DNA from: an uncultured Methanobrevibacter sp.
Lineage (GTDB): Archaea; Methanobacteriota; Methanobacteria; Methanobacteriales; Methanobacteriaceae
Length of the DNA: 64,000 nt
Direction of reading: 5' to 3'
Assembly: GCA_900314635.1 (NCBI GenBank)
Contig: OMVY01000003.1
Span: 62,001 to 126,000 of the forward strand
The translations under genes were made by a program, and so were the position numbers. Position 1 is the stretch's first letter, and every line of letters starts with the position of its first letter. A model generated the notes under the pieces. It saw only the letters and a program-made list of their open reading frames with translations. It had not been told where the DNA came from and did no database searches. This document shows positions 1 to 64,000 of this stretch, piece by piece.

Positions 1-411
1 CTAAATTAATCTCTTTTAAATCAAAATCAATTGCAGTTTTTTGCAATTAATTTTTCTAAAATTAGATATGATTATTTTAGTACAACTATGTATTTAATAA
101 TTTTGTTAATTCCAATATAGCAAAACATGTTTTGAAATTTTTACATTTTTTTATAGTAAAAATCATGAAATTCTACATTTTTTTTAAAATAATGTGGTGA
201 GATAATCATGACCTAATTTTAGAATCTGTGTTATAATATTAGGTTTATATAATTATCTAGATTTTGCTAGCATTTGAAAAGTAATATTTTTAAAAAATAA
301 AAAAGTTAAATGGGTAAGAATAGTTTATCGAAGCTTACGAGGTCTTTTTGGGACAAGTCCTGTTCTTTTATCGAAGCTTATGAGATCTTATTGGAATAAC
401 TCCCTGTTTTT
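1..411. other. AT-rich gap with hairpin and repeat
   Basis: No gene is supported here. Positions 29-48 form a 7-bp hairpin (AATTGCA / TGCAATT, 6-nt loop). Positions 324-410 hold two extra diverged copies of the 3' end of the neighbouring minus-strand regulator gene. The left part is otherwise featureless T/A-rich DNA. Confidence 0.7.
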
Positions 412-453
412 TTATCGGAGTTTCCATGGTCTTATTGGAACAAATCCTTGCTC
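324..453 (-). repeat. Three tandem copies of a regulator gene's 3' end (43/44 bp)
   Basis: Units begin at 324, 367 and 411. The third is the real end of the minus-strand LysR-like gene. Read on the minus strand, all three end with a K-L-R-stop preceded by a G-x-[VI]-P-[IK]-R-[PS]-x core, so each extra copy keeps the peptide sense and its own stop codon. The copies differ at many bases, so the duplication is not recent. Confidence 0.85.
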
Positions 454-1311
454 TCCAATATCCTTCTGGCCGTCCATCAAGAGGTATTCTATCAATGGAT
501 AGATATTTCTCTTGTCGTCATTGCACTGTACCAGGCTGACAACATGTCTGGTTTCGTCCTTTAGAATATCCAATCCGCTGAAATAGCTGGCATTCAGGAA
601 AGTATAGAGATCGTTTGAGTTTTTCACGATTTTATAGGCATCAAACTGGGATTTGACCACTCGCTCAACACTATAGGATATTTTTGACTGCTTCAATGTC
701 TGCCAGGCCAGCCTTTGAGCGCTGCCTTTGACCTGGACAAATTTCAAGTCCCTTAAATCATTCAGGGATTCTATTGTTTTTGGTTTTTTCGGAGCGACCA
801 AGACGAGATGGTCATATGCGATTGCCCTGAAATCGAGGTCGAAGTTGAATGCGATTTGGGGGTCGTCCAATGCTAGGATATCCACCAGTCCCTGCTTTGC
901 AAGCTCGTATGCGCTTTCATCATCGCTGCTGTAGATTAAAGTCTTGAATGGAAGAGTCGGGCTGATTGCATCAAGCAGTCCTGTGATGATATGTCCTCCT
1001 GCTATTATGATTTCCTCCCTGTCTTCAAGCCTGGCCATGTACTTGTAGTATGTATCGAGCAGTTCATAACCCTTTTCACTAAGCTGTGAACCTGACCCCA
1101 CTGTTATGACAAGGGGCTCGCCAAGCTTGTCCTCGGCGTTTTTTATTCTTCTGTTTAACACTGAATGGGAGATATGGAGCTCTTTTGCGGTTTTTCTTTG
1201 GGAATATGTTCTTGACAGGCTTTCCAATGACTCGAACAGCTTGTAGTTGAATGATTCTCCGTTGATTTTAATTCCAATTTCAGGCTCGATTCTTATTTCT
1301 CCAAAATCCAT
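412..1311 (-). CDS. LysR/ModE-like transcriptional regulator with substrate-binding domain
   Basis: A 299-residue DNA-binding regulator. Residues about 18-75 form a winged helix-turn-helix of the ModE/LysR type (TAKELHISHSVLNRRI is the recognition region). Residues about 95-285 resemble a periplasmic-binding-protein-like effector domain. The ATG at 1311 follows a GGGAGAG ribosome site. Known relatives sense small molecules. The nearby Mo/W enzymes and molybdopterin genes make molybdate, tungstate or a formate-pathway metabolite a reasonable but unproven ligand. It points away from the hxlB-fwdE-fdh genes, so the 285-bp gap before hxlB may hold a divergent control region. The last 14 codons are repeated twice downstream of the stop. 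Confidence 0.8.
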   Translation of the reverse strand: MDFGEIRIEPEIGIKINGESFNYKLFESLESLSRTYSQRKTAKELHISHSVLNRRIKNAEDKLGEPLVITVGSGSQLSEKGYELLDTYYKYMARLEDREEIIIAGGHIITGLLDAISPTLPFKTLIYSSDDESAYELAKQGLVDILALDDPQIAFNFDLDFRAIAYDHLVLVAPKKPKTIESLNDLRDLKFVQVKGSAQRLAWQTLKQSKISYSVERVVKSQFDAYKIVKNSNDLYTFLNASYFSGLDILKDETRHVVSLVQCNDDKRNIYPLIEYLLMDGQKDIGEQGFVPIRPWKLR

Positions 1312-1596
1312 AAAATCTCTCCCTTGTATTCAATTTTCCTAGAAAATATTCCCAATTAATAAATTAATATTTATTTTATATGATATATTAGTTTTTTTAA
1401 CAAGAATTAATCATCTTTTAAATCCGGTCTTTTTTTAGGGGTTCATATTTCTAAGTTTCAATTAATTCAAGCATATAATTACTTTTAAATATACCAATAA
1501 ATAAATAATTATTTAATGAGATAATTGTTTTCAAGTATTTAAATAACTTGTAATTATGCTTATTTTTAATTAGACTAGGTTTAGGTAGAGATTCAA

Positions 1597-2187
1597 ATGG
1601 AATTAATGAAAGAATCAATAGAAGCTATTATAGATAATATTCATCAAGCTGAAGAATACCTTGTTGCAGAGGACATTGATGAATTTTTAGATATCATTGT
1701 ATCCGCAAATAATGTATTTGTAACCGGTGCTGGAAGAAGCGGACTTGCAGCAAAGGCTTTTGCAATGAGACTGATGCACTTGGGACTGAGCGCATATGTT
1801 GTTGGAGAAACCATATCCCCTGCTATTTATGAAGGGGACTGCATTCTAGCTATTTCAGGTTCAGGGGAAACCAACACAATCACTTCTGCGGCCAAGATCT
1901 CCAAAAACAGGGGAGCAAAGGTTCTAGCCCTCACATCATTCCCTGAAAGCACACTTGGAAAACTCGCAGATGCACTGGTTATTGTCAAAGGAAGGACAAA
2001 GGTGGAAGCTGATGATGAGAATTATCTTAAAAGGCAGATTAAAGGTAATTATACTTCTCTTACACCACTTGGAACCGCTTTTGAGCTGACTTCTCTAGTA
2101 TTCCTTGATGGAATGGTCTCCGAGCTTATGGAAAAGATGGGCCAGACTGAAAAAGATTTAAAATCCAGACATGCCGTTTTAGAATAA
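1597..2187 (+). CDS. hxlB: 6-phospho-3-hexuloisomerase (PHI)
   Basis: A 196-residue single SIS-domain sugar isomerase, the usual length for PHI. The N-terminal helix bundle is followed by the SIS core with GAGRSGLAAKAFAMRL (about residues 45-60) and the phosphosugar-binding ISGSGET stretch (about 86-92). PHI interconverts fructose 6-phosphate and hexulose 6-phosphate. In archaea lacking the oxidative pentose phosphate path, it works with hexulose phosphate synthase to make ribulose 5-phosphate, releasing formaldehyde. No synthase gene lies in this window. The ATG follows an AGGTAGAG site. It sits 137 bp before the FwdE-family gene and may share its transcript. Confidence 0.9.
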   Translation: MELMKESIEAIIDNIHQAEEYLVAEDIDEFLDIIVSANNVFVTGAGRSGLAAKAFAMRLMHLGLSAYVVGETISPAIYEGDCILAISGSGETNTITSAAKISKNRGAKVLALTSFPESTLGKLADALVIVKGRTKVEADDENYLKRQIKGNYTSLTPLGTAFELTSLVFLDGMVSELMEKMGQTEKDLKSRHAVLE

Positions 2188-2324
2188 TTATTTTTAATTA
2201 TTTTATTTTCTCTTTTTTTCTTAATTTTTTTAGTTTTTATTTCGGCTGTTTTAATTCATTTTTTATAATTTATTTGGGGTTTGTTTAATTTTTAATTCAA
2301 ATAATTAAATAAAGGTGGTAAATT

Positions 2325-2897
2325 ATGATAAGCATGGAAGACTACGACGAACAATTGGCAAAAGCAAAGGCATTCCACGGAGAAGTCTGTGGTGGGATAG
2401 CTATTGGTACAAAGCTTGCAATGTACGGAATGGAACTCATGGGAATGGAACTCAACCAAAGACACAAGAATCTCATTGTATTTTTGGAAATCGACAGATG
2501 CATGTCAGATGCTGTGCAGGCTGTAACCGGATGCACTATGGGCAAGAGATCCTTGAAGCAGATGTACTACGGTAAGTTCGCAGTTACCTTCTATAACATG
2601 GATAACGGCGAAGCTATTCGTGTAGCTGATGCTGATGCTAATAAAACAGATAAGAAACGTGAAACCAAGGAGGAAATGATTCAAAGATTCAGGGAAACTC
2701 CTGCTGAGGAATTGTTTTCAGTTCAAAAAGTTCATGTAGAACTCAAGCCTTCTCAAATGCCTGGAAAACCACATACAAGCACTTTTTGTTCCATCTGTGG
2801 TGAAAAAATCACTGACGGCCGTCACTTGAACCGTGGTGGAAAACCAGTTTGCATTCCATGTGCTGAAGGAGCCTACTACGAAATCGTAGATGAGTAA
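2325..2897 (+). CDS. fwdE: Formylmethanofuran dehydrogenase subunit E family protein
   Basis: A 190-residue FmdE/FwdE-family protein. The N-terminal domain carries the family signature HGEVCGGIAIG near residue 20 and DRCMSDAVQAVTGCT near residue 60. The C-terminal tail has a zinc ribbon (CSICG, then CIPC, about residues 148-175). The ATG at 2325 follows a strong AAAGGTGG site; an in-frame ATG three codons later is less well spaced. Members accompany Mo/W formylmethanofuran dehydrogenases in methanogens, but their biochemical role is not settled. The main fwd operon lies 8 kb downstream. Confusingly, the name FwdE has also been used for the HTH-ferredoxin gene that starts that operon. Confidence 0.88.
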   Translation: MISMEDYDEQLAKAKAFHGEVCGGIAIGTKLAMYGMELMGMELNQRHKNLIVFLEIDRCMSDAVQAVTGCTMGKRSLKQMYYGKFAVTFYNMDNGEAIRVADADANKTDKKRETKEEMIQRFRETPAEELFSVQKVHVELKPSQMPGKPHTSTFCSICGEKITDGRHLNRGGKPVCIPCAEGAYYEIVDE

Positions 2898-3639
2898 TTT
2901 ATTTGCTCATTTTTTATTATAATTTTTTAGCTGTTTTTACAGCTATTTTCTATTTTTTTTAATAATGCTATTCTAAACTGGTATGTTTTGTCTAAAAATT
3001 TTAAAAAATGTAGATTATTTTTTAAATTATCATGATTAATCATGATTAATTTTAATTAATAATGTTAAAATTTTCATTGTCATTTGATTTTTTCTATTAA
3101 ATTCATGAATTTCTATGTGATTTTCACTCGTTTTTATAATATTTTACATTTCGTATTTTTATGGTTAATTTTTCATTTATCAATCTTATTAACAATTATT
3201 TTTTTCCATTTTTTGAAAAAAATATTCTTTTTCATTTCGAATTTAGGCAATACAAATTTTTTTTTAAAAAATTAGCTGATTTTTCGATATGAAGAAATAG
3301 TAATATTATATATTTTTCATTATTTTTTCAAATAAACTTCTAAAAATTAATATTTTTTTAAAAATTTTAATAAACTGGTTTATTTTATATGAATTTTTAT
3401 TCATTTCGTAGAAAATATCTTATTTTTTAATTAAATAAATTATTTTTTTTAATATTTTTTATGGCATTTTATTCTAAAAATCAATATTAAAATTGAACAT
3501 TATTTAATAATTTTAAAATTTATTTCGTTATGAACTAATTTTCCTTTTGAAAAAATGAATAAACACACTATATAAATCTTTTCTTTTGAACTTAATAGCA
3601 AAACCTTTTTATATGAATGATAAATAATTATAAATAATG
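2898..3639. other. Long AT-rich gap upstream of fdhC
   Basis: About 740 bp of very T/A-rich sequence. A weak open stretch at 3084-3275 is low-complexity and not credible as a gene. The useful signals are near the right end: a TATA element at 3568-3577 and the folded fdhC leader that follows. Confidence 0.7.
3568..3577 (+). promoter_or_regulatory. Probable TATA box of fdhC
   Basis: CTATATAAAT is a good archaeal TATA element. It would place the transcript start near 3595-3600, giving a leader of roughly 180 nt that includes the folded segment at 3640-3728. Confidence 0.5.
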
Positions 3640-3728
3640 CTCTCTTAGTCCAGCTTTTTGATTTTTTATCTTGTTAACTTATCATTGCAAAATTTTAACT
3701 TACAAGTTTTTTTAAAAAGCTTCGAGAG
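3640..3728 (+). promoter_or_regulatory. Nested-helix structured leader of fdhC
   Basis: Three nested pairings can form in the leader RNA. CTCTC 3640-3644 pairs with GAGAG 3724-3728, AGCTTTTT 3652-3659 with AAAAAGCT 3714-3721, and CTTGT 3670-3674 with ACAAG 3702-3706. The structure ends about 48 nt before the fdhC start codon, where it could affect translation or elongation. It matches no riboswitch class I recognise. Confidence 0.45.
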
Positions 3729-3776
3729 TATTGTAAGAATTATATGGGATAATATACTAAAAAGAGGTTGAGATAT

Positions 3777-4592
3777 ATGAGTTTTAAAAGTCCTGCAGAG
3801 ACTGCAAAAGCTGTAGCTTCAGCAGCAACTGCAAAAGGTGAAATGCCAATTTTAAACCTTGCAATTTTAGGTTTCCTGGCTGGTGCATATATTGCATTCG
3901 GTGGTTTACTTGCTGAAGTAGCAAACACCGGTGTTGTAGCAGCAGGCGTACCAATTGGTATTTCCAAGTTTATATTCGGGGCAGTGTTCCCTGTTGGTTT
4001 AATTTTAGTAGTTATCTGTGGATCTGAATTATTCACTGGTGACGTTATGTTTATGACTATGGGTCTTCTCGATGGTAAAACTGATATCATGGGATTACTC
4101 AAGAACTGGATCGGAAGTTGGGTATTCAACTTAATCGGTGGTATTTTCGTTGCATTCGTACTTGCTTACTTAACCGGAATCATGACCGGCGAAGCATTTG
4201 CTAAAGGTGCAATCACCATTGCAAACACCAAAGCATTAGGTGGAGCAGCATTCGGTGCTGAAGCTACCAAATCATTAACCTGGGTACAAGCTTTCACCAG
4301 AGCAATCGGTTGTAACTGGTTGGTATGTTGTGCTGTATACTTAGCTAACGCTGCTGATGACATCATTTCCAAGATTGTAGGTATCTGGTTCCCAATCATG
4401 GCTTTCGTATGTATTGGATTTGAGCACAGTGTCGCTAACATGTTCTTCATACCATTAGGTATATTCTTAGGTGCTGAAGTAACCTGGGCACAATTCTTCA
4501 TCAACAACTTGATTCCTGTAACCTTAGGTAACATTGTTGGAGGAGCAGTCTTCGTTGCTATGGCATACTGGTTCGTATACTTACGCGACTAG
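3777..4592 (+). CDS. fdhC: Formate transporter FdhC (formate/nitrite channel family)
   Basis: A 271-residue membrane protein of the FNT family with six expected transmembrane helices. It begins with a short hydrophilic arm, then a first helix rich in small residues ([13 protein letters not shown]). The helix-break motif [11 protein letters not shown] near residue 85 is typical of FNT channels. It imports formate for FdhAB. I chose ATG 3777 over the upstream in-frame TTG at 3768, because GAGGT at 3764-3768 is correctly spaced for 3777 and would overlap the TTG. Strong codon bias, shared with fdhAB and fwd, suggests high expression. The promoter, folded leader and downstream hairpins imply control separate from fdhAB. 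Confidence 0.93.
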
Positions 4593-4593
4593 G

Positions 4594-4618
4594 CTTATTA
4601 ATATTATTTATTAATAAG
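4594..4618 (+). terminator. Hairpin directly after fdhC stop
   Basis: CTTATTAAT and ATTAATAAG form a 9-bp stem with a 7-nt loop, starting two bases past the fdhC stop codon. It may end or protect the fdhC transcript. Confidence 0.5.
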
Positions 4619-4670
4619 AGCAAACCCAAACAAATTAAATATTTTATTATTTAATTTTTTTTCAAATTAA

Positions 4671-4720
4671 AGCAAAACCCTGTTTTGCTGTCAAAACTTT
4701 TTGTTTTGACTTAGTCAAAA
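4671..4720 (+). promoter_or_regulatory. Two adjacent hairpins with alternative pairing
   Basis: Hairpin one is AGCAAAAC / GTTTTGCT (4671-4678, 4682-4689). Hairpin two follows at once: GTCAAAAC 4690-4697 with GTTTTGAC 4703-4710. A second copy of GTCAAAA at 4714-4720 can compete for the same 3' arm, giving a choice of mutually exclusive folds, as in attenuators. Confidence 0.5.
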
Positions 4721-4753
4721 ACATAATTGATATTAAATCAATTAAATAGATGG

Positions 4754-4790
4754 AGATTGAACTTGTTGTTTTTACAACAAGCTCCAATCT
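4754..4790 (+). terminator. Long hairpin between fdhC and fdhA
   Basis: CTTGTTGT 4762-4769 pairs with ACAACAAG 4774-4781 around a 4-nt T loop. Beyond a small internal loop, AGATTG 4754-4759 pairs with CAATCT 4785-4790. It is the strongest of the four hairpins in this gap. Confidence 0.55.
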
Positions 4791-4884
4791 TGTATTTATT
4801 GTATTTTTAACCGGAATAGATTCGATTAATTAGGCTTATAATTTCAATGATAATATCTATTTTGTTCGAAAATAATTTTTCATG

Positions 4885-4895
4885 CTTATAAAATT
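4885..4895 (+). promoter_or_regulatory. Possible TATA box of fdhA
   Basis: CTTATAAAATT lies about 100 bp before the fdhA start, after the hairpin group. This would let fdhAB be transcribed independently of fdhC. AT-rich surroundings make the call uncertain. Confidence 0.35.
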
Positions 4896-4993
4896 ACAAT
4901 AAATTATTTTATAGAAAATTTAATTTAATTTATAAATGCATTTATTTATTTTATAAATTTAAAAACCTTGATTTTATTAATGGAGATTATAAA

Positions 4994-7054
4994 ATGGTTG
5001 AAATTAAATATGTGCCTACTATTTGCCCATACTGTGGTACTGGTTGCGGACTCAACTTTGTAGTCAAAGACGGCAAAATCGTAGGTGTAGAACCTTGGAA
5101 AAGACACCCTGTAAACTGGGGTAAAGTATGTCCAAAAGGTAACTTTGGATATCAATTTATTAACCACCCAGACAGATTAACCACCCCGTTAATCAAAGAA
5201 GACGGAGAATTCAGAGAAGCATCCTGGGATGAAGCATTAGATCTCGTTGCTAACAAGCTCAAAGAAGTAAGTGACGAAGACCCTAACAAAGTAGGTTTCT
5301 ACGCATGTGCTAGATCCCCTAACGAAAACATTTACATAACCCAGAAACTCGCAAGAGCTGGATGCGGAACTCAAAACGTAGACCACTGTGCACGTATCTG
5401 TCACGGTCCTACCGTAGCAGGTCTCGCAACCACCTTCGGTTCAGGTGCAAGTACCAACGGTTACGACAGTCTCGAACAAGCAGACTTCATCTTCTGTATC
5501 GGTTCCAACAACATGGAAGCTCACCCATTATTCGGACGTAAAATGATCCGTGCTAAGAAAAACGGTGCATTCGTTGTTGTAGCAGATCCTAGATACACTC
5601 CTACTGCAAAATTAGCTGACGTATACTTACAATTCAAAACAGGTACTGACGTAGCTTTAATGAACGGTATGATGAAAATCATCATCGAAAACGATTTACA
5701 AGACGATGAGTTCATTGCAAACAGAACCAAAGGATACGAAGAATTAAAAGAAACAGTAATGAAATACGACCTTGACAGAGTAGCTGAAATCACTGAAGCT
5801 GACCCTGAATTAATCGAAAGAGCAGCTTTAGAATATGCTAAAGCAGAAAACGCAGCTATTGTTTACTCCTTAGGTATTACCGAACACTCCCACGGTGCAG
5901 ACAACGTTATGTCCACTGCTAACCTGGCAATGCTCACCGGTAACGTAGGTAAATTAGGTGCAGGTGTAAACCCATTAAGAGGACAGAACAACGTACAAGG
6001 TGCTTGTGATATGGGTGCATTACCTTCCGATTATGTCGGATACCAGAAAGTTGCAAACCCTGAAATCACCAAGAAGTTCTCAGAAGCTTACCAGATGGAT
6101 CTTCCAACCACTCCTGGTTTAACCCTGGTTGAAATGATGAATGCAGCTCACTCCGGTGACTTGAAAGTATTATACATCCACGGTGAAGACCCTGTTCTTT
6201 CCGATGCAGACATCAAGCACACCAAAGAAGCTATTGCAAACCTTGACATGTTAATCGTTCAAGAATTATTCATGACCGATACTGCAGCTGAAGCTGACGT
6301 AGTACTTCCTGCAGCTGGATGGGGTGAACAAGAAGGTACCTTCACCAGCGGTGAAAGAAGAGTACAATGGTTACGCAAAGCTCAAGAACCTCCTGAAGGA
6401 GCAATGGTAGACTGGAAGATCATGGAGGAAATCGCTGTCAGAATGGGCAGACCTAGAGAATTATTCCACTATGAAAACGCTGCTGAAATCTGGGAAGAAA
6501 TCAGATCCCTCGCACCATCCTACTACGGTATTACCCACGAAAGATTATTAATGCCTGAAGGTGTACACTGGCCTTGTCTCGATCCAGAAGACCCATGCGA
6601 ACCATTAATGCACAAAGACAAGTTCGCTCACCCTGATGGTCTTGGAGTATTCCAAGCATTAGAACACAGAGGTCCTGTAGAAGTTCCTGATGAAGAATAT
6701 CCTTTAATCTTAACTACTACCCGTATCTTATTCCACTATCACGCTGCTATGACCAGAAGATGTGAAACCTTGGATAACGAAGTAAAAACTGGATTTATAG
6801 AAATTAACACCGAAGATGCTAAAGCAAGAGGAATTCTTCCTAACGAAATGGTAAGAGCTTACTCCAGAAGAGGAGAAATCGAAATTACTGCACACGTTAC
6901 CGATGACATCAAACCAGGTATCGTAAACATTCCTATGCACTTCAGCGAATGTGCAGCTAACATGTTAACCAACTCCGATTCTTTCGACCCTAAATGTAAA
7001 ATGGTAGAGTTAAAAGCTTGTGCTATTAACGTTGAAAAAATTGAAGGTAAATAG
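4994..7054 (+). CDS. fdhA: Formate dehydrogenase alpha subunit (catalytic, Mo/W pterin)
   Basis: A 686-residue molybdopterin oxidoreductase that oxidises formate to CO2 and passes electrons to FdhB. Cys11, Cys14, Cys18 and Cys46 form the N-terminal [4Fe-4S] motif. In [12 protein letters not shown], Cys136-His137 aligns with the Sec-His pair of bacterial FdhF, so this is a cysteine enzyme. The middle holds pterin-guanine-dinucleotide domains ([25 protein letters not shown]-like stretches), and the C-terminal dinucleotide-binding domain ends around residue 680. The start follows GGAGATTATAAA. It is 14 nt from fdhB, so the two are co-transcribed. Molybdopterin genes mobB and moaA lie downstream. 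Codon use is strongly biased, as for highly expressed genes. Confidence 0.97.
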
Positions 7055-7068
7055 ATTGGGTGATTTAG

Positions 7069-8289
7069 ATGGCTATTGAAGTTAATGATATGTTTTATGC
7101 ATACTCCAAAGATGAAGAAATCAAAGAAAAAGGTGAGTATGGTGGAGCAGTTACTACTATCATGAAAAAACTTTTAGAAGAAGGTATTGTTGATGCTGTA
7201 GTAGCTGTAGAAGAAGGTTGGGATTTATACGACGCTGTCCCTGTTCTCATTACCGAACCTGAAGATGTAATCAAATCTGCAGGATCCCTTCACTGTGGTA
7301 CTTTGAACTTAGCAAAATTCGTCTCCAAGTACTTAGACGGAGCAAGAGACATGAAGATTGCAGTTACCTGCAAACCATGTGATGCAATGACCCTCAGAGA
7401 ATTAATGAGAAAAGACAAGGTTATCGAAGATAATGTTATCCTCATTGGTGTAAACTGTGGAGGAACCATGCCTCCTATACCAACCATGAGAATGATTGAA
7501 GATGTCTACGAATTAGACCCTAAAGACATTATCAAAGAAGAAATCTCAAAAGGTAAGCTCATTATGGAAACCGCTGAAGGCGAAAAAGCAATTAAAATCG
7601 ATGAGCTCGAAGACGAAGGAATGGGTAGAAGAGAAAACTGTCAAAGATGTGACATGAACATTCCTAGAAATGCTGATTTAGCATTAGGTAACTGGGGAGT
7701 TATCGGCGAGTTAGCTGGTAAAGCTACTTTTGTAGAAGTATGCTCTGAAAAAGGTGCAGAAATCCTGCAAACTGTTGTTGACGCTGACTTGATTGAAATC
7801 GCAGACCCTATACCAAAAGGAATTGAAATCCGTCAAAACATTGACAACATCATGGTAAAACAAGCAAACGCACAAAAAGAAAAAGACTTTGCTGGAAACA
7901 CCGGAGACATTCTCGATGTACTTGCAGCATATAAGGACGAATTTTCATCCTGTATGAAATGTTACGGCTGTCGTGAAGCATGTCCATTATGTTTCTGTGA
8001 AGACTGCTGTCTTGAAACCGAAGGTCCTGAATGGGTACCTGGTGGATACACTCCTGCTGCACCATTCTTCCACTTAACCAGAATGGTTCACATGGTAGAT
8101 GCATGTACCAACTGCGGTCAATGTAGTGAAGTATGTCCTTGTGAAATCCCTGTATCCAAAGTATTTGCAACTGTTAACAACAAAGTTAAAGAACTCTTTG
8201 GCTACTACAGTGGTGTTGACAACGGAGATACCCCATTACCATTCACTGAATACGACAACTACAAGCCTGGAAGCAAACTCCACTTCTAG
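7069..8289 (+). CDS. fdhB: Formate dehydrogenase beta subunit (F420-reducing)
   Basis: A 406-residue flavo-iron-sulfur protein that takes electrons from FdhA and reduces F420 (or passes them to a heterodisulfide reductase complex). The N-terminal and middle parts match the FrhB/FdhB F420-binding family (GEYGGAVTT near residue 24; [11 protein letters not shown] near 103; [21 protein letters not shown] around 190). Two C-terminal cysteine clusters, [14 protein letters not shown] and [16 protein letters not shown], bind [4Fe-4S] centres. It follows fdhA by 14 nt with a GGTGATTTAG site. A two-part hairpin follows the stop, consistent with the end of the fdhAB transcript. Confidence 0.96.
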
Positions 8290-8340
8290 TTGCGTTTAGT
8301 TAATGTAAAACACAAAACGGAAAATGTAATTTAACATTAT

Positions 8341-8383
8341 AAAGCAGAAGTTTAATCAGTTTTTCTGATTTTACTCATGCTTT
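8341..8383 (+). terminator. Two-part hairpin after fdhB
   Basis: An inner stem AATCAG / CTGATT (8354-8359, 8365-8370) sits inside an outer stem AAAGCA / TGCTTT (8341-8346, 8378-8383) and is followed by T-rich sequence. It probably marks the end of the fdhAB transcript. The rest of the 384-bp gap to mobB shows nothing else clear. Confidence 0.55.
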
Positions 8384-8673
8384 ATTTTTGTTATCTTACT
8401 AATTGATAATTTTAAAATATGTCCCCTCATTTTGTTTGCTTTTAAGATGATTTATTGGTTTTCGCTCAAATGAATATTTTAAAATTATTTTTTCTTTTAT
8501 GTATTTTTAGGATGCATAGCTATTTTTTCATTTACAGTTAATTTTAAATTTAATAATTTTTATAATAAGATTAGAAATTATTAAATTTAGATTTATCACT
8601 AAATTTAGACGAGACTAATTCCGATGTTGTGTTAAGAATTTTCTATTAAATAATTTATGTTTGAGTTGATATT

Positions 8674-9381
8674 ATGAGGATTATTTCAATTGTAGGCCTT
8701 AAGGATACTGGAAAGACTTCACTTACAAATAAAATAATTAGTGAGCTGACCAGCAGGGATTACAAGGTGGCCAGCATCAAGCATTCCCATCATGAAATGA
8801 TGATGGACAGGGAAGGAACCGATACATGGAAGCAGATGGAATCAGGTTCTGATTTCGTTGTTGGAATAGGAAGCAGGACATTTTTCAATATCAATGAGTC
8901 CATTCCACTTGAGAGAGTTCTTTTCTTAGTGAAAATGATGTGCGATCCTGACTTCTTAGTCATAGAGGGATTCAAGAACTACCATTATGCAAAAATCGTA
9001 ACCTCCCCCGAACTTGAGGATGATTATACAATTGCAAATGTAAATTCCTTTGAAATAACCGACGAGGAGCTTCTTGATTTGGTGGATCTTGTAGAAGAAA
9101 AGGCTTATGACATCATAGACACCTTGTTTGTAAATGACTGCGGCTATAATGATGCAAGCGTGATAGCCAAGGCATTTGTAAGCGGGGATTTGAAATACAA
9201 TCCGGACACTCAAGCTGATGTTTCTCTAGCTATTGATGGTATCAACATAGGGCTCAATGCATTTGTCAATGATTTTTTAAAGGAAACAATTATTGGAATG
9301 CTCAAGGCATTGAAAACTACTGAATATGGTGTGGAAGACTTTAATAATATTGAAATATCAATTAAAAACAAGAATAAATGA
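8674..9381 (+). CDS. mobB: Molybdopterin-guanine dinucleotide biosynthesis protein MobB
   Basis: A 235-residue P-loop GTPase of the MobB family. The Walker A motif GLKDTGKTSL is at residues 8-17. The KVASIKHSHH stretch and FLVIEGFKNY (about residues 92-101) are typical of MobB. MobB helps attach GMP to molybdopterin, producing the bis-MGD form needed by FdhA and FwdB. The C-terminal part (about residues 120-235) extends beyond the G domain and carries an NDCGYNDAS motif and a helical end. ATG 8674 is preceded by a weak site. The last six codons are part of a 50-bp tandem repeat that continues past the stop. The gene lies between fdhAB and moaA, as expected for cofactor supply. Confidence 0.9.
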   Translation: MRIISIVGLKDTGKTSLTNKIISELTSRDYKVASIKHSHHEMMMDREGTDTWKQMESGSDFVVGIGSRTFFNINESIPLERVLFLVKMMCDPDFLVIEGFKNYHYAKIVTSPELEDDYTIANVNSFEITDEELLDLVDLVEEKAYDIIDTLFVNDCGYNDASVIAKAFVSGDLKYNPDTQADVSLAIDGINIGLNAFVNDFLKETIIGMLKALKTTEYGVEDFNNIEISIKNKNK

Positions 9382-9505
9382 TAATTTAAGTCCAATACCT
9401 ATAAATTAAAATTAAAAACAAGAATAAATGATAATTTAAGTTCAATACCTATAAATTAAAATTAAAAACAAGAATAAATAAAAATTTAAGTTCAACTCTA
9501 ATTAA
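9361..9505 (+). repeat. 50-bp tandem repeat overlapping the mobB 3' end
   Basis: Three units start at 9361, 9411 and 9461, each beginning ATTAAAAACAAGAATAAAT. The first contains the last mobB codons and its stop. Copies one and two differ by a single base; the third has drifted. Confidence 0.92.
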
Positions 9506-9581
9506 AACATAATTAGCATTATGATTATTACTAATTCAATAAATTAAATCATGATTATTTTATTTACTTTGGAGATTAAGG

Positions 9582-10520
9582 ATGATGGAAGATAAAGTTC
9601 GAGATAATTATGACAGGCCGATTATCTCTTTGAGAATTTCAATTACAAACCGCTGCAATGTGGACTGCATATACTGCCACCATGACGGCATGCTCGAATC
9701 AAGCGATGAAATGACTCCTGATGAAATATGCCAGGTCTGCAGAATTGCAAAAAGCCTTGGAGTAGAGAAAATCAGATTGTCTGGTGGAGAGCCTCTTGTA
9801 AGACGGGATATAGTTGAAATTGTAGAAAAGGTCAACACTCTCGGATTCAAGGATCTTTCAATCACCACAAATGGAATCTATCTTGAAAAATATGCCCAGG
9901 CTTTGAAGGATGCTGGATTGGACAGAGTCAATGTCAGCTTGGACACTCTAGACCCTCAAATCTATAAAATGATTACCGGTGCCGACCTTCTGGAGAAGGC
10001 AAAGAATGGAATACTCAAAGCAAGCGAGGTTGGCATATATCCAGTCAAGATAAACATGGTGGTCATGAATGATATCAATACTGAAGAGCTCTGGGACATG
10101 TTTGAATTCTGTAAAGGAAATGATCTCATCCTTCAATTGATAGAAATCATCGATTCCGACAGCTGCGAGGACAAGGACTTTAATTCCAAATATCATTTCG
10201 AGCTCTCCGAATTTGAAGAAAAGCTTGCATCACTTGCCGACAGCATAAAAGTCAGGGAGTTTATGCAAAACAGGAGAAAATATTTCATTGACGGCGGCGA
10301 GATAGAAGTTGTTCATCCTGTTGAAAATTCAGACTTCTGCAGTAATTGTTCTAGACTTAGGGTAACTCCTGAAGGAAAGCTAAAACCATGCCTTCTTAGA
10401 AATGACAATCTCGTTGACTTGATTCAGTTCATTAGAGACGGCTGCTCTGAAGAGCAAATCAAAGAGAGATTCCTCCAAGCTATTGCAAAGAGGGAACCCT
10501 ATTACAAGGACGAAGAATAA
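9582..10520 (+). CDS. moaA: GTP 3',8-cyclase MoaA (molybdopterin biosynthesis)
   Basis: A 312-residue radical SAM enzyme catalysing the first step of molybdopterin synthesis from GTP. CNVDCIYC near residues 27-34 is the SAM-cluster motif CxxxCxxC, followed by RLSGGEPLVR (about residues 66-75). The C-terminal second cluster reads CSNCSRLRVTPEGKLKPC (about residues 251-268), the MoaA-specific C-x2-C-x13-C arrangement. GGAGATTAAG precedes two adjacent ATG codons (9582 and 9585), either of which may be used. It acts with MobB to feed FdhA and FwdB. Confidence 0.95.
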   Translation: MMEDKVRDNYDRPIISLRISITNRCNVDCIYCHHDGMLESSDEMTPDEICQVCRIAKSLGVEKIRLSGGEPLVRRDIVEIVEKVNTLGFKDLSITTNGIYLEKYAQALKDAGLDRVNVSLDTLDPQIYKMITGADLLEKAKNGILKASEVGIYPVKINMVVMNDINTEELWDMFEFCKGNDLILQLIEIIDSDSCEDKDFNSKYHFELSEFEEKLASLADSIKVREFMQNRRKYFIDGGEIEVVHPVENSDFCSNCSRLRVTPEGKLKPCLLRNDNLVDLIQFIRDGCSEEQIKERFLQAIAKREPYYKDEE

Positions 10521-11057
10521 GTGGGATTGTAATTATTTGCACTGATTTTCCATAATTTCTTATTTTTTCACTATTTTTTATTATTTTTTATACTTTTTTT
10601 ATAGTTTTTTTTCACAATTTTTCACTGATTTTTCTTTTATTTTTCCTTGTGTGTAATAACTACACTTCAATATGTGTAGTTACTACACTCTAAAATGTGT
10701 AGTATCCACACTTTTATTTAGGTTGGCCTAAAAATTCAATTTTTTTTAAAAATTCGTTATGAATTTTTTTTCATATTGGGGATATAATGTGGTTTTTTTA
10801 TTTTTAATTATATTACTTTATTTATTAAAAAATAGTATTTAAAGTTTTTAATTTTCATATAAATAAAAATTAAGTTTTATATTAATATAAAAATAAATAT
10901 TTATTAAAATAATAATATTTAAATGATTTAAAATATATATTAAATATTAGAAATGTGTGAATATAACACAGTATTATTTAAATCTTTATACTTTGATTTC
11001 TGTACACACCTTTATATTAACATAAAACAAAAATTATATCATACACATGGTGAATTT
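10521..11057. other. Control gap between moaA and fwdH
   Basis: No gene. T-rich sequence (10550-10640) follows moaA, then three palindromes with exact 23-bp spacing (10651-10711), then strongly AT-rich promoter-like DNA up to the HTH-ferredoxin gene. Several TATA-like runs occur between 10840 and 10945, too many to choose one. Confidence 0.7.
10651..10711. promoter_or_regulatory. Operator array: three palindromes at 23-bp spacing
   Basis: The sites are GTGTAATAACTACAC (10651-10665), GTGTAGTTACTACAC (10674-10688) and GTGTAGTATCCACAC (10697-10711). The middle one is a perfect 7-1-7 palindrome and the outer two are near matches. Starts are exactly 23 bp apart, about two helical turns, so dimers would bind on nearly the same face. 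The array lies about 345 bp upstream of the fwdH start and 131 bp past moaA. The binding protein is unknown; FwdH itself and the LysR/ModE-like regulator are candidates. Confidence 0.75.
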
Positions 11058-11513
11058 ATGCCAAAACATATAGCATCTGGAATAAAATATTTAGCGGCTT
11101 GCGACTTGAGAAAAAAAGGTCTTTCACAACAGGAGATTTCACAAAAACTTGGTATTGACAGATCAACTGTTTCTCACTACTTGAATGGACGGAACATAAG
11201 TCCTGATTCAATAGAAGTTGCTAAGACTATTCTGGATTTCAATCCTAAAGATTTATTATTGATGTTTAATATTTTATTCAACAATGATTTGGAGATTATA
11301 AAACAGCTGGTGTTGATTTTTGGCTTGAACCATTATGAAACATCAGTTGGGGATGAATGTATTGGTTGTGGATTATGTGTTGATTTGTGTATAATGAATG
11401 CTATTGAATTAGATTCATTAAAAGCTAAAGTAAACCCCCTATTTTGTTGTGGCTGCCTTATGTGTGTTGAGGACTGCCCAACTAAAGCAATTAAAATTTT
11501 GGAGGCAAATTAA
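11058..11513 (+). CDS. fwdH: HTH-ferredoxin protein opening the fwd operon
   Basis: A 151-residue protein combining a helix-turn-helix (about residues 8-55, with GLSQQEISQKLGIDRSTVSHYL) and a C-terminal 2x[4Fe-4S] ferredoxin (CIGCGLCVDLC and CCGCLMCVEDC, about residues 99-145). I chose ATG 11058 over the longer frame from 10953, because GGTGA at 11049-11053 is well placed and the upstream codons look like leader sequence. It is one base upstream of fwdF. Size and position match the first gene of the Methanothermobacter fwd operon (FwdE in the original description, FwdH in some genome annotations). The DNA-binding half argues for an iron-sulfur-sensing regulator, perhaps autoregulatory; this is inference. 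Confidence 0.8.
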   Translation: MPKHIASGIKYLAACDLRKKGLSQQEISQKLGIDRSTVSHYLNGRNISPDSIEVAKTILDFNPKDLLLMFNILFNNDLEIIKQLVLIFGLNHYETSVGDECIGCGLCVDLCIMNAIELDSLKAKVNPLFCCGCLMCVEDCPTKAIKILEAN

Positions 11514-12620
11514 ATGAAAAATACAAAAGAAGTTACTGGAAAAGACTTCGTGATCAGCAGGTCTGCTGGTGATAGAGTTTTATCATTCTGCGACGATGTT
11601 TGTATTGGATGCGGTCTCTGTGCGGACACCTGTCCTGTAGAAGCTATCGCTCTTGAAGATATTGCTCCTATCAAACGTGACTATGGTGATTACAAAAACA
11701 CTTACTTCAGTGGACATGAAAGAATCCAACAAAATGAAGAACTTTTCACTAATAAGAATGTAGCTGTTGCTAAATTGGATATCTGCGCAGATACTTGTGT
11801 TCTTTGTGGTATGTGCAGCGGCGTATGTCCTGCAGGTGCTTTAGACCTTGCTATTGCTGGAGAATCCATCAAGGATAATGAAGCTTACCCAACTCTCATT
11901 CGCGGTGCTGAAATCGACGAAGATGATTGTGTATTCTGTAAAAGATGTGAAACTGCATGTCCTAGAGATGCAATCACCATTGCAAGAAACCTGCCTGAAC
12001 GCAAAGACCTTGTTGTAGGTGAAATCGCACCTGATGAAGAAACCTGTATCAAATGTGGTGCTTGTGCTGAATTATGTCCTGCAGGTGCAATAACCGTTAA
12101 CAAAACTCCTGGCGAAGAAAACATCGTCATCGACGAAGACAAATGTGTATACTGTCTCGTATGTAAGAGAGTTTGTCCTGTTGACGCAATTACCGCAGCA
12201 TGCAGATCCTGTTCCTACGGTGAATATGAATTAGATCCTGCTAAAGCAGTCATCAAAGGAAATGCAATCATCGATGATGATGTATGTATTTCATGCGGAT
12301 GGTGTGAAGGAGTCTGTCCTGAAGGCGCAGCAACTCACGAAAAACCATTCAAAGGTAGTTTAGTAATTGATACTGAAGCATGTGGTACATGTGGTGCATG
12401 TATTGATATCTGCCCATGTGAAGCTTTATACTTCCCTAAATCTACCGGACCAGGTGACAGAGGAACTCAATTGATGATTTACGATGATTACTGTATCCGT
12501 TGTGGAGCATGTGCTAAAGCTTGTCCTAACGACGCTTTAACTGTAACCAGAACCGATATTAATCACACACCAACCAGTTCCAAATCTTGGATTGCAGCAT
12601 TTGATGCTTTAAAAAACTAA
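11514..12620 (+). CDS. fwdF: Polyferredoxin FwdF of formylmethanofuran dehydrogenase
   Basis: A 368-residue polyferredoxin with eight C-x2-C-x2-C-x3-C-P motifs, counted directly (first CIGCGLCADTCP, last CIRCGACAKACP). This predicts eight [4Fe-4S] clusters forming an electron wire for the Fwd complex. The length and cluster number fit FwdF of Methanothermobacter. Its ATG directly follows the fwdH stop (TAA then ATG), indicating coupled translation, with a GGAGG-containing site inside the fwdH end. After fwdF the operon is interrupted by a 324-bp gap before fwdG, which is unusual for this gene set. Confidence 0.95.
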   Translation: MKNTKEVTGKDFVISRSAGDRVLSFCDDVCIGCGLCADTCPVEAIALEDIAPIKRDYGDYKNTYFSGHERIQQNEELFTNKNVAVAKLDICADTCVLCGMCSGVCPAGALDLAIAGESIKDNEAYPTLIRGAEIDEDDCVFCKRCETACPRDAITIARNLPERKDLVVGEIAPDEETCIKCGACAELCPAGAITVNKTPGEENIVIDEDKCVYCLVCKRVCPVDAITAACRSCSYGEYELDPAKAVIKGNAIIDDDVCISCGWCEGVCPEGAATHEKPFKGSLVIDTEACGTCGACIDICPCEALYFPKSTGPGDRGTQLMIYDDYCIRCGACAKACPNDALTVTRTDINHTPTSSKSWIAAFDALKN

Positions 12621-12944
12621 ATAATTAAAGAGCTTGATAAGGAAAAAGCATAAAAAAAGCTTTGATTATTATTTATGAGATTAATATTTTAACATTCATT
12701 CAATTTTATAAAGATTATTTGTATACATAAGAATAAAGTTATTAATTAGTTATTATATAATATATGTAATTGGCGATTTTTAGAAATCTGCTGATATGCA
12801 AATATATTTAGTAATGATTCAAATTTTCGATTTGAATTGATAAGAGGTAATTAAATTAATAATTTTTCTAGGATTTTTAAATTTTAAAAATCATTTACGA
12901 ATTAATTTAATTGGTGATTGTAAACTAAATTTTGGTGATTTTAT
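12621..12944. promoter_or_regulatory. 324-bp gap with inverted repeats splitting the fwd operon
   Basis: No gene. It holds an inverted repeat at 12817-12837 (ATTCAAAT / ATTTGAAT around TTTCG) and another at 12872-12892 (GATTTTTAAA / TTTAAAAATC). A TATA-like run (TTATATAATATATG, about 12753-12766) could be a second promoter for fwdGDBAC. Confidence 0.5.
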
Positions 12945-13175
12945 ATGGAACTTAAAGTAGATCAAGATAGATGTTTAGGTTGCGGGATTTGCGTAATCGC
13001 ATGCCCAGTTAATGCTTCTATCAGCCCGGAAAATGCTGGTGGGCATGGTTCAAAGACAACCGAAACTATTATGATGGTTGAAAATGGATTTATCAAATTA
13101 TTCAATGTTGATAAATGTGACGAATGTGGAACTTGTCAAATGTTCTGCCCTGTAGACGCTATATGGTTAGAATAG
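12945..13175 (+). CDS. fwdG: Ferredoxin-like subunit FwdG
   Basis: A 76-residue 2x[4Fe-4S] protein. The first motif is [13 protein letters not shown] (residues 10-22); the second is [13 protein letters not shown] near residue 58. The linker between them is longer than in plain ferredoxins, as in FwdG proteins. It links the FwdF wire to the catalytic FwdB subunit. ATG 12945 follows a GGTGATTTTAT site, and fwdD starts 10 nt after the stop, so fwdG-D-B-A-C reads as one tight transcript. Confidence 0.93.
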
Positions 13176-13185
13176 GAGTGATAAT

Positions 13186-13758
13186 ATGCATTATGCAAAT
13201 AGTTATTTAGAAAGACCAGTAGTCGGAGACCCACATGTTGACTCTGATGTTGGTAGATTAGAAGTACTTAATTGTATGTTAAACACTGGTTCTGACATTT
13301 ACCAAGGTGCATGTAAGAAAAGAGGCTCCACCTTGAAGGAAGAATACAAAAACGCTTCAGGAACCTGTTACATGGACCCTAGGGATATGGCAAAATTAGG
13401 TGTTAAAAACTGGGATCATGTTCTTGTAAAAACTGATTATGGAGAAGTTGTAGTAAGCGCTGCAAGATCTAGAGATGCTCCTCACGAAGGAACTGTATTT
13501 ATTTGTAAAGGCCCATGGGCTAATACAATTACCAGTCACGAAACCTACTGTTGTTCTGACCCTACTTACAAAGGTATTCACGCTACAGTTGAAAAAACCG
13601 ACAGAGAAGTATTATTAATGGCAGACCTTATGAGATGGGTTTACAAAAAATATGTTGACGAAGAAGATGACGACGTTGTTGAAAATATGGAATCTTTAGG
13701 TGAAAGACCATTCTATAACGGACGTAAATGGGAGGAGTTGGAGAACCATGAGTTATGA
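13186..13758 (+). CDS. fwdD: Formylmethanofuran dehydrogenase subunit D
   Basis: A 190-residue subunit related to the C-terminal dinucleotide-binding domain of molybdopterin oxidoreductases, which in this complex is a separate chain completing the FwdB active site. It contains the stretches [17 protein letters not shown] (about residues 31-47), [11 protein letters not shown] and [17 protein letters not shown]. The C-terminal 40 residues are acidic (EEDDDVVE) and include [19 protein letters not shown] precedes ATG 13186. The last 11 bases overlap the fwdB start, indicating translational coupling. Confidence 0.93.
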
Positions 13759-15148
13759 ACCACCTGTAACAGATTATGATTATATCGTAGAAAACTGTAC
13801 CTGTGCATTCTGTGGATGTAACTGTGACGACCTTGATTTCTTAGTAAAAGACAATCACGTAGTTGCTGTAAGACACGCATGCAGATTAGGTGCAAGTAAA
13901 GTTATGGAAGATTTAGACCAAAGATTAATGGTGCCTATGGTAAGAAACGAAGAAGGAGTACTTACCGAAACCGATTGGGATACTGCATTGGATACTGCAG
14001 CTGAATACATTGCAAATTCCATCAGACCTGTATTCTATGGTTGGTCTGAAACTTCTACCGAATGTATGAAGGAAGGACTTGAACTTGGTGAATACATTGG
14101 TGCTGTACTGGATAACCAGGCAACCATTTGTCACGGACCTTCACTTCAAGCTATGCAAAACGCTGGATACCCTATTCAGACCTTAGGTGAAGTTAAGAAC
14201 AGAGCAGACGTAGTTGTATACTCTGGAAGTAACGCTATGAACTCTCACCCAAGACACCTTGCAAGATGGGCTGTATATCCTCGTGGATACTTCAGACAAA
14301 GAGGAAGATTCGACAGAACTGTTGTAACCATGGATCCAAAATTCTCAGACACTGCAAAATGTTCAGACATGTGGATTGGATTCGAACAAAACGGTGACTA
14401 CGGTTTCTACAATGCAATCAGAGCTGTAATCAAAGGTAAGAAATTACAATCCGAATCCGTTTCAGGTATTCCTGCAGAAGACATCTACGAATTGGTTGAT
14501 GTAATGAAAAACGCAGAATTCGGTGTTCTCTTCTTCGGTTTAGGTTTAACCCACACATTAGGTAAGCAAAGAAACATTGATATTGCTATTAAAATGGTTC
14601 AAGACTTAAACGCTATGAGTAAATGGGGACTTACTCCAATGAGAGGTCACTTCAACGTAAACGGTTTCAACATCTTCATGGCATTCGAAACCGGATGGGC
14701 ATTCGGTGTCGACTTCTGTAGAGGTTGGGGTAGATATATGTTAGGTGAAACCAACACCATCGACTTGTTAGTCAGAAAAGAACCTGACTGTTTCATGGTT
14801 GTTGCAGCTGACCCTGGTGCTCACTTCCCTAACGGAGCAAACCAACACTTAGCCGATATTCCAGTTATCCAAGTGGATATTCACTGGGGACCATCTACCG
14901 AACTCGCTGATGTTGTACTTCCTGGTTCATTCATTTCTGTAGAATGTGCGGGTACAAGTTATCGTATGGATGGAGTTCCTATCTACATGAAGAAGGCTAT
15001 TGACAAGCCAGAAACCTGTCGTGACGACGAATGGATTATACGCGAACTTAAAGAAAGGGTTATGAAACTCAGAGAAGAGACCAACGTAGCTGAAAAATAC
15101 GTACCTAACCCAATCATGGATCTTAAACGATTAGAAAAGGAGGAATAA
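13748..15148 (+). CDS. fwdB: Formylmethanofuran dehydrogenase subunit B (catalytic, tungstopterin)
   Basis: A 466-residue molybdopterin-type catalytic subunit that reduces CO2 to formate inside the Fwd complex before FwdA transfers it to methanofuran. The N-terminal cysteines ([10 protein letters not shown], residues 17-26, and Cys45) bind [4Fe-4S]. ATICHGPS contains Cys128, expected as the tungsten ligand, so this is a cysteine rather than selenocysteine form. The open frame extends upstream to 13700, but ATG 13748 has the GGGAGGAGTTGGAG site just before it and gives the usual N-terminus. It overlaps fwdD by 11 bp and is 3 nt from fwdA. The order B-A-C differs from the A-C-B order I recall for Methanothermobacter. 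Confidence 0.95.
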
Positions 15149-15151
15149 TTA

Positions 15152-16870
15152 ATGGAATATATACTCAAAAATGGAATTGTTTATGACCCTCAAAATGAAA
15201 TAAACGGAGAAACCATGGACATCTTCATTAAAGATGACCAGATTGCAGAATCCGTTTCCGATGACGCTAAAGTCATTGATGTATCTAATAAGATTGTTAT
15301 GCCTGCTGGTGTAGATGTTCACGCACACGTTGCAGGACCAAAATTAGTACTTGGAAGATTATACAGGCCTGAAGACTCAAGAATGGGTGTATCACAAAAA
15401 ACCAAAATCGAAAGAGCGGAAGCTGGATTCTCCATCCCATGTTGTCCTACTACAGGATACAGATACTCAAGAATGGGATACGGAACCGTTTGTGAAGCAG
15501 CTATGCCTCCACTCGAAGCAAAACACACTCACGAAGAAATCGCAACTATTCCAAACATTGATATCAACCCAGTAACCTTATTCGGTAACAACTGGTTCTG
15601 TATGGAATATGCAAGAGAAGGAAGAATTGAAGAAATGGCAGCATATATTGCCGCAATGCTCAGAGTATCCAAAGGATACGGTGTAAAAATCGTAAACCCT
15701 TGTGGTAGTGAAGCATGGGGCTGGGGTCAAAACGTACACGGATACGATGACAAAGCTCCTTACTTTGACGTAACCTCAAGACAACTCGTAGTTGCACTTG
15801 CAAAGGCTAACGAAATGCTCGGACTTCCTCACTCTATCCACATTCACCCTAACGATTTAGGACACCCAGGAAACTATCCTACTACTGTTGAAACCTTGAA
15901 ATCCATTAAGGAAATCAAGAAATCAACCAAGAAAGCAGCAAAAATAAGAGACCAGACTGTTCACAACACTCACTTACAATTCCACGCATACGATGGTACC
16001 AGCTGGAAAGATGCATCCTCCGGTGCAGACAAAGTTGCTGACTTCATCAACCACAACGACTATGTCACTGGTGACGTAGGTCAGGTAACCTTTGATGAAA
16101 CCACTACCATGACTGCAGATGCTCCAATGGAATACGACTTGTTCCAAATCTCCGGATTAAAATGGGCTAACAAGGATATCGAGTGTGAAACCGCAGCAGG
16201 AATCATTCCTTGTATCTACTCACCTAAGACTCCTGTTGGAACATTACAATGGGCTATCGGTCTTGAGTTATTCTTACTCGTAGACAACCCATGGCAAATT
16301 TGTATGAGTACCGACCACCCTAACGCAGGTCCATTCATAAGATACCCAAGAATCATCTCCTGGTTGATGAGTGCTCCTAGAAGAATGGAAATGATTGAAA
16401 ACGGTGAAGTACACAAATGGTCTCACAAACGTACCGGTCTTGCTGGTCTTGACAGAGAATACGACTTCTACGAAATCGCTACAATTACCAGAGCAGCTCC
16501 TGCAAAAATCCACGGATTCCCTGACAGAGGCGCACTTACTCCTGGATACAAAGCAGATATTGCTGTATATGACGTAAACCCTAACGATTTCGACCCATCC
16601 AGAAACCCTGAAATGGTTGAAAGAATATTCACTAGTGCAGCTTACACCATCAAAGATGGTCAAATCCTTGTTAAAGATGGTGACCTTGTTGCAACTAAGC
16701 CAAGCCACGTAATTTGGACTGACGTAAAAGGCTGGGAAAGAGAAGAAGCTCAAGTTCTTAATGAAATGATGCCTTTCTTCACTCAATACTACTCAGTAAA
16801 ATGGGAAAACTATCAAGTGCATGACCACTTCTTATCCAACCCTATCAAAGTAGAGGTACCGGCTAAATAA
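15152..16870 (+). CDS. fwdA: Formylmethanofuran dehydrogenase subunit A (amidohydrolase)
   Basis: A 572-residue amidohydrolase-superfamily subunit that condenses formate with methanofuran at a binuclear metal site. The metal-binding motif [10 protein letters not shown] is near residue 54. Further histidine sites are [12 protein letters not shown] (about residue 228) and [11 protein letters not shown] (about 270), and the late aspartate motif is [10 protein letters not shown] (about 386). The lysine expected as a carboxylated metal bridge lies in the middle section, but I did not pin it down. An AGGAGGAATAATT site immediately precedes ATG 15152. Strong codon bias is shared with the rest of the operon. 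Confidence 0.96.
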
Positions 16871-16886
16871 TTATGGAGATGTTAAG

Positions 16887-17753
16887 ATGAAAACAATTAC
16901 TTTTAATCAAATAAAAACTTCTTCAATTGCTTTAGAGTTCGATGAAGTAATTCCTGATAACATTTACACCTGGGATAACTCTGATTTCGATGCTTACCAA
17001 GTACCTATTGGAAATTCCAGATTCCCAATTACTGATTTCTTCGACATTGTCATTGAAGGAGAAGCAGAATCTCCAGCTGAAGTAAAAATGGTCTTGAATG
17101 GAGATTACGGCAGAGTAAAATACATCGGTTGCAAAATGTCTGCTGGTGAAATCATTGTAAACGGTAACGCAGACCTTCACGCTGGTGCTGAAATGTCCGG
17201 TGGAAAAGTAACTGTCCATGGTAATGTAGAAGCTCATGCTGGTCGTGAAATGTCCGGTGGAAAACTCGAAATCATGGGTAATACCAAAGAGTTCTGTGGT
17301 GCTTCCTACATTGGTGAATGGAGAGGTATGACTGGTGGAGAAATCATTGTGCACGGTAATGCTGGAAAACAGTGCGGTGAATGTTTAACCGGTGGTAGCA
17401 TTCACGTATTAGGTGACTGTGATATTCTTGCTGGTATTCACATGACCAAAGGTGTTATTGAAATCGACGGTAATGTAAACCGTTGGCCGGGAGGTCAAAT
17501 GAAAAACGGTAACATCATCATTCACGGTAAAGTTGGAAGATTACTCGAAGGTTTCGTAGAACAAGGTATTGTAACCGATCCTGAAGTTCAAGGAAAAGTC
17601 TATCCTGGTAAATACATCGAATATAAGGGAGATATTGCTTTAAACGGTAAAGGTGCTTTATACATCGATGCTGAGAAAAACAGAGACAGATTATCCACTT
17701 GGATTGAAGAAGACGACGAATATAACGCTATTAGAGTATACAGAGAACAATAA
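16887..17753 (+). CDS. fwdC: Formylmethanofuran dehydrogenase subunit C (beta-helix)
   Basis: A 288-residue structural subunit. Residues about 70-230 contain repeating glycine-rich turns ([40 protein letters not shown]), the right-handed beta-helix also found in the glutamate synthase alpha C-terminal domain. It packs against FwdA and FwdB. TGGAGATGTTAAG precedes ATG 16887, 16 nt after fwdA. It is the last recognised fwd gene, but a small acidic protein follows after only 22 nt. Confidence 0.95.
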
Positions 17754-17775
17754 TTATTCTTGATTTGGTGATTAT

Positions 17776-18087
17776 ATGTACGATATATGTTTATTTGAAT
17801 TTGATTATTCTGATGATGGAAAAGAATATGATGTAGTTGCTAAAACTACTTTAGAAGACCATTCTCTTCTTATGGACAGAAAATACAAAGAATCTAAAGA
17901 TGCAATCGCTACCAAAAGAATAAGATACAATGAAATTTCCGATGTCAGTTTAACCGGTTCCACTGTAACCATTAAAACTGCAAAAGGAGATTCCTTCTTA
18001 AAAGCTGCTGATGGCGATATGGTTGAAACATTTTACAATAACTTAGTTGAAATTGTTGAAAATTATGACACTTCTCTTAATTACTAA
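17776..18087 (+). CDS. Uncharacterised 103-residue protein at the end of the fwd operon
   Basis: No function recognised. The protein is acidic and soluble-looking, with no membrane segment or cysteine cluster except a lone early Cys. The pattern of short strands (IRYNEISDVSLTGSTVTIKTAKGD split across residues about 53-76) followed by a C-terminal helix (MVETFYNNLVEIVENY) recalls a PH-like fold, as a guess only. TTGGTGATTAT precedes ATG 17776, just 22 nt after fwdC, so it is very likely co-transcribed with fwd. This makes it a candidate assembly or regulatory partner. Codon use is like its neighbours. Confidence 0.85.
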   Translation: MYDICLFEFDYSDDGKEYDVVAKTTLEDHSLLMDRKYKESKDAIATKRIRYNEISDVSLTGSTVTIKTAKGDSFLKAADGDMVETFYNNLVEIVENYDTSLNY

Positions 18088-18175
18088 TTCCATTAGCTAA
18101 TTTAAGATGAATCTTAATTTTTGATTTTTAACTATTTTATTTTTCTTTAATTTTTTTATTATTGGTGATGATATT

Positions 18176-18517
18176 GTGAAAGAACTAAGAATGGAACCTG
18201 ATGAAATCATCGAATACGTAAGAGAGAATGTTAAAAAAGATGATATATTCGAACTTGCCTACAACCGTATATTTGCTCCGGGCGTTGTGCTGGGATTGAC
18301 CGAGGAAGATGAGGAAACCGGTGAAGGTTTGAGAATTGGTCTTCAACTTACTGGAAAGGTCCTCTCTGATACTGTGGAAATCGACTTGCACAAGCTGAAA
18401 GATGAAATCGTTGAGATTCGCCATATTCCAACAGGTGATCCTGATGATGAGGAGAATCTTGTGGTTATCGAAGCATATGATGACGATGATATTGTAAAAG
18501 TTGAATATGACATGTAG
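18176..18517 (+). CDS. Small acidic protein, member 1 of a paralogous pair
   Basis: 113 residues, strongly acidic, unknown function. The GTG start at 18176 is supported by GGTGAT at 18164-18169 with a 6-nt spacer; the alternative ATG at 18191 has no comparable site. It shares a clear pattern with the protein at 19207-19509: DE-hydrophobic-x-x-Y-[IV]-RENV near the start, then YNR[IV]FA, a VLGL turn, GKV[LI]xD[TA]VEIDL, and an H-x-P near the end. The tail adds an extra DDDDIVKVEYD stretch. No catalytic motif, cysteine cluster or membrane helix is visible. It lies 88 bp after the fwd-linked gene, so it may belong to the same transcription unit. Confidence 0.82.
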   Translation: MKELRMEPDEIIEYVRENVKKDDIFELAYNRIFAPGVVLGLTEEDEETGEGLRIGLQLTGKVLSDTVEIDLHKLKDEIVEIRHIPTGDPDDEENLVVIEAYDDDDIVKVEYDM

Positions 18518-18632
18518 ACATTCCAATCTTAGGCGGAGATTTTAATCATTCTTTAATCATTTCAAAACCATATTAAAATTATTGAAAGTAAAATGAGAAT
18601 TTCTGACTTAAATTTATATTTGGAGATATTAT

Positions 18633-18905
18633 ATGAAATATAAGATCATTGCAACCAATACTCACAAAAATGAAGTTACTGAGTATTATTTAGAAGATGT
18701 TACTGGTGAAGGTGACTTCCGTTACTTCGATGAAGCTTTAGGTGAATACGTTCACCCTCAAGAAGTTGCTGATAACCTTATCAGAGAAGTCAATGATAAC
18801 GTTATTTTAGCTAACTCACCAATTCGCTACTTAAAACCTGGTGACGAAGCTGACTTCAATCAATCCAGTATGACCTTTGACATTCACATTGTATGTGAAG
18901 AATAA
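18633..18905 (+). CDS. Small acidic protein of unknown function (90 residues)
   Basis: Not recognised. It is soluble and acidic, with likely alternating strands (YKIIATNTHKNEVTEYYLED at the start; MTFDIHIVCEE at the end) around a central helix (PQEVADNLIREVND). It is not obviously related in sequence to the paralogues on either side. TTGGAGATATTAT precedes ATG 18633. Its codon use is biased like the fwd genes (many AAC, TTC and CTT codons), suggesting good expression. Confidence 0.83.
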   Translation: MKYKIIATNTHKNEVTEYYLEDVTGEGDFRYFDEALGEYVHPQEVADNLIREVNDNVILANSPIRYLKPGDEADFNQSSMTFDIHIVCEE

Positions 18906-19206
18906 GGACAAAGTTTCAAATCTTAGTTTAGAGATAAAATTAATTTTTTATCTTTTTCTTTTTTTATTTTATTTTTTGATTTTTACTTTTTTTTAATTAG
19001 CTATTTTTTATGATTTTTACCTAGTTTTATTAATTTCAATATTTTAAAATTTCTTAATTGTTTTAATTTATACGAATGATTTATATATCATAACTTGCAT
19101 AACATTAAATAAGTTTAAAAAAATTATTCATGTAAATATGAAAATAATTTATTGTCCATAGGTTTTTGAAATTAGACCATTTTTAAATTTTAATGGAGAT
19201 GATGAC
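18906..19206. other. AT-rich gap
   Basis: No gene seen. T-rich sequence follows the 90-residue gene, then TATA-like DNA (TTTATATATCATAAC, about 19080-19094) that probably serves the next gene. Confidence 0.6.
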
Positions 19207-19509
19207 ATGACAGATAAGGATGTAGTAATGACTTCTGATGAGGTATTGGATTATATTAGAGAAAATGTTGAGGAATTTGATAAATTGGAGATTTCCTACA
19301 ACCGTGTTTTTGCAGGTGGAGATGTACTTGGACTTGATTTTTCTGAATATAATGGTGTGCCTGGATTCAAGATAATGATTTCTCTAGACGGCAAGGTCAT
19401 CAATGATGCTGTGGAAATAGATCTTATTAAGTTTAAAGAAGACATCATTGAAGTAACCCACTACCCTCAGGATGAAGAAAAAGAGTCTGTTTATATTGAA
19501 GTGATGTAG
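19207..19509 (+). CDS. Small acidic protein, member 2 of the paralogous pair
   Basis: 100 residues, acidic, unknown function. It aligns end to end with the protein at 18176-18517, sharing the Y-[IV]-RENV, YNR[IV]FA, VLGL, GKV and VEIDL patterns, but is shorter at the C-terminus and lacks the aspartate-rich tail. GGAGATGATGAC precedes ATG 19207. A separate promoter-like region lies upstream, so it may be regulated independently of its paralogue. No close family is known to me. Confidence 0.83.
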   Translation: MTDKDVVMTSDEVLDYIRENVEEFDKLEISYNRVFAGGDVLGLDFSEYNGVPGFKIMISLDGKVINDAVEIDLIKFKEDIIEVTHYPQDEEKESVYIEVM

Positions 19510-19995
19510 CTATTTGATTTTTTACTTTTTTATTTTTAAAAATCACTTCTTTTATTATTTTAAATTTCTTAATTAGCAAAACTTTTTTTATTTTTTATAA
19601 TTTTTACATAAAATAATATTTATCATTCACTTCATATACATCCGAAAAAGTGAATATTATTTATTATTATATATAATTGTATATTATTGATTTAGCTATG
19701 ATTAAAATAGGGGTATGATGATTTAGTATAAAAATTATGGCATTTAATTTTTAATTTAATCGATGCTGTTTGGAGATGTGAAATTTGTTAATTTTTTTTG
19801 AAAAATTAGGTATAAAATTTATGAAAAATTTAAAATTTAAAAAAGAATAATTTTTTTAAAAGAAGATTAAATTTATTTAAGAATTATTTTTTTAATATTA
19901 AAATTCAGAAAATAAAATTTAAGACTTAATTTTAAAAAATAATTTAAAATAAGGGAATTAATTTTAAAAAAGAATAAAATTAAAAATCGATTTGA
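19510..19995. other. AT-rich gap between convergent genes
   Basis: No gene seen. The right part is a purine/A-rich low-complexity stretch (19790-19990) downstream of the minus-strand nrpR, so its T-rich complement may serve as the nrpR terminator. Confidence 0.6.
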
Positions 19996-21687
19996 TTACT
20001 GTTCGAAAATTAAATCCATATCCTCAATAGGCATTACGGTCTCTTCGGATTTGACATCGATATTTATTCCATTTTCCTTAATCACTGCTATTGAATTCAA
20101 ACCGCTTCCAGCAACAATTCCAAAGTTGTAATTGTCTACTTTTGCATTATAAACCAATTCTCTTGGCTTTCCGATTTTCAGCACGGAAAAATGGTTTTTC
20201 AATATCTTGTCCAATATCTCCTCGCTATGAGGCCTTGCAATATATGGAACTTCCTTTATTGAAGCAAGAACTTTCTTGGTTCCTTTTTGAGTTATGCTTT
20301 CCAGATTCTTGAATATGAAAATCTTGTGAGGATCTATTGAAGATCCGTTATAGGATATCATTTCAATAAAAAGCGGAGGTTTTCCAAGTTCTAGCAGTCC
20401 TCCATACTTTGGAGTGCACATTATTCCATTATTAATCAGTATGCCATCTATGGTTAAACTGCAGACGGTAGCTATTCCTAATTTTGTGTCATCTTGAGGA
20501 TGTTTGACTATTTTAAAATAAGGATTGATATATTTTGGAAGATTTTCATAAATCCCCTTCATGATTTCCAGGGCGCTGTCTATATCCTTTTTATTTAAAT
20601 ATGAAATATTAGCTATGATATTTCCTGAGTTTTCATCGATGTCATAATCAACAGAACTGATTCTATTCAATGACTTGGTTAAGATAAATGGAGTTTTCTT
20701 ATATTCAATTTTCTTAGCAGGTTTCATATTGTATTTGGATGTTTTGATTTCCTTTAATTTTGAATAATCAAAGAGCTCCTCTCCGGTTTTGATATCAACA
20801 TCATAACCGATTTCCTGAGCTGCACAAAATGGTGTGATTCCTCCAACCACAGCTATTCCAACCATGTCTTCAGGGACGGGAATTCCAAGGAGGCTTTCGC
20901 CGATTTCTCCAATTTCAAGAACTCCTCCGATTCCACATTTTTTCAGATTTTCGATAATCTCCTTTGCTTTTTCAAGGTTTGAGCCAGGTATGGTTCTGAA
21001 GTTTGCAGGAATATCTCCGTTTCCATCTTCAACTACATTGAGGACGGAGGTCATGTCTTTTGCGATGAATGCCTCCAAAGGTGAAATGGATGTCTTTTTA
21101 TAGGAGATAAGTTCTGAAAATTTGGTTGGAGCATAATCTTCAATGCTTACAAGTCCGCCGTATTGTGGAATTGTAGGTATTCCATTCTTTAAAAGTATTC
21201 CATCTATGGTTGTACCGCAGATGGTTTTAATTATATATCCTGTCTTTCCATTGATTTCGCCTAGTTCCTCGTTAATCAATGGACTAACACAGACTCCTGA
21301 TTCAAAGACTTTCTTTATGATGTTGAATGCCTCTTTATCAAGAATGTTTGAAGTATTGACTATTACATTTCCTTTCCTTGTTGCATAGTCAAAGCTGGTT
21401 TGGTAAATCTTTTCTTCAAATTTGGAGAATGTGAAATCAACCTGGTCATAGATCAGTCCCTTTTCGAGTTCTATCCTACCATAATCTGTGATTATTCTGC
21501 CTGAATAACCTTTTCGCTCGGTATATCCCTTTTCATCAAGAATTTGCATGTGATATCTTACAGCACGTTCTCCAAGGTTATAACCCTTATTTCTAAGTTC
21601 ATTAGCTATTACTTTTGAACCTATCGGCTTGTCATGATTATTTAGAATTCTTAGAATTTCTATCATTCTATGTTCAGATTCTGACAT
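19996..21687 (-). CDS. nrpR: NrpR, repressor of nitrogen assimilation genes
   Basis: A 563-residue full-length NrpR: one N-terminal winged helix (about residues 1-75; KVIANELRNKGYNLGERAVRYH) and two NrpR/DUF128 effector domains (about 85-310 and 330-560). Each domain has the IDG[IV]L[LI]xNGI-P-x-YGGL motif. In methanogens NrpR binds GGAA-N6-TTCC and releases it when 2-oxoglutarate signals nitrogen shortage. ATG 21687 follows AGGGGATTAG. It is downstream of glnA on the same strand, and a perfect NrpR operator lies upstream of glnA, so its main local target is clear. I saw no operator in its own short upstream gap. Confidence 0.93.
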   Translation of the reverse strand: MSESEHRMIEILRILNNHDKPIGSKVIANELRNKGYNLGERAVRYHMQILDEKGYTERKGYSGRIITDYGRIELEKGLIYDQVDFTFSKFEEKIYQTSFDYATRKGNVIVNTSNILDKEAFNIIKKVFESGVCVSPLINEELGEINGKTGYIIKTICGTTIDGILLKNGIPTIPQYGGLVSIEDYAPTKFSELISYKKTSISPLEAFIAKDMTSVLNVVEDGNGDIPANFRTIPGSNLEKAKEIIENLKKCGIGGVLEIGEIGESLLGIPVPEDMVGIAVVGGITPFCAAQEIGYDVDIKTGEELFDYSKLKEIKTSKYNMKPAKKIEYKKTPFILTKSLNRISSVDYDIDENSGNIIANISYLNKKDIDSALEIMKGIYENLPKYINPYFKIVKHPQDDTKLGIATVCSLTIDGILINNGIMCTPKYGGLLELGKPPLFIEMISYNGSSIDPHKIFIFKNLESITQKGTKKVLASIKEVPYIARPHSEEILDKILKNHFSVLKIGKPRELVYNAKVDNYNFGIVAGSGLNSIAVIKENGINIDVKSEETVMPIEDMDLIFEQ

Positions 21688-21817
21688 CTAATCCCCTGAT
21701 TTAAAGTGATTTTATTAAGCTTCTTTGAATTGTAAATTCAGAAGTTTTTAACAATTATTCAATAAAAAAAGTTCTTTGAAAAATAAAAAAAATAATGGAT
21801 GAAAACATCGTTATTAA

Positions 21818-23161
21818 TTATATGTTTAAGTATTTTCTTTGCTCGTATCCGAATACCTGTACTCTGTATTCGTCCCATTCTTCATATTTTGATTCCAGGA
21901 ATGCATTGAATATGTGTTCTCCAAGAGCTTCCTTGAGAAGTTCGCTTTCTTCAAATGTGTGGTATGCTTCCCAAAGACTTGATGGTAAAAGTTCAATTCC
22001 ATGTTCTTCAAGCTCTTCTTCGCTTAATTCATAAAGGTTGAGCTCGATAGGTTCTCCGGGATCGATTTTATTCTTGATGCCGTCCATTCCGGCTTTCAAC
22101 ATTACAGTGAATGCAAGGTAAGGGTTGCATGCAGGGTCAGGACTTCTGTATTCGATACGGGTTGCTTTTCCACGTGCTGCAGGAACTCTAATCAAAGTGG
22201 AACGGTTAGAAGTACCATAGGAGATGTAAACTGGAGCTTCGTATCCAGGAACCAATCTTTTGTATGAGTTTACAATAGGATTTGTAACTGCTGTCAGGGC
22301 AGCTGAATGTTTAATTAAACCTCCAATAAACCATTTGGCTTCTTGAGAGAGTCCGTCTTCGCTGTTTTCATCATAGAAAATGTTTTCTCCATCTTTAAAC
22401 AGGCTTTGGTGGCAGTGCATTCCACTACCGTTTTCTCCAAAGAATGGTTTTGGCATGAAGGTTACTCTGTAATCCAGTCCATCGAAATCTGCCATGTTAG
22501 CTACAATAGCTTTAATAGCTTGTTTGAATGTAACTACAGCGTCAGCGGTTTTCAATGCGTCGTCAAATTTGAATGCGATTTCGTTTTGTCCAGGACCTAC
22601 TTCGTGGTGGCTTGCTTCCACATCAAATCCTAATTCTTCGAGATTTGTGGTTATTTCTCTTCTAAAGTCAGTTCCTTTATCAACTGGTTCTACATCGAAA
22701 TAATTTGCATTGTCGTGAGGAATAGGCAATCCTTCATCATCAGTATCTACAATAAAGAACTCTGGCTCTGGTCCGATATTGTATGTGTATCCTTCCTCTT
22801 TAATTTCAGCTAATGCTTTTTTAAGAATGCTTCTAGGGTCACCAGCAAATGGTTTTCCATCAGGTGTGTAAACATCGCAGATAAATCTGCAAGATGCAGA
22901 CTCTTCAGGCCTCCATGATAATGGGGAGTATGTTGTTATGTCAGGTTTTAAAACAAGGTCGCTTGAGTTAATTCCAACAAATCCTGCAATTGAAGATCCG
23001 TCAAAGAGAATTCCGTTTGTGAATAGGTCTTCCAGGTTTCCAAGTTTGCATGGGATAGACACGTTTTTTGGAATTCCATGAAGGTCAACAAATTGAAGTC
23101 TGATAAACTTGATATTGTCTGCTTTCATCCTTTTAGTTATCTTTTCGATTTTTTCATCCAT
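21818..23161 (-). CDS. glnA: Glutamine synthetase type I
   Basis: A 447-residue type I enzyme that makes glutamine from glutamate, ammonia and ATP. It shows the expected motifs: [10 protein letters not shown] near residue 52, [17 protein letters not shown], the [14 protein letters not shown] glutamate/metal site, and NRSTLIRVP. Its length, and the lack of an adenylylation-type insertion, suit the alpha subtype common in archaea and Gram-positives. The ATG at 23161 is better than the upstream TTG at 23164; GAGCTGAT at 23165-23172 on the minus strand is the ribosome site. An NrpR operator overlaps the predicted transcript start, and nrpR lies downstream. Confidence 0.96.
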
Positions 23162-23238
23162 CAAATCAGCTCATTGATATCTTTATATGATAATTTTTGA
23201 AATTCATTAATTTTCAAATCATACAATATATTCTATTC

Positions 23239-23252
23239 GGAAATATACTTCC
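23239..23252 (-). promoter_or_regulatory. NrpR operator upstream of glnA
   Basis: GGAAATATACTTCC is an exact GGAA-N6-TTCC site, the motif established for NrpR in Methanococcus. It lies 78 bp before the glnA start. A TATA-like run on the minus strand (about 23260-23275) sits just upstream, so the operator covers the expected transcript start, the usual arrangement for repression. Confidence 0.85.
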
Positions 23253-23598
23253 TATTAATAATATATTATATTTTTTATACATATTAGTTTTTTGTTTTCA
23301 TTGCTCTTAAATCTTTTGGCAAATGTATAATTTTTTTAATTTTTTATATTATTAAATTTATTTTTTTTATAATATATTGAATAATATTTAATTTTTTAAA
23401 AAATATTTAAACAAAATAGACCATATTCTGATTTAATTTTAATGTTTTTTAACTGTAGATTTTTTAAAGATTCCTAAAAAGTTTCATATTAAAAAAATAG
23501 TAGGCATGTTTTTTAAGAAAATTAATGAAATGATGGAATATTTTTAAAAAATAAGAATATAAAATGGTTTTTTATAGTGTTTTTGATTATTGCATTAT
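23253..23598. other. AT-rich gap upstream of glnA
   Basis: Apart from the glnA promoter at its left edge, this is A/T-rich DNA with no gene, repeat or strong hairpin that I can support. Confidence 0.6.
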
Positions 23599-24351
23599 TT
23601 ACAATTTCACTGTTCCAAAGCTATCAAGGTCAAGCAAATCGAAAGTAAGGAGTTTTGGAGCATATGCAACTTCTCCAATGCCTGTTATGAACTTATATGC
23701 TTCCATTGCTTCAAGGCATCCTATGATATTTGGAACCGGGCCGATTACAGGTGGAACTCCGCTGGTTAATTTGGATAACTCATTTTTTGTCTCCTCATCC
23801 AACTGCCTGCCATTGGTTGGAAGTGAAAACATTTCTTCATAGCTAGGTGTTTCATTTGTAAATACGCTTATCTGGCCTTGTGTGCCGTGAATAGCTCCGT
23901 GAATAAATGGAATGTCATGTTCCATAGCATATCTGCTTGCTATCACTCTTGTAAATAAATTATCCAATGCATCAATGATAATGTCTGCTCCATCAAGAGC
24001 TTTGTCCAGATTGTCTTCTGTAAGCATTTCATTTATCGCATTGACCTTTGTATAAGGATTGATTTTTCTAAGCCTATCCTTTGTCGCTTCTGTTTTGGAA
24101 ATTCCTATGGTGTCCAGACTTGCCATTGTCTGTCTGTTTAAATTGGACAAATCGTATTCATCCTTGTCTATGATTGTGAGCTCTCCAAGCCCCATTCGTG
24201 CAAGCATTTCATTAGTTTGTCCTCCAATTCCTCCTGTGCCGATTACAGTTATTTTAGCATCTTTAAAGCGCTGCTGTTCGCTTTTAGTCACAATGCTCAT
24301 TTGACGACTAGCTATTTCCCAGTATCCGAATTCCTTGTATCTTGTTGGCAT
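23599..24351 (-). CDS. ThiF/MoeB/HesA-family E1-like adenylyltransferase
   Basis: A 250-residue E1-like enzyme. It has the nucleotide motif GTGGIGGQTNEMLARMG (about residues 38-54), IIDKDEYDLSNLNRQ (about 59-73) and DALDN (about 121). These enzymes adenylate the C-terminal Gly-Gly of small sulfur-carrier proteins such as MoaD or ThiS. The two CxxC zinc pairs seen in typical MoeB are missing: the region usually containing CYRC reads SYEEMF here, and the usual catalytic-cysteine region has no Cys until GCLEAMEAY near the end. It may serve MoaD for molybdopterin, a Urm1/SAMP-like modifier, or another acceptor. ATG 24351 follows TGTGATCAT. Confidence 0.85.
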   Translation of the reverse strand: MPTRYKEFGYWEIASRQMSIVTKSEQQRFKDAKITVIGTGGIGGQTNEMLARMGLGELTIIDKDEYDLSNLNRQTMASLDTIGISKTEATKDRLRKINPYTKVNAINEMLTEDNLDKALDGADIIIDALDNLFTRVIASRYAMEHDIPFIHGAIHGTQGQISVFTNETPSYEEMFSLPTNGRQLDEETKNELSKLTSGVPPVIGPVPNIIGCLEAMEAYKFITGIGEVAYAPKLLTFDLLDLDSFGTVKL

Positions 24352-24477
24352 ATGATCACATTTTTAATCTTTAAATATTGTTATTGATTTCATATAATAT
24401 AATTATTCATGTACTTTATGCATTTATTCTATAATTTTAGCATTTTATGTTTTTTGGACTTTTTATTTTGAGCATTA

Positions 24478-25638
24478 TTAAAAACCTTTGGCGGTTTTAA
24501 AGAATTCCTCTATTTCTTCCATGTTTTTTGAAATATCTATCATCTGTGTGCAGAATCTATGGCATTCCTCGCAATGAATGCAGCTGTCGGCTCTTGTTCC
24601 ATCTTCAAGTGTGAAATATTGCAATGCGCAGGCATTTGGATTATTTAATGGTTTTGCAATATTGTATTCTCTGAAAACTGCGGGAATGTTCACTCCTTGT
24701 GGGCAAGGAAGGCAGTGTGTGCACTCTGTGCAGTCATTTCCCCTCATTTCACGCAATTCCCAAACAATTTCATGTATCAAATCCCTTGAGTCTGGGCTTA
24801 GACAGTCAGCATCTGAATTTGAAGCTATTTCAATTAACTGCTTCATCTGGCTTAAATTTTCTGATCCGACGAGCACGGTATTTACTTCCCTTTTATCGAA
24901 GAGGTAATCAAAAGAAAGTTCCAAAGGGGTTCTTTTCTCATCAATCAGCTCCCATAATTCTTTTGCTTCGTTAGGAAGACTATTGATTAAAGCACCTCCT
25001 TTCAAAGGCTCTCTTATCATCATTCCAAGACCTAATGATGACATGTATTCAACTCCTTGAAGGCCGGACTGGTATCTTTCAGTGATATAGCTCAATTCTG
25101 TTTCAGCGAATTCCCATTTGTCATAATCATCGGTGATATCCACAATCATATCCATTTCTGTGTTTGAAGAGAACCCCATGTGTTTGACCAGGCCATCTGC
25201 AATAAGGTCGTCCATGAATTCCAATCCTCCATTTTCCTTGTACATGTTCCAATATTTTTCATTGAGGTTCTGCAGCTGGTAGAAATCGATATGGTCTGTT
25301 TTAAGATTTTCAAGTTGTTTTTCAAATATTTCATGCATATTTTTTTCGCTGGCGATCAAGTGGCTTGGCAGCTTGGTTGAGATAAATACTTCATTTCTAT
25401 AAGAGTTTTCATCTAAAAAGTCGCCAATGTACTTTTCAGAGCTTCCATTTTCATAATCTTTAAATGAATAGTAGGAGTAAGCGGTATCTATGATGTTTAT
25501 ACCATTTTCTATTGCATAGTTTAATATTTCATCGGCTTCTCCATTTTTGCTTGTATTTTTAAAATTTGGCAATTTGAGGGTGTCCAGTCCTAAAACTGAA
25601 AGTTCTTCACCAGTTTTTCCAAAAGTTCTATATTTCAT
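24478..25638 (-). CDS. Aldo/keto reductase with C-terminal ferredoxin domain
   Basis: A 386-residue fusion. Residues about 1-275 form an aldo/keto reductase barrel (MKYRTFGKTGEELSVLG start; IIDTAYSYYSFKDYENGS holds the catalytic Asp/Tyr; HIDFYQLQNLNE follows). The C-terminal 110 residues carry cysteine clusters CTECTHCLPCPQG and CIHCEECHRFC, predicted to hold two [4Fe-4S] centres. This ferredoxin-tailed class is common in methanogens and anaerobes, and the substrate is not known. The enzyme could exchange electrons between ferredoxin and a carbonyl substrate. The start is ATG 25638 with a weak ribosome site. Confidence 0.88.
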   Translation of the reverse strand: MKYRTFGKTGEELSVLGLDTLKLPNFKNTSKNGEADEILNYAIENGINIIDTAYSYYSFKDYENGSSEKYIGDFLDENSYRNEVFISTKLPSHLIASEKNMHEIFEKQLENLKTDHIDFYQLQNLNEKYWNMYKENGGLEFMDDLIADGLVKHMGFSSNTEMDMIVDITDDYDKWEFAETELSYITERYQSGLQGVEYMSSLGLGMMIREPLKGGALINSLPNEAKELWELIDEKRTPLELSFDYLFDKREVNTVLVGSENLSQMKQLIEIASNSDADCLSPDSRDLIHEIVWELREMRGNDCTECTHCLPCPQGVNIPAVFREYNIAKPLNNPNACALQYFTLEDGTRADSCIHCEECHRFCTQMIDISKNMEEIEEFFKTAKGF

Positions 25639-25877
25639 ATTTTTAGCCCAGTTCGTAATTTTTTATATAATTTATATTTCATTGAAGTATTATTTAATTT
25701 TGTTTACTTTTGGAAATTTGCTGTGGGGTTAGTGAGAGTTGGTGTGAGTTGTTTGTGTTTTTTTGTTAAAACCTTTGAATTAGCATAGAAAAAGATTTGA
25801 AATACCATGAAATGATTGGTTGATAAAATTAGATAAAATCTTTAAAATGTTTAAAATTGTATAAAAATAGTTATAAG
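25639..25877. other. Gap beside tRNA-Met
   Basis: No gene seen. It contains a short G-rich patch (TGGGGTTAGTGAGAGTTGG, about 25721-25741) without clear structure. Confidence 0.5.
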
Positions 25878-25989
25878 TGCCGGGGGCGGGATTCGAACCC
25901 GCGATCTCACGGTGTCCCAGATAATAAGTTGAGCACAGCTTTAAAATACCCTATGAGCCGTGCGCTCTAACCAGCTGAGCCACCCCGGC
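25878..25989 (-). tRNA. Elongator tRNA-Met (CAT) with a 38-nt intron
   Basis: Read on the minus strand, a complete cloverleaf forms. The acceptor is GCCGGGG / CCCCGGC with discriminator A, the D stem GCTC / GAGC, the anticodon stem CACGG / CCGTG with loop CTCATAA, and the T arm GCGGG-TTCGAAT-CCCGC. The anticodon is CAT. A 38-nt intron at 25914-25951 interrupts the loop between positions 37 and 38, the standard archaeal site cut by the tRNA splicing endonuclease. The 3' CCA is not encoded. The non-initiator features (normal G1-C72 pair, intron) favour elongator Met; a tRNA-Ile read through a modified CAT is less likely. Confidence 0.93.
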
Positions 25990-26381
25990 ATCAGACAGTA
26001 ATAAACTTTTTGTAATTAATACTTAATAAAGTTTTGCTTTATACACATTCTCATCCATATCATTGTTTGAATTATCTTTAAAATTTTTCATTAAATTGAA
26101 AAAACATAAATCCAATGATTAGAAATTGAAAAAATGGCTTTTTTAATCAATTTAATGATTTTGAACTTAGGAAACCTCTTTATAATCATTTTCGATTTTT
26201 TTATTTTTTCCAATAATTTTTTATAATACTTTTTTTAAAATTAATAATGTATTAATTATATTATTAATAATTAGGCTCTATTTTTATCAATAAAGTTTTG
26301 ACTATATTTTTAAATTTTTGATATTAATAGCTGCCATTTCATAAATCTTATTGAAATACTCTTATTATTTTTGGTGATATT
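25990..26381. other. AT-rich gap with the ahcY promoter
   Basis: No gene. CTTTATAATC at 26178-26187 is a reasonable TATA box for ahcY and would give a leader of about 170 nt. Nothing else is evident. Confidence 0.5.
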
Positions 26382-27632
26382 ATGAGTGATGTTAAAGACA
26401 TGTCCCTTGCTGATGAAGGGATTAGGAAAATCAAATGGGTTCAAAAACACATGCCTGTTCTTGAACACATCAAGGAGCAATTTAGAGAAGAAAAGCCTTT
26501 TGAAGGCATTACCATTGGTTCATGCTTACATTTAGAGCCTAAAACTGTTAATTTAGGTCTTACTTTGATGGAAGGTGGAGCTGAAGTTGCAATGACCGGA
26601 TGCAATCCTCTTTCCACTCATGATGATGCGGCTGCTGGTGCTGCTGCTCTTGGATTGAATATCTACGGCTGGAGAGGTCAGAATGATGTGGAATACTATG
26701 AAGCAATCGACAAGGTTCTCTCCCACAAGCCTGATGTCATCATTGATGACGGTGCAGACATGATCATGTACCTTCATGAGAAAAAGCCGGAATTATTGGA
26801 GAATATCAAAGGCGCTTGTGAAGAGACTACAACAGGTGTCCACAGATTGCAGGCCATGCATGCTGATGGAGCTTTGAAATTCCCTGTTGTGGCTGTAAAT
26901 GATGCCTACACAAAATACCTCTTTGACAACCGTTACGGTACCGGCCAGTCTTCCCTTGATGCAATCATGGGAACAACCAACATGCTTATTGCAGGTAAAA
27001 ATGTGGTAGTATGCGGTTACGGCTGGTGCGGTCGTGGAGTAGCTTCTCGTGCTGCAGGACTCGGCGCAAATGTGATTGTTACAGAAGTGGATCCTATCCG
27101 TGCTTTGGAAGCTAGAATGGACGGCTACAGAGTCATGAAAATAAGAGAAGCTGTAAAAATAGCAGACCTTGTAATCACTGTAACCGGAAACATCGACATT
27201 ATCCATGGAGATGACTTCAAATACATGAAAGACGGCTGCATGTTATGTAATTCAGGACATTTCAATGTGGAAATCAACAGGCAAGACCTGGAAGCTCAAT
27301 CAGATTCAGTCGAGGAAGTCCGTGAAAGCATAGAAATGTTCAATATGAAGGACGGCCGAAAGGTCTACCTGCTTGCTGACGGCAGACTAGTAAACCTTGC
27401 AGCGGCAAGAGGACAGGGACACCCTGCAGAAATCATGGACATGAGTTTTGCAGTGCAGGCCTTATCTGCAAAGTTCATTGTTGAAAACGACTTGGATTTA
27501 GCTGTAAAGAAGGCTCCTGACTTTATCGATGATGATGTGGCCAGATTGAAACTCAAAGCCATGGGTATTGAGATAGATTCATTATCCGAACGTCAAAACG
27601 AATATTTATCCAACTGGCAGGAAGGTACCTAA
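26382..27632 (+). CDS. ahcY: Adenosylhomocysteinase family enzyme (S-adenosyl/S-inosyl-homocysteine hydrolase)
   Basis: A 416-residue NAD-dependent hydrolase that removes the by-product of SAM-dependent methylation. The NAD-binding GYGWCGRGVASRAAGLGA lies near residues 211-228. Substrate and catalytic segments include CNPLSTHDD, EETTTGVHRL and NDAYTKYLFDNRYGTGQS. It lacks the roughly 40-residue insert of many bacterial and eukaryotic enzymes, as usual in archaea. The M. jannaschii homologue was shown to prefer S-inosylhomocysteine after prior deamination, so the same may hold here. ATG 26382 follows TTGGTGATATT. Confidence 0.95.
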   Translation: MSDVKDMSLADEGIRKIKWVQKHMPVLEHIKEQFREEKPFEGITIGSCLHLEPKTVNLGLTLMEGGAEVAMTGCNPLSTHDDAAAGAAALGLNIYGWRGQNDVEYYEAIDKVLSHKPDVIIDDGADMIMYLHEKKPELLENIKGACEETTTGVHRLQAMHADGALKFPVVAVNDAYTKYLFDNRYGTGQSSLDAIMGTTNMLIAGKNVVVCGYGWCGRGVASRAAGLGANVIVTEVDPIRALEARMDGYRVMKIREAVKIADLVITVTGNIDIIHGDDFKYMKDGCMLCNSGHFNVEINRQDLEAQSDSVEEVRESIEMFNMKDGRKVYLLADGRLVNLAAARGQGHPAEIMDMSFAVQALSAKFIVENDLDLAVKKAPDFIDDDVARLKLKAMGIEIDSLSERQNEYLSNWQEGT

Positions 27633-27728
27633 TTCTCCTTCCATTTTTTATTTTTTTATTTTTTATATTTTTTATTAATTAATTTTAAATTTTCATAAGA
27701 GCTTTTTTTAACTGTTTTGAGAGATATC

Positions 27729-28394
27729 ATGTCTTATTTTCGATATATCGATAAAGGAGAAGGTCCGACAAAGCTTTTTATCGGTGGAGTCCATGGAAAT
27801 GAAGGTGCTGTGACTTTAGACCTAATAAAACGCTTGACAGTTGATGATTTCTGCGACGGGCAGATTTATATTTACAATTTTGATAGAACTCCTTATATAT
27901 CCACTTTAAAAGAGGATTTTTATAAGTCAGAGCAAGGCAGAAAAATCATATCACTAATTAAATATTACAAGCCTGATTTTTACACCGAGCTTCATTCCTA
28001 TAATATAAGTCACTTCAACAGGCTTATTGGTGATGGTAGATGGGATGCTCAAGGTGTTCCTCCTTTAATCGATTGTGGAAATCATGCATTATGCAGTTCA
28101 GTCTCTCCTCTTATTCGACGAAGATATTTTACCAGATATGACATATGCCAGACTTTGGAATTTCCTGCAATCAGAGGAGAGGATAGGAAATTAAGCGAAA
28201 AAGAGCTTGAGGAGAAGTATGGTTTCAATAGGAATGCATCAATTGAGGAATATATGAAGTTCCTGCGATTGATTACTATATCCAAGGACAGGTCTGAATT
28301 TGAAAAGCTTGTTTTAGCGGATTATCCAAAGCAAGTGGATTTGGCTATTAAATATGTCAAGCAAATGTATGATGATGATTTTCCTCAGTATTGA
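27729..28394 (+). CDS. DUF2119 family, putative zinc carboxypeptidase-like protein
   Basis: A 221-residue protein of a methanogen-restricted family (DUF2119). IGGVHGNEG near residue 20 supplies the H-x-x-E pair, and FYTELHSYN near residue 85 a third His, matching the zinc site of M14/succinylglutamate desuccinylase-like peptidases. No substrate is known. The frame opens at a TTG (27717), but ATG 27729 with the GAGAGAT site four bases upstream is the likelier start. It follows ahcY by about 96 bp and converges on fen with a 37-bp gap. Confidence 0.82.
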   Translation: MSYFRYIDKGEGPTKLFIGGVHGNEGAVTLDLIKRLTVDDFCDGQIYIYNFDRTPYISTLKEDFYKSEQGRKIISLIKYYKPDFYTELHSYNISHFNRLIGDGRWDAQGVPPLIDCGNHALCSSVSPLIRRRYFTRYDICQTLEFPAIRGEDRKLSEKELEEKYGFNRNASIEEYMKFLRLITISKDRSEFEKLVLADYPKQVDLAIKYVKQMYDDDFPQY

Positions 28395-28431
28395 GTTTTG
28401 AATTTAAAAAAATAGTTTTGCTGGTTAGTAA

Positions 28432-29418
28432 TTAAAACCAGCTGTCCAAACTTTTTTGAGTTGAATTGAGTTTTTTCATCTTGTCACAGACATTTAAAAC
28501 CCTGTTTTGTGAAAATCCATGTTCCTCGCACATGAATTCGCATATTTTTTCTATATCCACCTTTTTGAACTTGATGTCATAATCAGGATTTATTTCATGT
28601 TTTAAAAATATGTTTCTAAGTTCATCAGGCTCATATGGAACGTCTGTAATTCCCTTTTGAACCAAAACATCTTCTAATGTGTTGTTTCTAATTAATTTGA
28701 GTCCTGTTTTTGCACCGATTCCATGAATTCCCTCATTGAAGTCGGTTCCAACCATCAATGCAACATCTATCAACTGCTCTCTTGTAAGGTCGATTTCAGA
28801 TAGGACTTTTTCCAGCTCCAGATATTCCAAATTGGATAGTCCTCCGCTTAATGTAAGGTTTCGAATGATTCTTGGGGCTCCGAATAATAAACAGTCGTAA
28901 TCCTGTGAAGCTACTGCCCAGGCATCTCCTTTTTGAACCATATATGCTCCTTGAGCCTCTCCTTCCCCTTTTGCCTGAACATATGGAACTCCCATATAGG
29001 TCAAAAGTTCTTTGGATGATTCAATAATATATTCAGACATTCTAGAGCTTCTCATTCCATATTTTCGAGCTTCTTCCATATCTCCAGCAGCTTTTGCAGC
29101 TTCATATTTTTCCCGAGCCTCCTCTCTTACGGCTCGGCGGGCTTCCACAGTTTTGGATTTATATTCTGAAGGCCCTCCATCAAAAACATAAATGGGTTTA
29201 ATGCCCTGATCAACAATGGAGGAGGTTCTATATAGAATTCCACTGAGATGAGAGGTTACTCTTCCTTCATCATCCGTGAGGGGACTTCCGTCTCTTTGAC
29301 GGATTCCAGATAAAAACTGATAAATTGTGTTGTATGCATCAATAGCTATGGTTCTTCCATTTAAATCCTTTAAATTAATCTCCTCAGGGGATACAATATC
29401 TTTAAACTTTACTCCCAT
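28432..29418 (-). CDS. fen: Flap endonuclease FEN1
   Basis: A 328-residue structure-specific nuclease that trims flaps during Okazaki fragment maturation and repair. It has the N-terminal catalytic domain (IAIDAYNTIYQ; YVFDGGPSEYKSKT), the internal catalytic domain (YVQAKGEGEAQGAYM; ASQDYDCLLFGA) and the helix-hairpin-helix (VGTDFNEGIHGIGAKTGLKL). The C-terminus ends with a PCNA-binding box, QKSLDSWF. ATG 29418 follows GGGTGGAAAG. It ends a minus-strand run that starts with cyaB. Confidence 0.96.
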   Translation of the reverse strand: MGVKFKDIVSPEEINLKDLNGRTIAIDAYNTIYQFLSGIRQRDGSPLTDDEGRVTSHLSGILYRTSSIVDQGIKPIYVFDGGPSEYKSKTVEARRAVREEAREKYEAAKAAGDMEEARKYGMRSSRMSEYIIESSKELLTYMGVPYVQAKGEGEAQGAYMVQKGDAWAVASQDYDCLLFGAPRIIRNLTLSGGLSNLEYLELEKVLSEIDLTREQLIDVALMVGTDFNEGIHGIGAKTGLKLIRNNTLEDVLVQKGITDVPYEPDELRNIFLKHEINPDYDIKFKKVDIEKICEFMCEEHGFSQNRVLNVCDKMKKLNSTQKSLDSWF

Positions 29419-29454
29419 CTTTCCACCCTTTAAATTTTTTTTGCTTAGATGCGG

Positions 29455-30024
29455 CTATTCTATTTCCTTGCAGAAGTGGGTTATCGGGAAATATTCCTTA
29501 ATCCACATCAATATTTCTCCTTTATAGATTATGGTGTAATCTCTAGAGAAAAAATCAGCATCTGTTTTATAAATTTCCTTCAATCTTTCATTAGCTTCTT
29601 CAATTTGAATCCTGTTGATTTCTCTTCTTGATTCAATATTGTACTTTTTCAGTATTCTTCCAATTGGAATGTCTGCTTTAGTCAGGTCTTCCTTGATTCC
29701 TTCGCTCAATCTTTTTAGAGGAATATATGAAACTGCATAAATCAATGGCAAATCATCCTTGTGCATGATGATTTCGCGATAGTTTATATCTTCTCCTTTT
29801 TCTATATTGACTAATTCCGCATTTTCTTCAGTTGATTCTTCCACATGCTGCTGCAATGTATCCAAGCTGATCTTGCCGTATAAAACATCAAGAATGGCGG
29901 TTATGGAACCATCTGTGCTTAAGAGTATTTTCTGAGTATTGGAAAAAGTTTTTCCATAGCTTTCTTCCAGATTGTTGATTTTTTCAATTAACCTAACATT
30001 TATATTGTTGTCTTCGTTGTTCAT
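29455..30024 (-). CDS. Chorismate-lyase-like protein (DUF98 family)
   Basis: A 189-residue protein of the DUF98/chorismate pyruvate-lyase-like family. It shows LLSTDGSITAILDVLYG (about residues 34-50), a conserved arginine in YREIIM, PLIYAVSYIPL (about 94-104) and ADIPIGRILKKYNIESRREI (about 117-136). In methanogens such enzymes could release 4-hydroxybenzoate or a related aromatic acid from chorismate for methanopterin synthesis; that role is inferred. ATG 30024 follows GGGATTGAAAC. It lies 36 bp upstream of fen on the same strand. Confidence 0.82.
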   Translation of the reverse strand: MNNEDNNINVRLIEKINNLEESYGKTFSNTQKILLSTDGSITAILDVLYGKISLDTLQQHVEESTEENAELVNIEKGEDINYREIIMHKDDLPLIYAVSYIPLKRLSEGIKEDLTKADIPIGRILKKYNIESRREINRIQIEEANERLKEIYKTDADFFSRDYTIIYKGEILMWIKEYFPITHFCKEIE

Positions 30025-30084
30025 GTTTCAATCCCTTTTTATTTTTTTACCATCTTTATAATGAATAGTAAATATGATTATGGA

Positions 30085-31341
30085 TTATATTATGTTTTCA
30101 GGATTTTCAATAAATCCGTTGATGGCAGATGCAGCCACCACTCCGGCATTAGCCAGATAAACTGATGAGAGAGGGTCTCCCATTCTGCCCTTGAAATTTC
30201 TGTTGGTTGTTGAAATGCTTGTTTCTCCTTCGGATAAAACACCCATGTGCGCTCCAAGACAAGGTCCGCAGCCTGGATTGCAAACTATTGCTCCGGATTT
30301 TATAAAGGTTTCAATATATCCCTTCTCCAGGGCTTCGAGATAGATTTCCCTTGATGCAGGGATTACAATCAATCTAACATCATCATGGATTTGTTTTCCT
30401 TTAAGAACATCTGCAGCCTGCTTGAGGTCTGCAAGTCTTCCATTGGTGCAGGAGCCGATAACCGCCTGGTCGATATGGGTTCCTTCAACTTTTGATAAAG
30501 GCTTAACATTATCCACATCATTAGGGCAGGCTATTTGCGCTTCAAGGTCTTCAACATTGTATAACAGCTCTTTGGCATAAACTGCGTCCTTGTCTGACTT
30601 GAATATCTTCAATTGATTCTCTGTTTTACCTGTTCTCTGGCACACATAGTCGATAGTGGCTTTATTAGGTTCCATGATTCCATTTTTAGCACCCATTTCG
30701 ATAGCCATGTTTGTAATGGTCATTCTATCTCCAACAGACATATCATCAATTGTCTCGCCGCAGAACTCAGCTGTTTTATAAGTTGCGCCGGCTATTCCAA
30801 TATCTCCGATTATATTCAAAACCACATCCTTGGATGTGATTCCAGGATTCAATTTCCCTTCAACTTCAATCTTCAAAGCTTCAGGAACCATGAACCATGT
30901 TTTTCCAGTTGCATAAACCATGGCTATGTCTGTAGCGCCCATGCCTGTTGAAAATGCTCCGAATGCTCCGTAAGTGCAGGTGTGAGAGTCTGCGCCAACG
31001 ATGATCTTTCCAGGCTCTACATGCCCCATTTCTGGAAGCACCTGGTGGCAGATTCCTTCTCCGTGGGTATAATAATTTTTAATGTTCTGTTCCTTTATGA
31101 AGTTTCTAACCACTTTTTGAAATTCTGCTGATCCTATGGTGTTTGCTGGAATATTATGGTCAAATACAAGCACGATTTTCTCATTATCCCATACTTTATC
31201 GCTTACTGTCTCAAAAGTCTTTATTGCAGGGGGAGAAGTTCCATCATGTGACATGACCAGATCTACTTCAGATTCGATGATTTCCCCAGGGATTACTTCT
31301 CTTCCCAGCTTGTTGGATAATATTTTTTCTGTAATATTCAA
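30085..31341 (-). CDS. aksD: Homoaconitase / 3-isopropylmalate dehydratase large subunit
   Basis: A 418-residue aconitase-family large subunit. Cysteine ligands of the [4Fe-4S] cluster lie in GSCTNGR (about residues 297-303) and CNPGCGPCLG (about 359-368). VGADSHTCTYGAFG (about 115-128) is also typical. The family includes LeuC of leucine synthesis and AksD/HacA of coenzyme B synthesis. The adjacent aksA-type homocitrate synthase supports AksD, but specificity is set mostly by the small subunit, which is not here. The start is TTG 31341 with a GAAGGAGA site. A second large-subunit gene should exist elsewhere for leucine. Confidence 0.85.
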   Translation of the reverse strand: MNITEKILSNKLGREVIPGEIIESEVDLVMSHDGTSPPAIKTFETVSDKVWDNEKIVLVFDHNIPANTIGSAEFQKVVRNFIKEQNIKNYYTHGEGICHQVLPEMGHVEPGKIIVGADSHTCTYGAFGAFSTGMGATDIAMVYATGKTWFMVPEALKIEVEGKLNPGITSKDVVLNIIGDIGIAGATYKTAEFCGETIDDMSVGDRMTITNMAIEMGAKNGIMEPNKATIDYVCQRTGKTENQLKIFKSDKDAVYAKELLYNVEDLEAQIACPNDVDNVKPLSKVEGTHIDQAVIGSCTNGRLADLKQAADVLKGKQIHDDVRLIVIPASREIYLEALEKGYIETFIKSGAIVCNPGCGPCLGAHMGVLSEGETSISTTNRNFKGRMGDPLSSVYLANAGVVAASAINGFIENPENII

Positions 31342-31745
31342 ATTGAGTCTCCTTCAATATTATGATAATTATTAATTAATTTTAATTATTCTAAATCATT
31401 ATAATTTTTGTTTATAATATTAAAAAACTTATTGATTTAATTTTTTGTTTTTATTTGATATTGTTTTTTCTTAATTTGATATTGTTTTCTAGATATTTTA
31501 AATATTTAGAGAGCATTTGAAAAATAAGGTTCATAAATGGTTTACTCTGCTTGATTAAGTATTTAAATTTCTTTTTGTGAAAAATAAGATTCATAAATGG
31601 TTTACTCTGCTTGATTAAGTATTTAAATTTCTTTTTGTGAGAAATAAGAGTGAATTGGATAAAATATATCAAAATTAAAAAATAGTTTTTTAAATTTAGG
31701 TTTTTTTAAAAAAAGAAAATAAAGAAGTAGAATATTTATTGTCAA
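31342..31745. other. Gap between aksA and aksD with a 60-bp repeat
   Basis: No gene. The right two thirds hold a 60-bp tandem duplication. A shorter repeat of TTTGATATTGTTTTCT-like sequence occurs near 31456-31494. The aksD promoter must lie here on the minus strand. Confidence 0.6.
31519..31648. repeat. 60-bp tandem duplication
   Basis: Unit one (31519-31578) and unit two (31579-31638) are nearly identical, with a 10-bp start of a third (31639-31648). The unit contains a fairly GC-neutral core, TTCATAAATGGTTTACTCTG. It has no start-to-stop coding sense in any shared frame longer than the unit. Confidence 0.92.
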
Positions 31746-32924
31746 TTAGAAATCAACAATATTCTCATCAATACTTCTTACAATGTCTTTAAACACATCG
31801 TCGTTGATGTATTTTCCTTCTTCCCGGCTTTGCTTGACTTTTTCAACGATTTGGCAAAGCTGGTCTTTTGTCACATGGTATCCACAGGCATCAAGCTTGG
31901 CCTTTACAGCCCGGCATCCTGAATGTTTTCCAAGAACAAGTCTTCTTTTTTGTCCAACAAGCTCGGGCAGGTAAGGTTCGTAGCAGAGAGGCTCTTCAAT
32001 AACCGCATCCACATGTATTCCTGATTCATGTCTGAATACGTTCTTTCCTACGATAGGTTTGTTGTAAGGGATTGGAAGGCCTGATTTTTGTGATACCAGT
32101 TCGGAAAGTGCTTGGATGTGTTTTATTTTAAATCCAAGGTCCTTGCCGTATAATAGTTTCAAAGTCATTATCAGCTCTTCAAGGGAAGCATTTCCAGCAC
32201 GTTCTCCTATGCCGTTTACAGTTGTTGAAACAGCATATCCTCCTGCAAGGAGACCTGCAATTGAGTTTATTACTGCAAGGCCGAAGTCATTATGGCAGTG
32301 CATAGCAATATTCACATCGGTAACTTTTTTGATTTCCTTTATCAGGAATGTCATCCCTTGGGGTGTGATGCATCCAGTAGTATCTGCGATGTGGACCCTG
32401 TCCGCTCCGCATTCGTCAGCATTCTTATAGATTCTTTTCAGGAAGTCGAGATCTGTTCTTGTAGCATCTTCGGAAGAGAATGCCACATATAATCCATGGT
32501 CTTTTCCGTATTCGATTGCATCCATGCACTTTTCCAATGCTTCCTGCCTTGTAATGTGCATCTTATGGTCGAGGTGCAGGTCTGATACGCCCATGAATGT
32601 AATGATTCCATCAACATCGCAGTCGAGAGCCTTGTCGATGTCTTCCTTTTTAGTTCTGGTGAGTCCGAGAATATCTGCATTCAATCCTTCTGAGGCAATT
32701 GCCTTTACAGTTTCAGCTTCTCTTTTTGAGACAATTGGAAAACCTGCTTCAATCTGGTGGATTCTAAGTTCATCAAGCTTATGAGCTATTTCAATCTTGT
32801 CTTCCCTGCTGAAACAGACTCCTGGAGTTTGTTCACCGTCTCTTAATGTTGTATCATATATGAGAATATCTTTTGGTAATTTGATTTCTTCTTCTCTGTT
32901 AAAAGGGCTTACAAAATATTGCAC
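31746..32924 (-). CDS. aksA: Homocitrate synthase AksA (coenzyme B biosynthesis)
   Basis: A 392-residue member of the isopropylmalate/homocitrate synthase family that condenses acetyl-CoA with 2-oxoglutarate and its longer homologues, the chain elongation giving the suberate part of coenzyme B. Key motifs are LIYDTTLRDGEQTPGVCF near residue 20, AMHCHNDFGLAV (metal-binding His pair) around 205, and NGIGERAGNASLEE. The open frame extends to 32996, but the better start is GTG 32924, preceded five bases upstream by GGAAGTGA (32930-32937). This removes a basic 24-residue extension absent from family members. Citramalate or isopropylmalate synthase activity cannot be excluded. Confidence 0.88.
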   Translation of the reverse strand: MQYFVSPFNREEEIKLPKDILIYDTTLRDGEQTPGVCFSREDKIEIAHKLDELRIHQIEAGFPIVSKREAETVKAIASEGLNADILGLTRTKKEDIDKALDCDVDGIITFMGVSDLHLDHKMHITRQEALEKCMDAIEYGKDHGLYVAFSSEDATRTDLDFLKRIYKNADECGADRVHIADTTGCITPQGMTFLIKEIKKVTDVNIAMHCHNDFGLAVINSIAGLLAGGYAVSTTVNGIGERAGNASLEELIMTLKLLYGKDLGFKIKHIQALSELVSQKSGLPIPYNKPIVGKNVFRHESGIHVDAVIEEPLCYEPYLPELVGQKRRLVLGKHSGCRAVKAKLDACGYHVTKDQLCQIVEKVKQSREEGKYINDDVFKDIVRSIDENIVDF

Positions 32925-33244
32925 TTTTTTCACTTCCGAATATTTTAAATGAATTGTAAGTATAGTTGGTTTTTTAGTTTTTGCTTTAAAAATCAATTTA
33001 GTATAATTAGCCTTACAAGGTTTATTTTTTATACTTCAATCAATTTAAGGCGAATCTAATAATATTTAAATCTTGTAGTTTGTTCTTTATAATACTTACT
33101 ATTTTTTTATTAATTATTCTAAGCTTTCTGAGTATTCAGCATTTTTTATATTAATTTGTTTATTTTTATTTTTTCTGTTTGTTTGGTGTTTTTTATATTA
33201 ATTTGTTTATTTTTATTTTTTCTGTTTGTTTGGTGTTTTTTATA
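32925..33244. other. Gap with a 47-bp tandem repeat upstream of aksA
   Basis: No gene. The part next to aksA (32990-33060) has promoter-like AT-rich sequence with GCCTTACAAGG near 33010-33020. The rest is the 47-bp repeat described separately. Confidence 0.55.
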
Positions 33245-33252
33245 TTAATTTT
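33142..33252. repeat. 47-bp tandem repeat reaching the cyaB 3' end
   Basis: Units start at 33142, 33189 and 33236 (partial). They are identical apart from truncation of the last. The third, partial unit covers the stop codon of the minus-strand CYTH gene. Confidence 0.92.
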
Positions 33253-33796
33253 TATTGTCCAGATTTTCAAGCAGCTCCAAATAAGATGTTCTCTCGAAGC
33301 CTTCTGTAATTCCCAGTTTTTCAAAGATATCGAAAATGCTCTTTTGAGCTTCGCTGTAATCGGAACCATCTTCTAGAGCAAGTTCAATCTCCATATAAGG
33401 ATCTAGCCCCCAGACATTGTCCAGGCTTATTTCAAAATTTTTCAATGAATAGTATTCCCTGTCCTTAATAACCGTTCTGACTTCTTTAAAACCCAGATTT
33501 TCAAAAATTCTACTGCATTTTTCAGCATCTTCAATTTTCATTTCCACTTCTTCTCTTGTCTTGCTCTTGCTGTCTATTTTAGGCCCTTTGTAAGTGATGA
33601 ACAAGTTGTGGGATTCTTCGGTTTTTGTCTCCCTTATTCTAAGGGCTTCATCGCTTTTAGCAAAGTCTACAACAGGGCTATTGAAATATCTATCCTCCTG
33701 ATGTTCGGTTTTTACTTTAATTGCTCCTAAATCATTTAATTTATCTTTTATTTCATCAAAACTGTTTATTTTAGCTTTTACTTCCACTTCTATCAT
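33245..33796 (-). CDS. cyaB: CYTH-domain protein (class IV adenylate cyclase / triphosphatase family)
   Basis: A 183-residue CYTH protein. The signature EVEVKAK is at residues 3-9. Strand residues with alternating charges line the predicted tunnel (LRIRETK; ITYKGPK; EEVEMKI; VIKDREYY; ISLDNVWGLDPYMEIEL). Family members hydrolyse triphosphates, thiamine triphosphate or polyphosphate, or cyclise ATP, always with divalent metal; which applies in archaea is not known. ATG 33796 follows GAGAGGGT. The gene is first in the minus-strand run toward aksA. Confidence 0.85.
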   Translation of the reverse strand: MIEVEVKAKINSFDEIKDKLNDLGAIKVKTEHQEDRYFNSPVVDFAKSDEALRIRETKTEESHNLFITYKGPKIDSKSKTREEVEMKIEDAEKCSRIFENLGFKEVRTVIKDREYYSLKNFEISLDNVWGLDPYMEIELALEDGSDYSEAQKSIFDIFEKLGITEGFERTSYLELLENLDNKN

Positions 33797-33863
33797 TTTT
33801 ACCCTCTCTTTTAGCTATAGTTTTTTAGTTAATTTTTGTGCTTGATTTTTACAAATTTTTAAG

Positions 33864-33933
33864 TTTTCAATATATGATTTTTCATTATAATATTTTAGTT
33901 TTTCAATATATGATTTTCATTAAAATATTTTAG
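33864..33933. repeat. 36-bp imperfect tandem repeat
   Basis: TTTTCAATATATGATTTT begins at 33864 and again at 33900, each followed by a CATTA-A/T-AATATTTTAG tail. It lies just upstream of the minus-strand CYTH gene and could contain its promoter in duplicate. Confidence 0.8.
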
Positions 33934-34166
33934 TTCTTTTTTTATTTTTTTTAATATTTTTTTTAAAATTATCCAAATTTTTTAAATTTCTAATTTTTAT
34001 TTATTTTCTATTTTAGTTTTTAATATTTTTAATTTTTAAAATTTACATTTCAATATTTATGTTTTTTCAGTTTAATCTATTTAAAATCGCTTTTGATTTT
34101 TAAGTATTACTAATGATTACTTTTATTATTACTATTTATAAGCATTTTTCAATTTTTCACAATTAA

Positions 34167-34186
34167 CTTTATATAGTATATAAATA
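34167..34186 (+). promoter_or_regulatory. TATA box region of tbp
   Basis: CTTTATATAGTATATAAATA provides one or two overlapping strong TATA elements about 150 bp before the tbp start. This could let TBP level feed back on its own promoter (inference). Confidence 0.55.
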
Positions 34187-34333
34187 AAATATTTTATTAG
34201 TAAAAATTTTAGTTAAAATTTTATATAATTTTATTGTTATTTTTTAGTCAATTTTCGATTTATTAAACCTTAAAATTGTTAAATTTTCCAAAATATTTAC
34301 TTACTTTTTTTCATAAATGTTGGAGGTATTAAG

Positions 34334-34879
34334 TTGACCGATGTTGATATAAAAATAGAAAACATTGTAGCTTCTGCTAGCGTTGGTAAGGACATCGAGC
34401 TTACTGAAGTAGCAAAAGCTCTTGAAGACGTCGATTTTAATAGAGAACAGTTCCCGGGATTAGTTTCAAAATTAAAAGATCCTAAAACTGCTGCTTTGAT
34501 TTTCTCATCAGGCAAACTCGTTTGTACTGGTGCCAAATCCATTGACGATTCAAAGTTGGCTATTCATAAAACTGTTGATCTCATGAGGACAATCGATACA
34601 GAGATTCCTGAAGAATACGAGATCATAATTCAAAATATCGTTGCTTCTGCAGATTTACATTCTACTTTGAATTTAGAAGCAATCGCTTTAGAGTTAGAGA
34701 ATACCGAATATGAACCAGAACAATTCCCTGGTTTGGTATATCGTTTAACCGACCCTAAAGTTGTATTATTATTATTTGGTTCCGGTAAGGTGGTCTGTAC
34801 TGGTGCAAAAACCAAAAGCGATGCTAAGTTAGGTGTGGAAAACGCAAAAGACAGACTTAGCGAGTTAGACCTAATATAA
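34334..34879 (+). CDS. tbp: TATA-box binding protein TBP
   Basis: A 181-residue archaeal TBP, made of two direct repeats of the saddle domain (about residues 5-90 and 95-180). Each repeat has the paired motifs (I-x-N-I-V-A-S-A and E-Q-F-P-G-L-V, then F-x-S-G-K-x-V-C-T-G-A-K). It recruits TFB and RNA polymerase to promoters. The start is TTG 34334, shown by GGAGGT at 34322-34327; no ATG is suitably placed. The two repeats are acidic, as usual in archaea. It is followed after 13 nt by the phosphatase/coiled-coil fusion, so the two probably share a transcript. Confidence 0.97.
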   Translation: MTDVDIKIENIVASASVGKDIELTEVAKALEDVDFNREQFPGLVSKLKDPKTAALIFSSGKLVCTGAKSIDDSKLAIHKTVDLMRTIDTEIPEEYEIIIQNIVASADLHSTLNLEAIALELENTEYEPEQFPGLVYRLTDPKVVLLLFGSGKVVCTGAKTKSDAKLGVENAKDRLSELDLI

Positions 34880-34892
34880 TTTGGTGATGTGT

Positions 34893-36761
34893 TTGATTAA
34901 ACTTGTAGTATTTGACTTAGATAATGTTATTATTGATGGTGAGGGCATAGATGAGATTGGTAAATTAGTTAATGTTGAAGATCAAATTGCAGCAATCACT
35001 GAGCAAGCTATGCAAGGTGAATTAAACTTCGAAACATCCATTAAACAAAGGGTAGCCCTTCTTGAAGGTGCTGCTGTTGATGATATCAAAAAATTAGCTG
35101 ATGAAATGCCTCTTATGGCAGGAGCAGAAGAAACCGTTAAATCATTGAAGGAGAACGGTTTTGATGTGATTATTATTAGTGGTAGTTTTGATATAATCGC
35201 CAATACTATAAAACAAAAATTGCCTGTGGATGAGATATTCACAAATTCATTAGTTTCCAAAGATGGAGCATTGACTGGAGAGGTCACAGGACCATTAGTC
35301 TCAGGCAATAAATTAGATGTATTGAAAGAGTACATTGCCGATGCCGGATACACACTCGATGAATGTATCTCTGTTGGAGATGGAGCTAATGATATTTCTA
35401 TGATTGAATCTGCAAAATATGGAATTGCATTCAATGCAAAACCTACTTTAAAGGAAAATGCGGATATTATTGTAGAAACCCGAAATTTAACTGACGTTTT
35501 AGACGTTATTCTTAATTTAAATTCTAAAAACACTGATGAAGGTGCTAGCGTGGAAAACGAAGTTGCTGTAGAAACTGAAGTAGTTGAAACTACTGACGTA
35601 GTTGTTGAAAACCAAGATGAACAAGTTACCGATGTAACTGAAGATGCTGTCGAAGAAACCGTGGAAGATGTTGAAGAAGCTGAAGAAGTAGTTGAAGAAG
35701 AGGCTGCTGAAGAGGAAGCTGAGGAAGCTGAGGAAGTAGTTGAAGAGGAAGCTGCTGAGGAAGAAGCTGAAGAGGCTGAGGAAGTAGTTGAAGAGGAAGC
35801 TGCTGAGGAAGAAGCTGAAGAGGCTGAGGAAGTAGTTGAGGAAGAAGCTGCTGAAGAAGAAAAGCCTAAAAAAGCTAAAAAATCTAAAAAGAACAAAAAC
35901 AGTCTTCCAGAACCTGTTGATTTTGTTTTAGCTGACACTCCTGAAGGAGTTAGAGCTCAAAAAGACGAAAAAGAAGAACTTATCGCTCAAATCGCTGATG
36001 AGAGAGAAAGTTTCAATAGAGAAGCTAAAGAACAACGCAAAATCCGTGATGAATTAAACGTTGAATTAAAAGAAAACTTGGCAAAAGCTATTGAATTCAG
36101 AGATCAACGTAACGAAATCAACAAGGAAGTTGAAGAAAATAAAAAAGCAAGAAACCAGGTCAATGAGCAAATTAAAAATCTTGAATGGTCTTCCGGTAAG
36201 AGAGATAAGATAAAGCTCGAAAATGAAATCAAGAAGATCGATAAGATCATCGAAACCAGAGTTTTAGATATCAAAAAGGAAAACCAGCTTGTTAAAAGCG
36301 CTAATGATTTAAGAAAACAACTCAGTGATATTAAAGAGGATGACAAAGTTAAAGAAGAAGCTCAAGAGCTTAAGAAACAATCCGAAGAATACCACGCTAA
36401 AGTTGTTGAACTTTCTGAAAAAGCTCAAGAAGCTCATGAACAAATGCTTGATTACTTTAGAAAAACCGATGAAATCAGAACAGCTGCTGATGCAGCTCAC
36501 AAGAAATTCATCCAAGCAAGAAAGAGCGCTTCTGCTAAACATGAAGACTTTAAGATGGTCTTAAGTGAAATTCACGTTATCAACAAAGCGTTAGGTAGCA
36601 ACAGATCCAGAAAACGAAAATCCAACAAATCTGAAAGCTCCCATGCTAAAGGTAGCCGTGAAGAGAAAGAAAAAGCAGAAATTATCTTTGATAAATTCAA
36701 AAACGGTAAGAAATTATCTACTGAAGAGTTATTACTCTTACAAAAGTATGATATTAACTAA
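34893..36761 (+). CDS. serB: HAD phosphatase (SerB-like) fused to acidic repeats and a coiled coil
   Basis: A 622-residue three-part protein. Residues about 1-205 are a HAD phosphatase of the phosphoserine phosphatase type (VVFDLDNVIIDG nucleophile motif; IIISGSFD; SVGDGANDISMI), expected to release serine from phosphoserine. Residues about 215-325 are a low-complexity acidic linker with four 16-residue repeats of EEVVEEEAAEEEAEEA type (DNA units at 35685, 35733, 35781, 35829). A lysine-rich hinge follows, and residues about 350-570 are a highly charged coiled coil like the COG1340 archaeal proteins. Start choice is uncertain: TTG 34893 has GGTGAT (34883-34888) four bases upstream, while ATG 34887 overlaps it. 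The coiled coil suggests a scaffold or complex role beyond metabolism. Confidence 0.85.
   Translation: MIKLVVFDLDNVIIDGEGIDEIGKLVNVEDQIAAITEQAMQGELNFETSIKQRVALLEGAAVDDIKKLADEMPLMAGAEETVKSLKENGFDVIIISGSFDIIANTIKQKLPVDEIFTNSLVSKDGALTGEVTGPLVSGNKLDVLKEYIADAGYTLDECISVGDGANDISMIESAKYGIAFNAKPTLKENADIIVETRNLTDVLDVILNLNSKNTDEGASVENEVAVETEVVETTDVVVENQDEQVTDVTEDAVEETVEDVEEAEEVVEEEAAEEEAEEAEEVVEEEAAEEEAEEAEEVVEEEAAEEEAEEAEEVVEEEAAEEEKPKKAKKSKKNKNSLPEPVDFVLADTPEGVRAQKDEKEELIAQIADERESFNREAKEQRKIRDELNVELKENLAKAIEFRDQRNEINKEVEENKKARNQVNEQIKNLEWSSGKRDKIKLENEIKKIDKIIETRVLDIKKENQLVKSANDLRKQLSDIKEDDKVKEEAQELKKQSEEYHAKVVELSEKAQEAHEQMLDYFRKTDEIRTAADAAHKKFIQARKSASAKHEDFKMVLSEIHVINKALGSNRSRKRKSNKSESSHAKGSREEKEKAEIIFDKFKNGKKLSTEELLLLQKYDIN
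35685..35876 (+). repeat. 48-bp coding tandem repeat (four units)
   Basis: Units start at 35685, 35733, 35781 and 35829, each encoding 16 mainly acidic residues. GAA/GAG choices vary between units, so the array is not entirely recent. The exact 48-bp period keeps the frame. Confidence 0.93.
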
Positions 36762-37100
36762 TTAAATTAATTATTTTTAATTAATTTTCTTATTTTTTAT
36801 TTTTAGTTAATATAACGATAATTCAACCTTTTTTATTTCTTTATCATTTTCTATTTTATTTAATTTTTCAGGTTTTTTATTTTATTCTATTTTTAATTAT
36901 TTTTAGCGTTTTTTTATTTTATCCTATTTTAATTATTTGCTATTTTTTATTCTATTTTATTTTAACTATTTTTAGCTATTTTCTATTGAATATTGAAAAT
37001 TTTTATTTTTGATTCTTTAAAATAATATTAATTAATTATTTAAATTGGTATTAATAATATATAATTATTAAATAATTTTTAATAATGGCTGGCTGATATT
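36762..37100. other. T-rich gap
   Basis: No gene. Repeated degenerate TTTTATTTTATTCTATTTTTAA-like runs follow the coiled-coil gene and would serve as archaeal T-tract terminators. Promoter-like AT sequence lies near 37030-37075. Confidence 0.6.
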
Positions 37101-37301
37101 ATGTCTGATGCTGAGAACCAAGAGAATAAAAAGGATGAAAAAATCGAAGTCTGTTATACCTGCGGCAAGAAATTTGACATGAACACTGATGAAGGGGCAC
37201 ATTACCACTACGGAGAATACCCTATGTGCGGTTATTGCACTAACTTCTTTGGCTTTTATGAAGAAGATCTAATGGATAACAAATTTTCTGATAAGGAATA
37301 A
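37101..37301 (+). CDS. Small zinc-ribbon protein (66 residues)
   Basis: A short soluble protein with CYTCGKKF at residues 18-25 and MCGYC near 47-51, a four-cysteine zinc site split by a histidine-rich linker (GAHYHYGEYP). The ends are charged and probably flexible. ATG 37101 is preceded by GGCTGATATT. Function is unknown; the size and layout suggest a protein- or RNA-binding adaptor. It stands alone between T-rich gaps. Confidence 0.85.
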   Translation: MSDAENQENKKDEKIEVCYTCGKKFDMNTDEGAHYHYGEYPMCGYCTNFFGFYEEDLMDNKFSDKE

Positions 37302-37864
37302 TCCTTTTTTTAGCTTTTAAATAATTATTTTTCAAATTTTTCAATTAATATTTATTTTACTTTCTTATTTTTTAGATTCCCTGACTTTTGATTTTTATTT
37401 AATTTTTATTTCATCATATTCAAAATCTTATCAAGATATGTTTTTAAATTGCTTATTTTTCTTTAAAATTTTTCATATTTGTGTTTTATTTCAGTTTTTA
37501 GCAAAAATTCTTCACTTTTCATATTTTTTCCAAAATAGAAAATATTAAATAATATAATTTTAATATAAAATTTTTAACAGATTTTTCTTCGGATTTTTTA
37601 AATTGAATTTATAAAATGAAATAATCCTAAAAAATCTTTTTTTACTATAAATATTCATATTTGTTTCTTATTTTTCTGATTAACAGATAAAAAACAGATA
37701 AAAACCTTAAAAATGCAAATCTCTATTTATGAATATTTAATTAATCTTATTAATTGGCTATTGACAATTTTTCATAAATGGCCGTTCGTAATTTATTAAA
37801 TTAACCAACTTGTAACTAATAGAAATTTGATTGATTTCTATAATTTTAATCATTATGTGATAGT
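37302..37864. other. AT-rich gap before topA
   Basis: No gene, repeat array or strong hairpin seen. The sequence ACAGATAAAAAACAGATAAAAACC (two short direct copies, around 37683-37706) is the only local repeat. A topA promoter must lie in the right part. Confidence 0.55.
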
Positions 37865-40045
37865 ATGCATGAAGTTATTATATCAGAAAAACCAAAATCC
37901 GCTGAGAAGATTGCAAAAGCATTATCATCAAAGGCTCAAAAGAAGAAATACAAAAAAATCAGCTATTGGGAATTTGAAGAAGCAGGCAAGAAAACCACTG
38001 TATTATCAGGAGTAGGTCACTTATACTCTCTGACTTCCGCTCATTCAAAAAATCGTCTGGGATTTGACTTGATTTGGGTTCCTTCCTATGAAATCGACAA
38101 GTCAAGCAGTTATACTCGCGATTATCTAAATGCGATTAAGAAATTTGGAAAAGGTGCCGACAGTTACATTCATGCTTGCGATTACGATATAGAAGGAACA
38201 TTAATCGGCTATAATATTTTAAAGTATGCCTGTGGAAACAATGCGGAATCCAAAGCAACCCGTATGAAATTTTCCACTTTAACTAAAAAAGACATTTTGG
38301 ATGCATATAACCATCCATTAAAGCTTGATTATAATCAAGTGGATAGCGGTATTGCAAGGCATATGCTGGATTACTATTTCGGTATGAACATCTCATCCGC
38401 TTTGATGAGTGCTGTTAGAAAGGCAAGTTCCAGATATATCAGTCTTTCAGCAGGACGTGTGCAGACTCCTACCTTGTCTATTCTTGCTGACAGGGAGAAG
38501 CAGATCAAGGAATTCGTCCCGGAACCTTACTGGCTGATTAAGGCATTGTCAGACCATGGCATTGAAGCCAGCCATGTTGAAGGCAGAATCTTTGAAAAAG
38601 AGAGGGCGGATAAGATTTTCAATGAATGTCAAGGGGCAGACGCAACTGTAACCGAGGTCAAGGTCAGTGAAACCATCAGGAAACCTCCTGTTCCATTTAA
38701 TTTGGGAGGTCTTCAGGCTGAAGCTCACACATTGTTTGGATTTTCACCTAAAAGAACTCAGACAGCTGCTCAGAACCTGTATGTTGGAGGATACACATCA
38801 TACCCACGTACTTCATCCCAAAAGCTTCCGGAATCACTAGGACTTAAGAACATCTTGTTGGCTCTGTCTAAAAATCCTGAATACAGAGAGCATATCAAGG
38901 ACCTGCCTAAGAATCTAAAGCCTCATGAAGGAAAGAAGGAAGATGCGGCGCACCCTGCTATTCATCCTACTGGAGTATTGCCTGGCAAATTGTCTCCTGA
39001 TGAGGATAAGATCTACAGGTTAATCGTATACAGATTCATCAGTGTTTTTGCAGAGAATTCCAAGCTTGAAACCATGAAATCCACTTTGAATGTGGCTGGC
39101 GAGGAATTTGCATTCTCAAGAAAAAGAGTTTCATATGAAGGTTGGCTGAAGCACTATCCATTTAAAAAACAGGAAGACGATAAGTTCCCTCCTATAAAGG
39201 AGGGTGATTTGCTTAAGATTCATGAAATTTTAATGGATGAGAAGGAAACCAAGCCTCCTGCAAGATATAATGAGGCTTCTCTCATTAAAGAGCTTGAAAA
39301 GAAGGAACTTGGAACAAAAGCAACCCGTGCGGATATAATCTCCAAATTATATGACCGGAAGTATATCGAGGGACGTCAAATCGAAGTCAAGCCTCTGGGA
39401 ATGAACATGGTTGAGACTTTGAAGGAATATTGTAAGGATTTAACCAGTGAAGAGCTCACACGCACATTTGAACGTGAATTGGAAGGCATTTCCTCAAATG
39501 AGCTCACCAAAGAGAAGATTCTTGAGGATGGTGAGAAAGAGGTAAGGTCCATTCTAAAGGATATCCATAACAATGAAGAGAAAATCGGTTCAATGCTTTA
39601 TGGAGCTTACCAGGAAACCAATGTGGTTGGGGAATGCGCTTGCGGTGGAAAATTAATCAAAAGACATTCTCCACGTTATAAGACCAGCTTTATCGGCTGT
39701 TCCAATTTCCCTAAATGCAGAGTCACATATTCCCTTCCTAAAGGAGCGAATATTCTGAAGAAGAAATGTCCTGTATGCGGGCTTCCTATGATTTCCTATG
39801 GAAAACCAAGAAAGCATGTTTGCATGGATCCTAATTGCGGAAAGGAAGTCAGTCGCAGACAGGCTCCTGAAGTTGTAGGCAAATGCCCTGAATGCGGCCG
39901 CGACTTATTGAAACGTTCTGGACGTTATGGTGACTTCATAGGCTGTTCCAACTTCCCGAGATGCCGTTTCACCTGTTCTCTTGACGAGCTTAATGAAATA
40001 GGCAAAAAGAAGAAGGAAAACGAAGCAAATACTGCGGGCAAATAA
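37865..40045 (+). CDS. topA: DNA topoisomerase I (type IA)
   Basis: A 726-residue type IA topoisomerase that relaxes negative supercoils. The Toprim domain starts at residue 1 (VIISEKP; then ACDYDIEG near 104-111 with the metal-binding acidic residues). [10 protein letters not shown] is near residue 195, and the active-site Tyr313 sits in [10 protein letters not shown]. The C-terminus carries three zinc modules: CACGG...CSNFPKC, CPVCG...CMDPNCG and CPECG...CSNFPRC. ATG 37865 follows GTGATAGT. The gene is single-standing with long gaps on both sides. Confidence 0.96.
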
Positions 40046-40576
40046 TTTTGTGGCTTCCAGCCACTAAAATTATTAATTTCATTTTTTTTAAATCTCTATT
40101 CCGGCTTGTTTTATCTAATTTTTATTTGAACTGGCTATTCTTATTCTTTATTTTCTTACTTGATAATGAATTCAAAACTCCCGTGACTATTGTTTTATTT
40201 ATTTAAAACTAATTTTTAGTAAATTATATAAATTATATAAAATAATAGTTAATTATTATTAAATTTAAATTGATTTTTCTAATTTTTATTTCAACACCCA
40301 TTTTGGGAGAAATGAAAATAATGATCAATTTGGCAATTAGAATTTTTTAATTTTAATTTCATTTAATAATTTTATCAGATATTTTTCAATATCTTTTTTA
40401 AAAATATTTTTAAAAATGAATATTTTATTGATTGAATCTTTGGAATCATTAATAGCATGTCAATTCTAGACAGACATGAATAATGATTTTAATGATTTTA
40501 TTGTATTATTCGAAGATTATAAGATTGATGACTTATTCTTTGAATTAATTGTAAAATATGTATTAGAGGATTTTAT
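40046..40576. other. Gap before aglB, with a short upstream frame
   Basis: AT-rich DNA with no clear gene. A 39-codon open frame (40476-40595, start ATG) overlaps the aglB start; it lacks a convincing ribosome site, so I do not call it a gene. Confidence 0.5.
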
Positions 40577-43273
40577 ATGGAAAATCAGAAAGTAAAAACA
40601 ATTTTAAAATCCGTGGCGATCATACTCATACTGTTTGCTATTGCTTTTGCATTAAGGGCTCAGGCTGCAGATATTCATGGAATTCCTAATGAAATCAAAG
40701 CAGATTATGTGGATGCCAACGGTCTTCCTTACTTCAGTGAAATGGACTCATACTTCAACTTGAGGATGACTCAGGATTATATGGATCATGGTTATTTTGG
40801 TGATACTCTCGTAAACGGTTCCGGTTGGGACATGCACTCTTATTATCCAACGGGAAGGGAAGTAGGTAACTACCAGCCTATGATTGCATATGTGACTTCA
40901 GCATTATACGGCTTTATAAACATGTTCAAGGACATGTCCCTTACTGAAGTTGCATTCTGGACTGGTGCATTCATTTCTTCATTTGCCGTAATTCCAGCAT
41001 ATATATTTGTTAGGAGAATCACCAACGATTACGGTGCTATTGCAGCTGCATTGCTTGTGGCTTTAGGTCCGAATTACATATCACACACATATGCAGGATT
41101 TTTTGATACAGATATGTTCAATGTGACACTTCCATTGTTCTTTATATTGTTCTTTGTAGAATCAATAAGGGCTGAAAAGCTGTCCAGCAGAGTAATTTTT
41201 GCATTGCTCTCTGTCATATCACTGGGAATATACTCCCTTTCATGGACTGGATTCATGTTCTATCCTGCAGTCATGATACTTGTAATGATAGTGTTCTTCG
41301 TTTTATGCTTCTATCTCCGCATTCCGGTTATAGAATCAACTAAAAAATATGGCAGCATATTCCAATGGCTGGTCAATCAGAAGGAATTGTTCTCTGTTGT
41401 ATTTATTGCTGTTCTTGGAATAATCGGATTGCTTGCAACTGTTGGAGTAGGCGGAATAATGACTGCTATCGGTGGACTTACCGGAGGTCTTTCCCTTCAA
41501 TCTGCCGCTACTGTTAATGTATGGCCTAACGTACTTGTTTCCGTTGCAGAGATGCAGATTCCAACTGTTTTATCAGGAGGATTGGCAGGAGCATTTTTAG
41601 CCAGTACAAATGGTGTTGTAAACGGTATTGGTGGAATTGTATGTTTATTTGGTGTTTTAATAGTATTATATGTCTTTGCTCGCAGAGCTATCAGTTTAAA
41701 TCCAGTCAAGGTAACTGAAGACACTAAAAAGCCACATAAATCCAAACGCAAATCCACTTCCGTAAGGTCTGAACAGAAAAGATTCGGAATTTTATTCAAG
41801 GATGACAATATATCTGGCTCTGATGATGAAATCAAGAAAAGCAAACGTTTGAACGCTTTTTACTTATGTCTGTTTGTTGTATGGATTGTTTCCTCCTTGA
41901 TTGCAGTATCCCAGGGTACCAGGTTCATTCAGGTACTGGTCATTCCTATGGGTCTTTGTGCAGGTATTTTCGTAGGCTACGCTGTGGATTACATCAAATC
42001 AAATGTTGATAAGGAAAGAACTTTGATGATCATAGCTTTCTGCTGTTCATTCCTGATTGCTTTCCCAATCGCCAACTTATCTCCGGCACTTGAAAACAGC
42101 CGCATGATTGGAATCGTTGTATTCCTTGTCCTTGTTGCAATTTCTTATGTTGGAATAATGGGCATGAAAGCCCTTAAGGATTCAGATGTTTCCATTAAGA
42201 AGTCAATTGTAGTGGTTTTAATCACCCTTGCATTGATTTCTCCAACTCTTGCAGGTGCATACTCTGCAACTTACATGGTTGGTCCGGGTTCAAGCGACCC
42301 TATGTGGAATGCAATGGATTATGTCAAGGAGAATTCAACTAATGACACTATTGTCGTATCCTGGTGGGACTACGGTTATCTGTTCCAGATTGCATCCGAC
42401 CATCCAACAAGCTTTGATGGTGGTTCACAATCAGGTGACCGCGCATTCTGGGTAGGACGGCTGCTGTCAACATCAGACTTCGACTTGTCCAAGGGAATAC
42501 TGCAGATGCTGGCAACCACAGGTGATAATGCAACCAATCTGCTTGCAAACTATACTGGAAGCAATGCCACAGCGGTAGACGCTTTGATTGACACACTTCC
42601 ACAGGACAGGTCAGATGCTCAGAAGACCTTGGTGAGCAAGTATAACTTAACTCAAAGCCAGGCAAAGGCTGTTGTAAAGGAATCACACCCATCCAATCCT
42701 AACAATGTTTCATTGATCTTAAGTTCAGACATGATTGGAAAGGCAGGATGGTGGTCCTACTTCGGTAACTGGGACTTCGACAATCTGGAAAGTTCCAATT
42801 CCCAGTACTATGTGGCTAACAGCTATGTTCCTATCAAGAACGGTCAGTCTGGAAACATCACAGTACTCAATGACAGCGGAATCCTATACAATGCCGTTGT
42901 CAAACGCGGAGCCAATAACAACACAACTGCTCAAATAGCAACTGTCTGGGACAGCAACAAGACTCCTGTTGATTTGAACGGTACTGACTACAACCCTCTC
43001 AAGGCAAGCAACCTCATTCTTGTCGAAGACGGCTACCTCAAGTATAATGATACCATAAAAGGAAGCAGCGACGGTAATTTCACATTATTCGTCTTAGGTC
43101 AGGATAGCGAATACACAGCAATTCTGATGAGCAATGATCTTAAGGACTCAGTATTTACCAATCTATTCCTGCTTGGTGGTGCTGGACAAGATACATTCAC
43201 ATTAAGCCATATGGAAAATGGTGTTGCTGTCTGGACAATCAATGATGGTTCGTCATCAGAAACGGAAGCTTAG
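40577..43273 (+). CDS. aglB: Oligosaccharyltransferase AglB (Stt3 family)
   Basis: An 898-residue membrane enzyme that transfers lipid-linked glycans to asparagine in N-x-S/T sites of surface proteins. The N-terminal helix is followed by the acidic EMDSYFN motif (about residue 53) and a second, GFFDTDMFN (about 173), which bind metal. About a dozen transmembrane helices span residues 10-570, with a basic cytoplasmic loop near 375-425 rich in K, R and S. The soluble C-terminal domain begins with SWWDYGYLFQ at about residue 593, the WWDYG catalytic signature. GAGGATTTTAT precedes ATG 40577. The lipid donor assembly genes are not in this window. Confidence 0.95.
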   Translation: MENQKVKTILKSVAIILILFAIAFALRAQAADIHGIPNEIKADYVDANGLPYFSEMDSYFNLRMTQDYMDHGYFGDTLVNGSGWDMHSYYPTGREVGNYQPMIAYVTSALYGFINMFKDMSLTEVAFWTGAFISSFAVIPAYIFVRRITNDYGAIAAALLVALGPNYISHTYAGFFDTDMFNVTLPLFFILFFVESIRAEKLSSRVIFALLSVISLGIYSLSWTGFMFYPAVMILVMIVFFVLCFYLRIPVIESTKKYGSIFQWLVNQKELFSVVFIAVLGIIGLLATVGVGGIMTAIGGLTGGLSLQSAATVNVWPNVLVSVAEMQIPTVLSGGLAGAFLASTNGVVNGIGGIVCLFGVLIVLYVFARRAISLNPVKVTEDTKKPHKSKRKSTSVRSEQKRFGILFKDDNISGSDDEIKKSKRLNAFYLCLFVVWIVSSLIAVSQGTRFIQVLVIPMGLCAGIFVGYAVDYIKSNVDKERTLMIIAFCCSFLIAFPIANLSPALENSRMIGIVVFLVLVAISYVGIMGMKALKDSDVSIKKSIVVVLITLALISPTLAGAYSATYMVGPGSSDPMWNAMDYVKENSTNDTIVVSWWDYGYLFQIASDHPTSFDGGSQSGDRAFWVGRLLSTSDFDLSKGILQMLATTGDNATNLLANYTGSNATAVDALIDTLPQDRSDAQKTLVSKYNLTQSQAKAVVKESHPSNPNNVSLILSSDMIGKAGWWSYFGNWDFDNLESSNSQYYVANSYVPIKNGQSGNITVLNDSGILYNAVVKRGANNNTTAQIATVWDSNKTPVDLNGTDYNPLKASNLILVEDGYLKYNDTIKGSSDGNFTLFVLGQDSEYTAILMSNDLKDSVFTNLFLLGGAGQDTFTLSHMENGVAVWTINDGSSSETEA

Positions 43274-43965
43274 CTATTGAGTTCAATATAAAATTAAAAA
43301 CAGAATAATTGGGTTATTTATATGATTTCTTGAAAATCAATATTTTCAAGTAAGCCATTCAATGGTTTAAATCATGTAAAGTAATTCGATTATTTACTTT
43401 TTTTATTTTTTTATTTTTTTTAAATCAGGTTAAAACTATTTTTTAGATAATAAATCTATTTTAGATATTTTCATACTTTCAAATCATGTTAAAACTATTT
43501 TTTTAGTTTAGCTATTTTTTTGGTTTAGCTATTTTTTTAGTTTAGCTATTTTTTTGGTTTAGCTATTTTTTTGGTTTAGCTATTTTTTTGGTTTAGCTAT
43601 TTTTTTGATAATTAATCTATTTTAGATATTTTCATACTTTCAAATCATGTTAAAACTATTTTTTTAGATTATCAATCCCTTTTTTTCATATTTTTTCTAC
43701 CATTTTTTACCAAATGTTTTATATGTTTTAAAGAATAATAATTTATTATAATAAATTTTCTTACAGTTTTCTATTAAAATTCTGATTTTTCTTAAAATTT
43801 TCAAAATCCGAACTTTAATATATCTATTTTCAAGAAAAAAATTTTTATCAATTTTATTAATTCAATGATTAATTATTTGGCAATCATAAAAGAAGACCAT
43901 AAAAATGATTAATCAAATTTTCAATCTAATTAAACATATCACATATTCTTATTAATGGTGAGCAT
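43274..43965. other. Repeat-rich gap between aglB and the DRG gene
   Basis: No gene. The centre is the composite repeat at 43427-43667. The right end (about 43730-43950) contains AT-rich promoter-like DNA for the DRG gene. Confidence 0.65.
43427..43667. repeat. Composite repeat: six 17-bp units between 60-bp direct repeats
   Basis: A 60-bp unit at 43447-43506 recurs at 43608-43667 with very few differences. Between them lie six 17-bp units, GCTATTTTTTTGGTTTA-like (starts at 43511, 43528, 43545, 43562, 43579, 43596). A partial end of the 60-bp unit also lies at about 43422-43446. The units have no spacers, so this is not a CRISPR array. Confidence 0.92.
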
Positions 43966-45063
43966 ATGGACAATATCGAAGAGAAAATAAAAGCTATTGA
44001 AGAGGAAATTTCAAAAACATCATATAATAAAGCTACTTCTCACCATATAGGCAAGCTAAAGGCAAAAATCTCTAAACTCAAGGAAGAGCAGATTAAAAGA
44101 AGTAGTGGTGGAAGTAAGGGAGAAGGTTTCCACATTAAGAAAAGCGGAGATGCCACAGCCGTTCTTGTAGGTTTTCCTTCTGTAGGGAAGTCCACTTTAC
44201 TCAATGAGCTGACCAATGCGGAAAGTAAGGTTGGAGCTTATGAATTCACAACCTTGGAGATTATTCCGGGCATAATGGAATACAACAATGCTCAAATACA
44301 GATTTTTGATATTCCGGGAATCATCACCGGTGCGGCAAGCGGAAAAGGAAGAGGTAAGGAGATTCTCTCAGTTGCAAGAACCGCCGATTTGATCATTGTG
44401 GTTTTAGACATATTCAACATAAAGCAGTTCGATACAATCCTCAGGGAGCTTAGAAATGTTGGAGTAAGGCCTAATGAAACCAAGCCTGATGTTAAAATCA
44501 AAAAAACAAGAAAGGGCGGAGTCAATGTTTCCTCAACAATGCCTTTGACTCAAATGGATGAGAAGACAATTCGTTCTGTAATCAATGAGTATGGAATTCA
44601 CAATGCAGATGTCCTCTTCAGGGATGATGTCAATGTGGACCAGTTCATTGACTGTATTGAGGACAATAAGTCATATGTTCCAATGATGGTTCTTTTAAAC
44701 AAGGTGGATCTTGTTGACAGAGCATATCTTGAAGAGGTCATGGAACAGATTCCAGGTGCCATTCCAATTTCCGCGGATAAGAATATGAATATTGACGCTC
44801 TTAGAGAGGAGATTTTCAACAACTTGCACCTTGTCAGGGTTTATTTGAAGCCTCAAGGCAGAAAAGCTGACATGAACGATCCTCTTGTCATTAAAAAAGG
44901 AACCACAGTAATTGAGGCATGCGGCAAATTGCACAGGGAGTTTGTCAAGAACTTCCGCCATGCGAAAATCTGGGGAACTTCTGTAAAATTCCCTGGCCAG
45001 AAGGTAGGTCCTGACCATGTTTTAGAAGACGAGGATGTTTTAAGGGTTATTTTGAAAAAATAA
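43966..45063 (+). CDS. DRG-family GTPase (Obg superfamily)
   Basis: A 365-residue GTPase of the developmentally regulated (DRG/Rbg) family. The N-terminal helical arm (about residues 1-45) is followed by the G domain with [11 protein letters not shown] (G1, about 68-78), [10 protein letters not shown] (G2), [18 protein letters not shown] (G3) and LNKVDL (G4, about 245). A helix-turn insertion lies in the middle. The C-terminal TGS domain (about 290-365) includes [14 protein letters not shown]. In eukaryotes, DRG proteins act on ribosomes. ATG 43966 follows GGTGAGCAT. Confidence 0.92.
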
Positions 45064-45117
45064 TTCCTAAACGTTTTTTTAATTTAAATTCACCCAATGG
45101 CTTTTAGAGATGATTAT

Positions 45118-45720
45118 ATGGATTTGAATAAGGAATTGACTTTTGACAATCAGGTAATTTTTATATCCGGTACTCCTTGTACAGGCAAGACCACAATAGC
45201 CACTGAATTAAACGATTATTTAATTAATAACGGATGCGATTCAACCTTGATTAAAATAAATGACTTGGCTGTCGAGAAAGATCTGGTGCTTGGCGAGGAT
45301 CCGGACAAATACTATAAAGTCATTGACATAGACCGATTGAATGATGTGCTTAAAGATGAAATAGCTGAATTCAAATCAGAATGCAGTTCTATTCCAAAAG
45401 CCCTTGTTGTGGAAGGACATCTCTCCCACCTTTGTGAGGGTGCTGATAAGATGATTGTTCTTCGTTTAAATCCAAGTTTCTTGAAAAGCAGGCTTGAAGC
45501 GAGGGATTATACAGAGTCCAAAGTCAATGAAAACCTTGAAGCTGAAGCGCTGGCTGTCTGTTCTGCTGAAGCTTATGAACTTTATGACGAGGAACTTAAT
45601 GAAATAGATACGACAGATAAATCCATTGATGATGTTTTAAGTGTTATTCTAGATGTGATAAATGACAATGCCCATTATCCAGCAGACAGTATTGATTTTA
45701 TGGACTGGTTTTTAAGTTAA
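45118..45720 (+). CDS. Fap7/AK6-type adenylate kinase family NTPase
   Basis: A 200-residue P-loop enzyme. FISGTPCTGKTTIA near residues 15-28 is Walker A, and VVEGHLSH near residue 101 belongs to the Fap7/hCINAP-type NTPase fold. Archaeal and eukaryotic homologues act in small-subunit rRNA maturation with uS11 and also show adenylate kinase activity. The frame opens at ATG 45097, but ATG 45118 with GAGATGAT (45106-45113) just upstream is the better start. It lies 54 bp after the DRG GTPase; both point to ribosome assembly. Confidence 0.87.
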   Translation: MDLNKELTFDNQVIFISGTPCTGKTTIATELNDYLINNGCDSTLIKINDLAVEKDLVLGEDPDKYYKVIDIDRLNDVLKDEIAEFKSECSSIPKALVVEGHLSHLCEGADKMIVLRLNPSFLKSRLEARDYTESKVNENLEAEALAVCSAEAYELYDEELNEIDTTDKSIDDVLSVILDVINDNAHYPADSIDFMDWFLS

Positions 45721-46138
45721 CCTGATTTAATTAAATTATGTCTGATGATATCAGGTTTTAAGATAATTCCAATGGTTAAATAGGATTTCATATAATTTTT
45801 ATAATTTTTTAATTCTTTTAAAGATTTCATATTCTTTTTAAGAGGTTTGGGGGCTAAATTGAGCTTTTCCATCTGCTAATTTTTTTCAAAATTCCCTCTT
45901 CAACGAAAAGCTTTTTAAATATAAAAAACATATCTTATTGTAATATTCTTCTTGTACTTTATATACTATAAGAATATTATTTATTATTTTTGTTTTAAAA
46001 TGTTTTATTACGTTTAAATCTTTTTAATTCAAGTTTATAGTTGTTTAAAGTATTTGCTCTATCAACAATGCTTTATACGAGCTATATTTAAAATAATATG
46101 CTCTTTTGTAAATTATATTATGTATAAGAGGGGTATGA
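45721..46138. other. AT-rich gap with the rnp4 promoter
   Basis: No gene. CTTTATATACTATA at 45957-45970 is a strong TATA element, and CTTTTTAAATATAAAA at 45911-45926 is a second. Further AT-rich sequence follows up to the TTG start of rnp4. Confidence 0.6.
45957..45970 (+). promoter_or_regulatory. Probable TATA box upstream of rnp4
   Basis: CTTTATATACTATA matches the archaeal TATA consensus, with pyrimidine-rich sequence before it. It would give a leader of about 145 nt ahead of the rnp4-yhbY pair. Confidence 0.5.
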
Positions 46139-46510
46139 TTGGCTAGGGGAAAACGACCTAAATGGATGATTGAAATAGCTCAAGAGAGAATGGATATTCT
46201 TTTTAATCGTGCAGAAAAGGAATATGATGAGCATCCTGAGAGATCTCATCGTTATGTTGAGCTTGCTCGAAATATTTCCAAAAAGTATAATACTGCAATC
46301 CCTGATGCCTGGAAGCGAAGATATTGTAAAAACTGTTACAAATTTTTGGTTCCCGGCCGCAATTGCACAGTCCGGCTAATTAATGAAAATATTAATATTT
46401 TTTGTGATGAGTGCGGCCATGTTACAAGAATTCCTTACATCAAGGAAAAAAAATTAAAAAGGAGAGCTAAAATTGACTCTTGCACTTTCAAAAAAAGAGA
46501 TTATGAATGA
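46139..46510 (+). CDS. rnp4: Ribonuclease P protein component 4 (Rpp21/Rpr2)
   Basis: A 123-residue basic subunit of archaeal RNase P, which processes tRNA 5' ends. Two N-terminal helices (about residues 8-50) are followed by RRYCKNC (about 61-67) and CDECGH (about 89-94), which form the zinc ribbon. The start is TTG 46139, just after GAGGGGTATGA; no ATG fits. The last 38 bases overlap the YhbY-like gene, indicating coupled translation. Confidence 0.92.
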   Translation: MARGKRPKWMIEIAQERMDILFNRAEKEYDEHPERSHRYVELARNISKKYNTAIPDAWKRRYCKNCYKFLVPGRNCTVRLINENINIFCDECGHVTRIPYIKEKKLKRRAKIDSCTFKKRDYE

Positions 46511-46736
46511 AGCTCGTTCCGCTATGACAATCAATGTTGGTAAAGCTGGTGTTAATGATAATGTTATTGAAGAAATTAAACGTCAGTTGAAAGCTAACCA
46601 AATTGTTAAATTACGATTTGCAAGAAGTGTTGCAAAAGATAAAGATGATTTAATTAGCAACATTGTTGAAAATACCAAATCCCAACTTATTGACGTTAGA
46701 GGACATGTTGCTGTTATTTATAAGAAAAAATCTTAA
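46473..46736 (+). CDS. YhbY/CRM-domain RNA-binding protein
   Basis: An 87-residue single CRM (CRS1-YhbY) domain protein. It carries the conserved NVGKAGVNDNVIEEI segment (about residues 21-35), which corresponds to the family's GxxG loop region, then KLRFARS and DVRGHVAVIYKKK at the end. Bacterial YhbY binds pre-50S particles. The start is TTG 46473, with AGGAGAGCTAAAA upstream. It overlaps the RNase P gene by 38 bp. Confidence 0.88.
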   Translation: MTLALSKKEIMNEARSAMTINVGKAGVNDNVIEEIKRQLKANQIVKLRFARSVAKDKDDLISNIVENTKSQLIDVRGHVAVIYKKKS

Positions 46737-46900
46737 ATTTAAATGATTTAGGGATTAAAATCTTAATTCTAATCAAGTTAAGACGGAAATCTTTAAATTT
46801 ATCATATTGCTCTTGATTTTTGAGCAGATTTATAGAACTCTTGATTTTCAAGAATTTTATAAAATCTTTGTTTCATATCTGAGACAGAAAATATAAAATT

Positions 46901-46992
46901 AAAGTTTCAGGCCTGACTACACCTGAAGCTTGCATGGTCTTTATTGAGTCCCGCTTAGAGTTACAGACACCAGTCTTAGGCGGACAAACTTG
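46901..46992 (+). ncRNA. Candidate structured RNA or leader before rps19e
   Basis: This segment is close to 48% G+C, in contrast to its very AT-rich flanks. AAGT 46902-46905 can pair with ACTT 46988-46991, closing the element. TTCAGG 46906-46911 pairs with CCTGAA 46922-46927. A third stem brings TCCCGC near TTAGGCGGA, with an AGAC-ACCA-GTCT hairpin inside. No RNA class is recognised. It may be a stand-alone RNA or part of the rps19e leader. Confidence 0.45.
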
Positions 46993-47024
46993 ATTTAGAT
47001 TAAAATATAATTGGAGAATTATTT

Positions 47025-47465
47025 ATGACAACTGTATTTGACGTTCCTGCAGAGTTATTAATCAATACTGTTGCAGACGAATTTAGAGATAATAATGATA
47101 AAATTGTTGCCCCTGAATGGACAAAACTTGTTAAAACTGGTGTTCACAAAGAAAGAAAACCAGAAAATGTTGACTGGTGGTATGTAAGATGCGCTTCTAT
47201 TTTAAGAAGAGTATATATTGATGGTCCAGTTGGAGTAAGAAGTTTAAGAACTTTCTACGGCGGTAAGAAAGATAGAGGCGTAAGCCCTGAAAAATTCAGA
47301 AGAGGCAGCGGTTCTATCGTAAGAGTAGCGCTTCATCAATTGGAAGCTGCTGGATATGTGGAAAAAGTTGATGCTGGAAGAATTATCACTCCACAAGGTA
47401 GATCCTTCTTAGACAGAACTTCTTATGAATTAGTTCAAGATATTCCTGAACTTGCAAAATATTAA
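47025..47465 (+). CDS. rps19e: Ribosomal protein eS19 (S19e)
   Basis: A 146-residue basic small-subunit protein of the archaeal/eukaryotic S19e family. Its features include VPAELLINTVADEF at the start, DWWYVRCASILRRVY (about residues 46-60), the glycine-rich FYGGKKDRGVSPEKFRRGSGS split around residue 76, and the late RIITPQGRSFLD. It acts in 40S-type head maturation and pre-rRNA processing. TTGGAGAATTATTT precedes ATG 47025. It begins a conserved archaeal translation gene run that ends with ftsY. Confidence 0.97.
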   Translation: MTTVFDVPAELLINTVADEFRDNNDKIVAPEWTKLVKTGVHKERKPENVDWWYVRCASILRRVYIDGPVGVRSLRTFYGGKKDRGVSPEKFRRGSGSIVRVALHQLEAAGYVEKVDAGRIITPQGRSFLDRTSYELVQDIPELAKY

Positions 47466-47583
47466 GGGAGTAGCTGAACAAAAAATTTTTTAAGTTTTTT
47501 AAAGTTTGGATTAATCGCATAAAACTAAATTTCTTGTATTTGCGATTGATTAATTGAATAATTTACATGACGAGGATTTTAAT

Positions 47584-47949
47584 ATGAGTGAACTTGATGA
47601 AATACGTAAAAGACGTATGGCTGAATTACAACAACAGGCAGCTATGGGTGCTGATCCACAGCAAGTTGCTCAACAGCAAATTGCTCAGCAGCAGGCTGCT
47701 CAACAAAGACAAATAGAATTGGAAGCTCAGTTAAAACAAGCTATGAAACAGATTTTAACTCCTGAAGCTCGCGGAAGATTAGACAATCTCAAGCTAACAA
47801 AGCCTGAATTAGTTCAACAAATCGAAATTCAGTTGATTCAATCAGCTCAAGCAGGTTCTCTTAGAGGTAAAGTAACCGATGAACAACTTAAAGTTTTACT
47901 TAAGAATCTGGCAGGTCAGAAAAGGGAGATTCACATTACCCGAAGATAA
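47584..47949 (+). CDS. PDCD5/TFAR19-family DNA-binding protein
   Basis: A 121-residue protein of the archaeal PDCD5 family. It has the charged N-terminal helix (SELDEIRKRRMAELQQQ), a glutamine-rich helix (QQVAQQQIAQQQAAQQ, about residues 25-40) and the conserved core with ILTPEARGRLDNLKLTKPE (about 66-84). Family members bind DNA; a ribosome-linked role is suggested by the conserved neighbourhood. The open frame reaches 47554, but ATG 47584 after GAGGATTTTAAT matches the family N-terminus. Confidence 0.92.
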   Translation: MSELDEIRKRRMAELQQQAAMGADPQQVAQQQIAQQQAAQQRQIELEAQLKQAMKQILTPEARGRLDNLKLTKPELVQQIEIQLIQSAQAGSLRGKVTDEQLKVLLKNLAGQKREIHITRR

Positions 47950-47984
47950 TCCAGTCTAGTGTAAAACCAATTCAACTTAGAGAA

Positions 47985-48566
47985 ATGAAAGCTTGTGTTC
48001 TTTATAGTGGCGGCAAGGACAGCTCATTAATGGGTGTCATCCTGACAAGACTCGGTTATGATGTGGAGCTTGTCACTGCCAACTTCGGAGTTTATGATTC
48101 ATTTTATCCAGCTCGCAATTCTGCAGAATCCATCAATTTGAAGCACAGGGTTTTGAATTTGGATGTTTCAATACTTGAAAGGGCAGTGGATATGATTATG
48201 GAAGACGGCTTTCCTAATGAAGGAATAAAGCTTATCCATAAGGAAGTTGTAGAAGCTGTTGCAGATGAGTATGACGTTGTTGCTGATGGAACAAGACGTG
48301 ATGACAAGACTCCAAAGCTCAACAAGGATCAAATAAGAAGCCTGGAAGATAGAAAGAATGTCCAGTATATCAATTTGGACAGTTTCGGCTATAAGTCCGT
48401 CAAATATCTTGTAGGAAATCTTTTTGAACTTAAAAACGAAAAGAGCAACAAGGAGACAAGTTCAGACTATGAAGTTGAAATTCGTTGTTTAATAGACCAG
48501 AAAGGCGGAAATTCCTCCGAGATTTTCCCTGAACATTATCAGACTAATGTTGTAGGTTTGAAATAA
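47985..48566 (+). CDS. PP-loop (asparagine synthase-like) ATPase, function unknown
   Basis: A 193-residue protein with the PP-loop pyrophosphatase motif YSGGKDSSL at residues 7-15, which marks enzymes that adenylate a substrate, such as tRNA thiolases or amidases. DGTRRDDKTPK near residue 100 is a further conserved segment. It lacks the CxxC motifs of typical TtuA/MnmA enzymes. In many archaea this gene lies between the PDCD5-like and rpl39e genes, so a translation- or tRNA-linked role is plausible. ATG 47985 lies 35 bp after the PDCD5-like gene. Confidence 0.85.
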   Translation: MKACVLYSGGKDSSLMGVILTRLGYDVELVTANFGVYDSFYPARNSAESINLKHRVLNLDVSILERAVDMIMEDGFPNEGIKLIHKEVVEAVADEYDVVADGTRRDDKTPKLNKDQIRSLEDRKNVQYINLDSFGYKSVKYLVGNLFELKNEKSNKETSSDYEVEIRCLIDQKGGNSSEIFPEHYQTNVVGLK

Positions 48567-48723
48567 GTTAAACTCAAATTAATTCATAAAAAAAATAATT
48601 TGAAATTCAGACTGATTCTCAGGTTTGAATTAAATAAACTTATTTGGTTAATAAATCACTCGATTTGTCTAATTGTAAGTTATTTGGATTTTATCAAATT
48701 TTATTATTATAATGGGTGAAAAA

Positions 48724-48879
48724 ATGAGTAGAAATAAACCATTAGCTAAAAAATTAAGAATGGCTAAAGCTAATAAACAAAACAGAAGGATTCCAATTTG
48801 GGCTTATGCAAAAACTCAACGTAAATTAAGATACAGACCTAAGCCTAGACATTGGAGAAGAGACAGTCTTAAATTATAG
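48724..48879 (+). CDS. rpl39e: Ribosomal protein eL39 (L39e)
   Basis: A 51-residue very basic protein, read directly from the DNA. It starts [20 protein letters not shown] and contains [12 protein letters not shown] and [10 protein letters not shown] near the end, the L39e signature. L39e lines the peptide exit tunnel of the archaeal/eukaryotic large subunit. GGGTGA precedes ATG 48724, and rpl31e starts 11 bp after the stop. The order L39e-L31e-eIF6-L18a is typical for archaea and confirms the call. Confidence 0.96.
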
Positions 48880-48890
48880 GTGTGTTTAGT

Positions 48891-49148
48891 ATGGCAGATG
48901 AATTAGAAAGAACTTATGTTATCCCACTTAGAAATGTTAAAAAAGTAAAAAGAACCATCAGAGCTCCTAGAGCTATCAGAGAGGTCCAAAACTTTTTAAT
49001 TAAACATATGAAAGCTGAAGAAGTAAAAATCGATGCTTCTATCAATGAATTTATTTGGGAAAGAGGAATTCAAAAAATTCCATCTAAGATAAAAGTAAAT
49101 GCTGTAAAAGATGATGAAGGCGTTGTAAAAGCAACTTTAGCAGAATAA
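48891..49148 (+). CDS. rpl31e: Ribosomal protein eL31 (L31e)
   Basis: An 85-residue basic protein of the large subunit. Features: [21 protein letters not shown] near the start, then [14 protein letters not shown] and [19 protein letters not shown]. It sits near the tunnel exit. I chose ATG 48891 over the in-frame ATG 48882, because the site AGGTGTG (48878-48884) overlaps the latter and family members start with the MADELER-like sequence. Confidence 0.96.
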
Positions 49149-49318
49149 GTCTGCTATTGCTATTTTTAATCATTTTGTTAAGTAAATAAATTTTATTTAT
49201 TTTCACTAGACACGCAGTATTAATTAATAAATCACGTAGCTATTGCAGACAGATATTATTATTCTGAAAAATAGTTTTTCGTGCTTTATTTGAATTTATT
49301 ATTATATAAGGAATTAAT

Positions 49319-49996
49319 ATGCTTAAAAGAATGAATTTAACCGGTTCTCCTAATTTAGGAGTTTACATATCCGTTAATGATGAAGTGGCTATTGTTCCTT
49401 TTAATCTTTCAACTGAAGTGGAAGATATTATAAAAGAAACTTTAGAAGTAGATACTATAAAAACTTCTATAGCAGGATGCAACCTCAACGGTGCCTTGGC
49501 TGTTGGAAATTCCAATGGTTTTGTGGTTTCTCCATATATTAATGAGAAGGAGCTTCAAACCTTGGAGGATGCAGGGCTTAATGTCAGTTTGATGCCTGGC
49601 AAATACACCGCTGTGGGCAATATTATCGCAGCCAATGATCATGGTGCAATAGTAGGCCCTAAAGTCGGTGAGAAAGCAGTAAAGGTCATTGAAGATACCT
49701 TGAAGGTTCCTGTTGAAATTTCTTCAATCGCCGATTCCAATATCATCGGGTCCTCTTCACTTGTGACAAACAAGGGATTCCTGGTGCATAGAGATGCTTC
49801 TTATGAGGAATTGGACTTTGTGGAAGAGGTCTTCAAGGTTGAAGGTAATATCGGAACCGTTTGCAAGGGAATGCCTCTTGTCGGTGCTTGTGGAATAGCT
49901 AATTCCCAAGGTGCTATAGTTGGTGAAAGTACTACTGGTCCTGAAATGGCTAGACTCGAAGAATCACTTGGTTTCCTGGATTGGGATGATTTCTAA
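49319..49996 (+). CDS. eif6: Translation initiation factor 6 (aIF6)
   Basis: A 225-residue anti-association factor that binds the large subunit and blocks premature joining. It has the five-fold pseudo-repeat (pentein) fold. Repeat-like blocks start with glycine/asparagine turns, such as NLNGALAVGNSNGFVV, GNIIAANDHGAIVG and GACGIANSQGAIVG. Length is typical. ATG 49319 follows AAGGAATTAAT. It lies 170 bp after rpl31e. Confidence 0.96.
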   Translation: MLKRMNLTGSPNLGVYISVNDEVAIVPFNLSTEVEDIIKETLEVDTIKTSIAGCNLNGALAVGNSNGFVVSPYINEKELQTLEDAGLNVSLMPGKYTAVGNIIAANDHGAIVGPKVGEKAVKVIEDTLKVPVEISSIADSNIIGSSSLVTNKGFLVHRDASYEELDFVEEVFKVEGNIGTVCKGMPLVGACGIANSQGAIVGESTTGPEMARLEESLGFLDWDDF

Positions 49997-50093
49997 GAGA
50001 GAAAACTCGAAAGTGGTTTCACAGTCATTGGATATGTATAAAATGATTATTGCTTGATGATTAATTATAGTATTTTTATGATGAGGGTTTGTA

Positions 50094-50318
50094 ATGTTAA
50101 CAAAAATTTACAGAGTTAAAGGTAGATTTGTATTAGGCAGTGAAGTACAAGTTTTCACTAAAGAATTTAAAGCAGTTAAAGAAGAAGATATTGAAGAAAA
50201 AATCTATTCCGTATTCGGAAGCAAACACAGAATTAACAGAAATCAAATCAAAATTGAATCAATTGAAGAAATTTCTGCTGATGAAGCTGAAGACCACATT
50301 GTCAAGGCAATTATATAA
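50094..50318 (+). CDS. rpl18a: Ribosomal protein L18a/LX (eL20)
   Basis: A 74-residue archaeal LX protein, a short half-length version of eukaryotic L18a. It starts TKIYRVKGRF and contains KEFKAVKEEDIEEKIYSVFGSKH and RNQIKIESIEEIS. It binds the large subunit near the 5S/expansion region. GATGAGGGTTTGTA precedes ATG 50094. Its position between eif6 and pfdA is conserved. Confidence 0.94.
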   Translation: MLTKIYRVKGRFVLGSEVQVFTKEFKAVKEEDIEEKIYSVFGSKHRINRNQIKIESIEEISADEAEDHIVKAII

Positions 50319-50460
50319 TTTGATTTTTTTCATAATGTAGATTTTATTTAATTTAAGTTTTTATTTGATTTGCCGTGTTTATGGCGAATTTCTTATTAAT
50401 TTAAATTTTAAATAATCTTTACTTTCAATAACTTTTAATATTTAAATTTAAGGTGTTAAA

Positions 50461-50895
50461 ATGGATGACCAGCAAAGATTACAGGAAATGTTAAGTCAGC
50501 TTGAAGTCTACAGATCTCAAAGCGAGGTTTATCAACAACAAATCGATGCCATTCAAGCTTCACTTAATGAAATAAACATCTTCCAATCCACATTGGATGA
50601 TTTAAACGGCAAAGACAGCATGGAAACCTTGGTTCCTATAGGTGCTGGCTCTTTCATCAATGCTGAGATTAAAAACGAGAACAAGGTTCTCATGAGTCTT
50701 GGTGCAGGAGTAGCTGTTAATAAAACTTATGAAGAAGCAAAAGAACTTGCTGAACGTCAGAAAAAAGAGCTCGAAGACACTTTAGATAAATTATTTAAAG
50801 ATTATCAAAGACTCACTGATATTATTGGTCAGATTGCTCCTCAAGCGGAACAATTAATGCAAAGACTCCAAGCTCAAGGATTTGCTCCACAATAA
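50461..50895 (+). CDS. pfdA: Prefoldin alpha subunit
   Basis: A 144-residue chaperone subunit. Two long coiled-coil helices (about residues 1-47 and 90-138) flank the beta hairpin with LVPIGAGSFINAEIKNENKVLMSLGAGVAV (split, about 59-88). With prefoldin beta it forms the hexamer that passes unfolded proteins to the thermosome. It starts at ATG 50461 after AAGGTGTTAAA. The next gene, ftsY, is the usual neighbour. Confidence 0.95.
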   Translation: MDDQQRLQEMLSQLEVYRSQSEVYQQQIDAIQASLNEINIFQSTLDDLNGKDSMETLVPIGAGSFINAEIKNENKVLMSLGAGVAVNKTYEEAKELAERQKKELEDTLDKLFKDYQRLTDIIGQIAPQAEQLMQRLQAQGFAPQ

Positions 50896-51360
50896 GTAAC
50901 TAATACAAAATCAGTTAAATTTAGAAAATAAATTGTTAGACTTTTTCTTATTTATTTTCTTTTATTCCTATTTTTTTAATACTATTTTTATTATCTTTTT
51001 TAATTTTATTTTTTTATTTAAATTTTCTTTAATTTTTTTTAACTATTTTTTGATTTTTTTGGTTTATTTAGTTTATTTTTTTGTTGGTTTTTTATTTTGT
51101 TCCTTTGATTTTTTTTCGATTTTTTTTAGTTTATTTTTTGTTGTTTTTTTTATTTTGTTTTTAGATTTCATTGATTTTATTAATGCTTTAAAAAATTAAA
51201 TAAATAACTTTATTAATTTATAATTATAAAAAATTATATTGTTAATAAAATATCCATATTAATTTATTGATATGGGAACATAATTTTTAAAATAATTTAA
51301 GTTTTCTCATTTTATGGATAAACTTAATTCTATTTAATTGTCAATTTATTAAGGTTGTGA
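50896..51360. other. T-rich gap before ftsY
   Basis: No gene. Long T-tracts (50940-51180) follow pfdA and would act as terminators. Promoter-like AT-rich DNA lies at about 51200-51340. A T-rich open frame at 50933-51199 is an artefact of this composition. Confidence 0.65.
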
Positions 51361-52864
51361 TTGACTTTGTTTGAATCATTAAAGAAAAAATTTTCTGAAA
51401 CTAGTGGAAAATTGAGAAATAAAGTTGAAACTGAAGCTAAAGAAGAAAATAATTTGGAATTGATAGAAGAGGAAATCGAAGAGAAAGCTATTGATTCTAG
51501 TGAAGATATTGAATCTATGGAAGATTCAGTTGATGATCACGAAGAAGACGAGTCTGTGGAAATGGATTCTGCAGAATTCTGCAGAGGCGGATGAATCTGG
51601 TTTTGAAGACTCAGAAGAAGGTCTGGACGATATTTCAGAAGAAGATTTGGATGCTGCTTTGGATGAATTTGAGGAAGCAGAAGAAGATCCTGAAAAAGAA
51701 AATTCTGGATTTTTCAGTCGTTTTAGAAGAAATAAGAAAAAAGATATAAAATCAGATGAGGAAATCAAAGAAAAATCTGAAGATTTAGATGAAACTGAAG
51801 AATCTGAAGATTTAGATGAAACTGAAGAATCTGAGGATTTGAAAACTGAAGAATCTGATGAAATCGGAGAAGAATCTGAGGATTTGAAAACTGAAGAATC
51901 TGATGAGACAAAAGATGAATCTACTGAAGATGAAGAGCCTCTTGGCGAGGAAGAAAAATCTAAAAGACGCTCTTTTTTCAGACGAGAATCTAAAGATAAG
52001 AAAGAAAGCAAAGAAGATTCTGAAGGTGAAAAATCTAAACGTGGATTCCTATCATTTATTAAAGAAAAATCAATATCTGAAGACGATGCTATGGATGTAG
52101 CTACTAAAATCGTTGAATCCGTAAAAGAGGACCTTGTCGGTCAAAAGATCAAGCGTGGCAGTGATGTTGAAGAATACACTATAAACGCTCTTAAAAAAGC
52201 AATATCCGAAATCATTGACATTGAAGGAAAATCAATGACTGAGATGCTGGAAGAGAAAGTGGCACAGGGCGAACCTCTTGTTGTAATGCTTGTTGGAATC
52301 AATGGTACAGGTAAAACCACAACAATAGGTAAATTATGCAATTTCTACATTAAAAAAGGCTACACTCCAGTTATTGCAGCATCAGATACCTTCAGAGCCG
52401 GAGCTATCGAGCAGATTCAGCACCATGCAGATAATCTTGGCGTCAAGCTGATCAAGCATGAAAAGGGTTCAGACCCTGCTGCTGTTGCTTTTGATGCGGT
52501 TCAACATGCAAAGGCTAAAGGCAAGGAAATCGTCTTTATTGATACTGCCGGCAGAATGCAGACAAATACAAACCTAATGGATGAAATGAAGAAAATCCGG
52601 AGGGTGTCCAAGCCGGACCTGGTCGTATTTGTCGGTGATGCATTAACTGGAAACGATGCAACCGAGCAGGCAAGCAAATTCAATGATGCAATAGATATTG
52701 ATGGAGTCATACTTACTAAAGCTGATGCTGATTCAAAAGGAGGCGCTTCTCTTTCAATCGGCTATGTCATCAAAAAGCCTATTCTGTTTTTAGGAATGGG
52801 ACAGTCTTATGATGACATCAAGGAATACGATGCCGATTGGATGTTGGAGCAGATATTCTCTTAA
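51361..52864 (+). CDS. ftsY: Signal recognition particle receptor FtsY, frameshifted
   Basis: The SRP receptor GTPase that docks ribosomes at the membrane. From the TTG start (51361; GGTTGTGAT upstream), the frame runs to a stop at 51592-51594. The rest continues in the +1 frame to 52864. A perfect 10-bp tandem duplication (51566-51575, 51576-51585) sits at the break; without one copy, a single 497-codon protein results. Its acidic N-terminal half contains repeats of TEESEDL type, and the NG domain has GINGTGKTTTIGKL (G1), DTFRAGAIEQ, DTAGRM and TKADADSKGGA. The GTPase part is intact. This may be a real mutation or a sequencing error. Confidence 0.9.
51566..51585 (+). repeat. 10-bp perfect tandem duplication in ftsY
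   Basis: ATTCTGCAGA is present twice in a row. Removing one copy restores the ftsY frame exactly, giving ...MDSAEADESG... across the junction. Confidence 0.95.
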
Positions 52865-53032
52865 GTGATTGAGAATCCGCCCTTTAATCAGTTTTAGTTT
52901 GATTATTTCGGTTAATGGAACTAATCCCTTTTTATGAAATTTGGAGATTCAAAAAACCATTTATAATATGGGGAGCCTCAATTAACCTTTTATGAAATTT
53001 ATTAATTAATTAATAGAATTTTGGTGTGAAAA

Positions 53033-54769
53033 ATGGATTTGAATATGAATCGTAGTGCAAAATGGGGTCTTATTGTTGCAGTAACCCTGATATTGCTTTT
53101 TGCTTTATCATGGCTGATTGACCAATGTCCTGCCGGAGATGACAATGCTGTCAGATTCGGTATCCTAACAATACTGCCTCCTCTTGTTGCAATTGCTTTA
53201 GCATTTATTACTAAAGAAACAATACTGTCTTTATTCTTGGGCGTATTCGTTGGAGAATACATGGTTTGCGCTGACGGCTTGAACATTTTCTCTACTATTG
53301 TTCAGGCTTTCCTTGGAATTGCAGGCCAGGTTATCTCTTCCATGGCAGATCCATGGAATGCGGGTATTGTTCTCCAATGTCTGCTTATTGGAGGTGTAAT
53401 CCAATTGGTAACAAAGATGGGTGGTGCAAAGGCATTGGCGGATGCATTATCCAAATATGCGAATACTCCTAGAAAAGCTCAGTTGATTACTTGGTTAATA
53501 GGATTATGTGTTTTCTTTGACGATTACGCTAACTCCTTGATTGTAGGTCCTATTATGAGACCTGTTATGGACAAACTTCATGTATCCCGTGAAAAATTAG
53601 CTTTCATTGTTGACGCAACAGCAGCACCTATTGCAGGTATTGCTATCATTTCCACCTGGATTGGACTCGAACTTGGTTTAATCAAGGATGGATTTGCTTC
53701 AATCGGCATGAATGTTGGTAGTTTTGGTATTTTCCTCCAAACAATTCCATTCAGATTTTATAATATTTTAATCTTGATATTCATTGTAATTTCAGCATTT
53801 ACATTATATGAATTCGGACCAATGAAAGAAGCTGAAAAAAGAGCACGCAAAGGTCTTGAAGACTCAGAAAAAGAAAAAGCAGTCATCGGATTCGATGATG
53901 TCGCTCCTGCTGAAGGCGCAAAAATCACAGTATGGAATGCAATCATTCCTATAGGTACTTTGATTATCGGTGCTCTCATTGCATTCTATTGGAGCGGTTA
54001 TACCACTATTCTGGATGGTAGCGACCAGGCTCTCATTACCTTGATGAAAACATCTCCATTGTCATTCAATGGTATTTTTGAGGCATTGTCCCAGTCTGAC
54101 GCTTCCGTAGCACTTTTCCAAGCTGCATTGCTTGCTTCCCTTGTAGGTATTACAATGGGTGTTGCAGAAGGAATATTCACAATCGGCGAGGCATTCAATA
54201 CCTGGGTTGACGGTATGAAAACCATTGTCATTACAGGTGTAATCCTGCTTTTAGCATGGTCTCTTGGTGGAGTAATTGGAGAAGTTGGAACAGCAGACTA
54301 CCTTGTAGGAGTTCTCAAGGAAGCCATTCCAATGTTCCTGCTGCCTACATTGATCTTTATCCTAGGCGCACTGATTTCCTTTGCGACAGGTACTTCATAT
54401 GGTACCATGAGTATTTTAATGCCGCTTGCAATACCTCTTGCATGGGCTATCAGTCCTGACATGGGCTTTGCAGTCGTATGTATCAGTGGCGTATTGACTG
54501 GAGCTATTTTCGGTGACCACTGTTCACCTATTTCAGACACTACCATTTTATCCTCCATGGGATCAGGTTGTGATCATATTGCCCACGTTAATACGCAGAT
54601 CTACTATGCATTATTTGTTGCGGTAATAGCCATATTATTCGGTTACATTCCTGCCGGACTTGGAATACCTTGGTATATTGATATTCCTATAGCCGTTGTG
54701 GTCATGTATGTGGCACTTAGATTAATCGGTGAGAAGGTAGAATTCGAAGTTGAAGAGGAAACTGCTTAA
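53033..54769 (+). CDS. NhaC-family Na+/H+ antiporter
   Basis: A 578-residue polytopic membrane protein of the NhaC/Na+:H+ antiporter superfamily, with roughly a dozen helices. Conserved pieces include CVFFDDYANSLIVGPIM (about residue 160), VDATAAPIAGIAIISTW (about 199) and the late GAIFGDHCSPISDTTILSS (about 492), which carries the histidine and acidic positions of this family. It probably exchanges sodium for protons, or a related organic acid. ATG 53033 follows GGTGTGAAAA. It opens a membrane transport region with two NSS genes, and a hairpin terminator follows. Confidence 0.88.
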   Translation: MDLNMNRSAKWGLIVAVTLILLFALSWLIDQCPAGDDNAVRFGILTILPPLVAIALAFITKETILSLFLGVFVGEYMVCADGLNIFSTIVQAFLGIAGQVISSMADPWNAGIVLQCLLIGGVIQLVTKMGGAKALADALSKYANTPRKAQLITWLIGLCVFFDDYANSLIVGPIMRPVMDKLHVSREKLAFIVDATAAPIAGIAIISTWIGLELGLIKDGFASIGMNVGSFGIFLQTIPFRFYNILILIFIVISAFTLYEFGPMKEAEKRARKGLEDSEKEKAVIGFDDVAPAEGAKITVWNAIIPIGTLIIGALIAFYWSGYTTILDGSDQALITLMKTSPLSFNGIFEALSQSDASVALFQAALLASLVGITMGVAEGIFTIGEAFNTWVDGMKTIVITGVILLLAWSLGGVIGEVGTADYLVGVLKEAIPMFLLPTLIFILGALISFATGTSYGTMSILMPLAIPLAWAISPDMGFAVVCISGVLTGAIFGDHCSPISDTTILSSMGSGCDHIAHVNTQIYYALFVAVIAILFGYIPAGLGIPWYIDIPIAVVVMYVALRLIGEKVEFEVEEETA

Positions 54770-54786
54770 ATTAATTTAAGCGCCTT

Positions 54787-54817
54787 GATTGGATTTTTTA
54801 AGATTAGAAATCCAATT
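54787..54817 (+). terminator. Hairpin after the nhaC-like gene
   Basis: GATTGGATTT (54787-54796) pairs with AAATCCAATT (54808-54817), including one G-T pair, with an 11-nt loop. It lies 18 bp after the stop and is followed by T-rich DNA. Confidence 0.6.
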
Positions 54818-55253
54818 GCTCTTTAAATTTTAAAAAGTTTGATTGAATGTTTAACATTTGATTGAACTTATTTTTTTATTTTTTTAAATAATCTTGCTAT
54901 TTTTTTATATTGTTCATGATTCTATGTTGTTAATATCATTCATAATTAATTTAAAAAACTTTTTATATCTTGTTTTTCTAATATAATAGTGTTATGTTTA
55001 TTTTTGAATATTTCATTCTTTTATTAATGCCTCTTTGAATATTTTTATGAAATTTCTATAAAAACAATGTTTTCATATTTTTTTTATTTCAATTTGAGAA
55101 TATTATTCAAATTAAAGTTTGATAAATCAATTATTCAAAATTAAATTTATAATAATTATCATTATGGATTTGATAAAACCATTATCAAAATCAGATTTGA
55201 TAATAATTACTATTAAAAATCAATTATTTATATATTTTAAAATGTGTGATATT
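54818..55253. other. AT-rich gap before the first NSS gene
   Basis: No gene. Two similar blocks, ATTATTCAAAATTAAATTTATAATAATTAT-like and ATTATCAAAATCAGATTTGATAATAATTAC-like (about 55130-55210), form an imperfect repeat just upstream of the start; they may be duplicated promoter or operator DNA. An open frame reaches 55119, but this part is not credible coding. Confidence 0.5.
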
Positions 55254-56741
55254 ATGGCGGAAGAAAGAGCGCAATGGAATAGTCGTTGGGGTTTTATTCT
55301 TGCTATGGTAGGTTCCGCAGTTGGTTTGGGCAATATCTGGCGTTTTCCTAATGTCCTGTATGCCAACGGTGGGGGATCATTCATGATTCCATATATCGTA
55401 GCTATTTTCCTTTTGGGAGTTTCATTTATTCTTGTGGAATATGCTCTGGGTTATAGATTCAAGGCATCAATCTCCAAGATATTATATTCAATAAAACCTA
55501 AATTCGAACCTATTGCATGGCTGATTTTAGCAATTATATTTTTAATCTTGACATATTATATTGTAGTGGTTGGATGGGATTTGATATACCTGGTCTTAAG
55601 TTTTACAAAGGGCTGGGGCGCTAATCCGGATGTATTCTTTTCAAGCAATGTCCTGCAGGCAAGCGATTCAATAGCGGGCATATTTACTTTTGTTCCAATG
55701 GTTTTAATCTCAGTGCTCGTTTTATGGGCTACCATATGGGTTATTACTCAAAGCGATCTTAACTCAGGCATTGAAAAGGTAAGTAAAATTGTAATCCCCC
55801 TGCTTTTCATTATTGTGGTTGTTATAGTGGCATTTTCACTTACACTGCCTGGAGCATCAATAGGATACACTCAAATTTACACACCTGACTGGAGTGCCTT
55901 GCTGAATTTTAATGTATGGCTTGCGGCATTCGGTCAGATTGTATTTTCTTTGAGTCTGGGGATGGCAATTGCATTAACATATGCGAGCTACCTTCCTGAA
56001 GGATTTGCATTGGCGGACAATGCCCTGCTTGTGGCATTCACCAATTCAGGTTTTGAAGTATTCAATGCATTTGGAGTATTTTCAATTCTTGGATTCATGA
56101 CATTCACTACAGGAATTCCATTCAATGATTTGGTAACCGAAGGCACAGGACTTGCATTTGTTGTTTTCCCACAGGTATTCAACCAAATGGGTGCAGTTTC
56201 ATACATAATAGGTCCTTTATTCTTCTTCAGTATTTTATTTGCAGGTTTGACTTCTGCAATAGCTCTTGTGGAGCCTATTGCATCATCCCTTACTGAGAAA
56301 TTCAATATTAAAAGAAAACGGGCGGCAACTTTGGTGTGTCTGGTGGGATTGATTATTTCATTAATCTTTACAACTCAGGCTGGAAGCATGATTTTAGGAG
56401 TATTCGACCTGTTCTTGAATAATTATGCATTGCTATTCACTATTGTGCTTGAATGTATAATATTCGGTTGGATTTATAAATTTGACAACCTTATTGAAAC
56501 ATTGAATCAGAACTCCCATTTCAAAGTAGGCAGGATTTGGAAATTTGTTATTCGATTTGCATTGCCTATAGTCATTTTCATTCTTTGGATACAGGGCATT
56601 GTGAATACTTTGTTCTCAGGCGATTCAGCAACTTATTCAATCATGTTTATTTTGCTTATATCACTGATTATAGTTCCTGTCATACTTGCAAAAATGCCTG
56701 CTAAAAATGAAAAGTACTATGAAGTTCTGGACGAATTATAA
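55254..56741 (+). CDS. Sodium:neurotransmitter symporter (NSS/SNF) family transporter
   Basis: A 495-residue transporter of the LeuT fold, about 12 helices. TM1 has the canonical GSAVGLGNIWRFP (about residues 18-30), with the Asn and Arg of the sodium site and gate. TM6 shows FGQIVFSLSLGMAIALTYASYL and TM8 FAGLTSAIALVEP with the Thr-Ser pair of the second sodium site. It is expected to import amino acids with sodium. The frame extends upstream to 55119, but ATG 55254 with GTGTGATATT gives the family N-terminus and removes a basic leader. A 38-bp repeat follows the stop. Confidence 0.93.
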   Translation: MAEERAQWNSRWGFILAMVGSAVGLGNIWRFPNVLYANGGGSFMIPYIVAIFLLGVSFILVEYALGYRFKASISKILYSIKPKFEPIAWLILAIIFLILTYYIVVVGWDLIYLVLSFTKGWGANPDVFFSSNVLQASDSIAGIFTFVPMVLISVLVLWATIWVITQSDLNSGIEKVSKIVIPLLFIIVVVIVAFSLTLPGASIGYTQIYTPDWSALLNFNVWLAAFGQIVFSLSLGMAIALTYASYLPEGFALADNALLVAFTNSGFEVFNAFGVFSILGFMTFTTGIPFNDLVTEGTGLAFVVFPQVFNQMGAVSYIIGPLFFFSILFAGLTSAIALVEPIASSLTEKFNIKRKRAATLVCLVGLIISLIFTTQAGSMILGVFDLFLNNYALLFTIVLECIIFGWIYKFDNLIETLNQNSHFKVGRIWKFVIRFALPIVIFILWIQGIVNTLFSGDSATYSIMFILLISLIIVPVILAKMPAKNEKYYEVLDEL

Positions 56742-57158
56742 ATTTTTTAGGTTTAAATAGTTTTATTTAAACTTTTCTTTTTTTTTTATTTGGTTTTTAT
56801 TCTTGTTTTTTCTACTTTTTTTTTTATTTGGTTTTTATTTTCTTTGGTTTTTCCCTTTTTACTTTATTTTTGTCCGTTTTTTATTTTTATTGATTTATTT
56901 TTTCATCTATTATTTTTGGTGTGCCTAAATTTATAAATGATAAAAATCAAATTATAATTAAGGTATGGTTTTGGTAAAATTTAGCGATTATTCTCTTAAA
57001 TGGGAATGATTTTTTTAAAAATTCTAATGATCCTGATTTTATCCTTTATTTAAGCAATCGTCAAAGACAAAATTGTCTAAAAGATTCAAAATATCATTAA
57101 ATGCTTTAAACAATTTTTTAACTTTGGCTTTTTTAATCTAAATTTTTAAGGGGTTTCA
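56742..57158. other. T-rich gap with a 38-bp repeat
   Basis: No gene. T-tracts and the 38-bp duplication (next entry) follow the NSS gene. The sequence CGTCAAAGACAAAATTGTC near 57060 is a weak imperfect palindrome. Promoter DNA for the J-like gene must lie in the right part. Confidence 0.55.
56781..56843 (+). repeat. 38-bp imperfect tandem repeat after the first NSS gene
   Basis: TTTTTATTTGGTTTTTATT occurs at about 56783 and again at 56821, with similar T-rich spacers. It sits directly downstream of the transporter gene and would double a T-tract terminator. Confidence 0.75.
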
Positions 57159-57689
57159 ATGGCAGAAATTAATTATTATGATATTTTAATGGTAAATGGT
57201 AATACTTCTAAAGATCAAATCAAAAAATCCTATTGCTCTCTTGCTAAAAAGTATCTCTCCAATAGAAATAAATTCATTCAGATAACTGAAGCTTATTCTG
57301 TTTTATCAGATGAGAATAATAGAAAATTATATGATATGGAAGGCTATGATGCAATAAAGCTAATTCCCAAGGAGGATATTTTCAAAACAGCTAATCTGAC
57401 TCGTGTTTTAAAAGGCATCGTTGATGCGGATACTTTATTTGATATGCTGCTTGGAGGAACTGGCGTTACAAGAAGCAGTTTTGTAGCAAATTCGCTTTTG
57501 CATTCCTTAAATATCGAACACAGTCATGAAAGGGGGGTGCTGGTTTTAGATAAGAAACAAGGTGTTGCCCCATCCTATAGGAAAAATCATGAAAAACATT
57601 ATGCTGCCCATGATGAGGGGATTTTATCAGATGTTCTGAACTTGTCAATCATGGTTTTTGCAATATTTGTTTTGGTAGAAATCCTGTGA
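57159..57689 (+). CDS. J-domain-like protein without HPD, tail-anchored
   Basis: A 176-residue protein. Residues about 4-62 match a J domain (NYYDILMVNGNTSKDQIKKSY, then ITEAYSVLSDENNRKLYD). The HPD tripeptide needed to stimulate Hsp70 is absent: between the two J helices it reads AKKYLSNRNKF. The middle (about 70-150) is unlike other DnaJ proteins. A hydrophobic C-terminal helix (LSIMVFAIFVLVEIL) ends the protein and suggests a tail anchor. It sits between two NSS genes. ATG 57159 follows AAGGGGTTTCA. The stop codon lies inside a strong hairpin. Confidence 0.82.
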   Translation: MAEINYYDILMVNGNTSKDQIKKSYCSLAKKYLSNRNKFIQITEAYSVLSDENNRKLYDMEGYDAIKLIPKEDIFKTANLTRVLKGIVDADTLFDMLLGGTGVTRSSFVANSLLHSLNIEHSHERGVLVLDKKQGVAPSYRKNHEKHYAAHDEGILSDVLNLSIMVFAIFVLVEIL

Positions 57690-57698
57690 GACAGGATT
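57680..57698 (+). terminator. Hairpin spanning the J-like gene's stop codon
   Basis: AATCCTGT (57680-57687) pairs with ACAGGATT (57691-57698) around a 3-nt loop; the stop TGA lies within it. T-rich DNA follows. A second small hairpin, ACTTTGA / TCAAAGT, occurs at about 57797-57816. Confidence 0.55.
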
Positions 57699-57998
57699 TT
57701 GCAGTGTTTTATTCTAAACCCCCTTTTAATCTTTTTTCTCGATTAATAATTTTTTATTTTTTCTGAAGTTGCCTGACTTTAAAAGGCAGAATTGGAACTT
57801 TGAACTCCTCAAAGTAATAGATTGACTTGAATAGACTCATCCTTCATTAATTCCATCAATGAATGCAAACTTAATAAAAATTATTAAATACTTAATGTAA
57901 TATAATAAATGTAGAAAATGAATTAAGTTTCTTTTATATAATGGTTTAACCTTTAATTTAATTTTTAACAATGGTTTTAAGTTAAGATGTGATATTGA
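57690..57998. other. Gap between the J-like gene and the second NSS gene
   Basis: No gene. After the hairpin at the stop codon, the interval 57770-57835 is somewhat less AT-rich and contains TGCC / GGCA and ACTTTGA / TCAAAGT pairings. The rest is AT-rich and probably holds the promoter of the next gene. Confidence 0.5.
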
Positions 57999-60413
57999 AT
58001 GGATGATAATGATTATGCTGGATGGAATTCAATTACTTTCATAATAGCCATGGTTGGAGCCATCATAGGCTTGAACGGCATTTGGAAATTTTCCTTTTCA
58101 GTTTATGAAAACGGTGGTGGAACATTCCTTATTCCATATATCCTAGCTATTGTGGTGATGGCGGTTCCATTTCTGGCTTTGGAATTTGGTCTGGGCTTTA
58201 AATTCAAATCCAGCCTGCCCAAGGTATTCTATAACATAAAGGAAGAGTTTGAAATAATCGGCTGGTTCATAGTATTCCTGATCTTTTTAATCTCAGTATA
58301 CTATGCATGTGTCTTAGGCTGGGACCTTGTCTATGTGATTTTGAGCTTGTTCAAGGGATGGGGATCCAATCCTAGCGTTTTCTTTACAAGAACCTTACTG
58401 CACAGCACATCCAATCCATATGGCTTGACATATCTTGTCGTTCCTGTTGGAATTGCATTGCTTGCCATCTGGGGCATGATTTACCTTATATCCCGAAGGG
58501 GAGCCAACAAGGGAATAGTCATTGCAACAAAAATATCCCTGGTTCTAACTATAATCGTAACCGTGGGTCTTTTAATCTATGCTGTTTCCCTGCCGGGGTC
58601 CCGTACTGGAATAATGGTCTTATTCAGCCCAAACTGGGATTATCTATTTGATTCAAGTCTCTGGCTTACAGCTTTTGGACAACTGATATTTTCATACGGC
58701 CTGGGCTATGGCATAGCAACAACTTATTCAAGCTATCTGGAAGAAAAGCCTAAACTGGTTGATGCTGCATGGACAGTTGTATTAGTGAGCCTGATTTTTG
58801 AAGTTGTATTTTCAGTGCTCGTATTCGCCATTTTAGGATATGCTGCATTAGGCAATAACATAACCATCACAAGCCTTGTCAGCGACGGCTATTCACTGAT
58901 TTTTGTAGTCCTGCCTACTGCATTCAACCTCATGGGGCCATGGGTTTATGTAGTGGCTCCTGCATTTTTCCTGGTTTTAGTCATTGCAGGCATTGTTGCA
59001 GCAATTGCACTGATCGAACCTCTCTCACGATCCATAGTTGAAAAGTTCGGATGGTCCAAGGACAGGGCGGTTAAAAACATAGTCTTCATTGGCTTGTTTG
59101 CATCTTTCATTTTTGCAACTGGAATGGGAGAATATCTTTTAAGGGCAACTGAATCATTCCTTACACAGTTTGCTGTTGTCATTGCAATACTGCTTGAAAT
59201 CATTGTCATTGGATGGGCTTATGGCTTGGATGACATTATTGGTCTTCTTAATGAGAATTCATTCATTAAACTGGACAAGTTCTGGATAATAACCATTAAA
59301 TTTGTCATTCCTATAATAATGCTCATACTTGTCATCAATGGAATTTACAATTTGATTATCTCAGGCAACAGGGAAATCCTGTTCATTGAATCAGTAATCG
59401 CATCAATATTTGTTCTTGTTCCTCTTGCTTTGACTATAATTCCTGCAAGCGAGGATTATTATGTCGAATTCAATGACGACAGGCATGGATTCAATTATTT
59501 CAATGGCCAGTCCACTTCAGATTCTGAAGTGGAATCAACTGGAGAAGATGATTCAGATTCTAATGAAGATTCAAAAGGCTCCAAAAGGTCAATACAAACC
59601 AAACTTAAAAACAAATCCAAGAACATAAGGGAGAATCATGACGGAAAGTTCAGATTGTCCCGCTCCAAAGTCGAAGAAGATGATGATGGCGAAGATTCAA
59701 AGGTTCTCTTTGACAAAAACGGCAGCTTTTTAGGCCCTTTTAAATTAGGACGTTCCAAGGATAACGATAAGAATGTTTTAAGGAATGTGGATTTATCATC
59801 AAGCGAATTCGATTCAGTTGAAGAGCGTGAAGCAAAACTGGAAAATGAAAACAAAAAATCTGTTTCAAGCTCTAAAAATTCAAAATCCAGCGAAGAGGAT
59901 GATCTTGATTATCTCATAGATAGTTTGAATGATGATATTGATGGTGGAGACTATGATGATGACTTCGACTTCATAGAAGTTGAAAGGCCGAGGGAAATCT
60001 CAGATGAAGAGCTTGCTCGAATAACTGATGTTGATGTTGTTGATTTGGATGAAAATCCTAAAAAAGAGCACAGGTTTAAAAAATCATTGGATTTGGATGA
60101 AGAAGGGGAAAAACCAAAACCTAAAAGGAAATCTAAAACCAATACTTCTAAAAAGATCAATAAAATTAAAAAGGAACCTAAAACAGAAGAGATTGATTAC
60201 GAGGATTTCACTGATGATTTCTTTGATGATGGAATATTCGGCGATGAGGGTTATGAATCCCTCTTGGATGATTATGTTCCTCCAAAGCCTAAATCCAAAA
60301 AGCAGAACAGCAAGCCAAAGTCTTCAAATAAACGGAATGATGGTGGTGAAGAGGATAATTATTATGATTACGAGGCAAAAGGAGCCGATTCTGTATTCAA
60401 CTTAGATGATTGA
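57999..60413 (+). CDS. Divergent NSS-family protein with a long acidic tail
   Basis: An 804-residue protein. Residues about 1-490 align with the NSS transporter at 55254-56741 (12 helices). Key positions differ: TM1 reads GAIIGLNGIWKFS where the neighbour has GLGNIWRFP, and TM8 reads IAGIVAAIALIEP in place of AGLTS, so both sodium-site signatures are lost. Residues about 495-804 are a soluble tail, rich in D, E, S and K, with lysine clusters, likely disordered and cytoplasmic. GATGTGATATT precedes ATG 57999. It may be a sensor, scaffold or altered transporter. A 43/44-bp repeat array lies just downstream. Confidence 0.88.
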   Translation: MDDNDYAGWNSITFIIAMVGAIIGLNGIWKFSFSVYENGGGTFLIPYILAIVVMAVPFLALEFGLGFKFKSSLPKVFYNIKEEFEIIGWFIVFLIFLISVYYACVLGWDLVYVILSLFKGWGSNPSVFFTRTLLHSTSNPYGLTYLVVPVGIALLAIWGMIYLISRRGANKGIVIATKISLVLTIIVTVGLLIYAVSLPGSRTGIMVLFSPNWDYLFDSSLWLTAFGQLIFSYGLGYGIATTYSSYLEEKPKLVDAAWTVVLVSLIFEVVFSVLVFAILGYAALGNNITITSLVSDGYSLIFVVLPTAFNLMGPWVYVVAPAFFLVLVIAGIVAAIALIEPLSRSIVEKFGWSKDRAVKNIVFIGLFASFIFATGMGEYLLRATESFLTQFAVVIAILLEIIVIGWAYGLDDIIGLLNENSFIKLDKFWIITIKFVIPIIMLILVINGIYNLIISGNREILFIESVIASIFVLVPLALTIIPASEDYYVEFNDDRHGFNYFNGQSTSDSEVESTGEDDSDSNEDSKGSKRSIQTKLKNKSKNIRENHDGKFRLSRSKVEEDDDGEDSKVLFDKNGSFLGPFKLGRSKDNDKNVLRNVDLSSSEFDSVEEREAKLENENKKSVSSSKNSKSSEEDDLDYLIDSLNDDIDGGDYDDDFDFIEVERPREISDEELARITDVDVVDLDENPKKEHRFKKSLDLDEEGEKPKPKRKSKTNTSKKINKIKKEPKTEEIDYEDFTDDFFDDGIFGDEGYESLLDDYVPPKPKSKKQNSKPKSSNKRNDGGEEDNYYDYEAKGADSVFNLDD

Positions 60414-60778
60414 TTCTTGTCTAATTCCTTTTTTATTTTTAAAACTTCTTTTCACATTTCTTTTTTTAAAATTGTTTCTGTATTTTTTAATCTTTTGCAT
60501 TTCTTTTTTTTAATTTTGCTTCTGTATTTTTTAATCTTTTGCATTTCTTTTTTTAATTTTGTTTCTGTATTTTTTAATCTTTTGCATTTCTTTTTTTAAC
60601 TTCTTTTTTTTTTAATCTATTCTCAGCTTTGTTTCATTCCTATGGCTCTGTCAGTTATTTTTATAAAAATTCAGTTTTAACTGAAATTCTTAATTTATTT
60701 GTCTAAAAAAAGGCCATTTTATACAAATAATTTATAAATAAGTAAAACAAACCTATAATTAGTTAAAAGGTGGATTAT
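60414..60778. other. T-rich gap with the 43/44-bp repeat
   Basis: No gene. The left half is the T-rich tandem repeat. The right half (about 60650-60775) is AT-rich and includes the promoter and the AGGTGGAT site of the next gene. Confidence 0.6.
60477..60606 (+). repeat. 43/44-bp T-rich tandem repeat after the tailed NSS gene
   Basis: TCTGTATTTTTTAATCTTTT starts at 60477, 60521 and 60564, each followed by GCATTTCTTTTTTT-like sequence. Three units, nearly identical. Each contains T-tracts suited to archaeal termination. Confidence 0.9.
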
Positions 60779-61336
60779 ATGAATAACAAATTAAAAGCTA
60801 TTCTGATAATTGCTGTATTTGCTTTAATATGCATTGGATCATACTCAATTTTCGAGCCGGCAATACATTTGTCCTATGAAAGGATCAATCTAACTCAATC
60901 CTGTACAGCAGAGGTTCCTGTAACCGATAAATCTTCGGATTATGTTGATAATCTGGGCATTGAGTATTATTCCGATTATGAACATAATTTAAACATTACA
61001 AGTTTCAATACTGAAAATAACATAACCTTCTCTCAAGGCAATTTGAAAATGGAAAGAATCAAATTAAATGCCCTGGGCCATCAAAAAGTCAATGAAAGCG
61101 GAGTCATATTATATAGAAATGATGATTTGGACAATTATGGAATATTTGTGGATGATAAGAGGTCACATAATCAGATTCTGATAACCTCCACTAATTCAGA
61201 CATTCTTATAAGGGTTTATAAAAGTCTGCAAGCCAGTGTGCTGGTAAATTCCACTGATGATCTTAATTATAATAATTCCGGTTCCCACTACTCACGTTCA
61301 ACTACTGGAATGTCATTGCCTTTATTGACTTTCTAA
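60779..61336 (+). CDS. Membrane-anchored or secreted small protein
   Basis: 185 residues, unknown function. The N-terminal hydrophobic helix (ILIIAVFALICIGSYSIF, about residues 7-24) after a short basic start is a signal anchor. The rest is a hydrophilic extracellular domain with many N-x-S/T sites (e.g. NITS, NITF, NSTD), targets for the AglB enzyme of this genome. The start is ATG 60779, with AGGTGGAT eight bases upstream. The longer frame from GTG 60770 would overlap that site. Strand-rich composition suggests a beta-sandwich. Confidence 0.82.
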   Translation: MNNKLKAILIIAVFALICIGSYSIFEPAIHLSYERINLTQSCTAEVPVTDKSSDYVDNLGIEYYSDYEHNLNITSFNTENNITFSQGNLKMERIKLNALGHQKVNESGVILYRNDDLDNYGIFVDDKRSHNQILITSTNSDILIRVYKSLQASVLVNSTDDLNYNNSGSHYSRSTTGMSLPLLTF

Positions 61337-61411
61337 TCAGGGATGAATTGTAGATTTGCGGATATGAGGAAGAGGCTCCATGTAATAATCATTGACCTCT
61401 TGTATTTGCTC

Positions 61412-61470
61412 GGTTGATGGAGTGCTTGTGCATTTTCTTGGTTGATGGAGCACTTATGTATTCATTGGTT
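61412..61470. repeat. 28-bp imperfect direct repeat upstream of the TPP enzyme gene
   Basis: GGTTGATGGAG at 61412 recurs at 61440, and a third GGTTTCTAG-like start appears at 61467. The units also share the ...GCACTT/GTGCTT... core. It may hold duplicated regulatory sites. Confidence 0.7.
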
Positions 61471-61569
61471 TCTAGATTTACTTAGATGGCTTGAGTTGCC
61501 ATATGCAATTTTTATTAACAATTTTTTATTAATCTTATTTTTTTAATCATATTATGGTTTTTTGATAAA

Positions 61570-63228
61570 ATGAACACAGCTGAAATCTTAGTTAAAATGC
61601 TTGAAGAAGATGGTGTTAAACATATTTTCGGCCATCCCGGCGAGCAGATACTCCCATTCTATAAGGCATTGAAGGACTCTTCAATTGAACACATACTGAC
61701 TCGGCATGAACAGGCTGCAGCACATGCTAGTGATGCTTATGCACGCTCTTCAGGCGAATATGGAGTATGCATCTCAACTGCAGGTCCGGGAGCTATGAAT
61801 CTGGTAATGGGAGTTGCAACAGCCTTCAAGGATTCTGTACCTGTTCTGGTCATTACTGGAGATAATGACTACTCCCAAAAGGATACGGATTTCTTTCAGA
61901 CAATTCCTTTAAATGGAGTCTTTGAAAATATAAGCTTCAAAAGTTTTCATCCTTCAAATAGCGATGAGGCTATTTTAAATCTGGCCCAGTCATTGGAAAT
62001 TCTTCATAAAAATCCAAAGGGTCCGGTTCATATAAATCTTTCAAAGGATGTCCTGCTTCAGGAAGTTGATTTCGAGGATTTGGATTATCTTGAAAACAGA
62101 CATGGAAATGATTTGTTCAATCCACATTTTGATGATTTGTCATTAAATAATTCTTCCGATATAGGATTCATCATAAACTTGTGCCTTAATAAGATAATCA
62201 ATTCAAAAAAACCATTAATCATTGCAGGAAATGGCATAGTTTGGGCTAAAGCATGTGATAAATTAAAGGACTTTGTGAGTAAAACACATATTCCAATTGC
62301 TACAACTTACCACTCCAAGGGAGTGATAAGCGAGGATGATAAATTCAATCTTGGGTTGGTTGGCCTCAGGGGAACATCGCTTTCAAATTATGCATATGAA
62401 GAGGCTGATTTGATTTTGGTATTGGGAGCTAAGTTGTCTGAGAGAACAATTGCGGCCTGTGATTTCAGCCTTGTTCAAGACAAGATCATCCATGTAAATA
62501 TAGATGCGGACTGTCTTAAAGGTGGGATAAATATTCATCAGAACGTCTCCAATTTCCTTGATCTGCTTTTATCACTTGATGAGCTATCCGCCTATTCAAC
62601 CGATGATTCCTGGATTGATGAGATCTATTCCCACTTCACTCCTCTTCATATTGAAGGAATTGATGAGGTGGAGGAGAACTACAATCCTTTAAAGCCCCAA
62701 TATGTTATCAATAAGATATTTGAAGCCTTCAAGGGAAGTTATTTTCTAGCTGATGCTGGAACTCATACGACTTGGAGCAGTCTGCTTTCACATAATGACT
62801 GTTTTGGCAAGTTCCTTTTCTCAGGAGGATTTGCTCCAATGGGTTATTCCCTTTGCGGATCTTTAGGGGTGTCTTTTGCCCATGGTGATGAGAAGGTGGT
62901 TGTTGTCTGTGGAGACGGTGATGTCCAGATGGTTATTCAGGAACTGGCTACCATAAGGGAGTACGATTTGAATATCAGCATTTTCGTACTCAATAATTCC
63001 CAATTGGGTGTTATCCGCCAATGGGAAGAGACAATCTATGATTTTGACAGGTATCAGGTCGACTTGAAGAATCCTGATTTTGTAAAAATAGCTGAAGCCT
63101 ATGACATTGGAGCAATGTCTGTTAAAAGCAGGGAAGACTTGATGGCTGCTATTGAAGAATCCTTGAAGGATGGCGCATATCTGGTTGATGTGGCAATTGC
63201 TGAAGAGAATATTCCAATGCCTAAATGA
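61570..63228 (+). CDS. Acetolactate-synthase-like thiamine-diphosphate enzyme
   Basis: A 552-residue enzyme of the acetolactate synthase/benzoylformate decarboxylase family. Residues about 1-170 include FGHPGEQILPFY and the catalytic Glu in TRHEQAAAHA (about residues 46-54). STAGPGAMNLV follows. The central domain spans about 190-340. The C-terminal TPP-Mg motif GDGDVQM...LNNS lies near residues 457-480. It would condense or decarboxylate 2-oxoacids. No small regulatory subunit (IlvN) or ilvC follows, so the true substrate is uncertain and an oxalyl- or sulfopyruvate-like function is possible. ATG 61570 lies after a weak site. Confidence 0.85.
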   Translation: MNTAEILVKMLEEDGVKHIFGHPGEQILPFYKALKDSSIEHILTRHEQAAAHASDAYARSSGEYGVCISTAGPGAMNLVMGVATAFKDSVPVLVITGDNDYSQKDTDFFQTIPLNGVFENISFKSFHPSNSDEAILNLAQSLEILHKNPKGPVHINLSKDVLLQEVDFEDLDYLENRHGNDLFNPHFDDLSLNNSSDIGFIINLCLNKIINSKKPLIIAGNGIVWAKACDKLKDFVSKTHIPIATTYHSKGVISEDDKFNLGLVGLRGTSLSNYAYEEADLILVLGAKLSERTIAACDFSLVQDKIIHVNIDADCLKGGINIHQNVSNFLDLLLSLDELSAYSTDDSWIDEIYSHFTPLHIEGIDEVEENYNPLKPQYVINKIFEAFKGSYFLADAGTHTTWSSLLSHNDCFGKFLFSGGFAPMGYSLCGSLGVSFAHGDEKVVVVCGDGDVQMVIQELATIREYDLNISIFVLNNSQLGVIRQWEETIYDFDRYQVDLKNPDFVKIAEAYDIGAMSVKSREDLMAAIEESLKDGAYLVDVAIAEENIPMPK

Positions 63229-63298
63229 GTTTTAAATTTTCTGCATGGATTTTTCTTACTCTGCAGTATCAGATATTCTTTCTTTGCTTCGAGAAGGT

Positions 63299-63694
63299 TT
63301 AGATGTATTCAAACTTGTATTTCTCAGCAGGGATTCCCTGACGGCCTAAAAAGTCTATCAGGATTTCCTTTTTATTCTTTTTAACATATTCTGCATGTTC
63401 ATCATTCAGCGGTGACATTATGTATCTGGATGTCTTTTTATTAAGCTTTAGCTTTACAATATGGGCTATCGGTTCTACAGACACACTGCTTGTGGTGTAT
63501 TTTGTTTTTTCCCGTTTTATCAACTTTGAAATGACATTTATTCGAGTTTCTGATTTTTTTGATGATTCTATGGGAATTGAAATGGTTTTTGTCCTAAATA
63601 TAATATATAATGCTTCATCATCTATTGGAATGGCTTCGCTAAACTCAATGGAATCTGCATATCTCATGTTGTTCAATATTGTACTTCCCTTCAT
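63299..63694 (-). CDS. Uncharacterised 131-residue protein
   Basis: A basic soluble protein with no recognised family. It begins MKGSTILNNMRY, has predicted strands in ALYIIFRTKTISIPIE, many lysines, and ends with IDFLGRQGIPAEKYKFEYI. A hydrophobic membrane segment is absent. ATG 63694 follows GATGATAAT on the minus strand. An open frame on the opposite strand (63420-63782) is phenylalanine/leucine-rich and looks like its shadow. It converges on the TPP enzyme gene and lies 143 bp downstream of the truncated gene at the edge. Confidence 0.6.
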   Translation of the reverse strand: MKGSTILNNMRYADSIEFSEAIPIDDEALYIIFRTKTISIPIESSKKSETRINVISKLIKREKTKYTTSSVSVEPIAHIVKLKLNKKTSRYIMSPLNDEHAEYVKKNKKEILIDFLGRQGIPAEKYKFEYI

Positions 63695-63739
63695 ATTATC
63701 ATCAGTCGTGTTGTTTTTTATTTTTAAGCTTTTCTTATT

Positions 63740-63830
63740 GTTTTTTATTTTTGAGTTTTTTCTACTATTTTTATATTTTTGAGTTCTAGTGTTTTTTATT
63801 TTTGAGTTTTTTCTATTGTTTATTTTATTT
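63740..63830. repeat. 51-bp imperfect T-rich repeat
   Basis: GTTTTTTATTTTTGAGTTTT occurs at 63740 and 63791. It lies just downstream of the truncated minus-strand gene and upstream of the gene at 63299-63694. Confidence 0.75.
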
Positions 63831-63837
63831 TTTATCC

Positions 63838-64000
63838 CTATTGGGGACGGGGGTTGGAATTTACTTTCTTTTCAAATTTCTTATCATCCTTATCTTCTTT
63901 AAAATAAGAAATGATGTTTCTTATCAAGGTTCTGACATTCTTATGTGAAACCAGCTTCAATGCATGGAATATTAAAAACAATAAATTCAATTTAATGACG
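63838..64000 (-). CDS. 3' end of an uncharacterised gene, cut by the window edge
   Basis: On the minus strand, an open frame of 53 codons enters from beyond the window and ends with TAG at 63838-63840. It begins with a hydrophobic/aromatic helix (LNLLFLIFHALKLV), followed by a basic helix (NVRTLIRNIISYF), and ends in a lysine-rich tail with ...NSNPRPQ. The base composition is more mixed than in the neighbouring gaps, supporting coding. No family can be assigned from this piece. The rest of the gene lies beyond 64000. Confidence 0.5.
   Translation of the reverse strand, partial: VIKLNLLFLIFHALKLVSHKNVRTLIRNIISYFKEDKDDKKFEKKVNSNPRPQ

Follow-up and report, generated by a model that had tools for sequence, protein, structure and literature searches.

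Introduction

Formylmethanofuran dehydrogenase is the entry point of CO2 into methanogenesis, and almost nothing is known of how it is tuned in the hydrogenotrophic methanogens of rumen and gut. According to a review, the tungsten operon fwdHFGDACB is formed constitutively in Methanothermobacter, and in the same genus Tfx binds downstream of the fmdECB promoter (PMC3087415). Tfx resembles the protein considered here, FwdH, in that the gene for a helix–turn–helix (HTH) protein adjoins a formylmethanofuran dehydrogenase operon. A similar arrangement, with the gene for an HTH_3-class protein next to its operator, is found in the lambda/434-type cI operator clusters and with the controller (C) proteins of restriction–modification systems. 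In phage lambda, the spacings of OR1, OR2 and OR3 are 24 and 23 bp. In the openly accessible literature that we searched, we found neither a description of an operator for fwd nor a regulatory role ascribed to FwdH.

Results

The window, i.e. the whole 64-kb stretch of DNA that was analysed, contains a 537-bp intergenic region of 17% GC between moaA (end 10520) and fwdH (start 11058). Three palindromes lie in this region with start-to-start spacings of 23 + 23 bp, which can be read directly at 10651, 10674 and 10697 (Table 1), in agreement with the initial annotation, which had reported exact 23-bp intervals and a perfect 7-1-7 palindrome in the middle. The motif GTGTA-N5-TACAC with ≤1 mismatch matches only these three copies in the window, and its exact form occurs only as copies 1 and 2 in the 2.29-Mb genome. 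As such a low-GC intergenic region holds many simple sequences, the array might have arisen as a chance repeat or be a relic of some mobile or CRISPR-like element; however, the genome has no further exact copies, the positions of the sites are fixed across 17 genera, and 4000 dinucleotide shuffles of the region yielded a mean of 0.017 sites with ≤1 mismatch, no equally spaced triple and likewise no pair at 16–31 bp. We consider such an origin extremely improbable, with chance ruled out by the shuffles and by positional conservation, and a CRISPR or iteron array rejected because there are only three copies, their promoter position is conserved and no such genes adjoin them.

The start codon of fwdH (11058) is 347 bp downstream of the array, and the core promoter is located elsewhere. 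The 23-bp interval had been equated with about two helical turns and taken as phasing on one DNA face. Two turns are 21 bp, and 23 bp makes 2.19 turns at 10.5 bp per turn; as spacings of 23–24 bp correspond to 2.2–2.3 turns, which is no integral number, the same-face argument is weak and not strict.

We then compared 111 fwdH promoters from 17 genera and four families, with positions counted from the start codon of the fwdH orthologues. At −104, the core GTGT-N7-ACAC (≤1 mismatch of eight) is present in 105 of the 111 promoters and 16 of the 17 genera; its half-site centres are 10 bp apart, and a TATA-like hexamer starts 3–5 bp after the site in 101 promoters. At −27, directly before the Shine–Dalgarno sequence GGTG, the palindrome is found in 74 promoters from 15 genera; in most genera other than that of the window, it is a complete GTGTA-N5-TACAC. 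Both proximal sites are kept in families f2, f3 and f4. The distal site was detected in 74 of ~105 sufficiently long upstream regions, in seven genera, mostly at about −350 to −363 and, in g1, the genus of the window, between −384 and −411. The sequence of copy 2, GTGTAGTTACTACAC, occurs with ≤1 mismatch in 84 of 139 family genomes (a reversed control gave few matches), and most genomes of g9, a genus neighbouring g1, carry the same 15-mer ~350 bp before fwdH. Family members named in a search of genome contigs included Methanobrevibacter olleyae, millerae, thaueri, filiformis, cuticularis and curvatus, with Ca. Methanovirga and Ca. Methanobinarius as further family names. The initial annotation had taken the site for an operator of the fwd operon that relatives would share, and the same palindrome, a predicted operator, is indeed present in the fwdH promoters of relatives. 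Judged from these sequences, the palindromes are part of a putative protein-binding control region across the whole class Methanobacteria.

Conservation of the spacing, which had also been expected in related species, was not found. The 23-bp triple is present in the window species only, a 24-bp pair in 10 of the 11 g1 relatives with a complete region, and mostly a single distal copy in g9; in other genera the distal copy is single. Since the g1 relatives have a 24-bp pair and g9 mostly one copy, we rejected exact 23-bp phasing as a shared, conserved property. In the window species, the −27 copy is reduced to its right half, as in the rest of g1. Because the triple is particular to this species, in which the −104 and −27 copies have decayed, the array appears to be the distal end of a more ancient control region, amplified locally. 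The view of the array as the main control point is supported as regards control of fwd, but the class-wide points are −104 and −27, and the array is a distal elaboration.

Table 1. Coordinates in the window of the fwdH upstream elements and the fwd genes
Feature	Position	Strand	Sequence	Remarks
Distal operator copy 1	10651-10665		GTGTAATAACTACAC	−407 from fwdH ATG; exact GTGTA-N5-TACAC
Distal operator copy 2	10674-10688		GTGTAGTTACTACAC	perfect 7-1-7 palindrome
Distal operator copy 3	10697-10711		GTGTAGTATCCACAC	one mismatch, right half
Second, different palindrome	10717-10732		TTTAGG-N4-CCTAAA	just 3′ of distal operator; conserved in genera g1 and g9
Conserved block	10753-10788		TTCGTTATGAA...ATATTGGGGATATAAT	genus g1 version AATTCGATATAAA..TTACATATTGGAGATATAATT
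Promoter-proximal operator	10955-10969		GTGTGAATATAACAC	−103 here = relatives' −104; GTGT/ACAC core intact, inner pair changed
TATA-like box	10975-10984	+	TATTTAAATC	5 bp after proximal operator; relatives TATATAAATC
Leader operator	11032-11046		AATTATATCATACAC	degenerate; right half TACAC alone kept
Shine–Dalgarno	11049-11053	+	GGTGA	directly 3′ of leader operator
fwdH	11058-11513	+		151 aa, HTH_3 (Cro/cI-type) + 2[4Fe-4S] ferredoxin; first gene of operon; proposed regulator
fwdF polyferredoxin	11514-12620	+		NCBIfam FMH_DH_FwdF above cut-off
fwdG ferredoxin	12945-13175	+		assigned by position; no NCBIfam model reaches its cut-off
fwdD	13186-13758	+		closest NCBIfam model FwdD, score under its cut-off
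fwdB	13748-15148	+		
fwdA	15152-16870	+		
fwdC	16887-17753	+		

Archaeal transcription start points are set by the distance from the TATA box. With a TATA box at ~−85, this spacing rule puts the start point near −57 from the ATG, so that the −104 site would lie at ~−47 to −33, where it touches the BRE, and the −27 site would cover ~+30 to +44. The position of the −104 site just 5′ of BRE/TATA, with its fixed 3–5 bp gap, would suit an activator: FwdH or another factor could recruit TBP/TFB there, and the distal sites could be upstream activating sequences, as they lie far upstream and have been strengthened in the window species while the proximal sites decayed. However, the −27 site of 15 genera lies in the leader, downstream of the inferred start point, a location typical of repression or a roadblock, and we regard activation as rather unlikely.

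At the leader position, the site (−26) is GTGTGATTAACACAC in all g19 genomes; g18 has GTGTGATTAGCACAC and the f4 genome TTGTAGTAAAAACAC. The g19 version carries A·T to G·C changes at the fifth base pair on both sides. Two-sided A·T to G·C change in g18/g19, the location directly before the Shine–Dalgarno sequence and the good folding of the array as RNA (z = −4.7) would be in keeping with palindromes that act as RNA, in leader hairpins forming an attenuator, a terminator or a ribosome-access switch. Yet the −104 copy is upstream of the TATA box and thus not part of the transcript. Hairpins in the leader are weak, at −4.5 to −6.1 kcal/mol, and do not surpass those of shuffled sequences, and the distal site conserves sequence rather than pairing. 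An Rfam search for an RNA element gave no match. An RNA function is therefore very doubtful.

Further elements surround these sites. The second palindrome, just 3′ of the distal operator, reads ATTTTAGGTNNACCTAAAA in most g9 loci, and the conserved block ends in ATATTGGAGATATAAT in g1. The motif TTCGWTATGAA occurs exactly seven times in the genome and three times in the window (3283-3293, 3524-3534 and 10753-10763); two of these copies precede the formate transporter/fdh genes, the third is 42 bp past the palindrome array, and it is possibly an element common to two W/Mo-enzyme operons, fwd and fdh. In L132, L133 and most g9 loci, an inverted repeat, GTAATAC-N15-GTATTAC, is placed ~60–100 bp after the distal site, between it and the fwdH promoter; its half-site centres are 22 bp apart, a geometry that we take to be that of NikR operators. 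The fwd operon has an internal gap of 324 bp between fwdF and fwdG (12621-12944), and downstream of it lie an nrpR-type repressor gene and an adjoining glutamine synthetase gene (19996-21687, −; 21818-23164, −).

Targets beyond fwd are few. Elsewhere in 18 genomes of several genera, exact GTGTA-N5-TACAC sites are no more frequent than matches to the reversed control, and those inspected are mostly inside coding sequence. A wider regulon was rejected, as scanning the window's genome for exact and one-mismatch sites and the 18 relatives for exact ones gave mostly chance or coding matches. The upstream region of fdh, which the initial annotation had proposed to search, has no site within one mismatch near the promoter in the window. 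The one clear second target is an operon for ferredoxin and polyferredoxin in g9; most loci having the operon carry the 15-mer known from fwdH at −359 to −363 relative to the ATG, sometimes with a second copy 50 bp further upstream. This operon, whose polyferredoxin is FwdF-like, lies directly upstream of fwdH in L145, L151 and other g9 loci and shares the distal operator, which suggests a regulon of electron carriers for formylmethanofuran dehydrogenase. Two related g15 genomes have an exact site before an Hsp20-like gene (L195:1614-1628, L197:1649-1663), which makes this gene a possible extra target. So small a regulon, comprising one or two operons, speaks for a regulator that acts locally, and near-exclusive targeting of fwd is what a local autoregulator would predict.

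FwdH is encoded immediately downstream of the site region in all 111 loci and matches Pfam HTH_3 above cut-off (E = 2e-9). Its recognition helix, RSTVSHYLNGRN, is nearly invariant (96/98 at most positions), and Cys 101, 104, 107, 111, 130, 133, 136 and 140 are invariant among 34 sequences. The AlphaFold2 model built with 34 sequences is confident in both domains (pLDDT 92.9, pTM 0.84), with helices 24-31 and 35-42 forming the HTH and the C-terminal half a ferredoxin fold. The solved structures that match the model best cover the ferredoxin half, and none is a full-length analogue at E < 0.001. Using phmmer against PDB chains, we found DBP48 as the best match of the HTH, followed by C.AhdI and, weakly, the 434/lambda repressors; the scores for C.AhdI and these repressors are weak. 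We found full-length FwdH only in Methanobacteria: a phylum search returned nothing beyond the class, and outside it the contig search gave nothing but short, partial matches to the HTH in Pseudomonas.

In the genomes of g12, which by inference are Methanosphaera-like, fwdG, D, B, A and C persist in this order but fwdH is absent; of the four checked, three lack a site before fwdG and the other has a weak one. This co-loss is partly trivial because the site would vanish along with the fwdH promoter. In these loci (L338-L341), fwdF is also missing at its usual place, and small ferredoxin genes and nrpR are found upstream. FwdH of g18/g19 carries D34N and N50R where the outer A·T pair of the operator has become G·C; the correspondence is suggestive and is not clean covariation.

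Alternatively, the operator could be read by another protein, e.g. a LysR-type regulator or a W/Mo-, formate- or hydrogen-responsive factor, FwdH being an electron-transfer protein with a vestigial HTH. The window does encode a 299-aa protein near fdh with a LysR-family HTH (PF00126) and no other recognised domain (412-1311, −), with fdhC-fdhA-fdhB and an FmdE-like gene close by, and TTCGWTATGAA is common to the regions upstream of fwd and fdh. Against this, GTGTA-N5-TACAC has almost one target operon, unlike what is expected of a global W/Mo regulator, it is lacking within one mismatch at the fdh promoter of the window, and the strong conservation of the FwdH HTH means that it is no vestige. 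We find another reader unlikely and, of the two candidates named by the initial annotation, favour the FwdH-like over the LysR-like protein; the latter is a candidate formate or W/Mo regulator.

Discussion

Our data suggest that the array is probably the distal part of a multi-site fwdHFGDBAC operator, with FwdH as its most likely reader, and that it would serve negative autoregulation with sensing of the cluster state. FwdH dimers would occupy the 15-bp GTGTA-N5-TACAC sites, one abutting BRE/TATA (−104) and another in the 5′ leader before the ribosome-binding site (−27). A dimer at −104 would hinder TFB/TBP and so repress, or with suitable orientation could recruit TFB, and one at −27 would hinder escape or elongation. 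The copies 350–410 bp upstream, tripled in the window species, may raise local occupancy via looping or oligomerisation; with intervals of 23–24 bp, the same as in lambda OR, adjacent dimers could be in mutual contact. DNA binding would be set by the state of the iron–sulfur clusters, present or absent, reduced or oxidised, and expression of the first CO2-reducing step would consequently follow the supply of iron or low-potential electrons.

We have moderate confidence in negative autoregulation by FwdH with cluster-state sensing, activation being the strongest alternative. Against this model, a site just upstream of the BRE suits an activator equally, and the distal site keeps a nearly constant distance of ~350–360 bp from two different start codons, those of fwdH and the g9 ferredoxin operon, which the model leaves unaccounted for. 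Given that fwd is reported to be constitutive in Methanothermobacter (PMC3087415), any control would be mild, homeostatic or condition-bound. A class-wide operator and an Fe–S candidate regulator make the control of the tungsten operon testable, and a dedicated operator of this breadth is a possible handle on methane formation. More tentatively, FwdH may be the first known member of an archaeal family of regulators that spans the class, in which a Cro/cI-type repressor with a 2[4Fe-4S] ferredoxin sensor tunes its own operon through promoter-bracketing sites and a distal array according to the low-potential electron or Fe–S supply.

Among methanogen regulators, NrpR also has palindromic operators in promoters, and nrpR lies near fwd in the window. 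NrpR sites have a GGAA/TTCC core in contrast to GTGTA-N5-TACAC, and the initial annotation rightly set the two apart, since neither the sequence nor the base frequencies of the fwd sites contain that core. Tfx binds downstream of its promoter, the position that the −27 site would have; it controls the molybdenum isoenzyme (fmdECB), however, and the PDB chains to which the FwdH HTH has matches at E ≤ 5 include no Tfx structure. Tfx is not known to have an Fe–S domain.

The fwd system shares with the lambda/434 and C-protein class ~15-bp palindromes with half-sites one turn apart and distal as well as proximal sites. Tandem sites 23–24 bp apart, similar to the lambda spacing, occur in the window's genus only (the 23-bp triple and the 24-bp pair). 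The fwd system differs in its archaeal BRE/TATA promoter and metabolic target operon, and binding and cooperativity are predicted here; moreover, the C-terminal half of FwdH is a 2[4Fe-4S] ferredoxin in place of the dimerisation or peptidase domain of that class. IscR and other Fe–S autoregulators resemble the proposed role of FwdH in having their gene at the head of the operon, together with Fe–S ligands and an operator at the promoter. In contrast to the Rrf2 winged helix of IscR, the HTH of FwdH is of Cro/cI type (Pfam gives HTH_3 and no Rrf2 domain), it carries two CxxCxxCxxxC cluster motifs of the bacterial ferredoxin type, and its target would be CO2 reduction rather than cluster assembly. 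If this is true, a Cro/cI HTH joined to a ferredoxin adds a domain combination to the known Fe–S sensors.
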